The notes under the pieces are model-generated. The model worked only from the letters and a program-made list of their open reading frames with translations. It ran no database searches and was not told the DNA's origin. From contig JADZCJ010000109.1 of assembly GCA_020851635.1 (NCBI GenBank), positions 47,012 to 111,011 of the forward strand: 64,000 bases of DNA. Direction: 5' to 3'. Each line of letters begins with the position of its first letter. Position 1 is the first letter of the stretch. Source of the stretch: Anaerolineae bacterium. Its GTDB lineage: Bacteria; Chloroflexota; Anaerolineae; UBA4142; SHND01. Of the stretch, positions 1-64,000 are shown in pieces. The position numbers and the translations under genes are program-made.

Positions 1-713
1 GGCCATAGCGTAAAGGGCGCGCTGTATTGGGTCAGCCGGTTCGCGCGCAGCGCTTGAATCAACGCCTGCACTTCTGCGCCGTCGTTTGGGTCGCTCGCGC
101 TTGGCGCGTTCGGGCTGTCCGAATTGTTGTCCGAGGGACCCGTGCACCACCATGTTTCTTCCGTGTCCGTCAACCCATCGTTGTCCGCATCGGCTGCCAC
201 CGCATTGAGTATCTCCGCGACAGCTGCAGATTCCGTCAGCCCCGCGCCGGTCGGGCTGCGCATGTCGGCAACCCGCACCAGACCCTGTGGAAACATTCCG
301 AGCCGTCCCAATTCGTCAATCTTGTTGCGCTTGACGAGCACGACAGCCGTTTCCTCCGCTGCCGTCAGAACCTTGAACCCCATGGCTTGAAGCCGGTCCA
401 CATCGGCGGCGCCGCGAATGAAAATTTGCGCGCGATAAAGTCCGGGAGGGGGTTGGAATTGTTCCGGAATCCCTTGCAGGGGCGGCGAATCTTCCAAATC
501 CTCCCCCAGCAGCGGTTGGCTGTCAGGGGAAACAAAAAATGCCGGATCCGTCAGGGACGCGGCATTTTCAGAGACTATCGGGGCGGCAAGAGCCGGGGAT
601 ATATTTGCAGCGAAAGAGGTTGTGTACGGTGCAGGGGCGGCTTGGATTGTGCCAATGGGCAGCATGGACAAAACCAGACCCAGAACAACCAGGAGGTGAA
701 GCAAGCGAGACAT
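1..713 (-). CDS. Secreted protein with calcium-binding-type repeat, 3' end outside window
   Basis: Reading leftward from an ATG at 711-713, the frame stays open to base 1, so only the first 237 residues are seen. Residues 1-25 form a signal peptide with a hydrophobic core rich in Leu and Val and an Ala-rich cleavage region. Residues near 175-190 contain the DADNDGLTD motif, typical of thrombospondin type 3/EF-hand-like repeats that bind calcium in exported bacterial proteins. The region between (about residues 80-150) has no motif I recognise. A sigma70-type promoter lies about 65 nt upstream. The function is unknown; an extracellular or surface-anchored protein, such as a protease or adhesin with the repeat as spacer, is an inference. 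Confidence 0.75.
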   Translation of the reverse strand, partial: MSRLLHLLVVLGLVLSMLPIGTIQAAPAPYTTSFAANISPALAAPIVSENAASLTDPAFFVSPDSQPLLGEDLEDSPPLQGIPEQFQPPPGLYRAQIFIRGAADVDRLQAMGFKVLTAAEETAVVLVKRNKIDELGRLGMFPQGLVRVADMRSPTGAGLTESAAVAEILNAVAADADNDGLTDTEETWWCTGPSDNNSDSPNAPSASDPNDGAEVQALIQALRANRLTQYSAPFTLW

Positions 714-784
714 AGCCAGTCCTTTCAGTGAAATTCAACGAGCAAGAGCGCAATGCGCATGACAGGACAGCCAAATGTAATTGA

Positions 785-813
785 ATTATTTCATATCTCG
801 CAGCGCCCGTCAA
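785..813 (-). promoter_or_regulatory. Promoter for the secreted-protein gene; rest of gap empty
   Basis: On the minus strand a -35 TTGACG and a -10 AATAAT are separated by 17 nt, each one mismatch from consensus. The predicted transcript begins near 778 and has a leader of about 65 nt to the ATG at 713. The rest of the gap up to 1035 contains nothing I can support. Confidence 0.55.
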
Positions 814-1035
814 TGCCCTAGCGTAACAATTTCGAACCAGGTTGGACCTCTCCGGTCTTAATCGGACACATGGCGACTCTTGTCAACAAGGCAGACAAAC
901 CCTCAACGCGTCTTGCTCTCGATCTCTTTAGACTCGAGCCAGGTCAACCCGGAACTTGCCCCATCCGAACGCGACACGCCGGTACGCGGGGTGGGACCGG
1001 ACCCGCACAACATAACGGGTGCCATCATCAAGATT

Positions 1036-2061
1036 TCACCTGCCGCTTGCCTGCTGCGCAAGCCGTTGCTTTTGGTCGCTCAGAATCTGTTGGAGTTTTT
1101 CCGAGCGATGAGTTGCCAGAATGCGGCGCATTGTCCCCGACGAAGAGCGCATTGCCAGTGATTCGGTCGTGGCGCCCATAGCGCTATAGTGCACTCCGCG
1201 CACCAATTCGCCGTCCGTGATCCCCGTGCCGGCAAAAAAGACATTGTCACTTTTTACCAGATCGGCGCTCGTCATGACGCGGTTGACATCATAGCCCATT
1301 TCCACGGCGCGCTTTTTTTCTGCCTCATCGCGCGGGTAGAGGCGCGCATGGATTTCGCCGCCCAGACATTTGAGCGCGCTGGCGGTCACCACCCCTTCGG
1401 GCGCGCCGCCCGCTCCCATCACCGCATCCACACCGGTATCGGGCAAACAGGCGGCAATGCTCGGCGCGACATCGCCATCGGTGATTAGTTTCAAGCGCGC
1501 GCCGGTGGCGCGAATATCTTTGATGAGCTGCTCGTGGCGAGGTCGGTCGAGCACGACAATGACGAGCTCGGTCACGGCTTTGCCTTTGGCGCGCGCAATG
1601 TTTGCCAAATTTGCGGCGACGGGGGCATTCAAATCAATCACGCGGGCAGCTTCGGGTCCGACGGCGAGTTTGTCCATATAGACGATGGGACCGGGGAAAA
1701 ACATCGAGCCGCGCTCTGCCAGCGCGACGACGGCAATCGAATTAGGTAACCCAAGCGCAAGGGGGCGGGTGCCGTCAATCGGGTCCACCGCCAGATCACA
1801 GCGCGGGACTTGTCTGCCCGCGCCATAGTTGCCGAGCCGCTCGCCGTTATACAACATGGGCGCCTCGTCTTTTTCGCCCTCACCGATCACAATTACGCCG
1901 TCCATTTCGACGGTATTGAGCATGAGACGCATGGCGTCCACAGCTGCCTTGTCAGCTTCGATCTTTTTGTTGCGCCCCATCCACGGCGCGGCGGCGAGCG
2001 CGGCGGATTCGGTCACGCGTACGAGTTCCAAACCGATGTTGCGATCAGGTGCGTTTGACAT
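1036..2061 (-). CDS. glpX: Fructose-1,6-bisphosphatase class II
   Basis: The 341-residue product has GlpX features: WMGRNKKIEADKAAVDAM near the N-terminus, the metal-binding IGEGEKDEAPM segment, DPIDGTRPLALG, and a C-terminal FAGTGITDGELVRGV motif. It hydrolyses fructose-1,6-bisphosphate to fructose-6-phosphate in gluconeogenesis in the cytoplasm. The start at 2061 (MSNAPDR) is preferred because GAGG lies 6 nt upstream; an ATG one codon earlier and a TTG at 2115 are also possible. It lies 84 nt after murJ on the same strand and is probably the last gene of that run. Length is normal for the family. Confidence 0.93.
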   Translation of the reverse strand: MSNAPDRNIGLELVRVTESAALAAAPWMGRNKKIEADKAAVDAMRLMLNTVEMDGVIVIGEGEKDEAPMLYNGERLGNYGAGRQVPRCDLAVDPIDGTRPLALGLPNSIAVVALAERGSMFFPGPIVYMDKLAVGPEAARVIDLNAPVAANLANIARAKGKAVTELVIVVLDRPRHEQLIKDIRATGARLKLITDGDVAPSIAACLPDTGVDAVMGAGGAPEGVVTASALKCLGGEIHARLYPRDEAEKKRAVEMGYDVNRVMTSADLVKSDNVFFAGTGITDGELVRGVHYSAMGATTESLAMRSSSGTMRRILATHRSEKLQQILSDQKQRLAQQASGR

Positions 2062-2145
2062 CATTGTCCTCTGTGGTGTGATTTCTCTACGTGGTCCAAT
2101 TTGAAAGGCACACAAATAATAAATCCAAACGCAGAAAATTAATAA

Positions 2146-3555
2146 TCAGCGCCTTTGACGCACAAACCTTTTTTGCGAGAGGAACCACAAGACCACTGCC
2201 TCGCTCGTAACGCCGATCCCGTATGCCAGCGCGAGTCCGGCGGCTCCCAGCACATCACGCAATGCGACCATCAGCGTGACTTTTAACACCATCCCGCCAA
2301 TGGCAACAAACATGGGCGTCTTGCTGTCGTGGTTGGCATAAAAGACGCGCGCAACCAGTTCAAGGAGCGCTTCGCCCACAATCGCAAGCGCATAGAACCG
2401 CAAGACCTGCGCCGTGAGCGCGGTGGAATTGGCATCGAACGCGCCGCGCTGGAAAACGAGCGCGACGATCGGCTCGGCAAAAAGGATTGTGACAAGAGCG
2501 GCAGGAATGGCAAGCGAGAGAATGGAGAAGAGGGTGATGCGATAGAGGTATCGAAAGCCCGGCATATCCGCCGCCGCTACGCGTTGAGCCAGCCGCGGAA
2601 AGACGACGACTGCAATCGCGGTGCCGATCAACGTTTCGGGAAACTGCCACAACGAATACGCATAACCCAGCGCGCTGATGCTGCCCACGGGAAGAAAAGA
2701 CCCAATCGAATTGCGAAGCAAAAGCGTGATGCTGCCCAGATTTGTCGTAATGATGCGCGGACCGAGCAGGCGAAAGAGTTCGCGCATGCTCCGTTGTCCT
2801 GTGCCGAGTGTGGGGAACCAAACCATGCCCGCGCGCACCAGTCCGGGCGCCTGTATGCCAAGATGCAGCAGCGAGCCAATGACGATGCCCCATGCCAGCC
2901 CAAAAATCCCCATCGTCGGGACGAGAAAGATTACGCCGAAAATGACTCCGACATTGTGCAGTGGTCCCGCCAGCGCCGCGAGCGCAAAACGGTTTGTGGC
3001 GTGCAGGATGCCCGTGATCGTTCCACTGACGCCGAGCACGATGGCGGCGAGCAGCACAACACGCATCAAATTCGTAGCAAGCTCACGCTGCGCCGCGTCG
3101 AACCCCGGCGCGAGCAGCGCGCCAATCAACCACGGCGCGAGCAAAATTCCGAGACCCGCGACCGCGGTGACCAGCAAAAACATGTCATTGAGCACTGCGC
3201 TGGCAAAGCGCCAGCCCTCGCGTTTGCCTGCCTCATCCTTGACGAAATGAGTGCTAAAGACCGGAATAAAGACAGCGGCGATCGTCGTGCCCGCGATCAC
3301 CGAATCGAGTGTATCGGAAAAGGTGTTGGCAACACGAAACGCATCCATTGCCGAACTGGTGCCAAACGCGCGGGCAACGAGTACCTCGCGCACCAGCCCG
3401 AGCACTTTGCTGGCAAAGAATCCGGCGGCTACGACGAGGGCGGAAATCGTCAGCGAGCGTTCGACGAGGATCGAGGCGGAAATGAAGCGCCGCCACCACG
3501 GAGTAAAGGCGCGCGGGTCAAGAACCCAGTTCTGCCAACGCCTGTTGTGCGGCAT
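2146..3555 (-). CDS. murJ: Lipid II flippase MurJ (MviN family)
   Basis: The product is a polytopic membrane protein of about 469 residues with a dozen or more hydrophobic segments. It begins with the MurJ-type stretch SKVLGLVREVLVARAFG and has FIPVFSTHFV and an R-rich cytoplasmic loop. MurJ flips the peptidoglycan precursor lipid II across the membrane. The ATG at 3555 overlaps the last 38 nt of the C39-like gene upstream, suggesting translational coupling; no clear Shine-Dalgarno is seen, so a slightly later start is possible. The polar extension upstream of 3555 is not family-like. Its neighbours are cell-envelope or repair genes on the same strand. Confidence 0.9.
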   Translation of the reverse strand: MPHNRRWQNWVLDPRAFTPWWRRFISASILVERSLTISALVVAAGFFASKVLGLVREVLVARAFGTSSAMDAFRVANTFSDTLDSVIAGTTIAAVFIPVFSTHFVKDEAGKREGWRFASAVLNDMFLLVTAVAGLGILLAPWLIGALLAPGFDAAQRELATNLMRVVLLAAIVLGVSGTITGILHATNRFALAALAGPLHNVGVIFGVIFLVPTMGIFGLAWGIVIGSLLHLGIQAPGLVRAGMVWFPTLGTGQRSMRELFRLLGPRIITTNLGSITLLLRNSIGSFLPVGSISALGYAYSLWQFPETLIGTAIAVVVFPRLAQRVAAADMPGFRYLYRITLFSILSLAIPAALVTILFAEPIVALVFQRGAFDANSTALTAQVLRFYALAIVGEALLELVARVFYANHDSKTPMFVAIGGMVLKVTLMVALRDVLGAAGLALAYGIGVTSEAVVLWFLSQKRFVRQRR

Positions 3556-4900
3556 GATAATTGGTGTTGAGTCTGACTGCGGATTGAAATGCGATGCGCG
3601 CCTGGTCAGCGCGACCGAGCTGCTGCAGGGCAAGTCCTTTGTAATAAAAGGATTCTTCCAGGTCGTTGGTTGGTTCTAGAGTCGCATCCGCGAGCGCAAT
3701 GATTTCTTGAAAGCGTCCGACATGATAGTATGCCTCATATGGACCAAACTGGTACCACATCATGCGCCAGGGGAGTTGCAGGACGCGCGCCTGATCAAAA
3801 GCATAGGCGGCAGATTCGTATTCGCGCAGACCCACGAGCGATGAACCGAGATTGAATGCCGCGAACGCGTCCTGTGGATTGACATTCCATTCGTCCTGCG
3901 CGCGCTGCGCGGCATTGGCATACATGGTCGCATCATCGGAATCGGACCCCAAAATCGCGCGCACGACCGGTTCCTGTTGCGCGGTATAGACCAAAATGTA
4001 GGTGCGGTTGAATTGCCGCCAGAGTTGGTCCAACTCGTCCCAACTGACAAACTGATTGGGACCATTATACGAATCCTGAGCCGTGATGCCGCGCTCGTCA
4101 TAGCCAGTGATCAAGCGATAGTGACCCATCCAGCCCTGCTTGGCGCGCGGCGGATCATAACCGGTTTCGACCATGACGGGCAGGTTATTGGACAATAACA
4201 GTTTGATGCGGTCGAGGTCTCCGTTGACGCGTGTGATGGAACGAAAGCCAACCTGCTGTGCATACCCCGTCAGTTCGTCCGGTCCGACATTGCGGTCATC
4301 CTTGTTGGGTTTGAGCACATTGGCGATTTCGACCTGTGTGTCCTGTGTGTATTCATAATAGGACAAGAACATGCGGAGGGTGGTGGGTCCGCAATTGTTG
4401 AATCGCTGAGCTTCGTGAGCAACTCCGGTCAACTGCAGGGTGGGTTGAATGGGGTTGAGCGCGGCGTTTTCGACAACGATGGGCGCAAGAGTCGCGGCGA
4501 CGGTGGGTTCGGGTGTGGCCGCTTGCGCCTGTGCCTGCGCCGTCTCGGGAGCAGCCGGCACAACGGGCATCACGGTCGGCGGAATCGGCGGCTCGGCAGT
4601 CGCGGCCGGCTCGCGTTTGGCGATTTTGGACGACCACGCGCCCGTAGGTATGCCCGCGCTCACCGGTTTCAGAATGGGTGTGGGCACAAAGTCGGGTCGT
4701 TCGGGTCCGGGGAGCAATTCCAGCACGCGATAGCGCGCGGAATCCATTTTCAGTTCCAGCCATTCGCCCATCGTCACGCTGACCAGCCCGTAAGCAACAC
4801 CGGCACAGCCCAACAACAACAGCGTCAGCGTGAGCCACATTAACGCAGGGCGAAGATCCGTGCGCCGGGAACGCCGGCGCACGTACAAGTCATGCTTCAT
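3518..4900 (-). CDS. C39-like cysteine peptidase with TPR repeats, membrane anchored
   Basis: This is a 460-residue protein. Residues 20-42 form one transmembrane or uncleaved signal segment. Residues 85-150 are a Pro/Ala/Thr-rich linker. From about 160 a peptidase_C39_2-like domain carries the NNCGPTTLRM catalytic-Cys motif, then GHYRLITGYDERG with the catalytic His, and DSYNGPN with the expected Asp/Asn. The last 120 residues hold tetratricopeptide-type helical repeats (AFNLGSSLVGLREYESAAYAFDQA and a later copy). It is likely an extracytoplasmic thiol peptidase or a C39-fold binding protein. The substrate is unknown. It overlaps murJ, hinting at an envelope role. Confidence 0.8.
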   Translation of the reverse strand: MKHDLYVRRRSRRTDLRPALMWLTLTLLLLGCAGVAYGLVSVTMGEWLELKMDSARYRVLELLPGPERPDFVPTPILKPVSAGIPTGAWSSKIAKREPAATAEPPIPPTVMPVVPAAPETAQAQAQAATPEPTVAATLAPIVVENAALNPIQPTLQLTGVAHEAQRFNNCGPTTLRMFLSYYEYTQDTQVEIANVLKPNKDDRNVGPDELTGYAQQVGFRSITRVNGDLDRIKLLLSNNLPVMVETGYDPPRAKQGWMGHYRLITGYDERGITAQDSYNGPNQFVSWDELDQLWRQFNRTYILVYTAQQEPVVRAILGSDSDDATMYANAAQRAQDEWNVNPQDAFAAFNLGSSLVGLREYESAAYAFDQARVLQLPWRMMWYQFGPYEAYYHVGRFQEIIALADATLEPTNDLEESFYYKGLALQQLGRADQARIAFQSAVRLNTNYHAAQQALAELGS

Positions 4901-4954
4901 TCATCTTGTCCAAATCAAGCGGAGCCAACGCAAGTGGGTATCAATTTGCGAGCA

Positions 4955-5641
4955 TTATTGTGAGGAATCACGCTGCAGGGCGAGGACGCTCACGTATACC
5001 ACCAACAGGATTGCGCTAAAGACAATTATGATCGCAACGGGCTGGCGATGGGCAATCGGATGCAAAAAGGGTGTAATTGCATCCTGAAGCACCGCGAGCG
5101 GGTCGGTGACGACGTCCCAACTGTTCCAGCGCAAAAAGCGCCCGAGATAAATGCCGACGCCGTTCAAGCCGACGACAACCAGGACCATGATCCAGCTCCA
5201 CACGAAACCGACGGACTGTTTTACCATGCGCTGGACGATTTGGAGAGAGGCAACGGCGAGCAAAAGCCCCGTCCATGCCATCGTAATAAAGAATGCAATA
5301 TCATACCAATATGGAACGGGCGGGAACTCGCGCAGGTTGTAGAGATCGGTGACGAGATATGCCGCGTTGGGAAAGAACAAGAGCCAGACGAGCGACGGCA
5401 GAATGAACTGCCATGCCCCTGCCCTGCGGCGGTGCAGCACTGCCATAAACAACGCGCACGAATATGGGATCCACGCCAAAAAGAGATTCCACATCATGAA
5501 CCTGTGGATGAGCGAATCACTCCACAAGGCGCGCACGACAAAAAACGCGACGCCCAAGAGACTGGAAATCAAGACCGGATAGAACAATTGGTCTTGAAGA
5601 AAGCGATGCAAGTTTATTATCCGTGTCTGAAAACCAGGCAT
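4955..5641 (-). CDS. DUF1361 family integral membrane protein
   Basis: The protein has about 228 residues and six to seven hydrophobic helices. DUF1361 hallmarks are visible: LFFPNAAYLVTDLYNLR in the middle and GRFLRWNSWDV near the C-terminus. The start at 5641 (MPGFQTRII) is chosen because AGGAGAGG lies directly upstream at good spacing; an in-frame ATG at 5713 lacks a ribosome site. The family has no established biochemical function. It sits between rarA and the C39-like gene on the same strand and is probably cotranscribed with them. Confidence 0.85.
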   Translation of the reverse strand: MPGFQTRIINLHRFLQDQLFYPVLISSLLGVAFFVVRALWSDSLIHRFMMWNLFLAWIPYSCALFMAVLHRRRAGAWQFILPSLVWLLFFPNAAYLVTDLYNLREFPPVPYWYDIAFFITMAWTGLLLAVASLQIVQRMVKQSVGFVWSWIMVLVVVGLNGVGIYLGRFLRWNSWDVVTDPLAVLQDAITPFLHPIAHRQPVAIIIVFSAILLVVYVSVLALQRDSSQ

Positions 5642-5719
5642 AAACCTCTCCTGCAAAAAAGTCCGTATTTCCTCATTTAGACGACAATTCATGGTCTTTT
5701 GTTTCGCGGTCATTTCGCG

Positions 5720-7087
5720 TCAGATTTTTCCCATTTTGGCGCGCCACGCCTGCACCCGTTCGCGGATGATTTGCTCGTAGCCGAGCGTCCCGGGCGTATA
5801 GTACACCCTGTCCTTGAGCGCATCGGGCAAGTATTGTTGCGCCACGAAATGCTCGGCAAAATCATGCGGGTATTTGTATCCTTTGCCGTGTCCCAACGCG
5901 CTCGCGTCGCGCGAACCATCCTTGAGGTGGTTTGGGATCTCCATGTTTCCCAGCTGTTCGACGTCGGCGAGCGCCGCGCCGATCCCCAACGCGGAATTGG
6001 ACTTGGGGGCGGTTGCGAGGTAAATGACGCCCTGCGCGAGATTGAGCTGGGCTTCAGGGATGCCTACAAATTGGAGCGCCTGCGCGGCGGCGACGGCGAC
6101 GACAAGGGCTTGCGGGTCAGCGTTTCCAACATCCTCGGACGCAAAAATCACCATGCGGCGCGCGATAAATTCAGGGTCTTGGCCCGCATAGAGCATTTTT
6201 GCCAAATAGTATAGCGCGGCGTCCGGATCACTGCCGCGCATGCTCTTGATGAACGCACTGATGGTGTCATAGTGCTCGTCCGAAGATTTGTCATAGCGCT
6301 GGATACGTTTTTGAATGGATTCCTGCGCGATCTCGGCGGTGATGTGTATCACGCCTTGCGCGTCAGGCATGGTGGACTCGACCGCCAATTCGAGGGCATT
6401 CAGCGCGGTGCGCGCGTCCCCCCCCGCCATGTCCGCGAGGTGATGCAGCGCCTCGTCGCTGATCTCGATTCTGCGCGCGCCATAGCCGCGTTCCTCGTCT
6501 TGAAGGGCGCGGCGCAGCAGTCCCTCCGTCGCCCGCGTGCTCAGGTTCTGAAAACGGAAAATCCGCGAGCGCGAAAGGAGCGCGCCATTGACCTCAAAAT
6601 AGGGATTCTCTGTAGTTGCGCCGATGAGCGTGATCGTGCCGCTTTCGACATGCGGCAAGAGTGCGTCCTGCTGGGATTTGTTGAAACGGTGGATTTCGTC
6701 CACCAGCAAAATAGTGCGCTGCCCGTAGAGGTTGAACCGCTCGCGCGCCTCATCCACGATGCGGCGAATATCCGCCACACCTGCCAACACGGCGCTGAGC
6801 GTTTCAAAGTGGGACGCTGTGCGGTTGGCAATGATCGTGGCGAGCGTTGTTTTGCCGACTCCGGGAGGACCCCACAACACAATCGAAGAAAAGAGCTTGT
6901 CGCTTTCGATGGCGCGGCGCAAGAGTTTGCCCGCGCCGAGGATTTCCTCCTGCCCTTGAAATTCGTCCAGCGTGCGTGGACGCATGCGCGCGGCAAGCGG
7001 CTGCGTCCGCTCCCGTTCCTGTTCGCGCGCGGCTTGAAACATGTCGCGCGCGGCGGCTTTGCGTCCGGTCAGCTGTTTATTGCTCAT
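5720..7087 (-). CDS. rarA: Replication-associated recombination protein A, AAA+ ATPase
   Basis: The 455-residue product matches RarA/MgsA/Mgs1 in length and order: an N-terminal [18 protein letters not shown] segment, Walker [10 protein letters not shown], Walker [11 protein letters not shown], sensor 1 [13 protein letters not shown], and a C-terminal tetramerisation region with [14 protein letters not shown] and a terminal [13 protein letters not shown]. The family acts at stalled replication forks with SSB. The ATG at 7087 matches family starts. It leads a minus-strand run through DUF1361, C39 and murJ. Confidence 0.95.
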
Positions 7088-7119
7088 TTGGAAACATTCT
7101 ACAACACATCTCGGATTTG

Positions 7120-7150
7120 GATAAAGAAACGGGCGGCTTGCGCCGCCCGT
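7120..7150 (-). terminator. Rho-independent terminator after the 7154-7774 gene
   Basis: On the minus strand a 9-bp GC stem (ACGGGCGGC / GCCGCCCGT) with a 4-nt loop is followed by a TTTCTTTAT run. It lies just after the stop of the hypothetical gene and before rarA. Confidence 0.7.
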
Positions 7151-7153
7151 AAC

Positions 7154-7774
7154 CTATTCGCTGTTAATTGCGCGTTTTAGCGTGGTGTAGCATTTTTCGA
7201 GTTCCGCCTGCTCTTGGGCGATCAGCGGGCTGTCTGTGAGTTTGCCCTGTTTGATCCATTCGTCAGAATAAACCATTGCCCGGGCGCGATGTTCCGCCGC
7301 CTTGTGCGCGCCCACGGGTTCCGCGCCATAGAGAAGGTTCAAATCGTAGAGCGCCTCAACCAGGGGCTGTTTGTCCTCACGGTCAAATAATTCGCGATGA
7401 ACAATCCACCATTTCACCTCGCGCCGCGCCGCATCCGCGACGTCATAATCCAATTTATGAACGTTTTTGACGTATTGGTAAAAGCGCCGCATATACGCTT
7501 CCGCCGTCGGTATGTCATTGTCGGGGAACGGCGCGGCAGCCATTTCGGCGCGGGCAACGAGATATGCCGCGTACGCCGCTTGAAACGGGTTGAGCGAAAA
7601 CGCCTCCCGGACCATTCCGATAGAGGCGCGCAGCAGGGCGCCCCATTTTTTTTGATAATACGCCACCCAGTTCGCAGTTTCCAAGTGCGCGAGTTTTATC
7701 GGGTCAAAACGCGCGAGAGGGCTGGATTTTGCCGGCGCTTGTTTTGCAGAGACGGACATTGTTTGGTCGGACAT
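7154..7774 (-). CDS. Conserved-looking hypothetical protein
   Basis: The product has 206 residues from the ATG at 7774, which has GGAG 8 nt upstream. It is soluble and helix-rich with many aromatic residues (ANWVAYYQKKWGALLRASIGMV near residue 35, YMRRFYQYVKNVHKLDYDVAD near 95). No signal peptide, membrane segment or catalytic motif is visible. It follows the SRPBCC gene by 28 nt and ends at a strong terminator, so the two probably form a small operon. I do not recognise a function. Confidence 0.75.
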   Translation of the reverse strand: MSDQTMSVSAKQAPAKSSPLARFDPIKLAHLETANWVAYYQKKWGALLRASIGMVREAFSLNPFQAAYAAYLVARAEMAAAPFPDNDIPTAEAYMRRFYQYVKNVHKLDYDVADAARREVKWWIVHRELFDREDKQPLVEALYDLNLLYGAEPVGAHKAAEHRARAMVYSDEWIKQGKLTDSPLIAQEQAELEKCYTTLKRAINSE

Positions 7775-7802
7775 GCCGCTGCTCCCTGGTCTTGTGTGCT
7801 TG

Positions 7803-8342
7803 CTATTTCGCGGATAGATTTCCGTTCGGTTGAGTCGGGGCAACCGACGCTCGAGGGTCAAGCTGAAAATTCTCATGGTGGACAAGATTCACATTCAAAA
7901 GACGCGCAAGCGCCGCGCCTCCATTTTTCATCACGGCGTCATGGTTCCACACAAAGAACGGGCTCGCAATTGGCGCGAGGAGGTTCATCCACCATTGCGT
8001 CGGGCGAACATGCCACAGATAATTTACCACGGTCAGATCGCCCTCGCGCGCCAACGTCCATCGCCCGAGACCCTCCAGTTCGCCGGTCGCGTTTCCTTCG
8101 ATCCGCGTCGGCGGTTCATTGCGGGTCACTTGGAGGTCAAAGGTTAGTTTGTATGGCAGTTCCGTGCGAAAGGTAAAGCGGTTTGTTTCACCGATCCCGT
8201 GGCTGTCCCCCCGCTTGAGGACCTCTACGCGCTCGATATTTTTCCACCATTGGGGCCAGTTTTGAGTGTCACGGATCGCCTCATAGACCCGCTCGATGGG
8301 CGCATCCAGTTTCCAGATTGTGACAAATTTGTACTCTGCCAT
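7803..8342 (-). CDS. SRPBCC (START-like) superfamily protein
   Basis: The product has 179 residues. The N-terminus (FVTIWKLDAPIERVYEAIRDTQNWPQWWKNI) is the usual first strand and helix of polyketide-cyclase/Bet v1-like SRPBCC domains, followed by alternating strands (NRFTFRTELPYKLTFDLQV, DLTVVNYLWHV) and a long C-terminal helix with AVMKNGGAALARLL. Such domains bind hydrophobic ligands; the ligand here is unknown. The ATG at 8342 has GGGAGG upstream. It probably forms an operon with the next gene. Confidence 0.85.
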   Translation of the reverse strand: MAEYKFVTIWKLDAPIERVYEAIRDTQNWPQWWKNIERVEVLKRGDSHGIGETNRFTFRTELPYKLTFDLQVTRNEPPTRIEGNATGELEGLGRWTLAREGDLTVVNYLWHVRPTQWWMNLLAPIASPFFVWNHDAVMKNGGAALARLLNVNLVHHENFQLDPRASVAPTQPNGNLSAK

Positions 8343-8611
8343 GGTTGTCCTCCCAAGAGCTATACCTATGTCGCAAGCGCGCGTTTCGGCACGACATTGT
8401 GGAATGACCTGTTGAGCTTCAATGCTCAGAGACGCGTTTCTCTTCTAACGCCCACCGTGGCAGGGTGCCATTGAGTCCAGTATTTGGCGGTATAACCCTC
8501 CCCCGCATCAAATTGACCTAATTATACGTCAGGATGGCAGGTCACCTCCAGACCAAGAAATGCTCATTTTTTGCTCATTGTCTTGGGAGGATGCAGCTCG
8601 CCATGACAAGC

Positions 8612-8653
8612 AAAAAACTCGGAACACCGTGTGCGGCGTTCCGAGTTTTTTTG
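8612..8653. terminator. Bidirectional rho-independent terminator
   Basis: The stem ACTCGGAAC / GTTCCGAGT is flanked by an A-run on the left and a T-run on the right, so it can work on both strands. It ends the minus-strand Nuo/HdrED transcript 22 nt after the stop at 8675. The remaining gap to the SRPBCC gene (8343-8611) contains a minus-strand TATAAT at 8521-8526 with no convincing -35, and nothing else that I can support. Confidence 0.8.
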
Positions 8654-8674
8654 TTTTTGCCAAAAGGCAGCAAG

Positions 8675-10750
8675 TTAGAGGGCGTCGGCGACGAGTTCGG
8701 CAATATCTTGGCGCGCGATTTGTTCGTCCACGCCTTTGGCTTTGGCGCCGTCTTCGAGCATGGTCATGCAGAATGGGCAGGCGGACGCGACCGTCGTGGC
8801 TTGGACATCAATCACATTCTGTATTCTCAAATTGTTGATGCGCGTGCCCGTGTTTTCTTCCAACCACATGCGCCCGCCCCCACCACCGCAGCACAGACCC
8901 GCTTCGCGCGAACGCTCCATCTCGACAAGCTTGCCATTTGCGCTGAGCGACTTGAGAATGTCGCGCTGGGGTTCAAAGATGTTGTTGTAGCGCCCCAGAT
9001 AGCAGGAATCGTGATAGGTGATGGTCTCGGTGATGTTTTGTTTGGGGTTGATCTGGCGGTTGCCGATCAGTTCGGCAATCAGCTGGGTATGATGCACGAC
9101 CGAATAGTTGCCTTCAAACTGCGGGTATTCGTTCTTGATGGTGTTGAAACAGTGCGGGCATTGGGTCATGATGCGCTTGAATTTCAATGCCGAGAGATTT
9201 TCGACATTTTCCATAGTCGCCATTTGATATAAATATTCATTGCCCAGCCGCCGCGCGCTCTCGCAATTGCAGCGTTCGGCGCGCATGACGGCGAATTTCA
9301 AACCCGCCGCCTGCATGATTTTCACCATCGCGCGGACAACTTTTTGATTGCGGGCATCATACGCGCCGGCGCAGCCCACCCAATACAGCACATCGTACTC
9401 GACGCCCGGTTCGGCAAATCCCACCCCCAACCCTTGGAGCGAGTCCCACCGCGATGCCTTGGGCAACCCATAAGGGTTGCCCTGTCGCTCCATCGAGTTC
9501 ATTGCCTTGTCGGAGGGAGCTTGCGGCGCGCCTTCGGTCAGAGTGAGAAAACGGCGCAAATCAATGATGGTGGAGAGTTGATCAATGCCAACCGGACATG
9601 CCTGCACACAAGCCATGCAGCTGGTGCAATCCCACAGCTCTTGCGCGGTGATGACGCCTTCGTGAATCGGTTTTGGCTCGGCAGACCCGCCGTTGTTTTT
9701 GAGAAAGGGCAAGACGGGTATCAGGTACTGCTTGGAATAGTCCTGCAGTTTGACCTCGATCATCTTGGGAGACAACGCCTTGTCGGTATTGGAAGCGGGG
9801 CAAACCGATTGACATCTGCCGCAGCGCGTGCAGGCATCAAAATCCATCACCTGTTTCCAGGAAAATTCCTCGAATTTGCCGATGCCAAAAGTCTCTTGCT
9901 CTTCGATGTTCAGGATCGGCGCAATGGCGTTGGGGACGGGCTTTTTGAAAAACGTGTTGGTGGAGCTGGCAAAGACGTGGAACCACTTGGAGAACGGAAC
10001 ATAGGCGATCAGAAACAGAGTCAGTCCGCCATGAAAGACCCACGTGCCCAGATGCATGCCAAGCGCAACATTTTCCGGCAAACCGCGCCAGAGAAGTGAC
10101 ATTGTGTTCCCGACCGGAGAATACACCGCCCACCACGGCTGCATGACCGCAATCCGCAGTGATTCGATCATGAAACCGGTCACTACGAGGACGATAAAAG
10201 AGCCCGAGACAAATAAATCATCATCAAAATGGAGTTTGCCGTCTCCATACCCCCAGAGACGGAGGGGTCTTTTGGCATAGCGGAGATAGAGCGCCACAAC
10301 CAGAGCTGCGAACGCGAGCAGCCCTGACATGTCGAGGACGAATTTGTAAATAAAATAGAACCCGCCCTGTAAGAGGCGCACATGAAAAATGAGGCGGAAA
10401 ATTTCCCAGTCGAGCGTCGCGAGCACAGTGCCCATAAAGAGCAAAAGCATGCCCCACATCAAATTGGCATGCATGATGCCTGCGGGCTGATTTTCGGTCA
10501 CGACCTTTTTTGTAAAGACGCCGAACGTCAGAAAATTACGCAGGCGCGCGGCAGAGAGTTTGGTCGCCTCTTGGAGATTGAAATTCCCCTTGCCCACTTG
10601 CCACAAGCGAACGTGGCGATAAAAGCCGTAGAAAAAGATCAAAAAGGCAAGCAGACCGCCCACATAGATGGTGATTTGCAGCCAGACGGGGATATTCCAA
10701 AAGGTGGGACGGCAGATAACATCAGGGGGACAAAACGCTTCGTCAAACAA
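8675..10750 (-). CDS. Membrane (Fe-S) oxidoreductase, HdrED / ETF:menaquinone oxidoreductase-like
   Basis: The product has 691 residues. The N-terminal 270 residues form about six membrane helices of the nitrate-reductase-gamma/HdrE type, with histidines that could ligate haem b (GIMHANLMWGM, GMHLGTWVFHGG). Two 4Fe-4S motifs follow (CTRCGRCQSVCP near 305, CTSCMACVQACPVG near 371). Two CCG-type cysteine-rich domains follow (WVGCAGAYDARNQK near 457; GLCCGGGGGRMWLEENTG near 617). This layout is that of membrane HdrED-like proteins, including ETF:(methyl)menaquinone oxidoreductases. The start is a TTG with GAGG 5 nt upstream. It follows nuoI on the same strand with a 92-nt gap. Quinone reduction is inferred, and the electron donor is unknown. 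Confidence 0.8.
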   Translation of the reverse strand: MFDEAFCPPDVICRPTFWNIPVWLQITIYVGGLLAFLIFFYGFYRHVRLWQVGKGNFNLQEATKLSAARLRNFLTFGVFTKKVVTENQPAGIMHANLMWGMLLLFMGTVLATLDWEIFRLIFHVRLLQGGFYFIYKFVLDMSGLLAFAALVVALYLRYAKRPLRLWGYGDGKLHFDDDLFVSGSFIVLVVTGFMIESLRIAVMQPWWAVYSPVGNTMSLLWRGLPENVALGMHLGTWVFHGGLTLFLIAYVPFSKWFHVFASSTNTFFKKPVPNAIAPILNIEEQETFGIGKFEEFSWKQVMDFDACTRCGRCQSVCPASNTDKALSPKMIEVKLQDYSKQYLIPVLPFLKNNGGSAEPKPIHEGVITAQELWDCTSCMACVQACPVGIDQLSTIIDLRRFLTLTEGAPQAPSDKAMNSMERQGNPYGLPKASRWDSLQGLGVGFAEPGVEYDVLYWVGCAGAYDARNQKVVRAMVKIMQAAGLKFAVMRAERCNCESARRLGNEYLYQMATMENVENLSALKFKRIMTQCPHCFNTIKNEYPQFEGNYSVVHHTQLIAELIGNRQINPKQNITETITYHDSCYLGRYNNIFEPQRDILKSLSANGKLVEMERSREAGLCCGGGGGRMWLEENTGTRINNLRIQNVIDVQATTVASACPFCMTMLEDGAKAKGVDEQIARQDIAELVADAL

Positions 10751-10842
10751 TTCGGCCTCGGATGTGGCGAATCGCTTTTCAAGGATGAGAAATCGCGCAG
10801 CGCGCCTGGGTCAGTGCTGCGCGAAAAGCGATAGGCGACTTG

Positions 10843-11391
10843 CTATTTGGATTTTGCCATTTCGACGATATTGACCGGTTCGATGCCGCCCTTGACGGGC
10901 GGGATCGCGGCATACAGGTTGCCGGGATCGGCTGCCGCGCGCGGGGTGCTCATGTCCGACTCGGGGGGCGCGACCAGCAGCTGTTCTTTGGTAATGATAG
11001 CGCTGCGACGGTCATAATATGCGAGTTCGTAATCGTGCTCGAGCACAATGGCGCCGGTAGGGCACGCTTCTTCGCAGAAACCACAAAAGATGCAGCGCAG
11101 GAGATTGATTTCATAGCTCGCCGCGTAACGTTCGCCGGGAGAGTAACGTTCCGCGTCGGTGTTTGCGGCGGGCTTGACATAGATGGCATCGGCGGGGCAG
11201 GCAGCCGCGCACAGGGAACAGCCGATACATTTTTCCAGACCGTCCGGGTGCCGTTTCAGCTCGTGACGTCCGCGAAAACGCGGCGGGACCGGTTTTTTTA
11301 TTTCGGGATATTGATATGTCACCGGCGGGCTCAACATCTCGCGACCGGTGGTCAACATACCTTTGATCAGAGCAGATAGACCTTGAAACAT
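10843..11391 (-). CDS. nuoI: NADH-quinone oxidoreductase subunit I
   Basis: The product has 182 residues and two 4Fe-4S ferredoxin motifs, [16 protein letters not shown] and [16 protein letters not shown], in the spacing typical of NuoI (clusters N6a and N6b). The N-terminus has an amphipathic segment as in other NuoI proteins. It starts 2 nt after the nuoG stop, so the two are translationally coupled. nuoH, which usually stands between nuoG and nuoI, is absent. Confidence 0.93.
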
Positions 11392-11393
11392 AC

Positions 11394-14036
11394 TTAATTG
11401 ACCTTTTCGACCTTGGCTCTTGCACCCATTGGCAGGTTCATTGTCCCATCAAGATTGTTGGCAACCGCCAGCACGCCCTGCGGCACCTGACCATCTACAT
11501 GCGCCGGCAGTTCGAGCACGCGGGGCGGTTTTGTGTCGAGCGTCAGCTTGACCCTGTCCCCATCCGCAATATTCCATTCCTCGGCGTCATGTGAATTGAT
11601 TTCGACCACTGCCGCGGGAATACGCGGTTGAACAATCTCGGAATACTGAATCAGCGAGCCGCGGTCCATGAGCGAACGCGTCACGGCAAGATAAGGGTCA
11701 GCGGCGGGTGTGTCCTCTTTCGGCGCGGCAAATTGGACCTCGAATTCGGCATCCTCGTTCGTCTCGGACGAGCTGGGCCACTGGACCCCACTGGTCTCGC
11801 CATACAATTCACCGAGCGCGATGAGCACCGGCTCGGGTGAATCGCCGCCAACGGTTTGGACGGAGGAGCGACGCCGCGCGGTCACGCGCAAACGGGCATG
11901 TTCCATTTTGGCGTATTGCGGAACGGTCTTGGTGATCTCGTTCATGACGTCGGACGCAGAATCATATTTCCACTGCGCCCCAAGATGCAGTGCGATATCG
12001 CGAATGATCTCCCAGTCGGCGCGCGCGTTTTGTTTGGGGGTGAGCGCCCGCGCAAAATATTGAACGCGGCGTTCGGTGTTGGTGAATGTGCCGTCTCGTT
12101 CCGCCCACGAAGCAGCGGGCAAAACAACGTCGGCTTTTTGCGCCGTTTCGGTCAGGAACAGGTCCTGTACAATCAGAAAACCGGGGTTGCGGAACTTGGG
12201 GTCCTGGGTCGCGGGGTCGGCGGCAACAACATACAGGACTTTGGCTTTGAGCCCCATATCGCGGGCGGACAAGCCGACATTCCGGGTTGGTTCCCGTCCC
12301 GGTCCGGAATCCGGCAGAACGCCCATATCAACAGCGCCCATGGAATTGTTGTGGGGATATAGTCCGATGACACCGTTATCTTGCTTGCCAAAGTGTCCGC
12401 TGAGCAGAACCAGCGCCTCGAGCGCGGCTTGCACGGCAGGATCGTCTTGCATCGCAAACATGAGTTCGCGCCCAAATAGCACGATCCCATTCTCACTCGC
12501 AGCAAACGCTTTGCCGACGGCTTGCAGCGTCGCCGCGCTGACACCCGCTTTTTCCGCACAAGCGGCAACCGAAAGCGTGAGGTTTTGGACCAGGTCGTCG
12601 GCGCCCCGGACGCGTTTCGTTTTGGCTGCATCGGCATCAACCACAGAGCGCACGATGCCCCAAAGGAAATATGCCTCTGCTCCATATTTGTAAACGAGCG
12701 ATTGCTTGGCATAAGCGGCGAGTTTGGTGACGCGCCCGTTCGCCACAATCAGGTTGGCGCCCTGACCCGCCGCTTTTGACAGACGCAGGCGCATCACCGG
12801 TTGTTCATTCTGAGGGTCAGCGCCCAAGACGAGAATGGTCGTGTTTTTGGTCAGCTCGCCGAGATTGGTCCCAATGCCCGCGCCAAAATGTTTGACGAGT
12901 TCTTGTCCTGCATTCCACAGAGACCAACCCACGCGATGGTCAAGGTTGTCGGAACCGAGCACATCGCGGAACAGTTTTTGGAACAGATACAGGTCTTCAT
13001 TCGAGACGCGGTCGCCCGCGAGACCCGCAATCGTTTTTCCGCCACCCTCTCCCAAAACGGGACGCACGCGGTTGGCAATAAAGTTGAGCGCCTCGTACCA
13101 AGAAACGGGCTTGAGATCGCTCTCGGCGCGAATCAGCGGCGTCGTCAAACGTTCGGGGGCAGTGGCGTAATGATGCACAAAGCGACACTTGTCGCTGATC
13201 CAGATTTCATTGACCGCTTCGTTTTGGCGCGGCGTAATGCGCTTGATGTCGTTGTCACGCGCGCCGATATAAATGTTGCAGCCCCCGGAGCACTGCTGGC
13301 AGACCGACGGATGGTCGTTCAGCTCGAACACGCGCGCTGTGAATCGAAAATCGCGCGAAGTCAACGCGCCGACCGGACAAATGTCAATCGTGTTGCCCGA
13401 ATAGTTGGAATTGAACGGCGGTTCGTCGAGGGTTACAATTTCCAGACCGCGCCCCCGATCGGCAAAACCCAAGACCGGCTCGCCCGCAATCTCGCTCTGG
13501 AAACGGATACAGCGGGCGCATTGTATACACCGCTCGCGGTCCAACATGATCAAGGGCGAAAGCGGAACAACCTTTTCGTTGTGAAACTTGGATTGGACGT
13601 AAAAACGAGAGTTGCCCGGACCATAGTTGAGGGTATGGTCCTGCAAGGGGCACTCGCCGCCCTTGTCGCAGATGGGACAATCAAGCGGGTGGCTGGTCAA
13701 AAGAAATTCGAGGATACTGCGGCGCGCCTCTGCAACGGCAGGTGTTTTGGTGCGAACTGCCATTCCCTCGGAAACGACGGTGGTGCACCCCGTTTGCATT
13801 TTCGGCATCCAGTTGATGACCGCGTTGCCCTGTTCATCAAGGACCGGCTGCCTGGTCGCGGGGTCGAGTTTGGGCGTGCCCACTTCCACGAGACACATGC
13901 GACACATGCCCACCGGCTGCAGCTTGGGGTGATAACAGAATACTGGTATATGCGTGCCCAATGGTTTTGTCGCTTCGACCACCAGTGTGCCCGCGGGGAC
14001 GTTTATGGTTTGTCCGTCAATCGTTACTTGAGGCAT
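11394..14036 (-). CDS. nuoG: NADH-quinone oxidoreductase subunit G
   Basis: The product has 880 residues from the ATG at 14036 ([13 protein letters not shown]). An N-terminal 2Fe-2S ferredoxin domain carries [15 protein letters not shown]. The NuoG-type His/Cys segment ([18 protein letters not shown]) follows, then two 4Fe-4S motifs (CIQCARC...C; CQQCSGGC). The C-terminal two-thirds is a molybdopterin-oxidoreductase-like fold ([31 protein letters not shown]). It is part of the peripheral arm carrying electrons from the FMN toward the quinone site. The 200-nt gap upstream separates it from the nucleotidyltransferase gene. Confidence 0.94.
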
Positions 14037-14238
14037 TGAGTGATGACCCTGAATTTTCAATCAATTTGGCGTCTGAAGATAATGATGTCTATGTTTTTGT
14101 CGTCTGATTGATTACTTTATGACCTTGTGGCGTATCCACCCGAGCGAGAGATTGTGTTTTGGCATTGAAAAAACCCGGATGATTTGTTCAAATTTTACAG
14201 AGCTCGCGTTTTGCCATCGTACGTCTCCAACAATCACA

Positions 14239-15099
14239 CTAATCAACCACCGCGTCACGTTCGCGCAAGAACCGCTCAAAGCGGGCGAGCAAGCGTTCTG
14301 TATCGCGCAAAAGTTCAGTTGCTTGTTCGGGAGTCAATTCGTTTTTTGTCTCGCCCTTGGCTTTGCCGTAATCCACATAGCCGCGCGCATCATAAAGTCG
14401 GGCATAAATGTCTTGAAATTCTTTTTCAAGCAATTTTGATTTCACCAAGAACCGGTTTAATGCATCACGAACGCCTTGATGCTTGTCACGCACAACATTT
14501 AGCGTATAAAGAGCTGCTGTAGCCAAACTATACGCGGCGCGGTACGCAGATGGAACCGCATACAAGGAGCGACCATCATTCTTTATTACTTGGGCGTTGC
14601 GCCACATTTCGCGAGATTCTGCCACATACAACCGAATCACCTCAATCGTCTCAAAATCAAGAGGACGCAATTCGCCTTCCGGAAAATCCAGACGCACCAG
14701 AGATTCCTCTCGTTGAGCTGCATATTCATCCCATAACTCTATCCCATCACGACGCATATTTACATAAAAGGGCAGTTTCAAACGCTGATAGTTTTCCCAA
14801 TCCGCGAGCGAGAAAACCATTGGGGCAATCAGTGAGTTGCTATCCTCAAAGTCCTTACAGATTTGCTTGACGCCTTTATAACCACTTGCGGCAACGACAA
14901 GCAAATCAATATCCGACCATTGCGCGGCCTCACCCCGCGCTTTTGAGCCGTACAAAACGACCCGCTGAACGTCGTTTGGACATGCCTCTTGCAGACGCGC
15001 CAAAAAGTCTGCCACTTGCTCACGTTCGGAATCGGACAAATGAGGCACACGCGCAGGTGAGAGTAATTCACGGCGGTCACTTGCAACTTGGATTGTCAT
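14239..15099 (-). CDS. Nucleotidyltransferase-HEPN fusion protein inside the nuo cluster
   Basis: The product has 286 residues. The first half is a minimal nucleotidyltransferase: the VVLYGSKARGEAAQWSDIDLLVV motif holds the GS...R and DxD metal-binding aspartates. The second half resembles UPF0332-type HEPN proteins (SAYRAAYSLATAALYTLN, then DKHQGVRDALNRFLV and ARLYDARGYVDYG). Separate MNT and HEPN proteins form toxin-antitoxin pairs such as MntA-HepT; here both domains are in one chain. The ATG at 15099 lies 10 nt after the nuoF stop, so it is read as part of the operon. Whether it is a toxin, a stress switch or a nucleotide-modifying enzyme is open. Confidence 0.85.
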   Translation of the reverse strand: MTIQVASDRRELLSPARVPHLSDSEREQVADFLARLQEACPNDVQRVVLYGSKARGEAAQWSDIDLLVVAASGYKGVKQICKDFEDSNSLIAPMVFSLADWENYQRLKLPFYVNMRRDGIELWDEYAAQREESLVRLDFPEGELRPLDFETIEVIRLYVAESREMWRNAQVIKNDGRSLYAVPSAYRAAYSLATAALYTLNVVRDKHQGVRDALNRFLVKSKLLEKEFQDIYARLYDARGYVDYGKAKGETKNELTPEQATELLRDTERLLARFERFLRERDAVVD

Positions 15100-15109
15100 G
15101 CTGACAGAA

Positions 15110-16372
15110 TCAACCGTGTCCGTTCGACTTGACCTTGGCCTCGTACTCGCTCTTGAACCATCTGAGAGTGCCGGTGACAGGTGACGTGGCAAATTCGCCG
15201 AGCGGACAAAGGGTGCGCCCGACCATCTGGCTCGCTACGATGGGGAGCATATCAATATCCGCTTGGGATGCTTGACCTTGATTGATGCGCTGGTAGAGGG
15301 TGAGCAGCCAATAAGTCCCTTCGCGACACGGGGTGCACTTGCCGCAGGACTCGTGCTTGAAAAACTCTGCCATTTTTTGTGCCGCCCATGGAATGTCCGT
15401 GTCCTCGTCCAGCACAATGATCGAAGCAGAGCCGAGAATCGAACCCGCCGCCGCAACCGCCTCATAATCGAGTTTTGTGTCCAGATGTTCCGCCGTCAGC
15501 ATGGGCGCGCTTGCGCCCGCGGTCAGAATTCCTTTGACCTTTTTGTCGCCGCGCACGCCTTGCGCGAAATTTTCACCGTAAATCAAATCGCGCAGCGTGA
15601 TCGAGCCGAGCGGCGCTTCATAGTTGCCGGGACGCTTGACGTGTCCACTGACACAAAAGACTTTGGGTCCGGTAGATTTCTCGGTGCCGATGCTCTTGTA
15701 CCAGTCGGCGCCCTTGGCTATGATGGGAGGGACGTTGGCAAGCGTCTCGACATTGTTGATGACGGTGGGTTTGCCATAAAGCCCGACCAGCGCCGGGAAC
15801 GGCGGTTTGACGCGCGGCATGCCCAGTTTGCCTTCGAGCGAGTCGAGCAGAGCTGTCTCTTCGCCGCAGATATACGCGCCCGCCCCGCGATGCACGGTAA
15901 TCTCGATGTTGTATTCCGAGCCGAGGACCTTGTTGCCCGCGTAACCGTGCGTCTTGGCTTCCTCGACAGCTTTTTCCAAAATCCGCGCGGCGAGGGGATA
16001 TTCGCCGCGAATGTAAATGAAAGCGTGATTGCACTGGATCGCGTACGAGGAAATGATCACACCCTCGATAAACTGGTGCGGATTTTTTTCCATGATCTCG
16101 CGATCTTTGAATGTGCCCGGTTCTGACTCGTCGGCGTTGACGACGAGATAGCGCGGCAAGACACCTTTGGGCAGGAAACTCCATTTGAGACCTGTTGGGA
16201 AACCCGCTCCGCCCCGTCCCTTGAGACCCGATGCCTTGACGGCGTCGGTCACCTGTTCAAAAGTCATGGTCTCGATGACTTGCTTTAACGCCGCATAACC
16301 GCCGTTGCGCACATAAACGTCAATATCGGCAATGTCGGGGATATCCTGATTGCGGAGAATGATTTTGTCCAT
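15110..16372 (-). CDS. nuoF: NADH-quinone oxidoreductase subunit F
   Basis: The product has 420 residues, the usual length. It has the FMN-binding GRGGAGFPTGLKW, the NADH-binding GAGAYICGEETALLDSLEG, and the N3 4Fe-4S ligands in SCGKCTPCREGTYW with the fourth Cys in LCPLGEFA. It oxidises NADH in the peripheral arm of complex I or a related dehydrogenase. It starts 8 nt after nuoCD, with no room for nuoE, the usual 2Fe-2S partner. Confidence 0.95.
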   Translation of the reverse strand: MDKIILRNQDIPDIADIDVYVRNGGYAALKQVIETMTFEQVTDAVKASGLKGRGGAGFPTGLKWSFLPKGVLPRYLVVNADESEPGTFKDREIMEKNPHQFIEGVIISSYAIQCNHAFIYIRGEYPLAARILEKAVEEAKTHGYAGNKVLGSEYNIEITVHRGAGAYICGEETALLDSLEGKLGMPRVKPPFPALVGLYGKPTVINNVETLANVPPIIAKGADWYKSIGTEKSTGPKVFCVSGHVKRPGNYEAPLGSITLRDLIYGENFAQGVRGDKKVKGILTAGASAPMLTAEHLDTKLDYEAVAAAGSILGSASIIVLDEDTDIPWAAQKMAEFFKHESCGKCTPCREGTYWLLTLYQRINQGQASQADIDMLPIVASQMVGRTLCPLGEFATSPVTGTLRWFKSEYEAKVKSNGHG

Positions 16373-16380
16373 GTAACCTG

Positions 16381-18291
16381 TTATCTATCAACGTCTCCCA
16401 ACACAATGTCCGTCATGGCAATTAACCCCACCATGTCCGAGATGGTATGACCGGGTGCAATATGTCCGAGCAGCTGGAGGTTGGCAAAGCTGGGCGTGCG
16501 GACGCGCACGCGATGCGGCTTGTTTGTGCCATCGGATGAAACGAGAAAACCGAGTTCGCCGCGCGGCGATTCGATCGCCTGGTAGACGTAACCGACGGGC
16601 GGTTTGAATCCTTCGGTCCAGAGTTTGAAATGATGGATCAAGCTCTCCATGCTCGTGCTGAGCTCTGCTTTGGGCGGCGGCGCGACCTTACGATTGGTCG
16701 TAATCACGGGACCGGGCGTAATGCTCAAACGTTCGAGCGCCTGTTCGATGATGCGAAGCGATTCACCCATTTCGAGAATTTTGAGCCGGTATAATTCGAA
16801 AATATCGCCCTTGCCTGAGCTCGTGTTAAAGGGGACGTTGAAATCATAGGTCTCGTAGCCGCAGTAGGGCTGACGCTTGCGCAAGTCCCAATTGACGCCC
16901 GTGGCGCGCAGCAGCGGACCGGTCAGAGAAAGCTGCAAGGCATCGTGCGCGGTGTATTCGCCAATGCCGCGCGTGCGTTCGAGCCAAATCGGGTTCTCGT
17001 CGAGCAGGGCCTGGTATTCCGCGATGCGCGCGTACATCATTTTTATAAACTCGCGCACCTGGCTGGAAAAGCCGATCGGCACATCGAGCGCGCAGCCGCC
17101 GATCCGGAAATAGCTGGTCATCATACGCGCGCCGCTGACCATTTCGAAAATGTCGAGCGCATATTCGCGTTCGCGAAACGCATAGGTGAACATGCTGACC
17201 GCGCCGATATCCATCGCGTTGGTGCCGACGGCGACCAGATGTGACGCGATGCGAGTGATTTCGCACAAGAGGACGCGCAGAATATTGGCGCGTTCGGGGA
17301 CCTCCACCCCCATCAGTCGTTCGACGGCAAGACAATAGCCGAGATTGTTGGACAAGGGCGCCAGATAATCCATGCGGTCGGTGAGCGCGATGGCTTTGGT
17401 GTAGGTCTTGTACTCGAGATTTTTTTCGATGCCGGTATGCAAATACCCGATATCGGGGACGGCGCCAACGACCTTTTCACCCGCCAGCTGCATCCCCACG
17501 CGCAAGACCCCATGTGTCGAAGGATGATGGGGTCCCAGATTGATAAGCATCGTCTCGTTCGAGGGGTCCTGAAACTCTTGGAGGGCGAGGGTGGTCGCGT
17601 CCAGCGCGCCGCCGCCGCTCAGCGAAATCTCGGTGGGCGCGCCGTCAATCTCGAAAATTGCGTCTTCGGGGCGCGGCGGGGGGATGCTCTTGGGCTTGAG
17701 CGCTTCAATCGCGTCAATATTGTGGGTAAATTCCACCTGTTCATAGCCCAGCGCATAGTCCTTGCGATGGGGGTGCCCCTGCCAGTTATCGGGCATGAGG
17801 ATGCGGCGCATGAACGGGTGCCCGATAAACTTGATCCCCATCATGTCATAAACTTCGCGCTCGAAAAAATTTGCGCCGGAATAGATGGGCACCAGCGTCG
17901 GCACCGCCGGGTCTGTTTCTTGCAAGAGAACGGTCAAGCGCAGGCGCGCATTAAGCGAGTGAGAAAGAAAATGGTAGAGGACCTCGAAGCGCGCGGGGAC
18001 TTTGAGTTCGCCGAGATCACCCCCGGTGAACATGATCCCGCCGGGATTGGGCGCGTTTTTCGCCTGAAGATACCAATCCAAGGCGGTGATATCCACCAAC
18101 TGTTCAAAACCGAGTTCGTCGCGCAGCATTTGCGCCACTGCGGGTAAATGCTCGGACACAACAACAATTGTGGTTTCACCGCGAAACTCGGAGCTGGTGA
18201 GAATCTTGTCGCCAAAGCGAGATAGAAGGCGCGCGAGGATATCGTCAACCGGCAAGGTGATCGTTGGGGCGACGGGAGCTGCAACCGCCAT
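16381..18291 (-). CDS. nuoCD: NADH-quinone oxidoreductase fused subunits C and D
   Basis: The product has 636 residues from the ATG at 18291, which lies 2 nt after the nuoB stop. Residues 1-200 are NuoC-like (VYDMMGIKFIGHPFMRRILMPDNW), joined by a short Pro-rich linker to NuoD (MLINLGPHHPSTHGVLRV, EKNLEYKTY, GECYTAHD-like region, ending MTDIVLGDVDR as in other NuoD proteins). The fusion is common in several phyla. NuoD forms part of the quinone-reduction site. The upstream extension beginning at 18312 would overlap nuoB and is not used. Confidence 0.93.
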   Translation of the reverse strand: MAVAAPVAPTITLPVDDILARLLSRFGDKILTSSEFRGETTIVVVSEHLPAVAQMLRDELGFEQLVDITALDWYLQAKNAPNPGGIMFTGGDLGELKVPARFEVLYHFLSHSLNARLRLTVLLQETDPAVPTLVPIYSGANFFEREVYDMMGIKFIGHPFMRRILMPDNWQGHPHRKDYALGYEQVEFTHNIDAIEALKPKSIPPPRPEDAIFEIDGAPTEISLSGGGALDATTLALQEFQDPSNETMLINLGPHHPSTHGVLRVGMQLAGEKVVGAVPDIGYLHTGIEKNLEYKTYTKAIALTDRMDYLAPLSNNLGYCLAVERLMGVEVPERANILRVLLCEITRIASHLVAVGTNAMDIGAVSMFTYAFREREYALDIFEMVSGARMMTSYFRIGGCALDVPIGFSSQVREFIKMMYARIAEYQALLDENPIWLERTRGIGEYTAHDALQLSLTGPLLRATGVNWDLRKRQPYCGYETYDFNVPFNTSSGKGDIFELYRLKILEMGESLRIIEQALERLSITPGPVITTNRKVAPPPKAELSTSMESLIHHFKLWTEGFKPPVGYVYQAIESPRGELGFLVSSDGTNKPHRVRVRTPSFANLQLLGHIAPGHTISDMVGLIAMTDIVLGDVDR

Positions 18292-18293
18292 GA

Positions 18294-18839
18294 TTAACCT
18301 CGCAATCCCCAATTCTCTATTTTGATTTGTCCGCGCGGTTCACCGTTCTTTATTTTTTCGTGAAGTTGGAGAATGCCGTACATCAGCGCCTCGGGGCGCG
18401 GCGGGCAGCCGGAGATATAAACGTCAACGGGGATAATTTCATCCACACCCTGCAGAATGGCATAGTTGTTGTAGACGCCGCCGCAGGAAGCGCAGTCGCC
18501 CATTGCAATCACCCACTTGGGCTCGGGCATTTGATCATAGAGTTGGCGGACGACGGGAGCCATCTTGCGGGACACACGCCCTGCCACAATCATCAAATCC
18601 GCCTGTCGGGGCGAGGCGCGATACACTTCCATCCCAAAACGGGCGAGGTCAAAATGCGAGGCGAACGTCGCCATCATTTCGATGGCACAGCAAGCAAGCC
18701 CGAACAAAAGGGGCCACATGGACTTGGTCCTTGCCCACCGGACAGCATCTTCCAGTTTGAAAAAAGCGGCGCCCAGCGCGCCGGTCTTGGCTTGTTGTGT
18801 GGTTGCAATCTGATTTGCGGGGATAACTTGATTTGACAT
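18294..18839 (-). CDS. nuoB: NADH-quinone oxidoreductase subunit B
   Basis: The product has 181 residues from the ATG at 18839, which has GGAGAG 4-5 nt upstream. The four ligands of cluster N2 are visible in [19 protein letters not shown] and [12 protein letters not shown]. NuoB passes electrons to quinone together with NuoD. It is the first gene after a strong promoter; nuoA, which normally precedes it, is not present. Confidence 0.95.
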
Positions 18840-18884
18840 CGCTCTCCTGCCCAACCCTCCAAGTGCGAACCGTGTATCCACGAG

Positions 18885-18913
18885 ATTATACCATCGGCTA
18901 TTTTGATTGTAAA
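18885..18913 (-). promoter_or_regulatory. Promoter of the nuoB-CD-F-G-I operon
   Basis: On the minus strand a -35 TTTACA and a perfect -10 TATAAT are separated by 17 nt. The predicted start near 18878 gives a leader of about 40 nt to nuoB. Confidence 0.75.
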
Positions 18914-19036
18914 GCGATTCACAAATAAAGGGCGTGCGTCCCCCTTTTGGGTACGCGCAGCGTACACTCGCCGCAGCGTGACGGGCGGGAAACGAAACGG
19001 CGTTCGTTCCTTGCCGTCCAAAACAGTTAAACGGTG

Positions 19037-19073
19037 AGCACGCCCCGGTGCGGTCTGCATTGGGGCGTGCTCG
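19037..19073 (-). terminator. Terminator-like hairpin after the ABC substrate-binding gene
   Basis: An 11-bp stem (GAGCACGCCCC / GGGGCGTGCTC) with a 15-nt loop lies about 30 nt past the stop of the substrate-binding gene. The following U-tract is weak, so processing or partial termination is possible. Confidence 0.55.
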
Positions 19074-19104
19074 TTCCGTGCATAGTGATTGAGGTTGTGC
19101 CGGG

Positions 19105-20628
19105 CTATTGACCGAATTCAGAGAGCGCCTTGTTCACACGCTCCACGCCCTCCTTGGCGGCGGCGGCCGGGTCGGTGGCAGTAAAGTCTGCGCCGGACTT
19201 GGTGGTAAACACGGCGGTCATCATGTTGGCGATAATGTTGCGAACGCTCTGCCACGCGGCGGCAGTCGGTTCACGCTTGCCGTCTGCGACAAAGGTGACC
19301 GCTTGCTTGTACTGGGGCAGAACGGCAGCGAAACCAGCATTGGCGATCTGGGCGGGGTCCATCGCGCCGACCGCATCCGCTGCCGCTTTGTTGGCAGGAA
19401 AGTAGGTGGTGACCTGCGCCCATTCCTCTTCGACCGGCTGGCTCAAAAGGTATTTGAGGAAAAGCCACGAGCCCAATTCCTTTTCGGGAGTGGACTGTAA
19501 GATGCCAATGCTGGGTCCAAAGATATCAACATAGTTGCCGCCGTCCGCGCCGCGCGGCAGGGGCGCGATGCCCCACTCGAAAGGAGCCGCGCTGCCCGCG
19601 ACCGCGCGCTGATAGAACGGCAAGCCCGCCGTGGAACCGACGGTAAAGGCGACTTTGCCATTGCCGAAATCGGTCTGGTCACCGAACGCGGCTGCGGGAA
19701 TATAAGCCCATTCATTGTCCGCCAGTTTCTTGAGCCATTCGAGCGTTGCGACCCCTGCGGGATTGTCGAATGCAGCCATAGTCTCATCCGCGCTCGCATA
19801 GTCTCCGCCATTGTTCCAGACTAGATTGGCAAAGGTGGAGGCGCTGGGGACCATGGCGTAACAGTACACATCCGGCGGTTTGCTGACGGCGGCGCAAACC
19901 TCTTCAAATTCCTCAAAAGTGGCGGGGGGGCTGTCAAACCCTGCCGCTTTGAGCAAGTCCGCATTATAGTACATGACCTGAATCGAGCGTCCGGTCGAGA
20001 CGCCGATGGTCTCGTCACCGAATTTGTCAAAGTAGAGAGCCGGATCAATCTGCGACGCGAGCTCGCCGAGCCCATTGGTCGAGTCCGCCATGAGATCATC
20101 CAACGGACGCATCACACCGGCAGCATGATAGGTGCCCAGATCGCCCGGGTTGCCGAGGACCAAATCCGGCAAGCTGTTGGCGGTGATCGAAGCGTTCATT
20201 TTTTGCAAGGTCGCGGCATAGTTCCCTTGCAGGATGGGCATGACAAAGTATTGCGGGTTTGCGGCATTGAATTCGTCGGCGAGCTTTTGGAACTCGGCAA
20301 CCTGCGAGGCGCCGGTCAAGGCATGCCAGAACTCGATATTCAACGCGCCGGGTGCGGCAGTGACGCCGGGGGGGGGTGGAGTGGGCGTCGGCGCAGGAGT
20401 GTTGGTCGCCGCGGCGGTGGGTTCAGCAGGCATCGCCGTCGGCGCCGCGGGCGCAGCAGTGGGTTCGGCAGGCGCTGCCGTCGGCGCCGCGGGAACGGCG
20501 GTGGGCTCGGCGGGCGCTGCCGTCGGCTGTGCGGGCGCGGCGGGGGGCACTGCCGCAGGCGCACATGCAATCAGCGCAAGCATGACGATCAAAGCGGCAA
20601 AGAACAAGCCAAAACGAAGGGACTTCAT
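19105..20628 (-). CDS. ABC transporter substrate-binding lipoprotein (family 1, sugar type)
   Basis: The product has 507 residues. A lipobox (LALIAC, Cys22) marks a lipoprotein. Residues 25-90 are a low-complexity Pro-Thr-Ala linker made of repeated [19 protein letters not shown] units. From about 92 it is a UgpB/MalE-like binding protein ([65 protein letters not shown]). It captures a sugar or glycerol-phosphate-like solute for the two permeases upstream. The ATG has a perfect TAGGAGGA site. The substrate cannot be read from sequence. Confidence 0.92.
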
Positions 20629-20697
20629 ACTCTCCTCCTATTTGATGAATGTTTGCTTTATTCTCGGCTAAAGCAAAGAGCCTAACCAGCCCGAAAT

Positions 20698-21645
20698 CTA
20701 TCCTCTAATCCCGGCAGACGAGATGCCTTCGACAAACCAGCGCTGCAGTATCAGGTACAGAATCATGATTGGGATGACGGTCATGGTTGCGCCTGCCATG
20801 AGCAGCTGGACCTGCGTGCCGGCTTCGCCAATGAATTGCGTCAGTCCGACCTGAATCGGACGCATCTGAGGAGCATTCGTAACCAACAGGGGCCACATGA
20901 GCGCGTTCCAGGTCCCGAGAAATGTGAGCAACGCGCTAGTGACCAGTGCGGGTTTGGAAAGGGGCAAGACAACGCTCCATAAAAAGCGGGAATGTTTTGC
21001 GCCGTCGAGCAGCGCCGCATCGAACAACTCGTTCGGTATCCCGCGAAAGAATTGGCGAAATAAAAAGATGCTAAAGACCGAAGCGGTGAATGGAACAATC
21101 AAGGCGTAATAGGTATTGATCCAATTTTGGACCCCCTCGCGCGAAAGCCCGAGGGCGGTGGCAATCCAGGATTCGGGCGTGGGGAACCATGTCATAAAAA
21201 CAAAATTCGGGACCAGCGTCAATTCAAAAGGGATCATGAGGGTGGCAATCAAGATGACAAAGAGCAGGTTGCGCCCGGGAAAATTCAAGCGCGCAAAAGC
21301 GTAACCCGCAAGCACACCCGTGGTCAAGACTCCCAGAACGACGACGATGCCGACAAAGATCGTATTGACAAAATAGCGAAGCAGCAGACATTGATTCAAT
21401 ATGGCGAGCGGATTGCCGGCATCGAACTGACAGGGCACGGAACCGTTCATTGTGACGATCGCTTCGGGGTAGTTGGACCACAACCACTCGCGCGGAGTAA
21501 AGCCGGAAGTGGTAGCATCGTTGTAGGACTTGAAAGAACCCAGCACCATCCACACAAACGGGAACAGGACGATGACCGCGCCAAATATCAAGATCGCGTG
21601 AATGAGCAGGTTGGTCGTTTGTCTTTTGAGACGGTCGCGATTCAT
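20698..21645 (-). CDS. ABC sugar transporter permease, MalG/UgpE type
   Basis: The product has 315 residues with six membrane helices and the EAA-type loop FDAALLDGAKHSRFLWSVVLPLSKP, which contacts the ATPase. A larger than usual periplasmic insertion after helix 1 holds a Cys pair (VPCQFDAGN, LNQCLLLR). The ATG at 21645 starts MNRDRLKRQTTN; longer in-frame reads upstream overlap the other permease gene. It lies between the first permease and the binding-protein gene and is cotranscribed with them. Confidence 0.92.
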   Translation of the reverse strand: MNRDRLKRQTTNLLIHAILIFGAVIVLFPFVWMVLGSFKSYNDATTSGFTPREWLWSNYPEAIVTMNGSVPCQFDAGNPLAILNQCLLLRYFVNTIFVGIVVVLGVLTTGVLAGYAFARLNFPGRNLLFVILIATLMIPFELTLVPNFVFMTWFPTPESWIATALGLSREGVQNWINTYYALIVPFTASVFSIFLFRQFFRGIPNELFDAALLDGAKHSRFLWSVVLPLSKPALVTSALLTFLGTWNALMWPLLVTNAPQMRPIQVGLTQFIGEAGTQVQLLMAGATMTVIPIMILYLILQRWFVEGISSAGIRG

Positions 21646-21727
21646 AGTTGGGATGGGATCACGATTTTCCGAACATTCGAGTTTTGTAACTGCGGCGCGC
21701 GAGCAAGCTCCACTGCCGGCCCGATGC

Positions 21728-22750
21728 TCACGCGTTCTCGCCGCTCCGTCCAAAATACTTGAACTGGACGAGCGTCAAGGCAAGAATCATGAGGGATAAA
21801 AGGACGGCGATCGCGCTGGCATATCCCGCGCGATTCTGTTCATAGAGCGCCTGGAACATGAAAATAGACAGAGTACGGGTCGTGCCCAATGGACCACCGA
21901 GCTGCTGCGCGGCAGATTGATTCATGGCGAAAATGTGATTGAACGCTTGCAGGGAATAGATGAGTGAAATGACGAGAAGAAAAAAGGTTGTGGGCGCAAG
22001 CAAGGGCAGGGTGATGTGGCGAAAGAGCTGACTGCCATTCGCCCCGTCAATGCGCGCCGCTTCGTACAACTCGGCGTTGATATTGCCCAACCCTGCGAGA
22101 AAGATGACGATACTAAAGCCAAGCGCCTGCCACACGGCAAAAATCATGATGGCGACGAGCGCGAGACTGGGTCCCTCAGCCCAGCCGGGAACCGGGACGC
22201 GCATGCCCTCGCCGATCAGTTTGAAAACGCCGGTGGGCTCGATGAGCCACTGTTGGGCGGAAACCCCAAAGAGGGCGAGCACTTGATTCGCCAATCCGGT
22301 GCGGGGGTCAAACACCCACGCCCAAACGATGGCAGAGGCGACGGTCGAGATGATATAGGGCATGAAATAGATCGCACGGTATATGCCGCGCCCGCGTATT
22401 TTTTGAAAGAGGAGATAGGCGATCCCAAGCCCGAGCGCCATGGTAAAAGGGACGGTGCCGAGGGTGTAAAACACGGTGGTCTGGAGCGAGCTCCAGAATT
22501 CGGGAGCGTTCAGCGCGCGCACATAGTTGTCAAGTCCAACGAATTGAAAGCGGCGCACCGCGCCGGACTGCATGCTGATCCAAATCGCATAACCAACCGG
22601 AAGAATGTGAAAAACAAAGATAATGAGAAACGCAGGCAGAATGTAGAGATAGGCGAACCACTGGACGCGCGGGCGGGTGCGTGGGGGGGTCGTAACAGCG
22701 GTTACGCTGCCGGGATGGGAAATAACGCGCGGTTGATCCTGTGTAGCCAA
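21728..22750 (-). CDS. ABC sugar transporter permease, MalF/UgpA type
   Basis: The product has 340 residues with six membrane helices and the EAA loop YEAARIDGANGSQLFRHITLPLL. The start is a TTG with GGAGA 6 nt upstream. It is first in the three-gene uptake operon. No ATPase gene is present, so a shared MsmX/UgpC-type ATPase encoded elsewhere is likely. Confidence 0.92.
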   Translation of the reverse strand: MATQDQPRVISHPGSVTAVTTPPRTRPRVQWFAYLYILPAFLIIFVFHILPVGYAIWISMQSGAVRRFQFVGLDNYVRALNAPEFWSSLQTTVFYTLGTVPFTMALGLGIAYLLFQKIRGRGIYRAIYFMPYIISTVASAIVWAWVFDPRTGLANQVLALFGVSAQQWLIEPTGVFKLIGEGMRVPVPGWAEGPSLALVAIMIFAVWQALGFSIVIFLAGLGNINAELYEAARIDGANGSQLFRHITLPLLAPTTFFLLVISLIYSLQAFNHIFAMNQSAAQQLGGPLGTTRTLSIFMFQALYEQNRAGYASAIAVLLSLMILALTLVQFKYFGRSGENA

Positions 22751-22862
22751 ACTCTATCTCCAAACACTTGGCGCTGCGCTTGCAGCTCAATACACCGATG
22801 GAAAGTGCAGTTGACTCGTGATTCGCGACGTAATTTGGAATGGAATGAGCGGGGACGGAACA

Positions 22863-22871
22863 ATTATAGCA
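22863..22871 (-). promoter_or_regulatory. Extended -10 promoter of the ABC operon
   Basis: The minus strand reads TGCTATAAT, an extended -10 with a perfect hexamer. No good -35 is seen. The predicted leader to the TTG at 22750 is about 105 nt. Confidence 0.5.
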
Positions 22872-22898
22872 CATCAGAGCGAGGCAAGGCGGCGCGAG

Positions 22899-22942
22899 AA
22901 TTTGAAAATAGAGAACCGCCCCGAGAATTCCGGGACGGCTCT
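22899..22942 (-). terminator. Terminator-like hairpin downstream of radical SAM gene
   Basis: On the minus strand CCGTCCCG pairs with CGGGGCGG (one G-U pair) around a 7-nt loop and is followed by TTCTCTATTTTC. It separates the radical SAM transcript from the ABC promoter. Nothing else is seen in 22943-23070. Confidence 0.5.
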
Positions 22943-23070
22943 TGATGTGGTCACTCGCCGAAACGAACTGCCTAATGAGAGACAGCAACTCCGCTTGCGG
23001 GTGCTATCGTCGCGATGGCACGCACGAATCCGGGAACAAGAAGGTGTTCAGAATCTATAGCACAGGGCTT

Positions 23071-24213
23071 TTAGTTGACCAGCTCAATCGGCTCCCCCAC
23101 CCCATGCTTTTCCAACGGCACATTCGGGCGCGTCAAGAGTTCGCGCGCGACCTGGAAAATGGTGGGCGGGTGCAAGAGCATGTTTGCGTAGCTGGCATTC
23201 GCCATGGGGCAGGCGCACTCGTTGTTTTTGATGCTCTTGCGAAGGGTGCGCATGGTGCCAACCTCTTCAAACCAGATGGGGCGCAAATCATAGTCAGTAC
23301 GACGCAGGTTTCCGACGGGTTGAGCGCGGATACAGCACGACCAGACATCTCCATTCGGCGCAATGTGTCCGCTCGCCCACCCGGCAAAGCACGGAATCGC
23401 TTGCGTCTGCTCGAAAAGGGTGCGCTTGGCGAGCTGGTAATATTGCGCGCGAAAGGACTGGGTAAAGCGCGCAAAGCCGCGCGCCGGAGTGCTGCGCGCG
23501 TGTTCGCTGAGAAAATCGGCGATGGGTCCGTATTCCTGCGCCATCGGCGTAATGTCCAGCCCGACGGTGTCGAGTTCGACGCGCTCTTCGGCGACTTCGG
23601 TGATGTATGAATCGGGGGTGAGCGGCTGCAAGCCCGCATAGATCTCGCGAAATCGTTTGATATTGTATTTGGAAATAACGCTGTGAATCGAGAGCACCAG
23701 GTTTTTGCGCTTTTTTTGCAAATCTTTGAGCGCCGCCCACGTTTTCATGGCGCGGTCCCAGTTCCCCGGCACCATGCGAATCTCGTCATGTTCCGGTCCA
23801 ATGCCGTCAAGTGAAAGATTGATTCCGATGCGCGATTTGGGGGCGTTCGCGCAGATCTTGTCCACGCCATCCACAATGCGCTGGGTCAAGATGCCGTTTG
23901 TCGGGACCGTAATATATTCGGGGCGGCAGTGGGTATATGCCGCAATCACCATTTCGGGCAGGTCTTTGCGTTGAAATGGCTCACCTCCCGTAAACGTCAT
24001 GTAAATCGGACCGCGCCCGATTTTCTGAAATGTCTTGGTCCATTCCTCCAGCGTCATGTCGTCGTTCGGCTTGCGCCACACATCGCAGGTCTTGCATTTC
24101 GAGTTGCAGCGATACGAAATGCTGATGACAATGCTAAAGGGCAGCATTTTGGGATAGCCGTTCCGATAAAACGACCAATAGAGAGGGATTTTGGGGAGGA
24201 GAGAGGTGAGCAT
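23071..24213 (-). CDS. Radical SAM protein with SPASM/twitch-like C-terminus
   Basis: The product has 380 residues. The CNSKCKTC cluster motif near residue 38 binds the SAM-coordinating 4Fe-4[13 protein letters not shown] and [15 protein letters not shown] are further radical SAM strands. The C-terminal third has additional cysteines ([23 protein letters not shown]), as in SPASM domains that hold auxiliary clusters. These enzymes often modify peptides or lipids. The ATG overlaps the stop of the preceding 85-residue gene (TAATG). The substrate is unknown. Confidence 0.85.
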
Positions 24214-24470
24214 TATGCCGCCGTGAGTGCGACGTTCGCGCGGTACCCGAGCTTGTCCAGCATATCAACAATGTCCTGCCATGACAATTCAAACTCTTTG
24301 ACATCCGCAACGCCTATCCTGGCGAGCATGTCAAAAAGCATCCGGTCGTATCCTTCCTCCATCTCATCGTCAACCATCGCAGTTTCTGTCCAATCAACCA
24401 ACTGGGCGAATGATAGTTCACTATTCAAGTAAGCCCGCAATTGCTTGCCAATTGTCTCGCGTGTAATCAT
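24213..24470 (-). CDS. Small acidic hypothetical protein (possible toxin-antitoxin-type cassette partner)
   Basis: The product has 85 residues beginning [11 protein letters not shown] with GGAGC 6-7 nt upstream. It is acidic and helical ([36 protein letters not shown]). From memory, proteins like this occur beside a short protein ending in an EKYPVDKGH motif; that partner is found here upstream as a decayed copy (24482-24720). It overlaps the radical SAM start by one base. The function is not established. Confidence 0.65.
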
Positions 24471-24481
24471 TTCTTGCTCCT

Positions 24482-24720
24482 TCAATCAAACCACTTGTGC
24501 CCCTTGTCTACCGGATACTTTTCGTGCCATGCCGCTAACCTTCCTGACCCATTATAGATTTCTTAATGATTGCCAGTGTTCGCTCGTTTTGGTCTACAAG
24601 CTTGATATAACGTGCCCATCCGCCTTTCGAATTTGGATAGTCCTTTCAGTAGCGGCGTCCGCCGTCAGGCAGGTCTTGCCATTGAGTATAGCGTCTCTCG
24701 TTCTGCTGTCTCGTTGCCAT
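24482..24720 (-). pseudogene. Decayed short gene, partner of the 85-residue protein
   Basis: From an ATG at 24720 (AGGA upstream), the frame reads MATRQQNERRYTQWQDLPDG, then meets a TGA where Trp would fit (GRRY-stop). It continues KGGWARYIKLVDQNERTL, loses one base, meets TAA where Gln would fit, and then reads EIYNGSGRLAAWHEKYPVD in another frame before its own TGA. The joined reading looks like one protein of about 78 residues broken by two nonsense changes and one frameshift. The homology is recalled from memory. Confidence 0.7.
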
Positions 24721-24734
24721 CTTTTCCTGCCACG

Positions 24735-25601
24735 CTATGGATTGGTAGGTTTCTCATCCCACAAGCGCAAAATAGAATTTTCAGCGTCGTCGGTCAACAG
24801 CTTTTGCAGATACGAGTATTGAAAGCGATGCAAGTCCTGCTCGGGCATCGTCTCCCACCAGGTGTTGATCGCTTTCAAATCGTTGTTGACAATCGCCTTG
24901 GTCGGAATGCCAACCTCCATCAACGCGAGAATGATGGCGGTGCGCGCAAGTTCTTGAAGTTTGGGATCACCCTGTTTGAGCGCAATGACCTGCGAATACA
25001 CCAGCGGCGCGCGGACGACCAGCGAGCCATCGGGATTGATCGTTTGTTTGACACTCAAGCCCGGGTCGGCTGACGAACCCGGAAAGGTGATAAAGCCGTC
25101 GTGACGCGGGATGAGCATAATATCCAGGTCCGCCAGAGGATTCACCTGCCCCGTGTGCGCCCCCGCGCCCCCGGACCGCGTGTCCATGGACGGATAACGC
25201 AGTTCCTCGCCCGCTTCAAGCCGCGCCTTGAAATCGTCGTATTTGGTTGACGAGCGCGCTGCCCAGTCCGCCTCTTGCCAGCGAAAAAAATGATTGTATG
25301 TGACCGCCTCGAACAAGCGGTCAGCATATTTTGGATCGGCGAGTGATAGTCCGTAGAACGGCAGGACCGGGCGCGTGGCGAAATCGGGACTCACACCCAA
25401 ACGTATGGTTTGGGTCCGACCGCCCAGCTGACGCGAATACGTCGCGGGTGATTGATAGAACGTATCAATCGCCGTCGGCATGACCGGCGGCGTGAGGGTG
25501 GCATTGACGCGCGTCGGGACCGGCGCCGATGTTGGTGTGACAGGCGCAGACGCACAGCCAAACAGAAACAAAAAAATGCCGAGCAGGGTCACAAGCTTCA
25601 T
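24735..25601 (-). CDS. Hypothetical lipoprotein
   Basis: The product has 288 residues with a lipobox (FLFGC, Cys16) after a short hydrophobic signal, then a Pro/Thr-rich linker. The mature part (residues 50-288) is soluble, with patches such as LADLDIMLIPRHDGFITFPGSS and ARTAIILALMEVGIPTKAIVNND. No catalytic motif is recognised. It is on the same strand as the decayed gene and the radical SAM gene but has its own start. It is probably attached to the outer face of the membrane. Confidence 0.8.
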   Translation of the reverse strand: MKLVTLLGIFLFLFGCASAPVTPTSAPVPTRVNATLTPPVMPTAIDTFYQSPATYSRQLGGRTQTIRLGVSPDFATRPVLPFYGLSLADPKYADRLFEAVTYNHFFRWQEADWAARSSTKYDDFKARLEAGEELRYPSMDTRSGGAGAHTGQVNPLADLDIMLIPRHDGFITFPGSSADPGLSVKQTINPDGSLVVRAPLVYSQVIALKQGDPKLQELARTAIILALMEVGIPTKAIVNNDLKAINTWWETMPEQDLHRFQYSYLQKLLTDDAENSILRLWDEKPTNP

Positions 25602-25649
25602 GACGAAAATTATAGCGCGCGGACACGGCTGGTCAAACCATCAAACAGA

Positions 25650-25684
25650 AACAGGTAGACAGGAACAACCCTTGTCTACCTGTT
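25650..25684. terminator. Hairpin upstream of the lipoprotein gene
   Basis: A perfect 12-bp stem (AACAGGTAGACA / TGTCTACCTGTT) surrounds an 11-nt loop. On the minus strand it is followed by TTCTGTTTGA, so it may end the transcript coming from 26007. It could equally be a repeat-associated palindrome. Confidence 0.4.
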
Positions 25685-25690
25685 CGACTG

Positions 25691-25880
25691 TTCCGAGTAG
25701 CTTTTATTGACTGACACAGGGAAACGCGAATTTCGCGAAACTGCGGCTTGGCACGAATCTTTGTTACGCTTTGCGTAACCACGAATAAGGATCAAAATTA
25801 GCCCAAATTCGCGCAGATTCGCGATTACCTCCGAGTTGTCGAGACCGAATCTGTCAGCTCATTTAAGCTAGATGGAATAG
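25691..25880. repeat. Dispersed 190-bp intergenic repeat, copy A
   Basis: This segment is nearly identical to 58637-58822, in the same orientation. Both carry TTATTGACT, AAACGCGAATTTCGC, CTGCGGCTTGGCACGAATC, TTACGCTTTGCGTAAC and CAGCTCATTTAAGCTAG. The ends AAACGCGAAT...GCAGATTCGCG are imperfect inverted repeats. Shorter relatives are at 37180-37249 and 60886-60935. No coding frame is seen here or in 25881-26006. Confidence 0.85.
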
Positions 25881-26006
25881 TAGCACAGCAACATGAGATT
25901 GCGTAGTGGAGTATCCAGTTTTATAACTCGCGCGCCAGCGCATGACTCGGTAACTTCATCATGGTGTTGCGTTAGTGTCCTGCCGTGAAATCGCCTGTCT
26001 GCGTCG

Positions 26007-26213
26007 CTACCCCAAATTGTGCACGTGTTTTTGGAGTTCACGCTGGGGGATTTTTACGTATTTGTCCTTGATGACCAGCGCAATCTCGTCATCCGTGAGC
26101 CGGTAGCGCAGACTCTCGTACGCGTCGTGAGGGGTCGCGCCGTATGCCAACTTTTGCTTGCCGTTGGTCATTTCAAAGAGAAAAATGTGGTGCGGGTTGT
26201 TGAAACTGCTCAT
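26007..26213 (-). CDS. Small hypothetical protein
   Basis: The product has 68 residues from the ATG at 26213 (MSSFNNPHHIFLFEMTNGKQ). It has a probable beta-alpha start (HHIFLFEMTNGKQKLAYGATPHDAYESLRYRLTDDEI) and a basic C-terminus (KIPQRELQKHVHNLG). It begins 43 nt after the stop of the radical SAM gene on the same strand, consistent with cotranscription. No ribosome site is obvious and no family is recognised. Confidence 0.5.
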   Translation of the reverse strand: MSSFNNPHHIFLFEMTNGKQKLAYGATPHDAYESLRYRLTDDEIALVIKDKYVKIPQRELQKHVHNLG

Positions 26214-26256
26214 GTAAAAAACAGCAAGTCCTGAGGACAAGCGCAAGTCATTGTCC

Positions 26257-27672
26257 CTATGCTTTGATGAGATGACCGGTATAGACATCTGCGCCGCGCG
26301 CCGCGCCGTTCATTCCCTTGTTGATTTCGGCGTCGAATTTGCCTGCCATCAAATCGTTATAAAACTTGTAGTCTATGCCCTTTAGTTTTTCGTCGTTGGG
26401 ATAGCGATGATAATTTTCCTTGGACATTAAACTCTTGCCTTCGGCAATCAGTTGATAGCCGAGCAGCGAGCCGGGATAAGGCGCGTAATACGAAATGGAC
26501 GGCAGCACGCGCTTCATGCTCTTGAGCATCCGCATGGTCTCGAACGCATCTTCGGGACGTTCCCCGGGAACGCCGAGCATGATGTTTGCCCAGAATTTGG
26601 GCGGGTCCTGCCCTGCCCGTTCCATCTCATCGCCGATGCGATTGAGATGATTGATCGCAATCATGTTGTCTTCGGCAGTACATTCCTTGTTCAGAATCTT
26701 GAGGACGCGGTCACTGCCGGACTCGAACCCAATAGAGATAATGTTCCAGTTGGTCTCGCGCACGAGCGCCTCAAAGAGATCGGGCCATTGCCGGACCGTG
26801 TCACTGCGCCCGGCTGCCCAATAGGGCCAGACCTTGTGCGCTCGGCGCGGGTATTTGTCGAGCCATTCACGCAGCCACGCCGGGTGTTGAAAGAACATGG
26901 AATCGTGAATGACGACCGAGCCGAGCGGACCGTAATGGTCGTCGAGGAAATTCAGTTCATCAATCACCTGGTCAACGCTCTTGCGTCCCATGTTGGCAAT
27001 ATAAGAAGACTCGTTACAAAAGACACACTGCCACGGGCAGACACGCGATGTGATCACTGTCGCCACAGGCCCGGGACCCCAGCCGCACTCGGGCTCGAGG
27101 GGCCAGGGAAAATCCTTGAGTTTGGGATTGGGCCACAAGGTGCGGTCCATCATGACCCATTCGGACATGCTTTTGGCGCCAACGCCGATCACCTTGCGCG
27201 GAAACGCGGTCGGGTCTTGTGCCAGGTCAACGATGGTGTTTTCGCCGGGTCCGCTGCAAATGTAATCAAACTCGGGGACTTTTTCCATCTCGTGCGGCGC
27301 GACCGTCGCGTGCATGCCGCCCGTGATGACCAATCCGTTTGGGTTGACTTGCTTGAACATTTGCGCGGATTTGTACGCAAACGGATAGGTATAGCTGCGG
27401 ACGTTCATGAGCACTTGATCATAGCCCTGCAGCCGTTTGGGCAGGTCCTCCCATTTTTTGAGCGAGCGCAGCGAAAACATATCTGTCTCAATGCCGCGAT
27501 CGCGCATAATGGTCCGCAAAAGTCCCATCCCGTGGTCTTGCCAGCGGTCGTGCGCGCCGGCGGGATAGATAAAGACTCCATGGTCACCCATGTCGAGCCA
27601 CAGGCGTTTGATGCCGTCGCTGCTCGCTTTGGGTGTACTGTTTGATTTTCCGAAACTAAAGAATGATTTCAT
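26257..27672 (-). CDS. B12-binding-domain radical SAM protein
   Basis: The product has 471 residues. The N-terminal 150 residues look like a cobalamin-binding Rossmann domain (DQVLMNVRSYTYPFAYKSAQMF, LVITGGMHATVAPHEM). The radical SAM motif CPWQCVFC is near residue 213, followed by SVVIHDSMFFQHPAWL, NIISIGFESGSDRVLKILNK and IMLGVPGERPEDAFETM. B12-dependent radical SAM enzymes commonly methylate or rearrange unactivated carbons. It lies in a block with two related genes at 28236 and 30854; the pathway is unknown. Confidence 0.9.
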   Translation of the reverse strand: MKSFFSFGKSNSTPKASSDGIKRLWLDMGDHGVFIYPAGAHDRWQDHGMGLLRTIMRDRGIETDMFSLRSLKKWEDLPKRLQGYDQVLMNVRSYTYPFAYKSAQMFKQVNPNGLVITGGMHATVAPHEMEKVPEFDYICSGPGENTIVDLAQDPTAFPRKVIGVGAKSMSEWVMMDRTLWPNPKLKDFPWPLEPECGWGPGPVATVITSRVCPWQCVFCNESSYIANMGRKSVDQVIDELNFLDDHYGPLGSVVIHDSMFFQHPAWLREWLDKYPRRAHKVWPYWAAGRSDTVRQWPDLFEALVRETNWNIISIGFESGSDRVLKILNKECTAEDNMIAINHLNRIGDEMERAGQDPPKFWANIMLGVPGERPEDAFETMRMLKSMKRVLPSISYYAPYPGSLLGYQLIAEGKSLMSKENYHRYPNDEKLKGIDYKFYNDLMAGKFDAEINKGMNGAARGADVYTGHLIKA

Positions 27673-27750
27673 CAGAACAAAGCTCGAATCTCACGCCAAG
27701 AACCCGAGATTTTGGGAGGTCAATGGTCGAGGGGTGTAGAAGAATCGAAA

Positions 27751-27963
27751 TCACGCGGGAACGAGTCTCCCGCCTCGTGGTGCGGGTACAGGATCACCAA
27801 ACTCGAGCGCGGTGTCTATCCACAATTGAATTGCGGAATTCACATTCTCAAGTGCCAGTTCCTGGGTTTCCCCATGTGCCATACACCCTGCAAGCTCCGG
27901 CACCTCGGCAACAAAAGTCGCATCCTCCGGGCTCCAATAAATGATGATTTCGTATTTGAACAC
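27751..27963 (-). CDS. hicB: HicB-family antitoxin
   Basis: The product has 70 residues: MFKYEIIIYWSPEDATFVAEVPELAGCMAHGET is the HicB partial RNase H fold, followed by ALENVNSAIQLWIDTALEFG. It lacks the C-terminal DNA-binding helix-turn-helix of long HicB proteins. The GTG start overlaps the stop of hicA (TAGTG), with GGAGG upstream. It should neutralise the HicA mRNA interferase. Confidence 0.85.
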   Translation of the reverse strand: MFKYEIIIYWSPEDATFVAEVPELAGCMAHGETQELALENVNSAIQLWIDTALEFGDPVPAPRGGRLVPA

Positions 27964-28217
27964 TATTTTGAACCTCCCAAGCTGTATTTGCGAATGATAC
28001 TCCTCACCTGTCGAACCTGATATGGTTTTGCCTTGCTGCCATCTCGTTGAAGGGTAATCCGCTCTACAACATCCGCTCGGCGAAAGATGTGATGGCTGGC
28101 ACGTACGCGCTCCTCAAAACCCAAATGCCGCAAAAGCCCACAAAGATCATCAAAGCGAATGTTTGCATCCGCCCTGCCCTCCAACACTTGTTGCAGAATC
28201 TTGTCGGGCTTGTCCAT
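27963..28217 (-). CDS. hicA: HicA-family toxin (mRNA interferase)
   Basis: The product has 84 residues. It carries the HicA dsRBD-like core: FDDLCGLLRHLGFEERVRASHHIFRR, where the conserved His of the G-SH-H motif is present, followed by ITLQRDGSKAKPYQVRQVRSIIRKY. The usual Gly-Ser before HH is Ala-Ser. HicA cleaves mRNA and is held inactive by HicB, encoded next in the same transcript. The pair sits between two radical SAM genes. Confidence 0.85.
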   Translation of the reverse strand: MDKPDKILQQVLEGRADANIRFDDLCGLLRHLGFEERVRASHHIFRRADVVERITLQRDGSKAKPYQVRQVRSIIRKYSLGGSK

Positions 28218-28235
28218 TGAGAAGCCAGCCAGGAC

Positions 28236-29744
28236 TCAACACGCGACCTGTTGTGTCTCTTCGATGATCGCCTTGACTTGTGCGTCTTTGGTCTTTTTCG
28301 GGAGGACGATCTTGGCAGCCATGCTGAGCGTGCGCGGGAAATTTTTCCATGTGGATTCGCGCTTGAGCGTCATGAGCACGCGATGCGGGCGCAGGTAAAA
28401 GCGGCGATATGCTTCTTTCCACTTGCGCTCTTGCACCTCGGCAGTCGTCGGTCCCATTTCGTAGCGCGCTTTGCCTTCAAAAAAGACGTAATCCTGCCAG
28501 TCCTTGACCAACATGCGGCCGCCGTTGCGATGCACCTGCTCCCAGACCTTGGTGCCGGGATAGGGCGTCATCATGGAAAAATTGGCGACGAGCGGGTCGA
28601 GCTCGCAGGCAAACCGAATGGTCTTTTCCATCGTCTCTTCGGTGTCACCGGGGAGTCCCATGATGAAAAACCCAACCGTTTCGAGACCCACCTGGCGCGC
28701 GTTCTTGAATGCCTGACGAATCTGGTCATGCGTCACGCGCTTGTCAATAGATTCGAGAATATCCTCGTCTCCCGTCTCAACACCAAATGCCACGCGCTTG
28801 CAGCCCGCCTCGCGCATCTTGCCCAACAACTCGGTGTCGGCAAGGTTTGCACGAATGCCGTTGATCATTACCCACTGTGCCTTGTCCTGCAAACCTTCCT
28901 TGATGAGCAGTTCGCTCATGCGATAGAGGCGCTTGCGGTCAATGTTGGCGCTGTCGTCCAGCAGACCGATCTCTGCGGCGCCATAGTATTCGACAAGATG
29001 TTTCCATTCGGCGACGACGTGTTCGGGCGAACGGGCGCGCCATTTTTCCGCCATGACCGATTGGGAGCAGAATGTGCAACGATAAGGACAGCCGCGCGAG
29101 GTCATCATGGCAAACGACTTGCCCTTTTCAATCGCATCCATGGCGGGTTGGAGCGAGGAATAACGCTCCATCTTGAAATATTTGTAGGCAGGAAACGGCA
29201 GTGTATCGAGGTCGTCAATGGGCGGGCGTTCGTGAGTATGGCGGATCCTGCCTCCGGGCGTCATGTAGGTAATGCCCCACACCTTGTCGAGAATTTTGGT
29301 CGCCGGGTCGGTCATGTCGCCGATCTTGAAATTGGGATTGCCCGCTTTGACCCGTTCGAGGGTGTTGCACAGATCAATCCACGTTTCTTCGCCTTCGCCG
29401 CGCGCCACCACATCAATTTCGGGGCGCGCCGCCGCTTCCTCGGGCAGCGCCGAGACATGCGGACCCCCCTGAATGATGAACGTATCGGGCTTGACCGCTT
29501 TGATTTCACGCGCCGCGAGCCAACCCTGCTTTACCTGCGGCGTGTTGGATGTGATCCCGACAATGTCGGGTTGATATTCCCGCACGGTATCGCGCAGCGA
29601 CACATCCTCGATATCCTGGTCAAAGACGCGCACCTCGTCGCCGCGATTTTCGCTAAAGGCAGCGAGATAAGCGATGCCAAGATGGGGAGTGGTCCGAGTG
29701 TCAATCGGGAGTTGAAAGCGTGGGTTGATCAAGAGAACGCGCAA
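28236..29744 (-). CDS. B12-binding-domain radical SAM protein
   Basis: The product has 502 residues with a classic N-terminal B12-binding domain (MRVLLINPRFQLPIDTRTTP, GITSNTPQVKQGWLAAREIKAV, IIQGGPHVSALPEE) and radical SAM motif CPYRCTFC near residue 211, followed by IGLLDDSANIDRKRL and VAFGVETGDEDILESIDKRV. The start is TTG with GGAGG 6 nt upstream. It lies directly upstream of hicAB (18 nt) in the same direction. Similar proteins act in lipid, cofactor or natural-product pathways; the substrate is unknown. Confidence 0.9.
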   Translation of the reverse strand: MRVLLINPRFQLPIDTRTTPHLGIAYLAAFSENRGDEVRVFDQDIEDVSLRDTVREYQPDIVGITSNTPQVKQGWLAAREIKAVKPDTFIIQGGPHVSALPEEAAARPEIDVVARGEGEETWIDLCNTLERVKAGNPNFKIGDMTDPATKILDKVWGITYMTPGGRIRHTHERPPIDDLDTLPFPAYKYFKMERYSSLQPAMDAIEKGKSFAMMTSRGCPYRCTFCSQSVMAEKWRARSPEHVVAEWKHLVEYYGAAEIGLLDDSANIDRKRLYRMSELLIKEGLQDKAQWVMINGIRANLADTELLGKMREAGCKRVAFGVETGDEDILESIDKRVTHDQIRQAFKNARQVGLETVGFFIMGLPGDTEETMEKTIRFACELDPLVANFSMMTPYPGTKVWEQVHRNGGRMLVKDWQDYVFFEGKARYEMGPTTAEVQERKWKEAYRRFYLRPHRVLMTLKRESTWKNFPRTLSMAAKIVLPKKTKDAQVKAIIEETQQVAC

Positions 29745-30008
29745 AGCAAACCTCCATCACAGAATTCAGAGAAACGTCGAGCAGGGAACCCGGGGCGTCT
29801 CTAGCACACTTGCGAGGAGAAACGCAGGGGCACAACGCAATCATTATAACGAGTGGTACAGGGGTGGTCAAATAAAAAGTTTATCAAGGAAAAACCACCC
29901 CGCCCGGAACCGGCCCGTCCTGTTTTGCGACCTCGCTGACACGTGTTTTAGGGCGCGCACACAACCTCGTTTGGAGCCGACTTGCCCGACAGCGTCAGTG
30001 TGAGAGTT

Positions 30009-30719
30009 TTAGCGATATCGCAGGAGCGCCATCAGCGAGCGCCAGCCATCGCGCACGCGGCGCAATTTCTTGTCCTTGCGCGGCTTGTACGAGACCGGCG
30101 CTTGAAGAAACTTGACCTGTCGCTTTGCCAATTTGGCAGTGATTTCCGGCTCGATTTCAAAACCGCGCGACTCGAGCTGCAATGCGCGCATCAAATCTGT
30201 GGGCACGAGCTTGTAGCATGTCTCCATGTCGCGCAGCTGCGTGCCATAAAGCATGTTGGTCGCCAGCGTAAGCCCGGTATTGCCCAGGTGACCGATCAAG
30301 GGTTGAGAACCAAGATCACGCACACCATAGACGACAGCGAGACCATTCGGGTTCCGCGTCCTGTCTTGATGATACAAGTTTAGAAGCGATTCCCAGTCGC
30401 GCGGGTCGTATTCCGTATCTGCATCCTGGATGATCACCACATCTCCGCGGGCATGTTCCAGTGCGGTCTGAATCCCACTGCCTTTACCCCTGTTTTGTTC
30501 GTGTCGAATCACGCGCAGGCGCGGGTCGGTCTGACGCGCCAAAATCTGCGGAGTGTCATCGGTCGAGCAATCGTCCACGACAATGATTTCAAACGGAGCA
30601 GAGGACGCCAAAACCATCTGCAAACATTGTTCGAGTTCGCGTTCTTCGTTATAAACGGGGAGCAGAACAGATAGTTTTGTTTGCAATGCAAAATGCCTGC
30701 GACAAAGCGCGCGGGGCAA
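30009..30719 (-). CDS. Family 2 glycosyltransferase (DPM1-like)
   Basis: The product has about 236 residues. It has the GT2 motifs KLSVLLPVYNEERELEQCL, the nucleotide-binding IIVVDDCSTDDTPQIL, the DxD-like QDADTEYDPRDW and GFEIEPEITAKLAKR with a conserved EPE-like segment. Such enzymes transfer a sugar from a nucleotide sugar, often to polyprenyl phosphate. No ATG is available; starts may be TTG at 30719 or TTG at 30686 (MQTKLSV), the latter closer to the usual domain edge. It sits between two B12 radical SAM genes. Confidence 0.85.
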   Translation of the reverse strand: MPRALCRRHFALQTKLSVLLPVYNEERELEQCLQMVLASSAPFEIIVVDDCSTDDTPQILARQTDPRLRVIRHEQNRGKGSGIQTALEHARGDVVIIQDADTEYDPRDWESLLNLYHQDRTRNPNGLAVVYGVRDLGSQPLIGHLGNTGLTLATNMLYGTQLRDMETCYKLVPTDLMRALQLESRGFEIEPEITAKLAKRQVKFLQAPVSYKPRKDKKLRRVRDGWRSLMALLRYR

Positions 30720-30757
30720 AAGGTTGGCGATTGCCCGGCGCTGCTTGATCGTTCAGT

Positions 30758-30859
30758 GTCTAGCAGGTTGTCGGAGAGACCTCATTTGTGACTATGAGCG
30801 CGCGTCGTAGTATCTCAAAAATAGTTATAATTCGATTTCACTCCGACAACCTGCTAGAC
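30758..30859. repeat. MITE-like element with perfect 19-bp terminal inverted repeats
   Basis: GTCTAGCAGGTTGTCGGAG at 30758-30776 is matched exactly in reverse complement at 30841-30859, with 64 bp between. A further CGTTC/GAACG match lies just outside. No coding capacity is present. The right repeat supplies the stop codon of the radical SAM gene ending at 30854. No clear target duplication was found. Confidence 0.7.
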
Positions 30860-32191
30860 CGAACGGTAAGAATATGTTTTGCGGTAGCCAAAATCGGTGC
30901 TAAAGGTAGAAAACAGTTTGCTGGGCGCGAGCCGAAGCGGATGTCGCCGCAAGGTGTAAAGACCGCGCGTGGCGATGGAGGGCAGAGAATATGCCTTGCG
31001 GCAAATCCAGTCATAGCCCTCGCGCAGCTGGTCTGCGGTCATGCTCACCGGCTCGAAAACGACATGCGAGGTGTCGTATTTGCTCCACGGCATGTCCAGC
31101 ATCAACCGCCCATCTCGAATATATTCTTGGCGCGCGGTGGTGCCGGGATAGGGCGTCATGATCGTAAAGCTCACATTGTCAAGCCCGCTCTCTTTGCAAA
31201 AGTTCCAGGTGTTTTGGAATACGTCGGGGGTATCGGCATCCAGCCCAAAAACAAATAGCCCAACCACGCCGATACCGTATTTTTGGATCGTGCGGATGAC
31301 GCGCTTGTAATCCTGGAGGTTGCCCTTGGACTTGCCGCCCAAGTCGCGGCGATTGCCCGCGTTGACCGATTCAAAACCGATAAAGAACTTGTCCATGTGC
31401 GCTTCGCGCGCGAGCCGGATGAGGTCGGGAAAATCGCCAACCATCATTTCCGCCTGATTGGTCCAGCCGTTGAGCGGCAGTCGGCGCAGCGCGCGAAAGA
31501 GCTGCTCGATATAGTCGGGCGCCGTGCGAAAGTTTAGTCCAAAATTGTCGTCGGTGAGAAAAAAGCGCCGAATCCCGCGCCGTTCGATTTCTTCCACCAC
31601 TTCATCCACCGGACGATGTCGCATGACCCGTCCCGAAACGCGGATCGCGGTGCAAAAGTTGCAGTTGCGCGGACAGCCGCGCGTGATTTCCATATACGGG
31701 GTCCAGTAATCGCGCTTTTCGTTGACCATCTTGAGCACGCGGTCGGTCAAGCGCGCGACGCCGTGCAGTTCCGCCCACGATTCGTCCACATAGAGGGTCT
31801 GCGCGCGGTCATGCAAAACGTCCTCGATAATACGGGGCCAGGTAAAATAAGCTTCGCCCACCGCCGTAATGTGCGCCCATGACGCCACTTCTTCGGGCGC
31901 GAGCGTGGCATGCGTGCCGCCCACCACAACGGTTGCGCCGCGCCGGCGCGCTTCGTCCGCGATTTCGCGGGCGCGGTCAATGGACAGCGTCTTGCTGGTA
32001 ATGCCCATCAACGTATGCCCGGTGATGCGGTGAAACGGGATGGGGGCAAGGTCTTCGTCCCAGATTTCGACAGGCAATTCGTCGGGCACGAGCGACGCAA
32101 GCCGCATCAAGGTATACGGCGAGCCCTGCGCTTTGCCAAAGATTCTGCCGTCGCGTCTGGGATAGACGAGGACGACCTTGTCAATATTCAT
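30854..32191 (-). CDS. B12-binding-domain radical SAM protein
   Basis: The product has 445 residues. The B12-binding-like N-terminus includes MGITSKTLSIDRAREIADEA and TVVVGGTHATLAPEEV. Radical SAM motif CPRNCNFC is near residue 174, with FFLTDDNFGLNF and KFFIGFESVNAGNRRDLGGK later. Its start overlaps the stop of the metallophosphoesterase gene (ATGA). Its last codons and TAG stop lie inside the inverted repeat at 30841-30859, so the native C-terminus may have been altered by insertion of that element. Confidence 0.9.
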   Translation of the reverse strand: MNIDKVVLVYPRRDGRIFGKAQGSPYTLMRLASLVPDELPVEIWDEDLAPIPFHRITGHTLMGITSKTLSIDRAREIADEARRRGATVVVGGTHATLAPEEVASWAHITAVGEAYFTWPRIIEDVLHDRAQTLYVDESWAELHGVARLTDRVLKMVNEKRDYWTPYMEITRGCPRNCNFCTAIRVSGRVMRHRPVDEVVEEIERRGIRRFFLTDDNFGLNFRTAPDYIEQLFRALRRLPLNGWTNQAEMMVGDFPDLIRLAREAHMDKFFIGFESVNAGNRRDLGGKSKGNLQDYKRVIRTIQKYGIGVVGLFVFGLDADTPDVFQNTWNFCKESGLDNVSFTIMTPYPGTTARQEYIRDGRLMLDMPWSKYDTSHVVFEPVSMTADQLREGYDWICRKAYSLPSIATRGLYTLRRHPLRLAPSKLFSTFSTDFGYRKTYSYRSV

Positions 32192-32997
32192 GCGGCTGCT
32201 CCTGGAACGGATATTTGAGTTGGGACGCGTCGGGGAAAGGATTGCGCACTGCGTTCGACAAAACGGTCCGAGCCGGCATCATACCCCATAATCCGGACCG
32301 TGAGCGCCCGGGGTTGAATCGTGATTTGGTTATACGCGTTCCCATGTCCATGCCGAACGCGTCCCGACATGGAGGTGCCCGCCTGGGCAATGACAATCCC
32401 TTGCGCGGTGCGCAGGGTCAACGGCACGTGCGTATGCCCGTTCAAGACCAATTCGACGCCGAGCCGTTCGAGCCATTCGAGCTGCCCTGTGGGAAACCAC
32501 GTGCCGAACGGGCGATACTTGCCGTTCCATTCAAGATGGTGATGCGTGACAAATATCTTGCAGGCGTCCGCGCGCGCGCGCGAAAATTCGCGCTCGATAA
32601 ACGCGCGCTGTTTATTTGACCAGATGCCGCCGGGAACGATGCGGTTATTGCTGTTGACGCCGACGACAAACACGCCGGGAATCTCCAGACTGGTATCCAC
32701 CTCGGAGCGGATATATTGCTTGTAACGCCGCCACGGGTTGGTGAGGCGTTCCGCCAGACCGCTGAGATGCAATGGTTGATCGTGGTTTCCGGGAATCGTG
32801 AGCACGGGTGTGGGCAGTTGTGCCACATACGCCTGCGCCTGCTCGTACTCGCTCACGCGCCCGCGCATGGTGAAATCGCCCGAAAGAATCGTCAGGTCAG
32901 GTTTCGCCGCACGCGTGTCCGCCAGGACCAATTCCGATAAATGGGTGTTGAATTTGGGACCAAAATGGAGGTCAGACAGATGGAAAATCGTCGTCAT
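32188..32997 (-). CDS. Calcineurin-like metallophosphoesterase
   Basis: The product has 269 residues from the ATG at 32997. All motifs of the family are present in order: D-x-H (HLSDLHFG), GD (TILSGDFT), GNHD (TIPGNHDQ), H (FVTHHHLEW) and GH-x-H (LVLNGHTHVP), which hold a dinuclear metal centre. These proteins cleave phosphodiesters such as cyclic nucleotides, CDP-alcohols or nucleic acids. It starts 4 nt after the aldehyde dehydrogenase stop and overlaps the next radical SAM gene, so the three are coupled. Confidence 0.9.
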   Translation of the reverse strand: MTTIFHLSDLHFGPKFNTHLSELVLADTRAAKPDLTILSGDFTMRGRVSEYEQAQAYVAQLPTPVLTIPGNHDQPLHLSGLAERLTNPWRRYKQYIRSEVDTSLEIPGVFVVGVNSNNRIVPGGIWSNKQRAFIEREFSRARADACKIFVTHHHLEWNGKYRPFGTWFPTGQLEWLERLGVELVLNGHTHVPLTLRTAQGIVIAQAGTSMSGRVRHGHGNAYNQITIQPRALTVRIMGYDAGSDRFVERSAQSFPRRVPTQISVPGAAA

Positions 32998-33001
32998 CCG
33001 T

Positions 33002-34486
33002 CTATTTGACCAACTCGTCCGTATCAATCTGCGCGCGCTGGAGGCGTCCCGAATAATCCACATAGATGGATTTCCATTCGGTAAAGACCTCGAGGACGGG
33101 AGGACCGCCGCCTTCGCGATGACCGTTGCCCGTGCCGCGCGTGCCGCCAAAGGGGAGCTGCACTTCGCTTCCGATCGTCCCCGCATTGATATAAAGGATG
33201 CCCGTCGCAATGTCGCGCATGGCTTCGAACGCCTTGTTGACATTCTCGGTGTAGACCGAAGCGGATAATCCGAAATTGACGCTGTTGTTGATGCGGATGG
33301 CGTCGTCCACAGAAGCGGCGCGTATGATCGAGAGCGAGGGACCAAAGATTTCTTCCTGTGCGAGCCGCATGTTCGGGGTGACGCGGTCAAAAACGGTGGG
33401 CTTGTAAAAAAAGCCGCGCGCCAGATCGCCTTCGGTGGCATAGTCACCCCCGGCGAGCAAAGCCGCCCCTTCGCCCTGCCCGATGCCGCTGTATTCATGC
33501 ACTTTGGTTACTGCGGCTTTATTGATCAACGGACCCACATCCGTCGTCGCGAGCAACCCATTGCCCAGACGCAGTTTCGACGCGCGGTCGGCGATGCGCT
33601 CTGCCATCCTGCTGCCGACCCCGGGCGTGACAATGACGCGGCTCGTCGCGGTGCAGCGCTGTCCGCTCGTCCCGAACGCGCTCCAGATGATCCCGTCGGT
33701 CGCCAGATCAAGGTCGGCGTCGTCGAGCACAATGATCGCGTTCTTGCCGCCCAGTTCGAGCGACACGCGTTTGCCGAGCTGCGCGCAGCGAACGGCGATC
33801 AGTTTGCCGACCTCATTCGAGCCGGTGAACGAGACCAACTTGACGGCGGGATGCTCGACCAGCGCCTCACCCGCGGGCACGCCATACCCTGTGACAAGAT
33901 TCAAGACGCCGGGCGGCAGTCCCGCTTCCTCCAACAATTTGACAAACTCGATAGCGAGAACGGGCGTGTCTTCGGCGGGTTTCCAGACGAGCGTGTTGCC
34001 GCAAACGAGCGCGGGAAAAATCTTCCACGACGGCACGGCGATCGGAAAATTCCACGGCGTGATGAGACCCACCACGCCCAACGGATCCCGCACCGCCATC
34101 GCCCACTTGCTGGGCAGTTCGGACGGCACCAACAGACCGTTGAGGCGGCGTCCCTCCCCCGCCATATACATGCCCATGTCCACCGCTTCCTGGACATCGC
34201 CGAGCGCCTCGGGCAAGACTTTGCCCATCTCGCGCGTCAAGAGTTCGCCGATCTGCGCTTTGCGTTCGCGAATCAGGTCGGCGGCGTTGTGCAAAATGTC
34301 GGCGCGGCGCGGGGCGGGCGTCTTGCGCCATTTTTCAAAGGCGCGTGCGGCTGCGTCCACCGCCCGCGCCACATCGCGCGCGTCCGATTCGGCGGCGACG
34401 CCGATCAATTCTCCGGTCGCGGGGTTAAAGCTTTCGAACGTCCCGGCGCTCTGCGCGGGCGTCCATTTTCCGTCAATGTAATTCAT
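33002..34486 (-). CDS. NAD(P)-dependent aldehyde dehydrogenase
   Basis: The product has 494 residues from the ATG at 34486 (MNYIDGKWTPAQ). It has the oxyanion Asn region (TPWNFPIAVPSWK), the NAD-binding KPAEDTPVLA and FTGSNEVGK, the general base Glu in LELGGKNAII, the catalytic Cys in GTSGQRCTATSRV and the C-terminal EEIFGPSLSII. It oxidises an aldehyde to a carboxylate; substrate specificity cannot be assigned. It heads the run with the metallophosphoesterase and radical SAM genes. A divergent gene starts 246 nt away. Confidence 0.93.
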   Translation of the reverse strand: MNYIDGKWTPAQSAGTFESFNPATGELIGVAAESDARDVARAVDAAARAFEKWRKTPAPRRADILHNAADLIRERKAQIGELLTREMGKVLPEALGDVQEAVDMGMYMAGEGRRLNGLLVPSELPSKWAMAVRDPLGVVGLITPWNFPIAVPSWKIFPALVCGNTLVWKPAEDTPVLAIEFVKLLEEAGLPPGVLNLVTGYGVPAGEALVEHPAVKLVSFTGSNEVGKLIAVRCAQLGKRVSLELGGKNAIIVLDDADLDLATDGIIWSAFGTSGQRCTATSRVIVTPGVGSRMAERIADRASKLRLGNGLLATTDVGPLINKAAVTKVHEYSGIGQGEGAALLAGGDYATEGDLARGFFYKPTVFDRVTPNMRLAQEEIFGPSLSIIRAASVDDAIRINNSVNFGLSASVYTENVNKAFEAMRDIATGILYINAGTIGSEVQLPFGGTRGTGNGHREGGGPPVLEVFTEWKSIYVDYSGRLQRAQIDTDELVK

Positions 34487-34731
34487 TGGGCAGTGGTGAG
34501 GGCGATTCTTTACGGCGGGGCAGCCGCAAAAAACGGCTGTCCGGTGTGAAAGGATGCGCCCCATCAAGTCTGTAACTTTTTGGGCTGTACAATCGTTTAT
34601 TCATTGTATATAAATCTTCTTTTCATTCAAATAGCGGATGCTGAGTCGGCTGAATAAAGTCTTATGCAATTTTAAGGACGGCGGGGCGTTTCAGCTGATA
34701 CTATATAACTTGACAACGAGGTAGGCACGAC

Positions 34732-35070
34732 ATGGACAGAACGGAACTATTGTACGCACACTGGGCGACGCGCTCGCTGCAAAACGCGCGCGACAGCAAA
34801 TGGAAAAAATTGGTCCAGGAGATTCAGGCGCTCCCTGAAACACATCCTGACGCGCTCGCTTTTCAACTGATGATGGTGCGGCTCAACAGCTGCGTCACCT
34901 GCGACGCGCGCAAGTATGTGGAAAAGGGCGGCTGTGCGCGGTGCAGCATCACGACGCTGAGTTTTTCCAAAGACTCGGAAGAAGCGCTGCTAGCCCGTTT
35001 CCGCGCCGCGCGCAAGGAAATCAACCAGGCGCTCAAGGAACAGAATCGCGAACTGGACAAAGCGGCTTGA
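34732..35070 (+). CDS. Small cysteine-motif hypothetical protein
   Basis: The product has 112 residues. Two CxxC pairs (CVTCDARKYVEKGGCARC, residues about 54-71) could bind zinc or an Fe-S cluster. The N-terminus is MDRTELLYAHWATRSLQ and the C-terminus is a charged helix (ARFRAARKEINQALKEQNREL). It faces the aldehyde dehydrogenase gene divergently; the 164-nt AT-rich gap between them probably holds promoters for both. No family is recognised. Confidence 0.7.
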   Translation: MDRTELLYAHWATRSLQNARDSKWKKLVQEIQALPETHPDALAFQLMMVRLNSCVTCDARKYVEKGGCARCSITTLSFSKDSEEALLARFRAARKEINQALKEQNRELDKAA

Positions 35071-35178
35071 TCGCCTCTGCGGGACCGTTGAGGGTTGGCG
35101 CGACGCTCACGCGTCGCGATAATGACTGTGGTCGTCGGAGAACGATAACCGCAGTATAAAGTTGAGGATTGGGTCAAA

Positions 35179-35982
35179 TTGCGTCCGAGCGGAATCAGTG
35201 AATTGGAACATACAGTGAACGGCGAGAAACTGGCGCTGCTCGCCGTTTTTGCGCGCCCCGAAGAGGACGCGTTTGGTCCATCCGGCACGCTCGCGCGGTA
35301 TGCGGGCGAAGGGATTCGGGTCTCTTTGATCACCGCCGCGCGCGAACTGGCAAGCATGATTACGTGGCACGTCACCGACCCGGACCTGGTCATGTTGAAT
35401 GCGCGTTCGCGCGAGACCTCTTGCTCGTGTCGGTCGGCGGGGATAAGCCGCATCTGTCTCGATCATTCCGCCGCGTATATCCCGACCGACCAGCACAGTA
35501 TTTTGCAGGAGCGTCTGGTGCGGATGATACGCGAAGTCCAGCCGCAAGTCATTGTCACGTATGGACCGCAGGGGCTGACGGGGGATTCGGAACAAAAGTT
35601 GTTGAACGAGCTGGCGCGCTATGCATTCGAGCATGCGGGCGAATACGACAAATACCCGGAACATTTCCGGGATGGCTTGAACCCGTATCAACCGAGCAAA
35701 TTGTATTATTCGGTCCTCCCTGCCAGCTGGATCAGCCGATGGGGTCTGGAAGGTTTGGAGGGCGTGCCGGACGATGAAATTACGACGGTGCTCGACGTTT
35801 CGCCCTATTCAGAGATGAAACTGCGCGCGGTGTATTGTCAGCGGCATCATTCGCAAGACTATGCCCGATGGCGCGAGAGCAATGCGGGCGTGCAGTGGAA
35901 CGAGGAGCATTTTATCCTCGCCGCCTCGCATCTGGGCAGGCGGATAAAAAAAGAAAAAGACTTGTTTGCAGGAATTCGCTGA
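35179..35982 (+). CDS. PIG-L deacetylase-like protein with altered active site
   Basis: The product has up to 267 residues. The fold features of LmbE/PIG-L deacetylases are clear: LALLAVFARPEEDAFGPSGTLARYA, IRVSLITAAREL, QPQVIVTYGPQGLTG and CQRHHSQ. But the zinc-binding signature AHPDDE reads ARPEED, and the second GHPDH-type motif reads GDSEQ, so all usual metal ligands are changed. It may be inactive, act on something else or use another chemistry. The start is uncertain (TTG at 35179, TTG at 35202 or GTG at 35215). A strong terminator follows. Confidence 0.75.
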   Translation: MRPSGISELEHTVNGEKLALLAVFARPEEDAFGPSGTLARYAGEGIRVSLITAARELASMITWHVTDPDLVMLNARSRETSCSCRSAGISRICLDHSAAYIPTDQHSILQERLVRMIREVQPQVIVTYGPQGLTGDSEQKLLNELARYAFEHAGEYDKYPEHFRDGLNPYQPSKLYYSVLPASWISRWGLEGLEGVPDDEITTVLDVSPYSEMKLRAVYCQRHHSQDYARWRESNAGVQWNEEHFILAASHLGRRIKKEKDLFAGIR

Positions 35983-35993
35983 GCGCATAACGA

Positions 35994-36030
35994 AAAACCC
36001 GCCCTTGAATCAGGGCGGGTTTTCTTTTTT
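35994..36030 (+). terminator. Rho-independent terminator
   Basis: A 12-bp stem (AAAACCCGCCCT / AGGGCGGGTTTT) with a 6-nt loop is followed by TCTTTTTT, ending the PIG-L-like transcript just upstream of the tdh promoter. Confidence 0.9.
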
Positions 36031-36036
36031 TGGCTA

Positions 36037-36045
36037 TGTTATAAT
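36037..36045 (+). promoter_or_regulatory. Extended -10 promoter of tdh
   Basis: TGTTATAAT is an extended -10 element with a perfect hexamer, 7 nt after the terminator. The predicted start near 36052 is about 40 nt before the tdh ATG at 36091. Confidence 0.6.
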
Positions 36046-36090
36046 TTTTGAGCTTGCCAACGACCGATGCAGAAGAGAGGAAAAGACGCC

Positions 36091-37131
36091 ATGCCTTTAA
36101 TGATGAAAGCGGTTGTCAAGACAAGAGCGGGACCCGGCTTTGAATTGTGCGAGGCGCCCATCCCGCAAATCGGACCCAAGGATATCTTGCTGCGCACGCG
36201 CGCCACATCCATCTGCGGGACCGACATTCATATTTATAATTGGGACACATGGGCGGCGAACCGCATCAAACCGCCCGTGATCATCGGGCACGAATTTTGC
36301 GGGGATGTGGTCGAGATTGGGGGGCTGGTGACAGAGGTCAAGGTCGGCGATTTTGTTTCCGCCGAGAGTCACATCGTAGACCACACCTGCGACCTGTGCC
36401 GCACGGGGATGGCGCACATTTGCCGCAACACGCAGATCATCGGCATTGACCGCGACGGGAGTTTTGCCGAATACGTCGCGATCCCCGCCGACAATGCGTG
36501 GCACAATCCGCCCAACATGCCGCCCGAAATTGCGGCGCTCGAAGAAAATTTTGGCAACGCAGTGCACACCGCGCTCGAAACCCCAGTCGTCGCGCGCAAA
36601 GTCCTCGTAACGGGCTGTGGTCCCGTCGGCGTCATGACGATTGCGGTGACGCGGGCGGCGGGGGCGCGTTCGATTTATGCGAGCGATGTTTCGGACTATC
36701 GTCTCAACCTTGCGAAAAAAATGGGCGCGGACCTGGTCGTCAACCCGGCGCGCGAAAATTTGACAGACCTTGTTCTGGAAGCTACCGGCGGCGAAGGGGT
36801 GGACGTGCTTTTGGAAATGTCGGGTGCGCCGAGCGCGATTCGCGATGGCTTGAAATTGTTGAAATCGGGCGGGCATGCGGTGCTGCTCGGTCTGCCCTCG
36901 AAACCGTTCGAGTTTGACCTGGCGAACCTCGTGATCATGAAAGGGATTACCCTTCACGGGATCGCGGGGCGCAAACTGTGGGAGACGTGGTACGAGATTC
37001 GCGGTCTCTTGCGGAGCGGCGCGGTGAATCTGGAACCGGTCATTACGCATCGTTTCAAGTTGGAAGAATTTCAACAGGCATTCGAGACCATGATCAGCGG
37101 CAACAGCGGCAAGGTGGTGCTGTTTCCCTGA
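36091..37131 (+). CDS. tdh: L-threonine 3-dehydrogenase
   Basis: The product has 346 residues of the zinc-dependent medium-chain dehydrogenase family. Visible are the catalytic zinc site (SICGTDIHIYNWD, GHEFCGDVVE), the structural zinc cysteines (HTCDLCRTGMAHIC), and the NAD-binding VLVTGCGPVGVMTIAV. The IHIYNWDTWA segment is characteristic of Tdh. It oxidises threonine to 2-amino-3-ketobutyrate, which the next gene product cleaves to glycine. ATGs at 36067 and 36100 are alternatives; AGAGG lies about 10 nt upstream of 36091. Confidence 0.93.
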   Translation: MPLMMKAVVKTRAGPGFELCEAPIPQIGPKDILLRTRATSICGTDIHIYNWDTWAANRIKPPVIIGHEFCGDVVEIGGLVTEVKVGDFVSAESHIVDHTCDLCRTGMAHICRNTQIIGIDRDGSFAEYVAIPADNAWHNPPNMPPEIAALEENFGNAVHTALETPVVARKVLVTGCGPVGVMTIAVTRAAGARSIYASDVSDYRLNLAKKMGADLVVNPARENLTDLVLEATGGEGVDVLLEMSGAPSAIRDGLKLLKSGGHAVLLGLPSKPFEFDLANLVIMKGITLHGIAGRKLWETWYEIRGLLRSGAVNLEPVITHRFKLEEFQQAFETMISGNSGKVVLFP

Positions 37132-37179
37132 TCCGCTCTGCCTGTGAACTCACAATGTCACTGCCGGCGAACGGGACAA

Positions 37180-37249
37180 AAACGCGAATCTGCGCGAATC
37201 TTTGCGAATAAATATACATATTAGCCAAAATTCGCGGAGATTCGCGTTT
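37180..37249. repeat. Short relative of the AAACGCGAAT dispersed repeat
   Basis: The segment starts AAACGCGAATCTGCGCGAAT and ends AAATTCGCGGAGATTCGCGTTT, so its ends are inverted. It resembles the 190-bp repeats at 25691 and 58637 with the middle deleted. It lies in the tdh-kbl gap. Confidence 0.75.
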
Positions 37250-37312
37250 CCACACAGAGTGACAAGAGTGACCCGGTCTGCCAAATCAGCAATTCTTGAT
37301 ACAGGAACAATC

Positions 37313-38494
37313 ATGTCAGACAAACTCAACTGGATTCGAGCCGAGCTCGACGCATTAAGAACAAACAATCTGTACAACACCATCCGCACGATTGATTCGC
37401 CGCAGGGCGCGTGGATTGTGGTGGATGGCAAGCGCGTGCTCAATTTTTGCTCCAACAATTATCTGGGGCTGGCGAACGACGCGCGGCTCAAGAGCGCGGC
37501 ACAGGAGGCGATTCGGGTCTATGGCGTCGGTCCCGCGGCGGTGCGTTCGATTGCGGGCACATTGTCGGTGCATGTGGAATTGGAACGGCGGCTCGCCGAG
37601 TTCAAAGGCGTCGAGGCGACGATCTCGTTCCAGTCCGGTTTCAATTCCAACGGCGCGGTCCTGCCCGCGCTGGTGGGCAAAGAGGACGTCATTTTTTCGG
37701 ACGAGTTGAATCACGCCAGCATCATTGACGGGGCGCGCCTTTCGGGCGCAAAAATCGTCCGATACGCGCACAACGACCCCGAGGATTTAGAGACCAAAAT
37801 TCTGGAGACCGGAGAGTATCGCCGCGCGCTGGTCGTGACGGACGGCGTCTTTTCGATGGACGGCGACATTGCGCCCCTGCCGCAACTGGTCGAGGTGGCG
37901 GAACGGCACGACATGCTGCTCATGGTGGACGACGCGCACGGCGAGGGGGTGCTGGGGCGCGGCGGGCGCGGGATCGTGGACCATTTTGGGATGCACGGGC
38001 GCGTGGATATCGAGGTCGGCACGCTGTCGAAGGCGTTCGGCGTGGTGGGGGGGTATATCGCCGGACGGCGAGAGATTGTAGAATGGCTGAGACAGCGCGG
38101 GCGTCCGTTCCTCTTTTCGAGCGCGATTCCCGCGGCGGACGCGGCGGCGTGTATCGAGGCGGTCGAGATTTTGGAGGATTCGACGACGCTGGTGGAACGG
38201 CTTTTGGAGAATGCGCGCTATTTCCAGGGCGAAATGCGAAAACTGGGTTTTGACACGGGGGCAACCGAAACGCCCATCACGCCGGTGATGCTCGGCGAGG
38301 CGCAGCTGGCGCAGGACTTTTCCAAAGCGTTGTTCGAGAACGATGTGTTTGCGATGGCGATCAAGTATCCGACCGTGCCGCAGGGCAAGGCGCGGATTCG
38401 AGTCATGATCAGCGCAGCGCACCCGCGCGAGGATTTGGACAAGGGGCTGGAGGTGTTTGGGAGAGTGGGAAGGAAGATGGAGGTGCTTGCGTGA
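37313..38494 (+). CDS. kbl: Glycine C-acetyltransferase (2-amino-3-ketobutyrate CoA ligase)
   Basis: The product has 393 residues of the PLP-dependent alpha-oxoamine synthase family. Features include [55 protein letters not shown], the Asp-containing [15 protein letters not shown], and the PLP lysine in [12 protein letters not shown]. It converts aminoketobutyrate plus CoA to glycine and acetyl-CoA. It follows tdh, forming the threonine degradation pair. The ATG at 37313 matches the family start. Confidence 0.94.
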
Positions 38495-38727
38495 TCAAGA
38501 ACGGCAAAACACACAAACAGCGCCAGGAGGTTGGCAAATTTCTGGTGATGGACCCGGAGATTTGTCATGGGCAATTAACCTTCAAAGGGAGCCGCGTGCC
38601 CGTCGCCACGGTGCTGGCGCTTTTGGGAAAAGGGTATTCCATCGAGCAAATGCTCAAGAGTTACCCGGAAATTACGCGTCCCGCGATCGAGGCGGCGATT
38701 CGACGCGCAGAGGAAATGTCTCGATGA
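38491..38727 (+). CDS. DUF433 family protein
   Basis: The product has 78 residues with the DUF433 core: [34 protein letters not shown], then [26 protein letters not shown]433 is a small winged-helix-like domain, often an antitoxin partner of PIN or DUF5615 toxins. The GTG start overlaps the kbl stop (GTGA). No toxin gene of the usual type follows; instead a convergent HicB-like gene overlaps its end. Confidence 0.85.
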
Positions 38728-38959
38728 TTTCGGAAGGTGTCGCAAAACGAGGGTCATCCTCGCGCGGCACAGGGCGGAGATAAGGCAGATTGTTTTCAAT
38801 CGCCGTTTCGAGATACAACGCCGCCGCTTCCACAAGCCCGTTTTTGGCTTGAGCGACGGTTTCGCCCTGCGATGCAACATCGAGTTCGAGGCACAGCGAC
38901 GAAAACAAGTTTTCATCCTGCATCACAATGCCTGTAAAGATCAAATCATTTTCGCGCAT
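38672..38959 (-). CDS. HicB-like antitoxin-family protein
   Basis: The product has 95 residues: LIFTGIVMQDENLFSSLCLELDVASQGETVAQAKNGLVEAAALYLETA is the HicB-like fold. The C-terminus is a Pro-rich tail. The ATG has AAGGAG 5 nt upstream. No hicA lies next to it. Its 3' end overlaps the DUF433 gene by 56 nt in opposite orientation. Confidence 0.75.
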   Translation of the reverse strand: MRENDLIFTGIVMQDENLFSSLCLELDVASQGETVAQAKNGLVEAAALYLETAIENNLPYLRPVPREDDPRFATPSEIIETFPLRVESPPRSRDA

Positions 38960-39093
38960 CGCATCTCCTTTCGTTCAACGCCGATTTTTTGATTGCTCTT
39001 GCTGCACTTTTCATTCCTGGGGATCAATTATATGCCTCTGCAATTCAATTGCCAAAAGATTGATCGCATCATTGCCAATTCATGAGGGTTTCT

Positions 39094-42000
39094 ATGAGCA
39101 TACCTCTCCCCGACCCCGCACAAATCTCGCAGCTCGCGCAGGACGTCACCACGATTCTTTCCCCCTATCTTCCTAACCTGCTGGCAGCGGGAGGGGAGGT
39201 CGCAAAGGGTGCTGCAGGCAAGGTTGGCGAAACCATTGTCGAACAAATCTGGAACAAGTTGCGCCCCAAGGTCGAAAAGAAAGAAGCAGCCCGCGACGCA
39301 GTTGCGGATGTTGTCAACACGCCAGACGATCCCGAAGCGCAAATCGTTCTCAAAAAGCAAATTGAAAAAATTCTGATACAGGATGAGGCGCTCTCAGCCG
39401 AATTGCGACCGCTTGTCATCGCGTACAACAAGACTGTCACGGCAAATATCGCCATCACAGATGATGCCAAAGTTGATGTCGGCAATGATATGACAGGTAG
39501 AGACAAAACAACCGCGTCGAGCGAGCATGGTGCGGCAGGAACATTTAACGCACCAGTAAACTTTAATTATTACGGTGAAAAACCAGCTCCTGCGGTCGCC
39601 AATCCCAAGCCCGTGAAAACTCGTTCCCTCACAACCGAACAAGCGCGGGCTGAATATCTGAATGCGGTCATTGCCGATTGCCGCAACGCTCGTCTCGTTG
39701 GGCTTGACCCGAAAGCGGGCGATCCAAATCGAGGTGTGTTGTCACTGGAACGGTTGTATGTTGAACTCGATACAAAGACCCAGGTGGAGGACAAGACCCA
39801 ACCCGATAAAGGAACTGGCGCGCAAGCGGCGCTGTTGGAACGTGAAAGAAAAGTGCCGCTTTCCGCATTGCAGGCGCTCCAAAATGCGCAATACGGTCGA
39901 ATGGTGCTGCTGGGACTGCCCGGTGCGGGCAAATCCACATTCGCCCGCTATCTTGCCCTGCGCATGGCACAACACGCCCTGGACCCAGACACTCCGCTCG
40001 AATCGCTCTTGCCAGCATGGACAGCATCTCCCTTGATGCCATTTGTGATCCCCCTGAATCGTTTTGGTGATTCTCTCGCACCCGACACAATCCAGGGCAG
40101 CGCGCAGCAGATTGAGGATTTCATGGTCCAATCGCTAGAGTTGGACTCGCGCACCAGTGACTTTGCGCCCTATGCGCTAGAGACACTCCGCGCCGGGTCA
40201 GCTCTTGTGCTCTTTGATGGATTGGATGAGGTCGCTGATTTGGGTCGGCGTCCACTCGTCACGCAGGCGATCGATGCATTCACGCATAAATATGGACGCC
40301 ATCCCAACAATTATTTTTTGACGACATGCCGCACCTTTTCATACACGGACGCGCGCTGGAAATTGGGATGGGAACAGCATGAACTCGCGCCGCTAACTCC
40401 GGACAAAATCAAAAGCTTTGTTCACGCGTGGTACGAACAACACAGCGCACTTGAACCTGCGCGGCGCGATGATTTCCGCGCAAAACGCGACAAACTAACA
40501 AAAGCGCTTCGACAGGGGGATCGCCGCAGACTCTGGGAAATTGCCGACAATCCTCTCATGTTGACCATAATGGCTGTCGTTCACACGCACGACGACGATT
40601 TGCCCGATACGCGTGCCCAGGTCTATCAGCGGTGTGTAGATTTACTTTTGCTGCGGTGGGAATTGGAACGGTCAATTGCGGGACGCGTGCGCAAGCGCAC
40701 GCTGTTGGAAGAGCTAAATATTGAGCGACCCAAGTTGGACGATGCGTTATTCGAGATTGCATACAAAGCGCATACAGGGCGCGGCACAAATGAAGGGCGC
40801 CAGAGCGCTCGTGTCACCGAAGATCTGTTGAGCGGCATCCTATTTGCCCGACTCCGCGATAGCGCCCAGGTCAAGACGTTTCTGGATTATTGCGAAAGCG
40901 CCAATGGTCTATTGATGCTGCAAGGCGAGGAAATCCCACCCGATTCGCCGCCGGAAACGCTGCCGCGCCGTTTCTATTCCTTTCCTCATACTACATTTGA
41001 GGAATATCTCGCCGCGCGCTATATCGAGGGCCCGAACCTGGGGCCGCGTCTCCGCAAACTCCTGGATGAAAACTATGATCGCTGGACACAGGTCGCCATG
41101 CTGCTCGGAGAATATCTTTGTTTCGCGCGCAGCGATCAGGAGCGGATGGATGCGATTCTCGGGGCACTTGTGCCTCAAGAGCGTCCCACACAAGAAAAAG
41201 ACTGGCGGGCACTCTTGATGGCAGGGGATCTTTTGATACTCTATGACCGTCGCTGGCCGAATTCCTGCGTGAATCGCAAACAGATACGCGACCGACTAGC
41301 CGAACTTGTCGAAACCGATCAACTCTCGGCAATCGAGCGCGTTGCAGCAGCAGACACGCTCGGTGAACTCGGAGACCCCCGCCCCGGCATCCACGTCCCC
41401 CCTCTCCTCTCCGAACAGGAACCAAACGCGGGAGCATCCATCCTCCAACACCTCCTCTGGTGCCAAATCCCCGCCGGTCCTTTCTGGATGGGCAGCAGCA
41501 AAAACGCCAAGGACAAGCATTACGACCCCGAAGCGTATGCCGACGAGGTGGGGCAAACAGAAAAATACAAAAAGATTGACAAGCCCTTTTACATTTCGCG
41601 TTACCCCATCACGAACGCGCAATTTGATGTGTTTCTTGGCGCGGCGGACGGTTTTCGCAAGTCAAAGTGGTGGGAAGGCTTGGCGAAAACAGACAACACG
41701 GAACCACCCCCAAAATACGGCGGTGTTTTTGACTTGTCCACTCATCCTGTCATTAACATCACCTGGTATCAGGCGGTCGCGTTCAGCCGCTGGTTGAATC
41801 AGTTCCTGCCCGGCGGAGATTTGCAGATTTGGACGCGCGACGGTATAAAAAGCGTGCAAGCGCAAATCCTCTTTTCCGATTCAAAATCACCCGTATTGAG
41901 ATTGCCCACCGAAGCCGAATGGGAAAAAGCCGCACGCGGACCGAACGGCAGAAAATACCCGTGGGACGGCGGCATCACGCCGGAACACGCAAACTATTCG

Positions 42001-42297
42001 GATACCGGAATTGGCGCTACCTCAGCTGTTGGCAGTTTTCCAAGAGGCGCAAGCGAATATGGGGTATTGGATGCAAGCGGCAATGTCTGGGAATGGACGC
42101 TCACCAAATGGACGTCTGACTATGCGGATTACGTTCACCAAGAAGATTATGGTCTTGAGAGCGAGTCCCGCCGCGTCGTTCGGGGTGGTGCGTTCGACAA
42201 TGATTCAAGGGTTGTCCGCTGTGCGTTCCGCGGCCTTGGCTATCCCGTCAATCGTCTCAGGAGTCGGGGGTTTCGGGTGGTGGTCGCTCCTGTCTGA
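39094..42297 (+). CDS. NACHT ATPase with C-terminal FGE-sulfatase domain, DGR target protein
   Basis: The product has 1067 residues from the ATG at 39094 (GAGGG 5 nt upstream). Residues 1-150 form a helical N-terminal region of unknown type, ending in a Gly/Asp stretch and FNYYGE. A NACHT NTPase follows: Walker A GLPGAGKST (274-282), Walker B ALVLFDGLDEV (370-380), then a helical region with FPHTTFEEYLAARYI. From about 786 an FGE-sulfatase/formylglycine-enzyme-like domain runs to the end ([42 protein letters not shown]). Such domains have a C-type-lectin-like fold. Residues 1026-1066 are the variable repeat. The protein resembles STAND/NLR-type sensors, in which ligand binding triggers NACHT assembly. 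The ligand and effector are unknown. Confidence 0.92.
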   Translation: MSIPLPDPAQISQLAQDVTTILSPYLPNLLAAGGEVAKGAAGKVGETIVEQIWNKLRPKVEKKEAARDAVADVVNTPDDPEAQIVLKKQIEKILIQDEALSAELRPLVIAYNKTVTANIAITDDAKVDVGNDMTGRDKTTASSEHGAAGTFNAPVNFNYYGEKPAPAVANPKPVKTRSLTTEQARAEYLNAVIADCRNARLVGLDPKAGDPNRGVLSLERLYVELDTKTQVEDKTQPDKGTGAQAALLERERKVPLSALQALQNAQYGRMVLLGLPGAGKSTFARYLALRMAQHALDPDTPLESLLPAWTASPLMPFVIPLNRFGDSLAPDTIQGSAQQIEDFMVQSLELDSRTSDFAPYALETLRAGSALVLFDGLDEVADLGRRPLVTQAIDAFTHKYGRHPNNYFLTTCRTFSYTDARWKLGWEQHELAPLTPDKIKSFVHAWYEQHSALEPARRDDFRAKRDKLTKALRQGDRRRLWEIADNPLMLTIMAVVHTHDDDLPDTRAQVYQRCVDLLLLRWELERSIAGRVRKRTLLEELNIERPKLDDALFEIAYKAHTGRGTNEGRQSARVTEDLLSGILFARLRDSAQVKTFLDYCESANGLLMLQGEEIPPDSPPETLPRRFYSFPHTTFEEYLAARYIEGPNLGPRLRKLLDENYDRWTQVAMLLGEYLCFARSDQERMDAILGALVPQERPTQEKDWRALLMAGDLLILYDRRWPNSCVNRKQIRDRLAELVETDQLSAIERVAAADTLGELGDPRPGIHVPPLLSEQEPNAGASILQHLLWCQIPAGPFWMGSSKNAKDKHYDPEAYADEVGQTEKYKKIDKPFYISRYPITNAQFDVFLGAADGFRKSKWWEGLAKTDNTEPPPKYGGVFDLSTHPVINITWYQAVAFSRWLNQFLPGGDLQIWTRDGIKSVQAQILFSDSKSPVLRLPTEAEWEKAARGPNGRKYPWDGGITPEHANYSDTGIGATSAVGSFPRGASEYGVLDASGNVWEWTLTKWTSDYADYVHQEDYGLESESRRVVRGGAFDNDSRVVRCAFRGLGYPVNRLRSRGFRVVVAPV
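42169..42291 (+). repeat. DGR variable repeat (VR)
   Basis: These 123 bp at the 3' end of the NACHT-FGE gene align without gaps to 43096-43218. There are 19 differences, each at a TR adenine (11 of 30 TR adenines are unchanged); the 93 other positions are identical. Fourteen codons change, at residues 1026, 1035, 1038, 1040, 1045, 1047-1050, 1052, 1055, 1057, 1058 and 1066. The 3' end (GGGTTTCGGGTGGTGGTCGC) is GC-rich and invariant, like an initiation-of-homing sequence. Confidence 0.96.
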
Positions 42298-42358
42298 CTC
42301 TGGACTCTGGTCCCTCTGAACTCTGTTACTCTGAAATGCTGAACTCTTGGGGGAGAGT

Positions 42359-42385
42359 TTGAGAGGGGGCTGTGCCCCCTCTCAA
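42359..42385 (+). other. Hairpin downstream of VR
   Basis: A perfect 12-bp stem (TTGAGAGGGGGC / GCCCCCTCTCAA) with a TGT loop lies 67 bp after VR. In known DGRs, a hairpin or cruciform close after VR promotes homing. An A5T8 tract after it also allows a terminator reading. Confidence 0.6.
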
Positions 42386-42416
42386 CGCGCGAAAAATTTT
42401 TTTGGGGGTGGTTCGT

Positions 42417-42770
42417 ATGGCTCGCGAGACCGAGATGCCGATCTTTACGCGCACATTTGATTTCTTGACCTGGCTCCTGCCGCTGACCAACACGTTCCCG
42501 CGCGCGCATCGCTTTACCGTCACCTCTCGCCTGCTCGATGCGGCGTTTGATCTGCGTGAACGCCTGGAAGAGGCGCAGTATCGTTCCGGCAAGGAACGCA
42601 GCGAACGTTTGCAACGCGCGGATGAGGCATTGAGTCGCGTGCGGCTGTATCTGCGGCTCGCGGCAAAATGGGAATGGGTCACCGAGGGGCAATACCACCA
42701 TGCCGCGCAGATGGTCGCTGAAATCGGGCGTCTGCTCGGCGGTTGGAAAAAGGTGGGGGCGGTCATGTAG
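42417..42770 (+). CDS. avd: DGR accessory variability determinant
   Basis: The product has 117 residues with the conserved Avd sequence: [68 protein letters not shown] and [14 protein letters not shown]. Avd is a basic four-helix protein that forms a pentamer, binds the DGR reverse transcriptase and template RNA, and is needed for mutagenic cDNA synthesis. The ATG at 42417 is chosen. The TAG stop lies within a palindromic repeat at 42767, so the last residues (VM) come from the repeat. Confidence 0.93.
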
Positions 42771-42793
42771 GGGCGGGGTAACCCCGCCCCTAC
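42767..42793. repeat. GGGGCGGGG palindromic repeat, copy 1
   Basis: GTAGGGGCGGGGT and ACCCCGCCCCTAC form a 13-bp palindrome around one base. It contains the avd stop codon. Related palindromes are at 47727, 54613 and 58584. Confidence 0.8.
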
Positions 42794-43008
42794 GCCCACA
42801 CGCCCACACGCCCACACACCCACACACCTACACACCTACACACCCACACACCCACACGCCCAGACGCCCACACGCCCACACGCCCACACACCCACACGCC
42901 TACACACCCACACGCCCACGCGCCCACACGCCCACGCGCCCACACGCCCACACACCCACACGCCCACACGCCCACACACACCCACACACCCACACGCGCG
43001 AGCGAAAC
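42794..43008. repeat. Cytosine-rich tandem repeat, 8-bp units
   Basis: About 27 units of an 8-bp motif (GCCCACAC, with ACCCACAC and CCTACACA variants) run between avd and TR. The plus strand is almost without thymine and guanine apart from isolated positions. The open frames through it are artefacts of the repeat. It would lie in the 5' part of the template RNA if transcription continues from avd. The 43009-43095 stretch to TR holds no gene. Confidence 0.9.
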
Positions 43009-43095
43009 GAATGCAGAGAACCGCGTCAACTTGTGATGCGTTGTTGTCTATATTCGCCTCGCCCTCGCGGCGGAGGGGGACGAGTCGGAAGCAGA

Positions 43096-43218
43096 CACCG
43101 CGTCGTTCGGGGTGGTGCGTTCAACAATGATACAAGGAATGTCCGCTGTGCGTACCGCAACAATGACAATCCCGACAATCGTAACAGGAATCAAGGGTTT
43201 CGGGTGGTGGTCGCTCAT
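43096..43218 (+). ncRNA. DGR template repeat (TR)
   Basis: This non-coding 123-bp copy of the VR lies between avd and the reverse transcriptase in the same orientation. It is rich in AAC/AAT codons (nine AAY in the VR frame), the codons that give widest amino-acid change under adenine mutagenesis. It should be transcribed as the template RNA for cDNA synthesis. The RNA boundaries cannot be read from sequence. Confidence 0.95.
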
Positions 43219-43305
43219 GCTCTTGCAGGCGTTATGCGCCGCCGGAAATGTGGCGCGATGAAAATTGCGCCGCCGAGGCACAAGAACAGCGCGATTCGTT
43301 CCCGG

Positions 43306-43376
43306 CCGCGCCGGTCCGTCCGGCGCGGGCAAATATAAAACCGCCCCGCGCGCAAGGTCCGTCCTCCGCGCGGGGC
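43306..43376 (+). other. Two tandem GC-rich hairpins between TR and the reverse transcriptase
   Basis: CCGCGCCGG / CCGGCGCGG (43306-43328, 5-nt loop) is followed by GCCCCGCGCG / CGCGCGGGGC (43343-43376, 14-nt loop). They precede the likely start of the reverse transcriptase at 43404 and may structure the 3' part of the template RNA or limit translation. Confidence 0.55.
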
Positions 43377-43403
43377 AAACCTCTTTCGGATCTGGCCTGT
43401 TGC

Positions 43404-44459
43404 ATGTATCAAGACCTCTGCGCGTGGGACAATCTCCTCTCGGCATATCACAAGGCGTCAAGAGGCAAACGCGGACATCCCAACGTCGCCGCGTTCGAAT
43501 ACCGGCTCGAAGATAATTTGCTGCAACTCCAAACGGAACTTGTCGGCAAGACGTATGCGCCGGGACCCTATCACAGCTTTTACATCCACGAACCAAAACG
43601 CAGATTGATCTCCGCCGCGCCGTTTCGCGATCGCGTGGTGCATCATGCGCTGTGCAATCTGGTCGAACCCCTCTTTGAGCGCAGTTTCATTCCCGATTCA
43701 TACGCCAACCGCAAGGATAAAGGGACGCATCGCGCGCTGGACCGCGCGCAGCAATTCTCACGACGGTTCCGCTACGTGTTGCAGTGTGATATCAAGCAGT
43801 ATTTTCCAAGCATTGACCACATCATTTTGCGTGACATTCTCGCGCGCAAACTGGATGATCCCGCTATTTTGGGTTTGATTGACCTGATCCTGGCAAGCGG
43901 GCGCGGCGTCCTGGCGGAAGAATACACGATGGTGTATTTTGACGGGGATGACCTGTTTGCGGCGAATCGCCCGCGCGGGCTGCCGATTGGCAACCTGACG
44001 AGCCAATTCTGGGCAAACTGCTATCTCAATCCATTCGATCATTTTGTGAAACGCGAGTTGGGGTGTCGCGGCTATGTGCGCTATGTGGATGATTTTCTTG
44101 TGTATGCGGACGACAAACAGACGCTTTGGAAATGGCGCGCGGCGATCCTGCGGCGCCTGGCGCAATTGCGGGTCACGCTGCACACGGGCGCGGCGCAAAT
44201 CAGACCTGTCCGCGAGGGCATCTCGTTTCTGGGGTTTCGCGTTTTTCCAACGCACCGTCGCCTCAAAAACCGCGTGGGTTTTGCCGCACGGCGGCGGCTG
44301 ATTCGGCTTGTGCGCGCATACCGCGCGCAGCAGGTCGGGTTCGACCGGCTCGATGCATCCGTGCGCGGTTGGGTGAATCACGCCCGTTACGGTGATACAA
44401 TGCAGCTGCGCCGCGCGGTCCTGCGCGACGCGCTGAGCCAAAAAAAGGCAACCGGATAA
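43404..44459 (+). CDS. DGR reverse transcriptase
   Basis: The product has 351 residues from the ATG at 43404 (MYQDLCAWDNLLSAYHKASRG). It has the DGR form of the fingers motif LPIGNLTSQ (193-201; group II intron enzymes have QGxxxSP) and the catalytic YVDDF (227-231), plus DIKQYFPSIDH with the first catalytic Asp and GISFLGFRVFP. No maturase or endonuclease domain is present, as expected. It copies the TR RNA with adenine errors, working with Avd. An ATG at 43248 in the same frame is possible but would read through two hairpins and add an Arg/Pro-rich leader unlike the family. The next gene starts 4 nt after its stop. Confidence 0.94.
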   Translation: MYQDLCAWDNLLSAYHKASRGKRGHPNVAAFEYRLEDNLLQLQTELVGKTYAPGPYHSFYIHEPKRRLISAAPFRDRVVHHALCNLVEPLFERSFIPDSYANRKDKGTHRALDRAQQFSRRFRYVLQCDIKQYFPSIDHIILRDILARKLDDPAILGLIDLILASGRGVLAEEYTMVYFDGDDLFAANRPRGLPIGNLTSQFWANCYLNPFDHFVKRELGCRGYVRYVDDFLVYADDKQTLWKWRAAILRRLAQLRVTLHTGAAQIRPVREGISFLGFRVFPTHRRLKNRVGFAARRRLIRLVRAYRAQQVGFDRLDASVRGWVNHARYGDTMQLRRAVLRDALSQKKATG

Positions 44460-44463
44460 TTAA

Positions 44464-45432
44464 ATGCAAAAACTCCTCTATCTCGCGCGCGCCGATGTCG
44501 AACGCGCCGGCGTGACGATGCGCGAAATCATTGACGCGGTCGAAAACGGGTTTCGCGAGCACGGCAATGGGCGGGTCGAGATGCCGCCCAAACCCGGCAT
44601 CCATACGATGCCCGATGCATTCATCCATGCGATGCCCGCCTATATCCCCGCGCTAAAATCCGCCGGCGTGAAATGGGTGAGCGGGTATCCCGACAATCAA
44701 AAACGCGGACTGCCCTATATCAGCGGGCTGTTGATTCTCAACGATGTCGAAACGGGGATTCCGCTCGCGGTGATGGACTGCACGTGGATCACGGCGATGC
44801 GGACGGGCGCGGCGACGGCGGTGGCGGCAAAATATCTCGCGCGCCCCGAAGCGTCGTCGGTCGGCATTCTCGGCTGCGGGGTGCAGGGCAAGAGCAATCT
44901 GGAGGCGCTCGCCGCGTTGTTCCCCCTCCGGCGCGTCGTCCTCTATGACAAGACGACGGCGCAGGCGGAAGGTCTCGCCCGGTTTGCGCGCGAACAGTTT
45001 GGACTCGAGGCGGCGGCGACGCAAAACGCGCGCGCGGCGGTGGACGGGGTGGACATGGTCGTGACGGCGGGACCCATTTTGCATACGCCGCACGCGACGA
45101 TACAGCCCGGCTGGTTGAACGAAGGCGCGTTTGCGTCGCTGGTGGATTTTGATTCGTTCTGGCATCCCGACGCGCTGAAACAGGCGGACAAGGTTTGCAC
45201 CGACGACGTGCCCCAGTTCGAGCAATATCGCGCGCTGGGCTATTTGCAAAATATCCCGCCAATTTATGCAACGGTCGGCGAACTGGTGACGGGGAAAAAG
45301 CGCGGGCGCGAAAATGCGCGCGAACGCATCATGGCGTGCAATCTGGGGCTGGCGCTCGACGACATGGCGACCGCGCCGCTGGTGTATGCGCGGGCGCGCG
45401 AGCAAAAGCTGGGGACATGGTTGGAGCTGTAG
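44464..45432 (+). CDS. Ornithine cyclodeaminase / mu-crystallin family protein
   Basis: The product has 322 residues with a Rossmann fold (ASSVGILGCGVQGKSNLEALAALF) and family features GVKWVSGYPDNQKRGLPYISGLLIL, MRTGAATAVAAKYLA, DDVPQFEQYRALGYL. Members include ornithine cyclodeaminase, alanine dehydrogenase and ketimine reductase, so substrate is uncertain. It begins 4 nt downstream of the DGR reverse transcriptase stop and 10 nt before nfo, and marks the return to ordinary metabolic genes. Confidence 0.9.
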   Translation: MQKLLYLARADVERAGVTMREIIDAVENGFREHGNGRVEMPPKPGIHTMPDAFIHAMPAYIPALKSAGVKWVSGYPDNQKRGLPYISGLLILNDVETGIPLAVMDCTWITAMRTGAATAVAAKYLARPEASSVGILGCGVQGKSNLEALAALFPLRRVVLYDKTTAQAEGLARFAREQFGLEAAATQNARAAVDGVDMVVTAGPILHTPHATIQPGWLNEGAFASLVDFDSFWHPDALKQADKVCTDDVPQFEQYRALGYLQNIPPIYATVGELVTGKKRGRENARERIMACNLGLALDDMATAPLVYARAREQKLGTWLEL

Positions 45433-45442
45433 GAGAAAATTT

Positions 45443-46303
45443 ATGCGACTCGGGATGCACGTATCGGTGGCAGGCGGTGTGGACCTGGCGGTGGAGCGCG
45501 GGGTGGCGCTCAAGTGTCAAGCGATCCAGATTTTCAACAAGAACAACAACCAGTGGAAGGCGTTCACCATCACGGACGAGGTCGTGGCGCGCTATAAAGC
45601 CAATTTGAAAGCGTGTGACATTCATCCTGTGATTTCGCATGCGTCGTATCTGATCAATCTGGCGACGAGCGATCAAGCCCTCTGGGAAAAATCGCGCGAC
45701 TCGTTCCGCGAAGAGTTGGAGCGCTGTGACCGGCTGGGCATCCGTCATCTCGTCGTCCATCCCGGCTCGCACATGGGCGCGGGTAAAGAGGTGGGGATTG
45801 CGCGCGTGGCGCAGGCGTTGAACGAAATTTACGCGGCGAACAAGATCAAGTGTGTGACGACCATCGAGCACACGGCGGGACAGGGCAATCACATCGGCTA
45901 CAAATTCGAGCACCTGGCAGGGATTCGCAAGGGCATGCACAACAAGAACAAGTTCGCCGTCTGTCTCGACACCTGTCATCTCGTCGCGGCGGGGTATGAT
46001 TTCCGCACGCCCGAAAAATACGAGGCAATGATGGAAGCATTCGACAAGATCGTGGGGCTGAGGACGCTGCAAGCGGTGCATTTTAACGACAGCAAGACGC
46101 CGCTCGGCTCGCGCGTGGACCGCCACGACCACATCGGCAAGGGGACGGTCGGCAGGGGCGGTTTTCGCTCGTTTCTCACCGACCCGCGCCTCGCCGAGCT
46201 GCCGGGCATCCTCGAGACGCCGACGGACGGGACGGGCAAGGACGAGAGGCGTGATCTGGCGGCATTGAAACGGATCGCCAACTCGTCCGGGTCCCGGAAA
46301 TAG
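45443..46303 (+). CDS. nfo: Deoxyribonuclease IV (AP endonuclease)
   Basis: The product has 286 residues from the ATG at 45443 (AGGAG 8 nt upstream). It is an Nfo TIM barrel: MRLGMHVSVAGGVDLAVERG, the FNKNNNQWKAF stretch, HPGSHMGAG, TIEHTAGQGNHIG, LDTCHLVAAGYD, HFNDSKTPLGSRVDRHDHIG and LETPTDG hold the three-zinc ligands. It cleaves DNA at abasic sites in base-excision repair. Length is normal. Confidence 0.95.
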   Translation: MRLGMHVSVAGGVDLAVERGVALKCQAIQIFNKNNNQWKAFTITDEVVARYKANLKACDIHPVISHASYLINLATSDQALWEKSRDSFREELERCDRLGIRHLVVHPGSHMGAGKEVGIARVAQALNEIYAANKIKCVTTIEHTAGQGNHIGYKFEHLAGIRKGMHNKNKFAVCLDTCHLVAAGYDFRTPEKYEAMMEAFDKIVGLRTLQAVHFNDSKTPLGSRVDRHDHIGKGTVGRGGFRSFLTDPRLAELPGILETPTDGTGKDERRDLAALKRIANSSGSRK

Positions 46304-46309
46304 AATCGC

Positions 46310-47230
46310 GTGCGTGTCGTCATTATTCACAATCCCACCTCCGGGATGCACAATACCCATGCTGCCATTGATGCAGCCACGGCTGCTTTTCGCGGCGTGG
46401 GGTGGGAGACGAGCACGCAGGAAACGACGGCGGGGGGGGATGCGACCCGGCTCGCGCGCGAGGCGGCGGCGCAGGGGGTCGAGGTCGTCATGGCAATGGG
46501 TGGCGACGGCACGCTGAACGAGGTGGCAAACGGCGTGCTCGGCACGCAAACAGCCATCGGCATTTTGCCGCTCGGCACGGCGAACGTGTGGGCGCTGGAG
46601 ATGGGATTGCCGCTCGACAATATCGCCCGCGCCGCCGAACTGCAAGCGAGGGGCACGCCGCAGCGGATTGATGTGGGCGTCGCACAGGGGAAAGGATTCG
46701 GACCGCGCGCGTTCCTCTTGAGCTGCGGGGCGGGACTCGATGCTCATGTCATCCAACAGGTCGAAAGTGACCGCGACAACAAGCGCCGTTTTGGCAAAGC
46801 GTTTTTTCTCGCCGTCGGGTTTCGCGAGGCGCTGCAATATCGCGGGCGCAAGGTCAGCGTCAAGGTGGACGGCGTCACGTACCGGCGGCGCGTGCTGCTC
46901 GCGCTCACGAGCAACACACAGCTCTATGGCGCGATGGTGCGGCTGCCGCCCACGGCGCGGATCAATGACGGGCTGCTCGATGTCACGCTGCTGCATGGAG
47001 ATAATGCGCTCAACGCACTCTGGCATTTTGTGCGTCTCGGCGCGGGCTTTTTTGCGCGGCAGCCCGATATCGAACATTATCGCGCGCGCAACGTCGAGAT
47101 TCGCGGCGACACGTTACAGGTGCATGTGGACGCCGAGCCGGTTGGCGCCACGCCGGTCCGCATTCACATCAAGCCGGGCGCGCTGCGCGTCCTGGTGCCC
47201 GCGACCGCCAACCGCGCCATCTTTGAATAG
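46310..47230 (+). CDS. Diacylglycerol kinase-family lipid kinase (YegS/BmrU type)
   Basis: The product has 306 residues. Family motifs are IIHNPTSGMHNT, AMGGDGTLNEVANGVLG (nucleotide binding and catalysis) and GILPLGTANVWA. The C-terminal beta domain includes VKVDGVTYRRRVLLALTSN and INDGLLDVTLL. Such kinases phosphorylate diacylglycerol, sphingoid bases or other lipids. The GTG start lies 7 nt after nfo, so they are cotranscribed. Confidence 0.92.
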   Translation: MRVVIIHNPTSGMHNTHAAIDAATAAFRGVGWETSTQETTAGGDATRLAREAAAQGVEVVMAMGGDGTLNEVANGVLGTQTAIGILPLGTANVWALEMGLPLDNIARAAELQARGTPQRIDVGVAQGKGFGPRAFLLSCGAGLDAHVIQQVESDRDNKRRFGKAFFLAVGFREALQYRGRKVSVKVDGVTYRRRVLLALTSNTQLYGAMVRLPPTARINDGLLDVTLLHGDNALNALWHFVRLGAGFFARQPDIEHYRARNVEIRGDTLQVHVDAEPVGATPVRIHIKPGALRVLVPATANRAIFE

Positions 47231-47262
47231 TCCGAATGGGGAGCGACAAGGAGAACGAGAGC

Positions 47263-47667
47263 ATGGCAGAGCTAAAACCAAAAATGCCCGTGCGCCGTTT
47301 CGACGTCTTTGCCGAATACAGTCGCCTCAAGGCGCGGCAAGAGGGCGAAAGCGCCGCCCAAGCTAAAGGTTACGGCATCTGGCTCGCCAAAGTGGTGGCT
47401 GCCAGAAAATTTGGCAAAAAAGAACCCGCCGGAGAAAAGGCGGGTGAGGGCGAAAAAAAGAAACCCGAACGCAAAAAAAAGTGGCATGACCTTTCGGGCA
47501 TACCACAGACCGACAAACTCTTTGACAAAGAGATCGTCAACCGCATGGGCAAACCGTTTTACAGCAAGGTGTTTTCGCCCGCGATTCGAGAGGCGTTCGA
47601 CGCAGAAAAAGAGTATGTCGAGATTCGTGACGCGATCCGACGAGACTGGAAGCCATCGAATGAATAA
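47263..47667 (+). CDS. Basic hypothetical protein
   Basis: The product has 134 residues from the ATG at 47263, which has AAGGAG 10 nt upstream (an ATG at 47236 is possible). It is highly basic, with a Lys/Glu-rich linker (KFGKKEPAGEKAGEGEKKKP) between an N-terminal helical patch (RRFDVFAEYSRLKARQEG) and a conserved-looking C-terminal part (KWHDLSGIPQTDKLFDKEIVNRMG, YSKVFSPAIREAFDAEKEY). It lies 32 nt after the lipid kinase. No family is recognised. Confidence 0.7.
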   Translation: MAELKPKMPVRRFDVFAEYSRLKARQEGESAAQAKGYGIWLAKVVAARKFGKKEPAGEKAGEGEKKKPERKKKWHDLSGIPQTDKLFDKEIVNRMGKPFYSKVFSPAIREAFDAEKEYVEIRDAIRRDWKPSNE

Positions 47668-47726
47668 TCACGCGGCGATTTGAGAGGAACGTACGGAAGG
47701 GCGGTCGGGGCGGTTTGGCGAATCGT

Positions 47727-47769
47727 GTGTAAATCCGGGCGGGGCGACCCCGCCCCTACAATTTTACAC
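47727..47769. repeat. GGGGCGGGG palindromic repeat, copy 2
   Basis: GGGCGGGG-CGA-CCCCGCCC sits inside a longer imperfect hairpin closed by GTGTAAA / TTTACAC. It lies between two convergent genes and reaches the stop of the DUF4926 gene, so it may act as a transcription or RNA-stability boundary. Confidence 0.75.
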
Positions 47770-48000
47770 AATTTTCGAGACATCGCCGCGGTCGGCGGGC
47801 GTCGGCAAACGCAGCCAGCTTTGCGGGACAGTCACGACGGCGCGCGTATTTCCAACCATGTCAAAAAACTCGACGCTGTACCCCGTCTCCATCCCGCGCA
47901 CGACGTGACGCTCGACGAGCGTCCCCACATCCCCCGCGCGAAGGTCCTCCTCCAGAAGATCGCGAGTGAGAATCACATCCTTATAGGGTGGAAAATCCAT
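47764..48000 (-). CDS. DUF4926 family protein with in-frame DUF6883-like remnant
   Basis: The product has 78 residues from the ATG at 48000 with the DUF4926 pattern YKDVILTRDLLEEDLRAGDVGTLVERH, then YSVEFFDMVGNTRAVVTVPQSWLR. Upstream in the same frame (48001-48054), IKLPNAELALISAEKL reads like the first residues of a DUF6883 protein, the usual neighbour. A stop precedes it and no standard start codon is seen, so the upstream part looks like the edge of a deletion that fused the two genes. TATAAT at 48057-48062 could be a -10. Confidence 0.75.
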   Translation of the reverse strand: MDFPPYKDVILTRDLLEEDLRAGDVGTLVERHVVRGMETGYSVEFFDMVGNTRAVVTVPQSWLRLPTPADRGDVSKIV

Positions 48001-48082
48001 AAGTTTTTCAGCCGAAATGAGCGCCAGCTCTGCGTTGGGCAGCTTTATCGCCAGGAATTATAGCAAAGAATTTGGGAAGGCG

Positions 48083-50452
48083 TCATTCATATCGCAAAAC
48101 TTCCTTGACCTTCATCCTCGCAGCGGCGAGCGCCGGAATCAAACTTGCGCCGCCGGTGATGAGGAGCGCAAAACCGAGACTGATCAGCGCCATCTGCGGC
48201 GTAAAAATATAGTCCAGGTGAAAGAGGACCGCTTCCATGACGCTGACCAGGACCAAGCCCAACGGAAAACCGAGCAGGACCCCGATAACCCAGCCGCCGA
48301 CCCCAAAGGCAAGCCCCTCGGTGAGGAACGCCTGCATCACATTTATATCGCTCGCGCCGATGGAACGTAGCACTCCAATCTCGCGCCGCCGTTCCAGCAC
48401 GTTGAGCGTGATCGTATTCACGACCCCGAGCGCGCCAATCAGCCCCACCAACACGCTCATCGCGCCGAGCGCGATGGTCAAAATACGGGTCTGTTCTTTG
48501 GCGCCTTCGACCTCGCGCACCGCGCTGTCGCTTCCGATTTGATACCGCTTGAATGTTTGCGTAATTTCGTCGAGCTGCGCCCGGACCCCTTCGACATCGT
48601 GGCGCGTAAAGCTCGCGGCAAAAAAAGTTGCCCACCCTTCGCGCCGCTGCATTTTGGCAACAACCGTTTCGGGGATGAACACTTTGCCCGCGACCTCGCT
48701 GCCGAGAAAAACAGAGTTGTCAATCGTGATTCCCACCACGCGAAAGGTCCGCCGCTCGCCCGCCGTATCAACCTGTATCGGATCGCCCAACCGTACGCCG
48801 AGCGATTCGACCAGATCGGTTGAAATCACCGCCCCGTCACTCGAGCCCGCGCCATACCAGCGTCCCTCGATGAGTTTCGGAATATACAGCTCGGTGTCGG
48901 CGGGCAAGCCCCAGATGCGCGCCCGCGCCGATTCGGTCTCGTCGTCGGCGTCCTTGCTCACCCACGCATTCTGCAGCGACCAGACTTCGACGCGCTCGAC
49001 GCCGTCCACACTCGTCAGGGCGGCGCGCATATTGTCGCCAACGTATTCGCCAAACCAGACCCACGCATCGGCGCGGTAAGTTTGAAACAAATCATCAATC
49101 GCCGTATCCACGGTGGCGCTGACCGCTTGCGCCGCCAGCGATGTCGCAACCGCCACCCCGATGACGAGCATTGTGACGAGGGCGCGGCTCGGGCGGCGCG
49201 CCAGATTGCGGACGGACATGGCGGCGAGCGGCGGCAGAGAAACGAGACGCTGCACCGCGCGGTCAAGTTGCCCCCTGCCATACGTCGGCGTAATGCCATA
49301 CGATTCGAGCGCGCGCTTGACCGGAATGCGCGTGGCGACAAGCGCGGGAATCATGCCCGCGAGCAGCGCGACGCCGATACCCACAAACACGCCGAGCGCG
49401 ATGCCGAGCGGTGAAACCTGAAACACGACGGTGAGATTCAACAGCGCGCCGATATAGAGCATCAATCGCCAGCTCGCAAATGCGCCCACCACAAGCCCCA
49501 GCGCCGTCCCCACCACTCCATACACGAGCGCCGAGAGCAAATAGACCATGAGCACCTGACCGCGCGTGCCGCCGAGCGCCTTGAGGATGCCGATTTCGCT
49601 GACCTGTTCGGTCACAATCGCCGCGAGGGTGTTGGCAACGAGAAAACCGCTCGTAATCAGACCGACGACCGAAAAAATCGCCAGCACCGCCAGGAGCGCG
49701 TCGAGTTCGCGTTTGCCGAGATAGTTGGCGGGGTCGCGCACCACGGGCGCATCGCGCTGGATTTGGCGACGGTCGAGCAGTCGCGAGATTTCGCGTGCCG
49801 TGTCATTCGCCAGCGCAATATCATCCACTTTGACGCGCAAGCCATTTGCGCCCGTCGCGCCCATCAGGCGAATCACGTCATTGGACGGCGCATACAGGGT
49901 CGCGTAATCGAGCAGGGACGCGCTCGGATAATTGGGGGTTTGAATCGCGCCGACAATCGTAAACGTGCGGTCGGGCTGTCCGCTGCTGCCGCGACAGGCA
50001 AGCGTATCGCCAAACGCGAGGGGGATGACCGAACGGGCGGATTCTTCGATGACCGCTTCGCCGTCCGTGAGCGGAAAACGCCCCGCCCGCAAAAAGACGC
50101 GGTCAACCTGCATGTCGTCGAAATCGGTGACGCCGTGCAGATACACGTCGCGCGCGCCCGCGTCCCAGTGACAGCGCGTAAAAAAGTCGGCGCGCAGTTC
50201 CGAGACCCGTACATTGTCAATTTCATCCAGGGCGCGCGGCAGCGAGGCGGGCGCGTTCCAGACCCAGTATGTGATATCCGCCTGCGACGCGTCGGCATAG
50301 GTCGCTTGCTGCGCCTGAGCCAGACTCTGTCCGGTCGAGACAATGGCGACGACCCCGCCGACGCCGATAAGGATTCCCAAAAGAGTCAAAAGCGAACGGA
50401 CGCGCCGTTTCGTGATATCGCGAAAAGCTTTGCGCAAGAGAGCGAGAAACAT
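48083..50452 (-). CDS. ABC transporter permease, MacB/FtsX type
   Basis: The product has 789 residues. It has two FtsX-type modules: an N-terminal membrane helix (RRVRSLLTLLGILIGVGGVVAIVSTG), a large extracytoplasmic MacB_PCD domain, a three-helix block (GLITSGFLVANTLAAIVTEQVSEIGILKALGG), then a second extracytoplasmic domain and a last helix block (LGVVNTITLNVLERRREIGVLRSIGA). Such permeases move lipoproteins, peptides or drugs, or drive periplasmic machines, using a separate ATPase. No ATPase gene is beside it. It follows the nuclease gene by 9 nt. Confidence 0.9.
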   Translation of the reverse strand: MFLALLRKAFRDITKRRVRSLLTLLGILIGVGGVVAIVSTGQSLAQAQQATYADASQADITYWVWNAPASLPRALDEIDNVRVSELRADFFTRCHWDAGARDVYLHGVTDFDDMQVDRVFLRAGRFPLTDGEAVIEESARSVIPLAFGDTLACRGSSGQPDRTFTIVGAIQTPNYPSASLLDYATLYAPSNDVIRLMGATGANGLRVKVDDIALANDTAREISRLLDRRQIQRDAPVVRDPANYLGKRELDALLAVLAIFSVVGLITSGFLVANTLAAIVTEQVSEIGILKALGGTRGQVLMVYLLSALVYGVVGTALGLVVGAFASWRLMLYIGALLNLTVVFQVSPLGIALGVFVGIGVALLAGMIPALVATRIPVKRALESYGITPTYGRGQLDRAVQRLVSLPPLAAMSVRNLARRPSRALVTMLVIGVAVATSLAAQAVSATVDTAIDDLFQTYRADAWVWFGEYVGDNMRAALTSVDGVERVEVWSLQNAWVSKDADDETESARARIWGLPADTELYIPKLIEGRWYGAGSSDGAVISTDLVESLGVRLGDPIQVDTAGERRTFRVVGITIDNSVFLGSEVAGKVFIPETVVAKMQRREGWATFFAASFTRHDVEGVRAQLDEITQTFKRYQIGSDSAVREVEGAKEQTRILTIALGAMSVLVGLIGALGVVNTITLNVLERRREIGVLRSIGASDINVMQAFLTEGLAFGVGGWVIGVLLGFPLGLVLVSVMEAVLFHLDYIFTPQMALISLGFALLITGGASLIPALAAARMKVKEVLRYE

Positions 50453-50461
50453 AACGTCAGC

Positions 50462-51175
50462 TCAACGCCAGTCCACTTTGACGCTGCGGCGCTCCCCTTC
50501 AAAATCTATATAAAAGACCCGCCGGTTCTGCGCGCCGTATTCAAACAGCTGACGCACAATCTGCGCATCGGTGGCGCAGTAACGTTCGAGGCGTTCCTGA
50601 TAGTATGCGCCCAATTCCTGTGCGCGGTCCGCGCCTTCGGGATCGTTCGCTTCGCGCAGGGCATAGGCATAACGCTGTTTGAGCTGTGCGGCGAGCCGGT
50701 ACCAAATCACCCCCAGCGCGGGTGTGCCCTGTTTTTCTTTGCGGAGCGTCCCCTGTGCCCACGCGTTCAAGGCGAGACGATAGCCCACCCGGTTTTCCAG
50801 GTCAATTTGCAAGTCGAACGTCATGCCATCGAGCACGCGCTTGAGCTCTTCGGGTGCGGCAGGCAACTCGCGCGTCTCTGATTTCTTTGCCGCGTGCCGT
50901 TTATCGGTCTTGATGGGTGGCAGCTCGGCGCGCGCCAGAAAATAGTTGTAGGCGAGCACGGCATTATCAAACTGTTTGCTGCTAAAGCCGATCATCCGAT
51001 CGTGCGCGAGGACGTGATCGCCCATGCTGTCGGCGCGGTAAAAAATCTGCTCTTTGTGACATTCGCACCACGTGGCGCCGACCGAGAAATGGAGCGCCCG
51101 GATCGCGGCGAACTGGTCTTCGAGGGTCAAATCCAAAAGTTCCCTGGTTTCAAGGTCGTAAAAGATATCCGTCAT
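50462..51175 (-). CDS. Predicted DEDD-type 3'-5' exonuclease (RNase H fold)
   Basis: The product has 237 residues from the ATG at 51175. The exonuclease motifs can be placed: I, IFYDLETREL (D and E); II, AHDRMIGFSSKQFDNAVL; III, RYCATDAQIVRQLFEYG. This is the pattern of YprB/helicase-associated DnaQ-like nucleases with an RNase H fold. The middle (residues 90-170) is family-specific. It could process DNA or RNA ends. It appears cotranscribed with the ABC permease, with no obvious functional link. Confidence 0.75.
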   Translation of the reverse strand: MTDIFYDLETRELLDLTLEDQFAAIRALHFSVGATWCECHKEQIFYRADSMGDHVLAHDRMIGFSSKQFDNAVLAYNYFLARAELPPIKTDKRHAAKKSETRELPAAPEELKRVLDGMTFDLQIDLENRVGYRLALNAWAQGTLRKEKQGTPALGVIWYRLAAQLKQRYAYALREANDPEGADRAQELGAYYQERLERYCATDAQIVRQLFEYGAQNRRVFYIDFEGERRSVKVDWR

Positions 51176-51236
51176 GGCAAAAGACTCGTCGGCAAGTGAC
51201 CACGCCAAGGCGCGGCATCCGGCAAATTATACACCC

Positions 51237-51265
51237 TTGCGCGCCCTCACCAAGACAGATACAAT
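51237..51265 (+). promoter_or_regulatory. Promoter of the DHH-CBS-CCA gene, near-leaderless
   Basis: TTGCGC and TACAAT are separated by exactly 17 nt. The predicted start near 51272 is only about 3 nt before the TTG start codon at 51275, so the mRNA would be nearly leaderless. Confidence 0.5.
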
Positions 51266-51274
51266 GCAGGCATC

Positions 51275-53791
51275 TTGGATGCCATATTGACCCACGAAAA
51301 CGCCGACCTGGATGCGCTGGCATCGCTCGCCGCCGCAAAAAAACTGTATCCGGACGCGGTGGCGCTTTTGCCCCGTCGTCTGAACCGCAACGGGCGCGAT
51401 TTTCTGACCCTCTACGGCGAGCCGTTCCAGTTCACGCTCCAGGAGCAGGCGCCGCGCCGACGGTTCAAGCACATTCTGCTGGTGGACACCCAATCCCTGC
51501 CATCGGCGCGCGGGATTGCGGATGCGCCGACCGTGCATATTGTGGACCATCACCCACTCGCCCGCGCGCTCGACGAGCGCACCACCTTTAGCGGGGGTGA
51601 CGTGGGCGCTTCGACGACGCTGCTCGTCGAGACGATCCGCGAAAAAAATCTGCCGCTCACCCGGCTGGAAGCGACGCTGTTTGCGCTCGGCATTTACGAA
51701 GACACCGGTTCGCTGGCTTACTCTTCGACGACGGCGCGCGACCTGAAAGCGGCTGCCTTTCTGGTCGAGCAGGGCGCGTCGTTCGATCTGATCGGCGAGT
51801 TTTTGCGCCAGCCGCTCGCCGAAGAACAACGCGCGCTTTACAATCAGCTCTTGCGGCGGGCACAAACGCACGAGATTGGCGGGCAAACCATCGTAATCAG
51901 CGCGGTCAGCGTCAAAGATTATGTGCAGGAAGTTTCCACCCTGGCGCACCAGCTGATGCTGCTGTATGACCCAAACGCGTTGTTTTTGCTGGTGCAGATG
52001 CGTAACGAGATTCAACTGATCGCGCGGTCGCGGTCAGAAGCCATTGATGTGGCGGAAATTGCGCGTGCCTTTGGCGGGGGCGGTCACACCACAGCCGCGG
52101 CCGCGTTGATTCACTCGCGCGGGCTGAAAACACAGCAGAAAAAACTCTTGCAGCTGCTGGAACAACAGATCGAGCCACAAACGACGGTGCACGACATCAT
52201 GTCGTATGGCGTGCGTGTGCTGGCGCCGGGCGACACGATCGCACATGCGGCGGAACAGGCGCGGCGATGGGGACACGAGGGCTTTCCAGTCGTTTCGAAA
52301 AAGAAACTGGTCGGCGTCCTGACGCGCCGCGAGATTGACCGCGCGCTCCATCACAAACTGCAAAAGCAAGCAGTCTCGCGGTTTATGAGCGAGCCGGTCT
52401 CGGTCGCGCCCGGAGATTCGATCGAACAACTCCAGCGCGTCATGACCCAGCACTCGTTGGGACAGCTGCCCGTCGTCCAAGATGGCAACATCGTCGGCAT
52501 TGTGACGCGGACCGACCTGCTCAAGCTCTATTCCGAATCCGCGCGCCCCTCACGCAATGCCGAATTTGCCGCGCGGCTCGAACGCGCGCTGCCCCGCGAC
52601 CTTTTGCTGCTCGTGCAAAATGCCGCGCGCATGGCGCGCGAGTTTGGCTATTCCACCTATCTCGTCGGCGGGTTTGTGCGCGATCTGTGCATCGGAGAGG
52701 CGAACCTGGATATTGACATCGTGGTCGAGGGCGACGCGATCCAGCTCGCCCGACAGCTCGCCGAGCGCTATGGCGGACGTGTGCACACGCACGCGCGTTT
52801 TGGCACCGCAAAATGGATCCTTGAGGATGAGGGGCTGCATCTGGACTTTGCAACTGCGCGCACAGAGTTTTACGAATATCCGTCCGCCCTGCCCGATGTC
52901 GAGCGCAGTTCGATCAAGCTGGACCTGCACCGCCGCGATTTCACCATCAATGCGCTGGCGCTCTGTCTGGACCCCGAGCGGTATGGCTTTTTGCTCGACC
53001 CGTATGGGGGCGAGGTAGATTTGCAGCGCGGGCTGGTTCGCGTTCTGCACAATCTGTCCTTTATCGAAGACCCGACGCGCATTCTGCGCGCGGTGCGTTT
53101 TGAACAACGCTTTGGTTTTACAATCGAGGCGCGCACGGGGCAACTGATTGACGACGCGCGCCATTTGCTCGAAAAGGTGAGCGGGCAGCGTCTGCGTCAC
53201 GAGCTCGATTTGATCTTTGGCGAGGCGGAACCGGAACGCGCGCTCGCCCGCCTGCAACAGCTGGGGGCGCTCGTCAAGATTCAGACATCGCTCAACGCCG
53301 ATGACTGGCTCGCAAGCAAATTCGCCGGTTTACGGCAGGCGTATACGCCGACGCCGATTCTGTATCTTGGACTGCTGGCATATCGGCTCCGCACTTCGGA
53401 GGTACGCGCGCTGGCAAAACGCCTGAGACTGGTCAAGGGCGAGACCGAAATTCTGGTGGAGGTGGTGACGCTGCGGCTGTTGGAACGACAGCTCAACCAC
53501 CCGAATCTCGCGCCCAGTCGTGTGGTCGAACTGCTGGAACGTTTTGACGATGCAGCGCTCGCCGTTTTTGCCATTGCAACCGATTCGGAGCAAACGGCGC
53601 AATACGTTGACCAATATCGCGGTGAATGGCGCGGCGTCCAGTCGGCATTGACGGGGAACGACTTGAAAGCGCTGGGGCTGGAACCCGGACCACGCTACAA
53701 GGAAATTCTGAGCGCCCTCCGCGCGCAACGACTGGATGGAACGATTACGGAGCGAGAACAGGAAGAAGAATTTGTCCGGACCCGGTTGTAA
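51275..53791 (+). CDS. DHH-phosphoesterase / CBS-pair / tRNA nucleotidyltransferase fusion
   Basis: The product has 838 residues. Residues 1-310 are a DHH-DHHA1 phosphoesterase (THENADLDALASL, VDTQSL, IVDHHPLA, GGGGHTTAAAAL). Residues 315-430 are two CBS domains (TTVHDIMSYGVRVLAPGDTIAHAAE; SRFMSEPVSVAPGDSIEQL). From about 455 it is a class II poly(A) polymerase/CCA-adding-type nucleotidyltransferase (STYLVGGFVRDLCIGEANLDIDIVVEGDA, RRDFTINALAL, DPTRILRAVRFEQRFGF). Known relatives with this layout are thought to be A-adding or CCA-repair tRNA enzymes. The only start in frame is TTG at 51275. Confidence 0.92.
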   Translation: MDAILTHENADLDALASLAAAKKLYPDAVALLPRRLNRNGRDFLTLYGEPFQFTLQEQAPRRRFKHILLVDTQSLPSARGIADAPTVHIVDHHPLARALDERTTFSGGDVGASTTLLVETIREKNLPLTRLEATLFALGIYEDTGSLAYSSTTARDLKAAAFLVEQGASFDLIGEFLRQPLAEEQRALYNQLLRRAQTHEIGGQTIVISAVSVKDYVQEVSTLAHQLMLLYDPNALFLLVQMRNEIQLIARSRSEAIDVAEIARAFGGGGHTTAAAALIHSRGLKTQQKKLLQLLEQQIEPQTTVHDIMSYGVRVLAPGDTIAHAAEQARRWGHEGFPVVSKKKLVGVLTRREIDRALHHKLQKQAVSRFMSEPVSVAPGDSIEQLQRVMTQHSLGQLPVVQDGNIVGIVTRTDLLKLYSESARPSRNAEFAARLERALPRDLLLLVQNAARMAREFGYSTYLVGGFVRDLCIGEANLDIDIVVEGDAIQLARQLAERYGGRVHTHARFGTAKWILEDEGLHLDFATARTEFYEYPSALPDVERSSIKLDLHRRDFTINALALCLDPERYGFLLDPYGGEVDLQRGLVRVLHNLSFIEDPTRILRAVRFEQRFGFTIEARTGQLIDDARHLLEKVSGQRLRHELDLIFGEAEPERALARLQQLGALVKIQTSLNADDWLASKFAGLRQAYTPTPILYLGLLAYRLRTSEVRALAKRLRLVKGETEILVEVVTLRLLERQLNHPNLAPSRVVELLERFDDAALAVFAIATDSEQTAQYVDQYRGEWRGVQSALTGNDLKALGLEPGPRYKEILSALRAQRLDGTITEREQEEEFVRTRL

Positions 53792-53861
53792 CAAAACCGG
53801 CAACCGGGCGTAAAATTATTATGTGCGAGTGTCTATACAAGACCTCAACGGAGGAAGAATT

Positions 53862-54482
53862 ATGAGCATGCAAGAACCACAGATTGATCCTCAAACCAAT
53901 TCCGCCCCACAAGGTGATGTCACCGAGCTCCAGCCGACGGCGGAACCCGGCGTCGGCGGGACGCTCGACGCGAAAACGTCCGACCCGGTCCTGGTTGATG
54001 AACTGCGCGAATTTGGCAGGCAAATCGAGGGACTTTTTCAAACCGCCCGCAGTTCGACCCGCGGCAAAGAGCTGGAAGCGCAATTGACCCAGGCGTGGCG
54101 CGATGTAGAAAAAGGCGTGAACGATGCGATCACCAAAGCGCAATCGTCCGATATCAAAGGCACCGTGCAGGGGACTACGCAGTACGCGGCGGATGAGGTC
54201 CAATCCGGCTTGGCGCGCGGGTTAAAGGGCATCAACACGTGGATGGCGCAAAAACGCGCGGATGCAGAGGACCGCCGCAAGAAACGCGAAGCCGCCATCA
54301 GCTCCGCCGCCGTCAGCGGCAGTGCGGACAACGACGTTGGGGACCGCTTTGGCGGCGATCAACCCTCATTCAACGCCAACATTGCCCTTCCGGGGATCCC
54401 ACTCCCGCAAGCGCCGGACGCGGGCGCAGCCAACAAGGACAATCCGATCGCCGATCGCTTTGATGAGGAAATTAAATTGTAG
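53862..54482 (+). CDS. Helix-rich hypothetical protein
   Basis: The product has 206 residues from the ATG at 53862 with GGAGGAAG upstream. The middle (residues 45-140) is an amphipathic helix series (VDELREFGRQIEGLFQTARS, LEAQLTQAWRDVEKGVNDAITKAQ, YAADEVQSGLARGLKGINTWMAQKRADAEDRRKKRE) that could form a coiled coil. The ends are disordered and Pro/Asn-rich. No signal peptide. It stands alone between the CCA enzyme and a strong terminator. I do not recognise a family. Confidence 0.75.
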   Translation: MSMQEPQIDPQTNSAPQGDVTELQPTAEPGVGGTLDAKTSDPVLVDELREFGRQIEGLFQTARSSTRGKELEAQLTQAWRDVEKGVNDAITKAQSSDIKGTVQGTTQYAADEVQSGLARGLKGINTWMAQKRADAEDRRKKREAAISSAAVSGSADNDVGDRFGGDQPSFNANIALPGIPLPQAPDAGAANKDNPIADRFDEEIKL

Positions 54483-54536
54483 GAAATTGGCGCGGGAAAG
54501 AGCCGCCACCGGCTTTGCCCAAACATTTTGAGAATT

Positions 54537-54576
54537 AGAGCGCGCACCAGAACAAAAGGGCGCGCTCTTTTTTTTT
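54537..54576 (+). terminator. Rho-independent terminator
   Basis: The 9-bp stem AGAGCGCGC / GCGCGCTCT is followed by nine T residues, 55 nt after the stop of the helix-rich gene. Confidence 0.9.
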
Positions 54577-54612
54577 AGTTTCTGTTACGTGGTAGAATGT
54601 TTGTGCGGCGCC

Positions 54613-54645
54613 GATGAGGGGGCGGGGCAACCCCGCCCCTACATC
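54613..54645. repeat. GGGGCGGGG palindromic repeat, copy 3
   Basis: GGGGCGGGG-CAA-CCCCGCCCC with outer GATG/CATC arms lies 38 nt upstream of the dinG ATG. Confidence 0.75.
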
Positions 54646-54682
54646 TTTTACCAAAAATCCTTTACGCTAGAAAGCTCTGTTC

Positions 54683-57529
54683 ATGGCTCGCGTTTATGTC
54701 GCGCTTGATTTGGAATTTACGGGTCTCAATCCCGAGCACGATGCAATCCTTGAAGTTGGCGCAGTAAAATTCAGAGGGGATGAGGTCCTCGACACCTGGG
54801 GTTGTTTGATCAATCCCGGACGAAACCTCTCGCCAAAAGTAGAACGGCTCACGGGCATCACGCGCGCTGACATCGAGCGCGCGCCTTTGTTTTCTTCACT
54901 CATTCCTTCGCTCGGACGTTTTGTCGGCGAAAACCCCATCGTCGGACATACCGTCTGGCTCGACATGCAGTTTCTTCAGCGCGGCGGCATGCGGCTCGCC
55001 AACGCCACGCTGGATACTTTTGAGCTGGCATCCATTCTGATTCCCTACGCCGCGCGCTATTCGCTCGCTCAACTCGCCCGCGAATTGAAAATCGAGTACG
55101 AGACCAAACATCGCGCGCTGGAGGATGCCAAAGCCACCCACGCGCTCTTTATCGCGCTGCTCGACCGCGCCGCGCAGCTCAATCCCAAAACGATCCAGGA
55201 AATCGCCCGCATTTCAGCCAAGAGCGACTGGTCACTGCGCTTTGTATGGCAGGATATTCAGCGCGATGCCGCGCGCCACGCATTCACGGGCGGTTCGATC
55301 GGGGCACAACTCAAAGCCAAAGGTCTGGCGAACGACGATGAACAGTTCGGCGTGCTCTTTACGCGGAACAAGGACTCGCGCCCGCTCAAAGCCAAAGCGA
55401 CCAAGACGATGCTCGACTCTGACGCGCTGGAAGCGATGATCTCGCCCGATGGGTTGTTTGAAAAAGACTTTCCGGGTTTCGAATACCGCGCCGAACAAGT
55501 GGAAATGATGCGCGCGGTGACGACGGCGTTCAACGACAGCGGCGTTTTGCTTGTCGAAGCGGGAACAGGCACGGGCAAATCGCTTGCCTATCTGCTCCCC
55601 GCGATTTCGTGGGCGGCGCAAAACAACGACCGCGTCATTATTTCGACCAACACGATCAACCTGCAGGACCAGTTGTGGAACAAAGACATTCCCGCGATCC
55701 AACAAGTCCTGCCGCTTCAGTTTACGACAACCCTGCTCAAGGGACGCAGCAACTATCTGTGTCTGCGCCGTTTCGACGCGCTCCGCCGACAGGAATCGCA
55801 CACGCCCGAAGAAATTCGCGTACTCGCCAAGATTCTCGCCTGGCTCCCCTCGACCACAACGGGCGACATGGCGGAACTGACTTTTACGCCGCCCGAACTA
55901 AAGGTCTGGGCGCGGCTTGCCAGCGACCCCGAACACTGCACAGTGGAACGCTGCGCCAATCGTCCCGACAAGTGTTTTTTCTGGCGCGCCCGCGAAAAAG
56001 CCGAAAGCGCGCACCTCGTCATTGTCAATCATGCGCTCTTGCTCACGGATATGGCGCTGGAAAATCGGATTCTGCCCGAGTTTCAATATCTCATCGTGGA
56101 CGAGGCGCACCACCTGGAAGCGCGCGCCACGGATGCCCTCGCCTTTGAGGCATCGCGTTCCTCGCTGGATGCGCTCTTGCGACAGATTTCCGGCGACCGC
56201 ACGGGGCTGACCGCGAATTTGGGTGCGACGATGCGGCACTCGAAGAAGGTTTCCAGCACACGCGATTTACAGCAATCGCTTGACCAGATTGAGCGTGACG
56301 CCCAAAATGCGGGACGCTCGGCATATGCGCTGTTTGACGCGTTGGAACGGTTTTTATCGGGTCAGCAGGACGGCGGCGAGAGCGAGGGGAGCAGCGACAA
56401 GCAATTCCGCATCACCCCTTCGCGTCGAATGCAGCCGGGTTGGAGCGGCATCGAGATCGAATGGGAAAATCTGGCAACCGGTTTTCTCACCCTCACCGAG
56501 GGTTTAGAGAAACTTTATCGCGCGTGGCAGGAACTGGAGAATGCCGACCTGGTGGGGTATGCGGACCTTTTACAGGATATTCTCTCGGCACAGCGGCGCG
56601 TGCGCGAAACGCATCTCGCGCTCGAACGCGTTCTGATCAAGCCCGCGTCAACGGATATCTATTGGGCGGGTGTGAATCGGCAGACCGGCGACATTGGCGT
56701 CCATGCCGCGCCCCTGCACGTGGGCGACATGCTGCACAAGAACTTGTTTGCGACGCGCGAGACGGTGATTCTCACCTCAGCCACCATGAGCATTGGCGGG
56801 TCATTCAACTTTATCGAGAACCGGCTCGGCATCGGCGAATGGGCAGACCATTTGATGGTCGGCTCGCCCTTTGATTACGAGCAAGCTGCGCTCGTCTATG
56901 TGCCCAACGATGTGCCCGAACCGGGACAGCAGGGCTATCAAAAAGCGGTCGAGACAGGGCTGGGCGACTTGCTGCGCGCCACGCGCGGGCGCGCGCTCGT
57001 ACTCTTTACTTCGCACTCGCAGCTCCAGTCCACCTATCGCGCCCTCGCTCGCCCGCTCGAACAGGACGATGTGCTGCTGCTGGCGCAGGGGCTGGATGGC
57101 TCGCGGCGACAGGTGCTGGACACCTTCCGCACGCAGGACCGCATGGCGTTGTTTGGGACAAAATCGTTCTGGGAAGGGATTGATGTGGTGGGCGAGGCAT
57201 TGTCGTGTCTCGCGATCACGCGACTCCCGTTCAACGTCCCGACCGACCCGATTTTTGCCGCGCGCAGTGAGACGTTTGATGACCCGTTTGGACAATACGC
57301 CGTCCCCGAAGCGGTCTTGCGTTTCCGACAGGGCTTTGGGCGTCTCATCCGCAGCAAGACCGACCGCGGCGTGGTCGTCATTCTGGACAAGCGCGTGCTG
57401 ACGAAAAATTACGGCAGGTTGTTTCTGGACTCGCTGCCCAAATGCACCAAGCAGCAGGGGCCGATGAAAGAATTGGCAAAGAGAGCGGCGGCGTGGATAG
57501 ATGATAGAATGCCACAGTCCGAAGCATGA
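54683..57529 (+). CDS. dinG: DnaQ-exonuclease / DinG-family helicase
   Basis: The product has 948 residues. Residues 1-165 are a DnaQ-like 3'-5' exonuclease (ALDLEFTGLNPEHDAILEVG, IVGHTVWLDMQFL, HRALEDAKATHALF). Residues 245-948 are an XPD/DinG superfamily 2 helicase: Walker A EAGTGTGKSLAYLLP, Fe-S cysteines in SNYLCLRR, HCTVERCANRPDKCFF, DEAH box LIVDEAHHLEA, and motif VI GFGRLIRSKTDRG. The domain order is that of Gram-positive DinG. It unwinds DNA in repair or replication. The ATG at 54683 is the first in frame. Confidence 0.93.
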   Translation: MARVYVALDLEFTGLNPEHDAILEVGAVKFRGDEVLDTWGCLINPGRNLSPKVERLTGITRADIERAPLFSSLIPSLGRFVGENPIVGHTVWLDMQFLQRGGMRLANATLDTFELASILIPYAARYSLAQLARELKIEYETKHRALEDAKATHALFIALLDRAAQLNPKTIQEIARISAKSDWSLRFVWQDIQRDAARHAFTGGSIGAQLKAKGLANDDEQFGVLFTRNKDSRPLKAKATKTMLDSDALEAMISPDGLFEKDFPGFEYRAEQVEMMRAVTTAFNDSGVLLVEAGTGTGKSLAYLLPAISWAAQNNDRVIISTNTINLQDQLWNKDIPAIQQVLPLQFTTTLLKGRSNYLCLRRFDALRRQESHTPEEIRVLAKILAWLPSTTTGDMAELTFTPPELKVWARLASDPEHCTVERCANRPDKCFFWRAREKAESAHLVIVNHALLLTDMALENRILPEFQYLIVDEAHHLEARATDALAFEASRSSLDALLRQISGDRTGLTANLGATMRHSKKVSSTRDLQQSLDQIERDAQNAGRSAYALFDALERFLSGQQDGGESEGSSDKQFRITPSRRMQPGWSGIEIEWENLATGFLTLTEGLEKLYRAWQELENADLVGYADLLQDILSAQRRVRETHLALERVLIKPASTDIYWAGVNRQTGDIGVHAAPLHVGDMLHKNLFATRETVILTSATMSIGGSFNFIENRLGIGEWADHLMVGSPFDYEQAALVYVPNDVPEPGQQGYQKAVETGLGDLLRATRGRALVLFTSHSQLQSTYRALARPLEQDDVLLLAQGLDGSRRQVLDTFRTQDRMALFGTKSFWEGIDVVGEALSCLAITRLPFNVPTDPIFAARSETFDDPFGQYAVPEAVLRFRQGFGRLIRSKTDRGVVVILDKRVLTKNYGRLFLDSLPKCTKQQGPMKELAKRAAAWIDDRMPQSEA

Positions 57530-57536
57530 GGTGGGT

Positions 57537-57836
57537 ATGAAACGTATCAGTTCACTCGCACTCGCCAAACGAAAACGCAAAAAAATTCTCGCTATTGCCA
57601 AAAAGCACGGCGCATCCAATGTCCGCATATTCGGTTCCACCGTGCGCGAGAGTGACCGCGCCAACAGCGATATTGATTTGCTCGTGAAACTGACAGGCAA
57701 ACCGGGACCATGGTTTCCGGCGGGAATGAGCAACGAATTGGCTAACCTGTTGGGGCGACATGTGGATATCGTGACCGAGCGCGGCTTGCGACCCGAGCTG
57801 CGGAATTATGTTTTGAAAGAGGCAGTTCCGCTGTAA
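57537..57836 (+). CDS. MntA-like minimal nucleotidyltransferase (antitoxin type)
   Basis: The product has 99 residues from the ATG at 57537. The nucleotidyltransferase signature VRIFGSTVRESDRANSDIDLLVKL holds the GS and DxD residues. This is the MntA type that adds AMP to HepT toxins. It begins a few bases after dinG. The expected hepT partner follows but is truncated (57833-57920), so the antitoxin may be an orphan. Confidence 0.85.
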   Translation: MKRISSLALAKRKRKKILAIAKKHGASNVRIFGSTVRESDRANSDIDLLVKLTGKPGPWFPAGMSNELANLLGRHVDIVTERGLRPELRNYVLKEAVPL

Positions 57837-57920
57837 AAGACGACCGATCATATCTGAATCATATTCTTGAATGCATCGAAAGAATCATCAAGCACCGCCG
57901 CGTTCAGACAAATCGCATTT
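57833..57920 (+). pseudogene. Truncated HepT-like remnant
   Basis: In a frame overlapping the mntA-like stop, DDRSYLNHILECIERII matches the usual beginning of HepT HEPN toxins (D..YL.HIL.AIE.I). After about 25 codons the similarity stops and the sequence enters the efp promoter. No start codon is seen. The RNase active-site part is missing. Confidence 0.65.
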
Positions 57921-57923
57921 CTC

Positions 57924-57952
57924 TTGCCAATTTACCCTCCCCGCGCTATAAT
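57924..57952 (+). promoter_or_regulatory. Promoter of efp
   Basis: TTGCCA and TATAAT are separated by 17 nt. The predicted leader to the efp ATG at 58002 is about 43 nt, with GAGG 7 nt before the start. Confidence 0.75.
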
Positions 57953-58001
57953 CATCGCTTGCATAAAATTTGCAATATTCCATGATGTACGAGGTTTTTT
58001 C

Positions 58002-58562
58002 ATGATCGGCGTTCAAGACTTGCGCAAAGGCACCACTTTTCTCGACGACGACGGCAATTTGTTTGTCGTCCTTGATTTTGCACACAACAAACAGGGCCGC
58101 GGTAACGCGACCATCAACATCAAGGCGCGTAATCTACGCACCGGCGCAAACGTGCAAAAGAGCTACCAGTCCGGCGGACGCGTAAAGGATGTGCGGCTCG
58201 AAACCAAAAAAGTGCAGTATCTTTACAAAGACGGCGACAATTACGTGTTCATGGACCAAGAGACCTACGAACAGCCCGCCCTTGCCGAGGATGTTTTGAG
58301 CGAGCACGCCCAGTGGCTCAAAGAAGGCACCAGCGTCGAACTCTTGGTGTATCAAGATGAGCCGCTCGATGTGCAGCTGCCCACGACGGTGGACCTGGTC
58401 GTCACCGAGACGGCGCCCTCGTTCAAGGGCAATACGGCGTCCGGCGGTGGCAAACCCGCTACGCTGGAAACCGGCGCGGTCGTTCAGGTGCCCTTTTTCG
58501 TCAATGTGGGTGATACAGTCCGGGTCAACACCGAAAGCGGCGAATACCTCACCCGCGTCTAG
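58002..58562 (+). CDS. efp: Translation elongation factor P
   Basis: The product has 186 residues, the normal length, with the KOW-like N-domain (MIGVQDLRKGTTF), the OB domains and a C-terminus with GDTVRVNTESGEYLTRV. EF-P helps the ribosome through polyproline stretches. The tip of loop I reads NKQGRGNA, with Arg33 where many bacteria have the modified Lys. Arg at this site is rhamnosylated by EarP in some proteobacteria; whether it is modified here is unknown. The ATG at 58002 has its own promoter. Confidence 0.95.
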   Translation: MIGVQDLRKGTTFLDDDGNLFVVLDFAHNKQGRGNATINIKARNLRTGANVQKSYQSGGRVKDVRLETKKVQYLYKDGDNYVFMDQETYEQPALAEDVLSEHAQWLKEGTSVELLVYQDEPLDVQLPTTVDLVVTETAPSFKGNTASGGGKPATLETGAVVQVPFFVNVGDTVRVNTESGEYLTRV

Positions 58563-58583
58563 GTCTATTTGTCCGACCGTGTT

Positions 58584-58626
58584 GCAGGGGCGGGGTAGAG
58601 GGCGAGCTTGCCGAAACCCGCCCCTT
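58584..58626. repeat. GGGGCGGGG palindromic repeat, copy 4 (split)
   Basis: CAGGGGCGGGG and ACCCGCCCCTT form the arms, with a longer, roughly 20-nt centre than in the other copies. It lies just after efp. Confidence 0.6.
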
Positions 58627-58636
58627 GTCCTTTTCT

Positions 58637-58822
58637 ATTCCGTGTAGCTTATTGACTAACACATGGAAACGCGAATTTCGCCAAACTGCGGCTTGGCACG
58701 AATCATTGTTACGCTTTGCGTAACGACGAATAAAGATCAAAATTAGCAAGTTCGCGCAGATTCGCGTTTTCCTCCGAGTTGTCAAGACAGAGTTTGTCAG
58801 CTCATTTAAGCTAGTTGAAATA
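58637..58822. repeat. Dispersed 190-bp intergenic repeat, copy B
   Basis: The second full copy of the element at 25691-25880, same orientation, with only scattered differences. It contains the internal palindrome TTACGCTTTGCGTAA. It stands between efp and xseA. Confidence 0.85.
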
Positions 58823-58832
58823 GTCATTCAAA

Positions 58833-58876
58833 TCTCGCAGGTCTGTTCGCCTAACTACGGCTTGGCGACCTGCGAG
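58833..58876 (+). promoter_or_regulatory. Hairpin in the xseA leader
   Basis: CTCGCAGGTC pairs with GACCTGCGAG around a 24-nt loop. The 3' arm contains the GAGG closest to the xseA ATG at 58889, so folding would hide the ribosome site. It may instead be another palindromic repeat. Confidence 0.45.
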
Positions 58877-58888
58877 GTTTTGCCCGAA

Positions 58889-60091
58889 ATGCAGTTCTCT
58901 TTGTTTGCTTCCGAACCCTTGCGCGTCAGCGAACTCACCACGCATCTGCGGCGCGTGGTCGAGGCAGACGAGCTGCTCGCGGATGTGTGGGTACAGGGGG
59001 AAATCTCGAACGCGAGCCGTTACGCGTCGGGGCATTTTTATTTTTCCCTCAAGGACGAGAGCGCGTCCATGCGCTGTGTCATGTGGAAGGGACAGGTGGC
59101 GCGGCTCGCGCGTTTGCCGCAGCAGGGCGAACAAGTAAACGCACACGGGCATGTGTCGGTCTATGATGTACGCGGCGAGGTCCAGCTCTATGTGGATCGG
59201 ATGGAAATGCTCGGCGCGGGCGCGTTGTGGCAGGAATTTGAGCGGCTCAAAACCACACTGGCGAAAGAAGGGTTGTTTGACGAGGGACGTAAACGTCCGC
59301 TGCCGCGTTTTCCGCGCAAAATCGGCATCGTCACTTCGCGTTCGGGCGCAGTGATTCAGGATATTCGCCACATCCTCGAGCGCCGTTATCCCCTGCCCGA
59401 GGTCTTGTTAGCCAATACCGCCGTGCAGGGGGCAGATGCGCCGCCGCAAATCGTCGCCGCGCTCGCGGCGATACAACAAGTTCCCGGTCTGGATGTGATC
59501 ATTGTTGCGCGCGGCGGCGGCTCGATGGAAGATTTGTGGGCGTTCAACGACGAACGCGTCGCCCGCGCGATTCGCGCGTGTTCCGTCCCCGTCGTTTGCG
59601 GTGTCGGACACGAGACCGATTTCACGATTGCGGATTTTTGCGCAGACCTGCGCGCGCCGACACCCACGGCAGCAGCACAATTCTGCACGCCCGACCAGAA
59701 CGAACTGCGCGCCAATATGCTGCTTTTTCAACAACGTTTGCAGCGGACGATGAGCGAAAACGTGACGGATGCGCGGCGGCGATTGATTCAAGACGTGAAC
59801 GCCCTGCACCGCGCCTCACCACAGTCACAGATCGAACAGCGGCGTCAGCGGCTCGACGACCTTGTGCGCGAGGCGACGCGTCATCTCACTCGCCGTCTCG
59901 AGACCGAGCGCGCCCAGCTCGCCAGCGCGACGCGTCACCTCAATGCGTTGAACCCGCTCGCAACGCTCGAACGCGGCTATGCGATTGTGCGAAAAAAGGA
60001 TGTGGTTGTCACGCAAGCGTCACAGGTCACGCGACAAGATGTGATCGAAATTCATGTCCGCGATGGCGAATTTACCGCCCGCGTCGAGTAG
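58889..60091 (+). CDS. xseA: Exodeoxyribonuclease VII large subunit
   Basis: The product has 400 residues. It has the N-terminal OB fold (PLRVSELTTHLRRVVEADELLADVWVQGEISNASRYASGHFYFSLKDESA) and catalytic region with IGIVTSRSGAVIQDI, IIVARGGGSMEDLWAFNDE, GVGHETDFTIADF and APTPTAAAQ. The C-terminus is a long coiled coil ending LERGYAIVRK. With XseB it degrades single-stranded DNA. It starts at ATG 58889; a TTG at 58862 is less likely. Confidence 0.95.
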   Translation: MQFSLFASEPLRVSELTTHLRRVVEADELLADVWVQGEISNASRYASGHFYFSLKDESASMRCVMWKGQVARLARLPQQGEQVNAHGHVSVYDVRGEVQLYVDRMEMLGAGALWQEFERLKTTLAKEGLFDEGRKRPLPRFPRKIGIVTSRSGAVIQDIRHILERRYPLPEVLLANTAVQGADAPPQIVAALAAIQQVPGLDVIIVARGGGSMEDLWAFNDERVARAIRACSVPVVCGVGHETDFTIADFCADLRAPTPTAAAQFCTPDQNELRANMLLFQQRLQRTMSENVTDARRRLIQDVNALHRASPQSQIEQRRQRLDDLVREATRHLTRRLETERAQLASATRHLNALNPLATLERGYAIVRKKDVVVTQASQVTRQDVIEIHVRDGEFTARVE

Positions 60092-60133
60092 CCACATTCC
60101 CCAATCCCCAATCTATTCTCTGATCTCGAAACC

Positions 60134-60388
60134 ATGCCAAAGAAATCCCAAGATCCGTCCTTTGAAGACCTCTATAACGAACTCGAAGCAACCATCGAGA
60201 AATTGGAAGCGGGCAATCTCGCGCTGGACGACGCGCTCGCGCTCTACCAACGGGGCATGGAGCTTGCGGGTCAGTGCGGGACGCTGTTGGACCGGGCAGA
60301 GCTCAAGATTCAAGAGCTGGCGCCAAATGCAAGAGATTTGGAGCAGGACGAGCCGGATTTGGATTTTGACGATGACGACGACGAGTAA
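60134..60388 (+). CDS. xseB: Exodeoxyribonuclease VII small subunit
   Basis: The product has 84 residues with the XseB pattern SFEDLYNELEATIEKLEAGNLALDDALALYQRGMELAGQC, followed by an Asp/Glu-rich tail. It packs along the XseA coiled coil and is required for activity. It lies 42 nt after xseA. Confidence 0.93.
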   Translation: MPKKSQDPSFEDLYNELEATIEKLEAGNLALDDALALYQRGMELAGQCGTLLDRAELKIQELAPNARDLEQDEPDLDFDDDDDE

Positions 60389-60409
60389 AAGCTGCGGCTC
60401 GAACAAACA

Positions 60410-60850
60410 ATGAATGAGTTGTTGGGCAATCGTGTATTGCAGGCATCGGTCATTGCCTGGGCATCAGCGCAGATTCTGAAATTCATCATTGATCTGCTCT
60501 GGCGGCGCAAACTCAATTTCCGCGCCCTGACGACGATGGGCGGGATGCCTTCTTCTCACTCTGCGGCGGTCAGTTCGTTGGCAACCGGCGTGGCAATCGT
60601 TGACGGCATGGGCTCGACCATCTTTGCCGTGGCGCTCTGGTTCGCCGCCGTCACCATGTATGATGCCGCAGGCATCCGGCGCGCGGCGATGATCCAGGCG
60701 AAAATTCTGAACCAAATGATTCAGGAATTGTTTGAAGGTCATCCCATCTCGGACACGAAACTGCGCGAGCTGTTGGGTCACACCCCCGTCGAAGTGATTG
60801 TAGGGATGCTGCTGGGCATCGTGGTCGCGTATTGGTGGATGATGCGTTGA
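60410..60850 (+). CDS. Divergent PAP2 family membrane protein (YuiD type)
   Basis: The product has 146 residues with four hydrophobic segments. The MGGMPSSHSAAVSSLATGVAI and MYDAAGIRRAAMIQAKILNQMI motifs are those of the YuiD/DUF212 'divergent PAP2' family, and GHTPVEVIVGMLLGIVVAYWW closes it. The SSH motif is related to lipid phosphate phosphatases, though activity is unproven. It follows xseB by 21 nt and may be cotranscribed. Confidence 0.9.
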   Translation: MNELLGNRVLQASVIAWASAQILKFIIDLLWRRKLNFRALTTMGGMPSSHSAAVSSLATGVAIVDGMGSTIFAVALWFAAVTMYDAAGIRRAAMIQAKILNQMIQELFEGHPISDTKLRELLGHTPVEVIVGMLLGIVVAYWWMMR

Positions 60851-60885
60851 ATCCGAATCGGATGCCCCGGCGCTCGACAGGGATA

Positions 60886-60935
60886 GAAACACGAATCTGC
60901 GCGAATGACCGCGAACGATTCAAATTCGCGTTTTC
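60886..60935. repeat. Short relative of the AAACGCGAAT dispersed repeat
   Basis: GAAACACGAATCTGCGCGAAT at the left and AAATTCGCGTTTTC at the right are inverted ends as in 37180-37249. It lies upstream of ridA. Confidence 0.65.
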
Positions 60936-60988
60936 ATGCCCTGACATGGGCGGTTCGCGGAACAGCAAACCAAGAGGAGTTTTGCAAG

Positions 60989-61369
60989 ATGTCAAACCAG
61001 GTCGTTCACACCCCCAATGCGCCAAAGCCCGCCGGTCCGTATAGCCAGGCGCGGATTGCAGGCAACACGATTTATGTTGCGGGACAGGGACCGATTGACC
61101 CAAAGACAGGCAAGGTGGTAATCGGCACGATCCAAGAGCAGACGACGCTCACGTTCGAGAACATCAAAGCGATTCTCGAAGCGGGCGGATTTCGCATGAG
61201 CGATGTCGTCAAGGTCACAGCATATTTGACGGACCTCGCAGATTTTGGAGAATATAACGAAATCTATAAAAAATACTTCACCGAACCCTACCCTGCCCGC
61301 GCGACCGTGGGCTGCCAGCTGCCGATGCACACCTTTATCGAAGTGGATTGCATCGCCGTGCGAGACTGA
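60989..61369 (+). CDS. ridA: RidA family enamine/imine deaminase
   Basis: The product has 126 residues: NAPKPAGPYSQARIAGNTIYVAGQGPIDPKTGK, TTLTFENIKAILEAGGFRMSDVVKVTAYLTDL and the catalytic Arg region PARATVGCQLPMHTFIEVDCIAV. RidA hydrolyses reactive 2-aminoacrylate and related imines. The ATG at 60989 has AAGAGGAG about 10 nt upstream. It precedes an FAH-family gene by 2 nt. Confidence 0.94.
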   Translation: MSNQVVHTPNAPKPAGPYSQARIAGNTIYVAGQGPIDPKTGKVVIGTIQEQTTLTFENIKAILEAGGFRMSDVVKVTAYLTDLADFGEYNEIYKKYFTEPYPARATVGCQLPMHTFIEVDCIAVRD

Positions 61370-61371
61370 TT

Positions 61372-62271
61372 ATGAAAATCATTACCTTTCGCGCCCACGG
61401 GCGCACACGCTGGGGCGCGTTCACAAATAATCACGCGGTGGACTTGAACGCCGCGCATGCCGACCGCGGGCTTGACATGTTTCTCGCGCCCACCGTCCTT
61501 GATTTCTTGCGCGCGGGACCAACCACCTGGAATGCCGCGCGGGACACGCTGGAATGGCTCGGCAACAAACGTTTACACGAAGTGACGTTCGATTTCGACG
61601 ATATTGAACTGCTCGCGCCGATTCCGCGCCCGGGCAAGGTCGTGTGCATCGGGCTGAACTATATGGATCACGCGCGCGAGACCGGCGCCGCGATTCCGAC
61701 AAAACCGATCATGTTTGCCAAGTTCCCCTCGTCGGTCATCGGACCGTATGACACGATTCACGTCATACCCGATGTGACAACGCGCGTGGATTACGAGGCA
61801 GAACTGGGGGTCGTCATTGGAAAACCCGCCTCACGCGTGTCGGTGGAGGATGCGCCGGGCTATATCTTTGGCTATACCGTCGTCAACGACGTGAGCGCGC
61901 GCGACATTCAGAAAGGCAAAGAATACGGCAATCAATGGGTGCGCGGCAAGTCGTTCGACACGTTTTGCCCGATGGGACCGTCCATCACGACGGCGGATGA
62001 AGTGGCAAACGCGCAGGACCTCCCCGTACGGGCGATTTTGAACGGCAGGGTTTTGCAGGACGGCAACACTCGCGATATGATTTTCAGCATCCCTGCGTTA
62101 GTATCTTATATCTCACAGGGCATTACGCTCGAACCGGGAGATGTCATTGCGACGGGCACTCCGAACGGGGTTGGCGATGCCCGCAACCCGCCAATCTATT
62201 TGAAAAAGGGTGATGTCATCGAAATCGAGGTGGGCAACCTCGGCAAACTTGAAAATCCGGTGCAAGATTAA
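61372..62271 (+). CDS. Fumarylacetoacetate hydrolase family protein
   Basis: The product has 299 residues. The FAH fold is clear: GKVVCIGLNYMDHARETGAAIPTKPIMFAKFPSSVIGP, the metal ligands in DYEAELGVVIGK, GYTVVNDVSARDIQ and ITLEPGDVIATGTPNGVG. Members hydrolyse or decarboxylate acylpyruvates, 2-hydroxyhepta-dienedioates or similar. The specific substrate is unknown. It starts 2 nt after ridA, so the two are coupled. Confidence 0.92.
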   Translation: MKIITFRAHGRTRWGAFTNNHAVDLNAAHADRGLDMFLAPTVLDFLRAGPTTWNAARDTLEWLGNKRLHEVTFDFDDIELLAPIPRPGKVVCIGLNYMDHARETGAAIPTKPIMFAKFPSSVIGPYDTIHVIPDVTTRVDYEAELGVVIGKPASRVSVEDAPGYIFGYTVVNDVSARDIQKGKEYGNQWVRGKSFDTFCPMGPSITTADEVANAQDLPVRAILNGRVLQDGNTRDMIFSIPALVSYISQGITLEPGDVIATGTPNGVGDARNPPIYLKKGDVIEIEVGNLGKLENPVQD

Positions 62272-62288
62272 AAGAGGAAAGATACAAT

Positions 62289-63041
62289 ATGGCAAACGAT
62301 ACGAGACCGGTAATCGGCATTCCGGCGCGCTCGGTGGTGGATTCGAGCAACGGCTTTCGCTATTCGGGGAGTCCCCTGACCTACTCGAATGCAATCGAGC
62401 GCGCCGGGGGTGCGCCGATTCTCATCCCGCTGCATCTCTCGGAAGAGACGCTGAGCGCGATTTATTCGCGCATTGATGCCCTGCTGCTCGCGGGCGGTGT
62501 GGATGTGCATCCGAAAGAATTTGGCGAAGAGATCGAAGCTTTTTGCGGCGAAATTGACACGGCGCGCGACGAGACCGAATTGCGCGTCACACGCTGGGCG
62601 CTCGCCGACGGGCATCCGATTCTCGGGATCTGTCGCGGTATTCAGATGTTGAACGTCGCCGCCGGGGGCAGTCTCTATCAGGATATTCCCGCGCAAATCA
62701 AGACCACGCAGAACCATTCGTATCGTTCCGGCGACCCCTACAACCTGCGCGCGCATCCCGTCGAAATTGACCCCGCGTCGCGCGTCGCCAAATGGCTCGG
62801 CACGCCCGAGATCGAGGTCAATTCGCTCCATCATCAATCCGTCAAAAAGGTCGCGCCGGGACTGCGTGTGATCGCCCGTTCGCCCGACGGCGTGATCGAA
62901 GCGGTTGAATCCGAAGATGACCGTTTTCTGATCGGCGTGCAGTGGCATCCCGAGCTGATGGACGATGACGAGCGATTTGGCAAACTCTTTGAAGCGTTTG
63001 TCGCGAGCGCGCGCGAATATCGTGCCCGACGCAAACCATAA
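62289..63041 (+). CDS. Gamma-glutamyl-gamma-aminobutyrate hydrolase family protein (peptidase C26)
   Basis: The product has 250 residues of the class I glutamine amidotransferase-like PuuD family: GVDVHPKEFGEE, the nucleophile in PILGICRGIQMLNVAAGG, NSLHHQSVKKVAPGL and the catalytic His/Glu in GVQWHPELM. It probably hydrolyses gamma-glutamyl amides. It begins 17 nt after the FAH-family gene. Confidence 0.92.
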   Translation: MANDTRPVIGIPARSVVDSSNGFRYSGSPLTYSNAIERAGGAPILIPLHLSEETLSAIYSRIDALLLAGGVDVHPKEFGEEIEAFCGEIDTARDETELRVTRWALADGHPILGICRGIQMLNVAAGGSLYQDIPAQIKTTQNHSYRSGDPYNLRAHPVEIDPASRVAKWLGTPEIEVNSLHHQSVKKVAPGLRVIARSPDGVIEAVESEDDRFLIGVQWHPELMDDDERFGKLFEAFVASAREYRARRKP

Positions 63042-63099
63042 AAGTCCGCATCATTCCCCCACGCCTCTCGGATACGCAACGGCAGGCGAGAGTGGGGGG

Positions 63100-63879
63100 A
63101 TGATTGGCTTGTTTGATTCCGGCGTGGGCGGGCTATCCGTCCTGCGCGCCATAGCCCGCGAACTGCCTCATCACTCGCTTGTCTACTTTGCCGACCAAAA
63201 GTATTGTCCCTATGGTCCGCGCTCTGCAGATGAAATTCGCGCCCTGAGCGAGCGCATCACTCGTTTCCTCGCCGCGCAATCCTGTCGCGTCGTCGTCGTT
63301 GCGTGCAACACGGCATCTGCGGCTGCGCTCTATCCTCTGCGCGCAAGTTTTCCTGATACCATGATCGTGGGAATGGAACCCGCCGTAAAACCTGCCGCGA
63401 GCGCGACACGCACGGGCAAAGTCGCCGTGCTCGCCACCAAGGGCACGTTTGCGGGCGAACTGTATACGCGCACCCGCGACGAATTTGCGCGTGATGTCGA
63501 GGTCCTGACGGTATACCCGACCGACTGGGTAGAGCGCGTCGAGCGCGGCGAGATTGATTCGGAGGAGACGCTTGCAAGTGTGCGTCGGGTGGTTGAGCCA
63601 CTTTTGGACGCGGGTGTGGATGAAATCGCGCTGGGCTGCACCCACTATCCCTTTCTTGTGCCGCTGATAGAGGTGGTCACGCAGGGACACGCGACAATCG
63701 TGGACCCGAGCGACGCGGTGGCGCGGCAAACCGCGCGCGTCCTGGCGGAACTCGGGCTTGAACAGGATATGCACAAGAGCGCGATATTTTATACGAGCGG
63801 CGATGTCGGGAGCTTTGCGCGGGTATTGGAAAAACTGACGGATTACAAACACACGCGCGTATTTCATTCCGATATCTAG
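63100..63879 (+). CDS. murI: Glutamate racemase
   Basis: The product has 259 residues from the ATG at 63100: MIGLFDSGVGGLSVLRAIAREL, YFADQKYCPYG, the first catalytic Cys in VVVACNTASAAAL and the second in IALGCTHYPFL. It makes D-glutamate for peptidoglycan. It is 58 nt after the amidotransferase gene. Confidence 0.95.
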   Translation: MIGLFDSGVGGLSVLRAIARELPHHSLVYFADQKYCPYGPRSADEIRALSERITRFLAAQSCRVVVVACNTASAAALYPLRASFPDTMIVGMEPAVKPAASATRTGKVAVLATKGTFAGELYTRTRDEFARDVEVLTVYPTDWVERVERGEIDSEETLASVRRVVEPLLDAGVDEIALGCTHYPFLVPLIEVVTQGHATIVDPSDAVARQTARVLAELGLEQDMHKSAIFYTSGDVGSFARVLEKLTDYKHTRVFHSDI

Positions 63880-63909
63880 TACTACAACGTTACTTTGCCC
63901 TGAAACGGG

Positions 63910-63915
63910 TATAAT
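63910..63915 (+). promoter_or_regulatory. Possible -10 element for the last gene
   Basis: TATAAT lies 41 nt before the first plausible start of the truncated gene. No good -35 is seen. Confidence 0.35.
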
Positions 63916-63950
63916 TTGCGGTCAAATCCATATGACAGGACCGATTTGCC

Positions 63951-64000
63951 TTGATTGGACATGTTTCGATCGCGCCGCTCGCCCCCAGCGGACGCAAACC
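63951..64000 (+). CDS. Start of a gene cut by the window edge
   Basis: A TTG with AGGA about 9 nt upstream opens MIGHVSIAPLAPSGRKP, still open at base 64000. An ATG at 63962 in another frame is an alternative. Too little is present to name the product. Confidence 0.35.
   Translation, partial: MIGHVSIAPLAPSGRK

Follow-up and report, generated by a model that had tools for sequence, protein, structure and literature searches.

A diversity-generating retroelement of an Anaerolineae bacterium with a ladder of CTCTG units downstream of its variable repeat

Layout of the retroelement and its proteins

The window is a 64,000-nucleotide stretch of a contig from an Anaerolineae bacterium. It is as good as certain that positions 39082–44459 of the window constitute a complete diversity-generating retroelement (DGR) with a target gene, avd, a template repeat (TR), and a reverse transcriptase (RT). 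The order target–avd–TR–RT, which had been proposed in a first-pass annotation of the DNA, agrees with the recomputed coordinates of the parts, and the motifs LPIGNLTSQ and YVDDF, cited there as those of a DGR-type RT, are both present in the RT translation. The DGR itself is of an ordinary, known kind; its interest lies in a ladder of short units located 3′ of the variable repeat (VR). The features of the locus are as follows:

39082..42297, forward strand: DGR target gene with three regions (N-terminal; NACHT-like P-loop NTPase; FGE-sulfatase/C-type-lectin with the VR), from the open reading frame and profile search
42169..42291, forward strand: VR, 123 bp, from alignment with the TR
42268..42289, forward strand: IMH-like block, the adenine-free 3′ part of the VR, same as TR 43195–43216, from alignment
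42290, forward strand: C facing TR A 43217, a probable fixed IMH/IMH* boundary difference, from alignment, the remote VR, and clade VRs
42298..42333, forward strand: ladder of five CTCTG units, absent after the TR, from reading of the sequence
42359..42385, forward strand: GC-rich inverted repeat with a 12-bp stem and TGT loop, followed by an A and T run, read by eye
42417..42770, forward strand: avd, 117 residues from ATG 42417, from matches to PF22296 and to PDB 4dwl and 8ub7
42792..42997, forward strand: minisatellite between avd and the TR, 25.5 copies of ACGCCCAC, from repeat analysis
43096..43218, forward strand: TR, 123 bp with 30 adenines, from alignment
43219..43403, forward strand: spacer between the TR and RT, probably non-coding, with blocks conserved in four class-1 relatives, from comparison
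43404..44459, forward strand: DGR RT, 351 residues, from profile search and alignment of relatives

An Rfam scan of 42300–43500 gave just two chance matches, far below the threshold.

The open reading frame of the target has its first ATG at 39082, and 39094 is an in-frame ATG 12 nucleotides further on. The target contains an FGE-sulfatase domain (residues 795–1067, 6.2e-47 in the profile search). Its C-terminal part matches, by sequence, FGE-type proteins of solved structure as well as the DGR variable protein of Treponema, 2y3c (2.8e-10), and the VR is predicted to belong to the C-type-lectin/FGE fold. The NACHT-like stretch (residues 274–452, 5.7e-5) scores 23.4 bits, which is below the Pfam cut-off of 26.7, and the NACHT domain of a sister target on contig C44 of the same genome exceeds that cut-off with 39.4 bits. 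PADLOC gave just a weak TRIP13 match (0.0086) for the window target and matched the sister target on contig C103 to QatA and other KAP-type NTPases. On the basis of homology, we infer that the target gene encodes a predicted defence sensor, in which the diversified domain would sense invaders and the NTPase part would trigger defence.

The product of avd matches the bAvd family PF22296 (6.1e-18 to 8.6e-18) and the solved structures 4dwl (1.2e-4) and 8ub7 (8.6e-4), as expected of an Avd protein. Each of the solved Avd entries contains five chains (4dwl, one entry with 5 chains; 8ub7 series, nine entries with 45 chains). The RT matches RVT_1 (9.9e-15) and is a DGR-type enzyme encoded beside the TR. 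Its most likely start is ATG 43404, giving 351 residues, because a methionine is present there in four aligned class-1 relatives and because in most relatives the similarity begins only near residue 51 of the longer frame. Therefore, 43219–43403 is probably a non-coding spacer. The RT is suggested to be a member of clade 5D of multicellular bacteria, since relatives such as Chloroploca, Viridilinea, and Accumulibacter are among the matches listed. A scan of named genomes with the RT retained 80 loci of at least 572 relatives. Of 90 repeat pairs, 70 VRs in 55 of these 80 loci were accepted, each VR being required to close an open frame and to differ from the TR at six or more positions. The hosts among the matches listed include Chloroflexi, Accumulibacter, Nitrosomonas, Methylumidiphilus, and Acidobacteria. 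Removal of near-duplicates and N-bearing rows left a non-redundant clade set of 63 VRs.

Adenine-specific differences and a second target of the template repeat

The VR and TR of 123 bp align without gaps, and recomputation reproduced the previously reported 19 differences, all of them at TR adenines, and none at the other 93 positions. The differences comprise nine A to G, seven A to T, and three A to C substitutions. The chance that 19 of 19 differences fall on the 30 adenines of a 123-bp repeat is about 6e-15 (hypergeometric). Fourteen of the 41 codons differ between the VR and TR, all 14 with a change of the amino acid, and seven of them encode asparagine in the TR. The same comparison in related genomes provided nine further pairs that look alike, drawn from this genome and from five genus mates; they were found by an adenine-tolerant scan, and therefore the adenine bias in them is partly by construction. 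The ten TR/VR pairs together contain 174 adenine differences and three others, the three being a floor, as the intervals compared are runs without a non-adenine mismatch or two such runs joined.

The genome that contains the window (G000) is a draft assembly of 5.8 Mb with a completeness of 97.7%. It was compared within a set of six genomes of the family that all belong to one genus (G000 and five genus mates), and RT matches are present in all six. G000 encodes two further RTs, 59% and 56% identical to that of the window. In the sister cassette on C103, the target is of the KAP-NTPase/FGE type, and the 108-bp TR and VR differ at 22 positions, every one of them an adenine. The sister RT on C44 comes after the NACHT/FGE target, the Avd there is truncated, and no TR for this RT was found within the 16 kb covered there. 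The window TR matches a second VR that is located on another contig (G000:C32:62631–62752, 82% identical) and constitutes the 3′ terminus of a gene that encodes TatA-like, DUF4062, and FGE domains. Over 94–97 bp, this VR differs from the window TR at 20–22 positions, all of them TR adenines. A one-base gap at an adenine pair causes a frameshift, and the reading frame ends inside the VR. The VR at G001:C253, in a genus mate, is similar in that it has a short gap and the frame stops inside it; its target is 80% like the C84 target. The gaps in these two VRs may be homing errors, decay, or assembly errors. The remote, now frameshifted target of the same TR on another contig and the two sister RTs in the genome are new here.

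The 3′ end of the VR has the organization of an IMH, as judged from the alignment: an adenine-free block shared with the TR is followed by an A/C difference and then by unrelated sequence. This 3′-most difference, C at VR 42290 facing A at TR 43217, probably represents a fixed distinction between IMH and IMH* and not a mutation, because the remote VR on C32 also has a C and because A to C is in excess at this position in the clade. Among the matches listed, with near-duplicates included, 63 of 70 clade VRs differ from the TR within the last 14 nucleotides. In those 63, A to C accounts for 41 of the 3′-most differences, and A to G, A to T, and A to N for 13, 8, and 1, respectively. Elsewhere in the clade VRs, among the matches listed, C is found at 137 of 908 adenine differences. 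Therefore, 18 rather than 19 differences count as good evidence of mutagenesis, and past mutagenic homing, as read from the sequence in the first-pass annotation, is the right interpretation.

The ladder downstream of variable repeats

The CTG trinucleotides of the five CTCTG units in the window start at 42300, 42307, 42316, 42323, and 42331, with spacings of 7, 9, 7, and 8 nucleotides; additional CTGs are located nearby at 42290, 42294, and 42339. A ladder of CTCTG or TTCTG units follows all 12 first VRs in the genus (ten with a TR, and those on C32 and C44) and was not found after the ten TRs of the genus. The C32 ladder has five units too, and the window and C32 loci differ from a few bases past the ladder.

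A search with the ladder pattern was run over the six genomes, and the places counted are a subset of the matches listed. The bare pattern is not specific, since the pattern read backwards outnumbers the forward one in three of the six genomes (63 versus 36 matches in G001, 69 versus 25 in G002, and 165 versus 25 in G004). Among the stretches read, 25 distinct places have at least three overlapping pattern matches: 19 are ends of FGE genes with a VR-like end, five are not at VRs, and one lies at a contig end. The 19 comprise eight VRs of known cassettes, five others with a matching TR in the same genome, and six for which no TR there matches. The scan recovers C32, already known from the TR match, and gives four new targets in the genus mate G001: C143, C253, and C93, which are on contigs other than their cassette, and the second C98 target, which adjoins the cassette there. 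These four have 0–1 non-adenine mismatches to an own-genome TR over 56–109 bp. The best TR for the second C98 target is that of G000:C103, slightly better than the own-genome TR, which is broken by an insertion and comes second. The five further targets (C32 and the four in G001) all bear the unit variant of their TR cassette. Of the 25 ladder-bearing VRs, 18 have one kind of unit (CTCTG or TTCTG) exactly five times within 70 nucleotides, and the kinds are hardly mixed. Fifteen of the 25 match an own-genome TR and ten match none found in their own draft genome. The VR at G002:C82 matches the TR of G001:C234 over 122 bp with 22 adenine differences and no other, and a search of G002 for a close copy of this TR did not find one. 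G000 has five FGE genes that lack a VR; none of the three that were read bears the ladder, and one of these three has TTTTTGA repeats in its place.

The ladder recurs across the RT clade, where the following counts all refer to the matches listed. At least four CTGs are present in the 90 nucleotides after the VR in 57 of 70 cases and after the TR in 4 of 70. Chains of at least four YTG units occur in 51 of the 63 non-redundant VRs (2% of shuffles), and the commonest number of units is five (24 of 63). CTG ranks first of the 64 trinucleotides in pairs spaced 7/8 nucleotides after the VR, with 185 pairs versus 6.7 in shuffles. After the TR, the best trinucleotide is CGG (25 pairs versus 9.9 in shuffles), and CTG is outside the top six. 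The flank is strand-specific, with 4.97 CTG versus 1.08 CAG per 100 nucleotides. GC hairpins are present further downstream, within 160 nucleotides, in 43 of 70 cases (1.5% of shuffles).

A viral set of 13 annotated phage records and 80 IMG/VR loci provided 79 phage VR rows, of which 62 were kept after de-duplication at 75% identity. In these 62 VRs, YTG pairs at 7/8 nucleotides number 146 versus 13.7 ± 3.8 in 1000 shuffles; there are six such pairs after the TR and eight for the reverse complement. An unbiased trinucleotide scan of the phage VR flanks again placed CTG first. Chains of at least four YTG units follow 33 of the 62 phage VRs, or 33 of 55 when seven rows of the divergent elements L228–L233, none with more than two units, are left out; the shuffle rate of 1% refers to the 55. 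In the phage BIP-1, which is of the BPP-1 type, the 21-bp IMH reads TCTG...CTG...TTG. The middle CTG is present only in the VR copy, and the TR copy (IMH*) has mismatches there. A hairpin with a GRNA loop and a 6-bp stem accompanies 43 of 55 phage VRs versus 0 of 63 clade VRs among the matches listed. The phage-type hairpin with a GC stem and GRNA loop, 4–34 bp after the VR, was not found in the window, where the loop is TGT instead. The GRNA-loop hairpin is a trait of phage DGRs and is not required of all DGRs.

Two groups of viral elements lack the ladder. Bacteroides-like viral DGRs have at least three YTG units in 5 of 60 VRs, which is near chance, and our own Avd profile detected Avd in 0 of their 80 loci. 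This profile may miss divergent Avd proteins, as an annotated one in the L233 record escaped it; nor did it match ANMV-1, for which an Avd is reported in the available text of PMC4372165. Cruim-like Pseudomonas elements have Avd in 80 of 80 loci, yet 0 of 24 of their VRs have three YTG units, and an ATT repeat with a period of 4/8 is found instead. The presence of Avd was therefore rejected as the sole explanation of the ladder.

Readings of the ladder and comparison with known systems

The best explanation, which we consider probable, is that of a DGR with adenine-only TR/VR differences, in which mutagenic retrohoming likely rewrote the C-lectin portion at the end of a NACHT-like protein predicted to be a sensor and the landing site is likely marked by the IMH block together with the ladder of five CTCTG units. 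The list of parts, the adenine-only differences, the second VR of the TR, and the recurrence of the ladder at VRs and not at TRs are the observed components of this explanation. In the proposed mechanism, the TR RNA would be copied by a complex of Avd and the RT with errors opposite adenines, and upstream of the adenine-free block common to both repeats the cDNA would take the place of the VR. The explanation that fits the ladder best is an IMH recognition element in expanded form; it would be the counterpart of the 21-bp IMH that determines directionality in phage BPP-1. Its position beside VRs only, its recurrence, its strand and spacing, its usefulness for locating targets, and its resemblance to the functional BPP-1 IMH all suggest a role in target recognition. 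The factor reading the ladder is likely encoded by the element and not by the host, because in one genome the ladder variant, either CTCTG or TTCTG, stays constant for each TR lineage across its own target and the further ones.

The main rival to an element-read ladder is the host primase, for which CTG is a start site. Primed at the coding-strand CTG cluster just past the VR, an Okazaki fragment would grow toward the VR and thereby help the cDNA to join the lagging strand. E. coli-type DnaG starts on 5′-CTG according to the available portions of PMC5429622 and PMC5204125, BPP-1 homing in E. coli favours fork-co-directional targets in which the cDNA-complementary strand is the lagging template (part of the text of PMC12875486), and CTG in the flanks, among the matches listed, is strand-specific. 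However, priming requires no period of 7–8 nucleotides, and within one genome the ladder flanks track the element and not the host. The ladder is also present in phages of Bacillus and Faecalibacterium, whereas the studied Firmicutes primases prefer CTA or CCC in the same portions of PMC5429622 and PMC5204125, which of these hosts cover only B. subtilis. Overexpressed DnaG or dnaG(K580A) caused no change in the BPP-1 assay, a result that the authors call inconclusive in the accessible text of PMC12875486. The GC skew of the window (+0.016) is too weak to tell the direction of the fork. Reading by the host is, on balance, unlikely.

We regard as equally unlikely that the ladder is an intergenic short tandem repeat, a series of stop codons, or a terminator leader that has no role in homing and is copied along with targets. 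Period-7 TCTG and TTTTTGA runs do occur at other gene ends in the genus, and the base after the unit is A, giving TGA, in 45% of the clade units among the matches listed and in 47% of the phage units. By contrast, more than half of the units do not form TGA, so that mere stop codons are not supported as the identity of the ladder. Furthermore, the window and C32 targets share the ladder yet diverge a few bases beyond it, and, in the set de-duplicated at 75% identity, phage VRs in genes that are not of the FGE/NTPase type are followed by the ladder as well. Pairing of the ladder with the TR RNA was also considered; CAG is not enriched in the 90 nucleotides after the TR (1.56 versus 1.84 CTG per 100 nucleotides, among the matches listed), which lends no support to pairing in this region of the template RNA. 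The alternative of a simple duplication whose two copies, VR and TR, diverged by drift has nothing in its favour beyond their similarity; the adenine bias (19 of 19 differences) refutes it, and it can be dismissed.

Returning to the element-read ladder, a five-fold reader can be guessed at, and our guess is Avd, based on the five chains in the solved Avd entries and on five being the commonest number of units in the clade. The variants of both the RT and Avd go with the ladder variant, and therefore the co-variation does not single out the reader. A broader proposal is tentative and, taken as a whole, more doubtful than not: the ladder could be a widespread, undescribed address of about five YTG units, one per 7–8 nucleotides, located between the VR and the hairpin. 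In a five-subunit Avd ring, each subunit would recognize one unit on the opened coding strand, and only ladder-bearing VRs, near or remote, would be overwritten, and not the TR. The middle CTG of the BPP-1 IMH would be the same element, and lineage-own units would insulate DGRs that share a cell.

To our knowledge, how DGRs choose the copy to overwrite is understood mainly from one phage, with its 21-bp IMH and hairpin. If the proposal is true, a spaced unit that is common to phage and chromosomal elements and specific to each lineage would provide a readable code for the choice of the copy. The ladder can point to further targets from sequence alone, as it did for four in one genome here, and its role is testable by simple mutation of a reporter target. 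No mention of a ladder beside VRs was found in the available text, figures and supplements apart, of PMC3240598, PMC10907252, PMC8144416, PMC12875486, PMC10743442, PMC4372165, PMC6199706, PMC4891356, PMC7517822, and PMC6642488, and it may be in print elsewhere.

Dore et al. 2024 (PMC10907252, in the portion available) described DGRs with STAND-NTPase targets in multicellular bacteria, among them Chloroflexi. The window DGR resembles them in the NTPase and C-lectin target with a VR, the several related DGRs per genome, the diversification of targets in trans, and the host group, as filamentous Chloroflexi are among their hosts. Unlike in the accessible part of that account, where mention of a ladder was not found, the TR of the window matches both NACHT-like and DUF4062–FGE targets. 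The remote DGR targets of cyanobacteria are similar in that their VRs are far from the cassette, at the 3′ ends of C-lectin genes (PMC7517822, available text). Cis features for these remote targets are just proposed in that text, whereas the ladder scan found further VRs in one genome. The closest comparison for the landing site is the BPP-1 DGR, which, according to the available text of Guo et al. 2011 (PMC3240598), shares with the window the order target–Avd–TR–RT, adenine mutagenesis, an IMH at the 3′ end of the VR, and an inverted repeat downstream of the VR. There, a 21-bp element with five mismatches sets the direction of transfer, and the part of the BPP-1 work available describes no mutation of single YTG units. 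The BPP-1-type phage has a 21-bp IMH with three YTG units and a GRNA-loop hairpin close by, whereas in the window there are five CTCTG units, and the hairpin, of 12 bp with a TGT loop, lies 68 nucleotides after the VR.

Targets and their variable repeats

A single reverse transcriptase (RT) match in the genus mate G002 stands against seven VR-like targets marked by the YTG ladder, the spaced CTCTG/TTCTG units directly 3' of the variable repeat (stretches L043, L083, L084, L100, L101, and L102). The target on G002 contig C82 aligns over 122 bp with the TR of another species with zero non-adenine mismatches. Each of the three TR/VR pairs of L040, L041, and L043 has, within the repeat, a single non-adenine difference: a T in the TR that is a G in the VR. 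This difference occupies an identical place, adjoining an adenine, in L040 and L041.

The remote VRs on contig C32 of the window's own genome, G000 (L007, 7630–7752), and on contig C253 of the genus mate G001 (L082) have short gaps relative to their TRs. The gaps shift the frame, and the target ORFs stop within the VR.

Cassettes with a truncated or interrupted part

The sister DGR on contig C44 of G000 (L008, 8790–10117), which lies next to a NACHT/FGE target, is probably in decay. Its RT frame is open and its Avd is truncated; no TR was found within the 16 kb read. The TR of the cassette on G001 contig C98 (L046, 7225–7281) is interrupted by an insertion approximately 57 bp in, and its second half lies further on.

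Repeats flanking the template and variable repeats

The interval between avd and TR in the window contains 25.5 copies of the 8-bp repeat ACGCCCAC (42792–42997); none of the nine other TRs inspected showed this repeat upstream. On G001 contig C3, a 12-bp unit, CTGCCCAATTTG, occurs seven times in tandem at the corresponding position. In the Cruim01-type DGRs of Pseudomonas phages (L394–L473), an ATT repeat with a period of 4/8 replaces YTG 3' of the VR.
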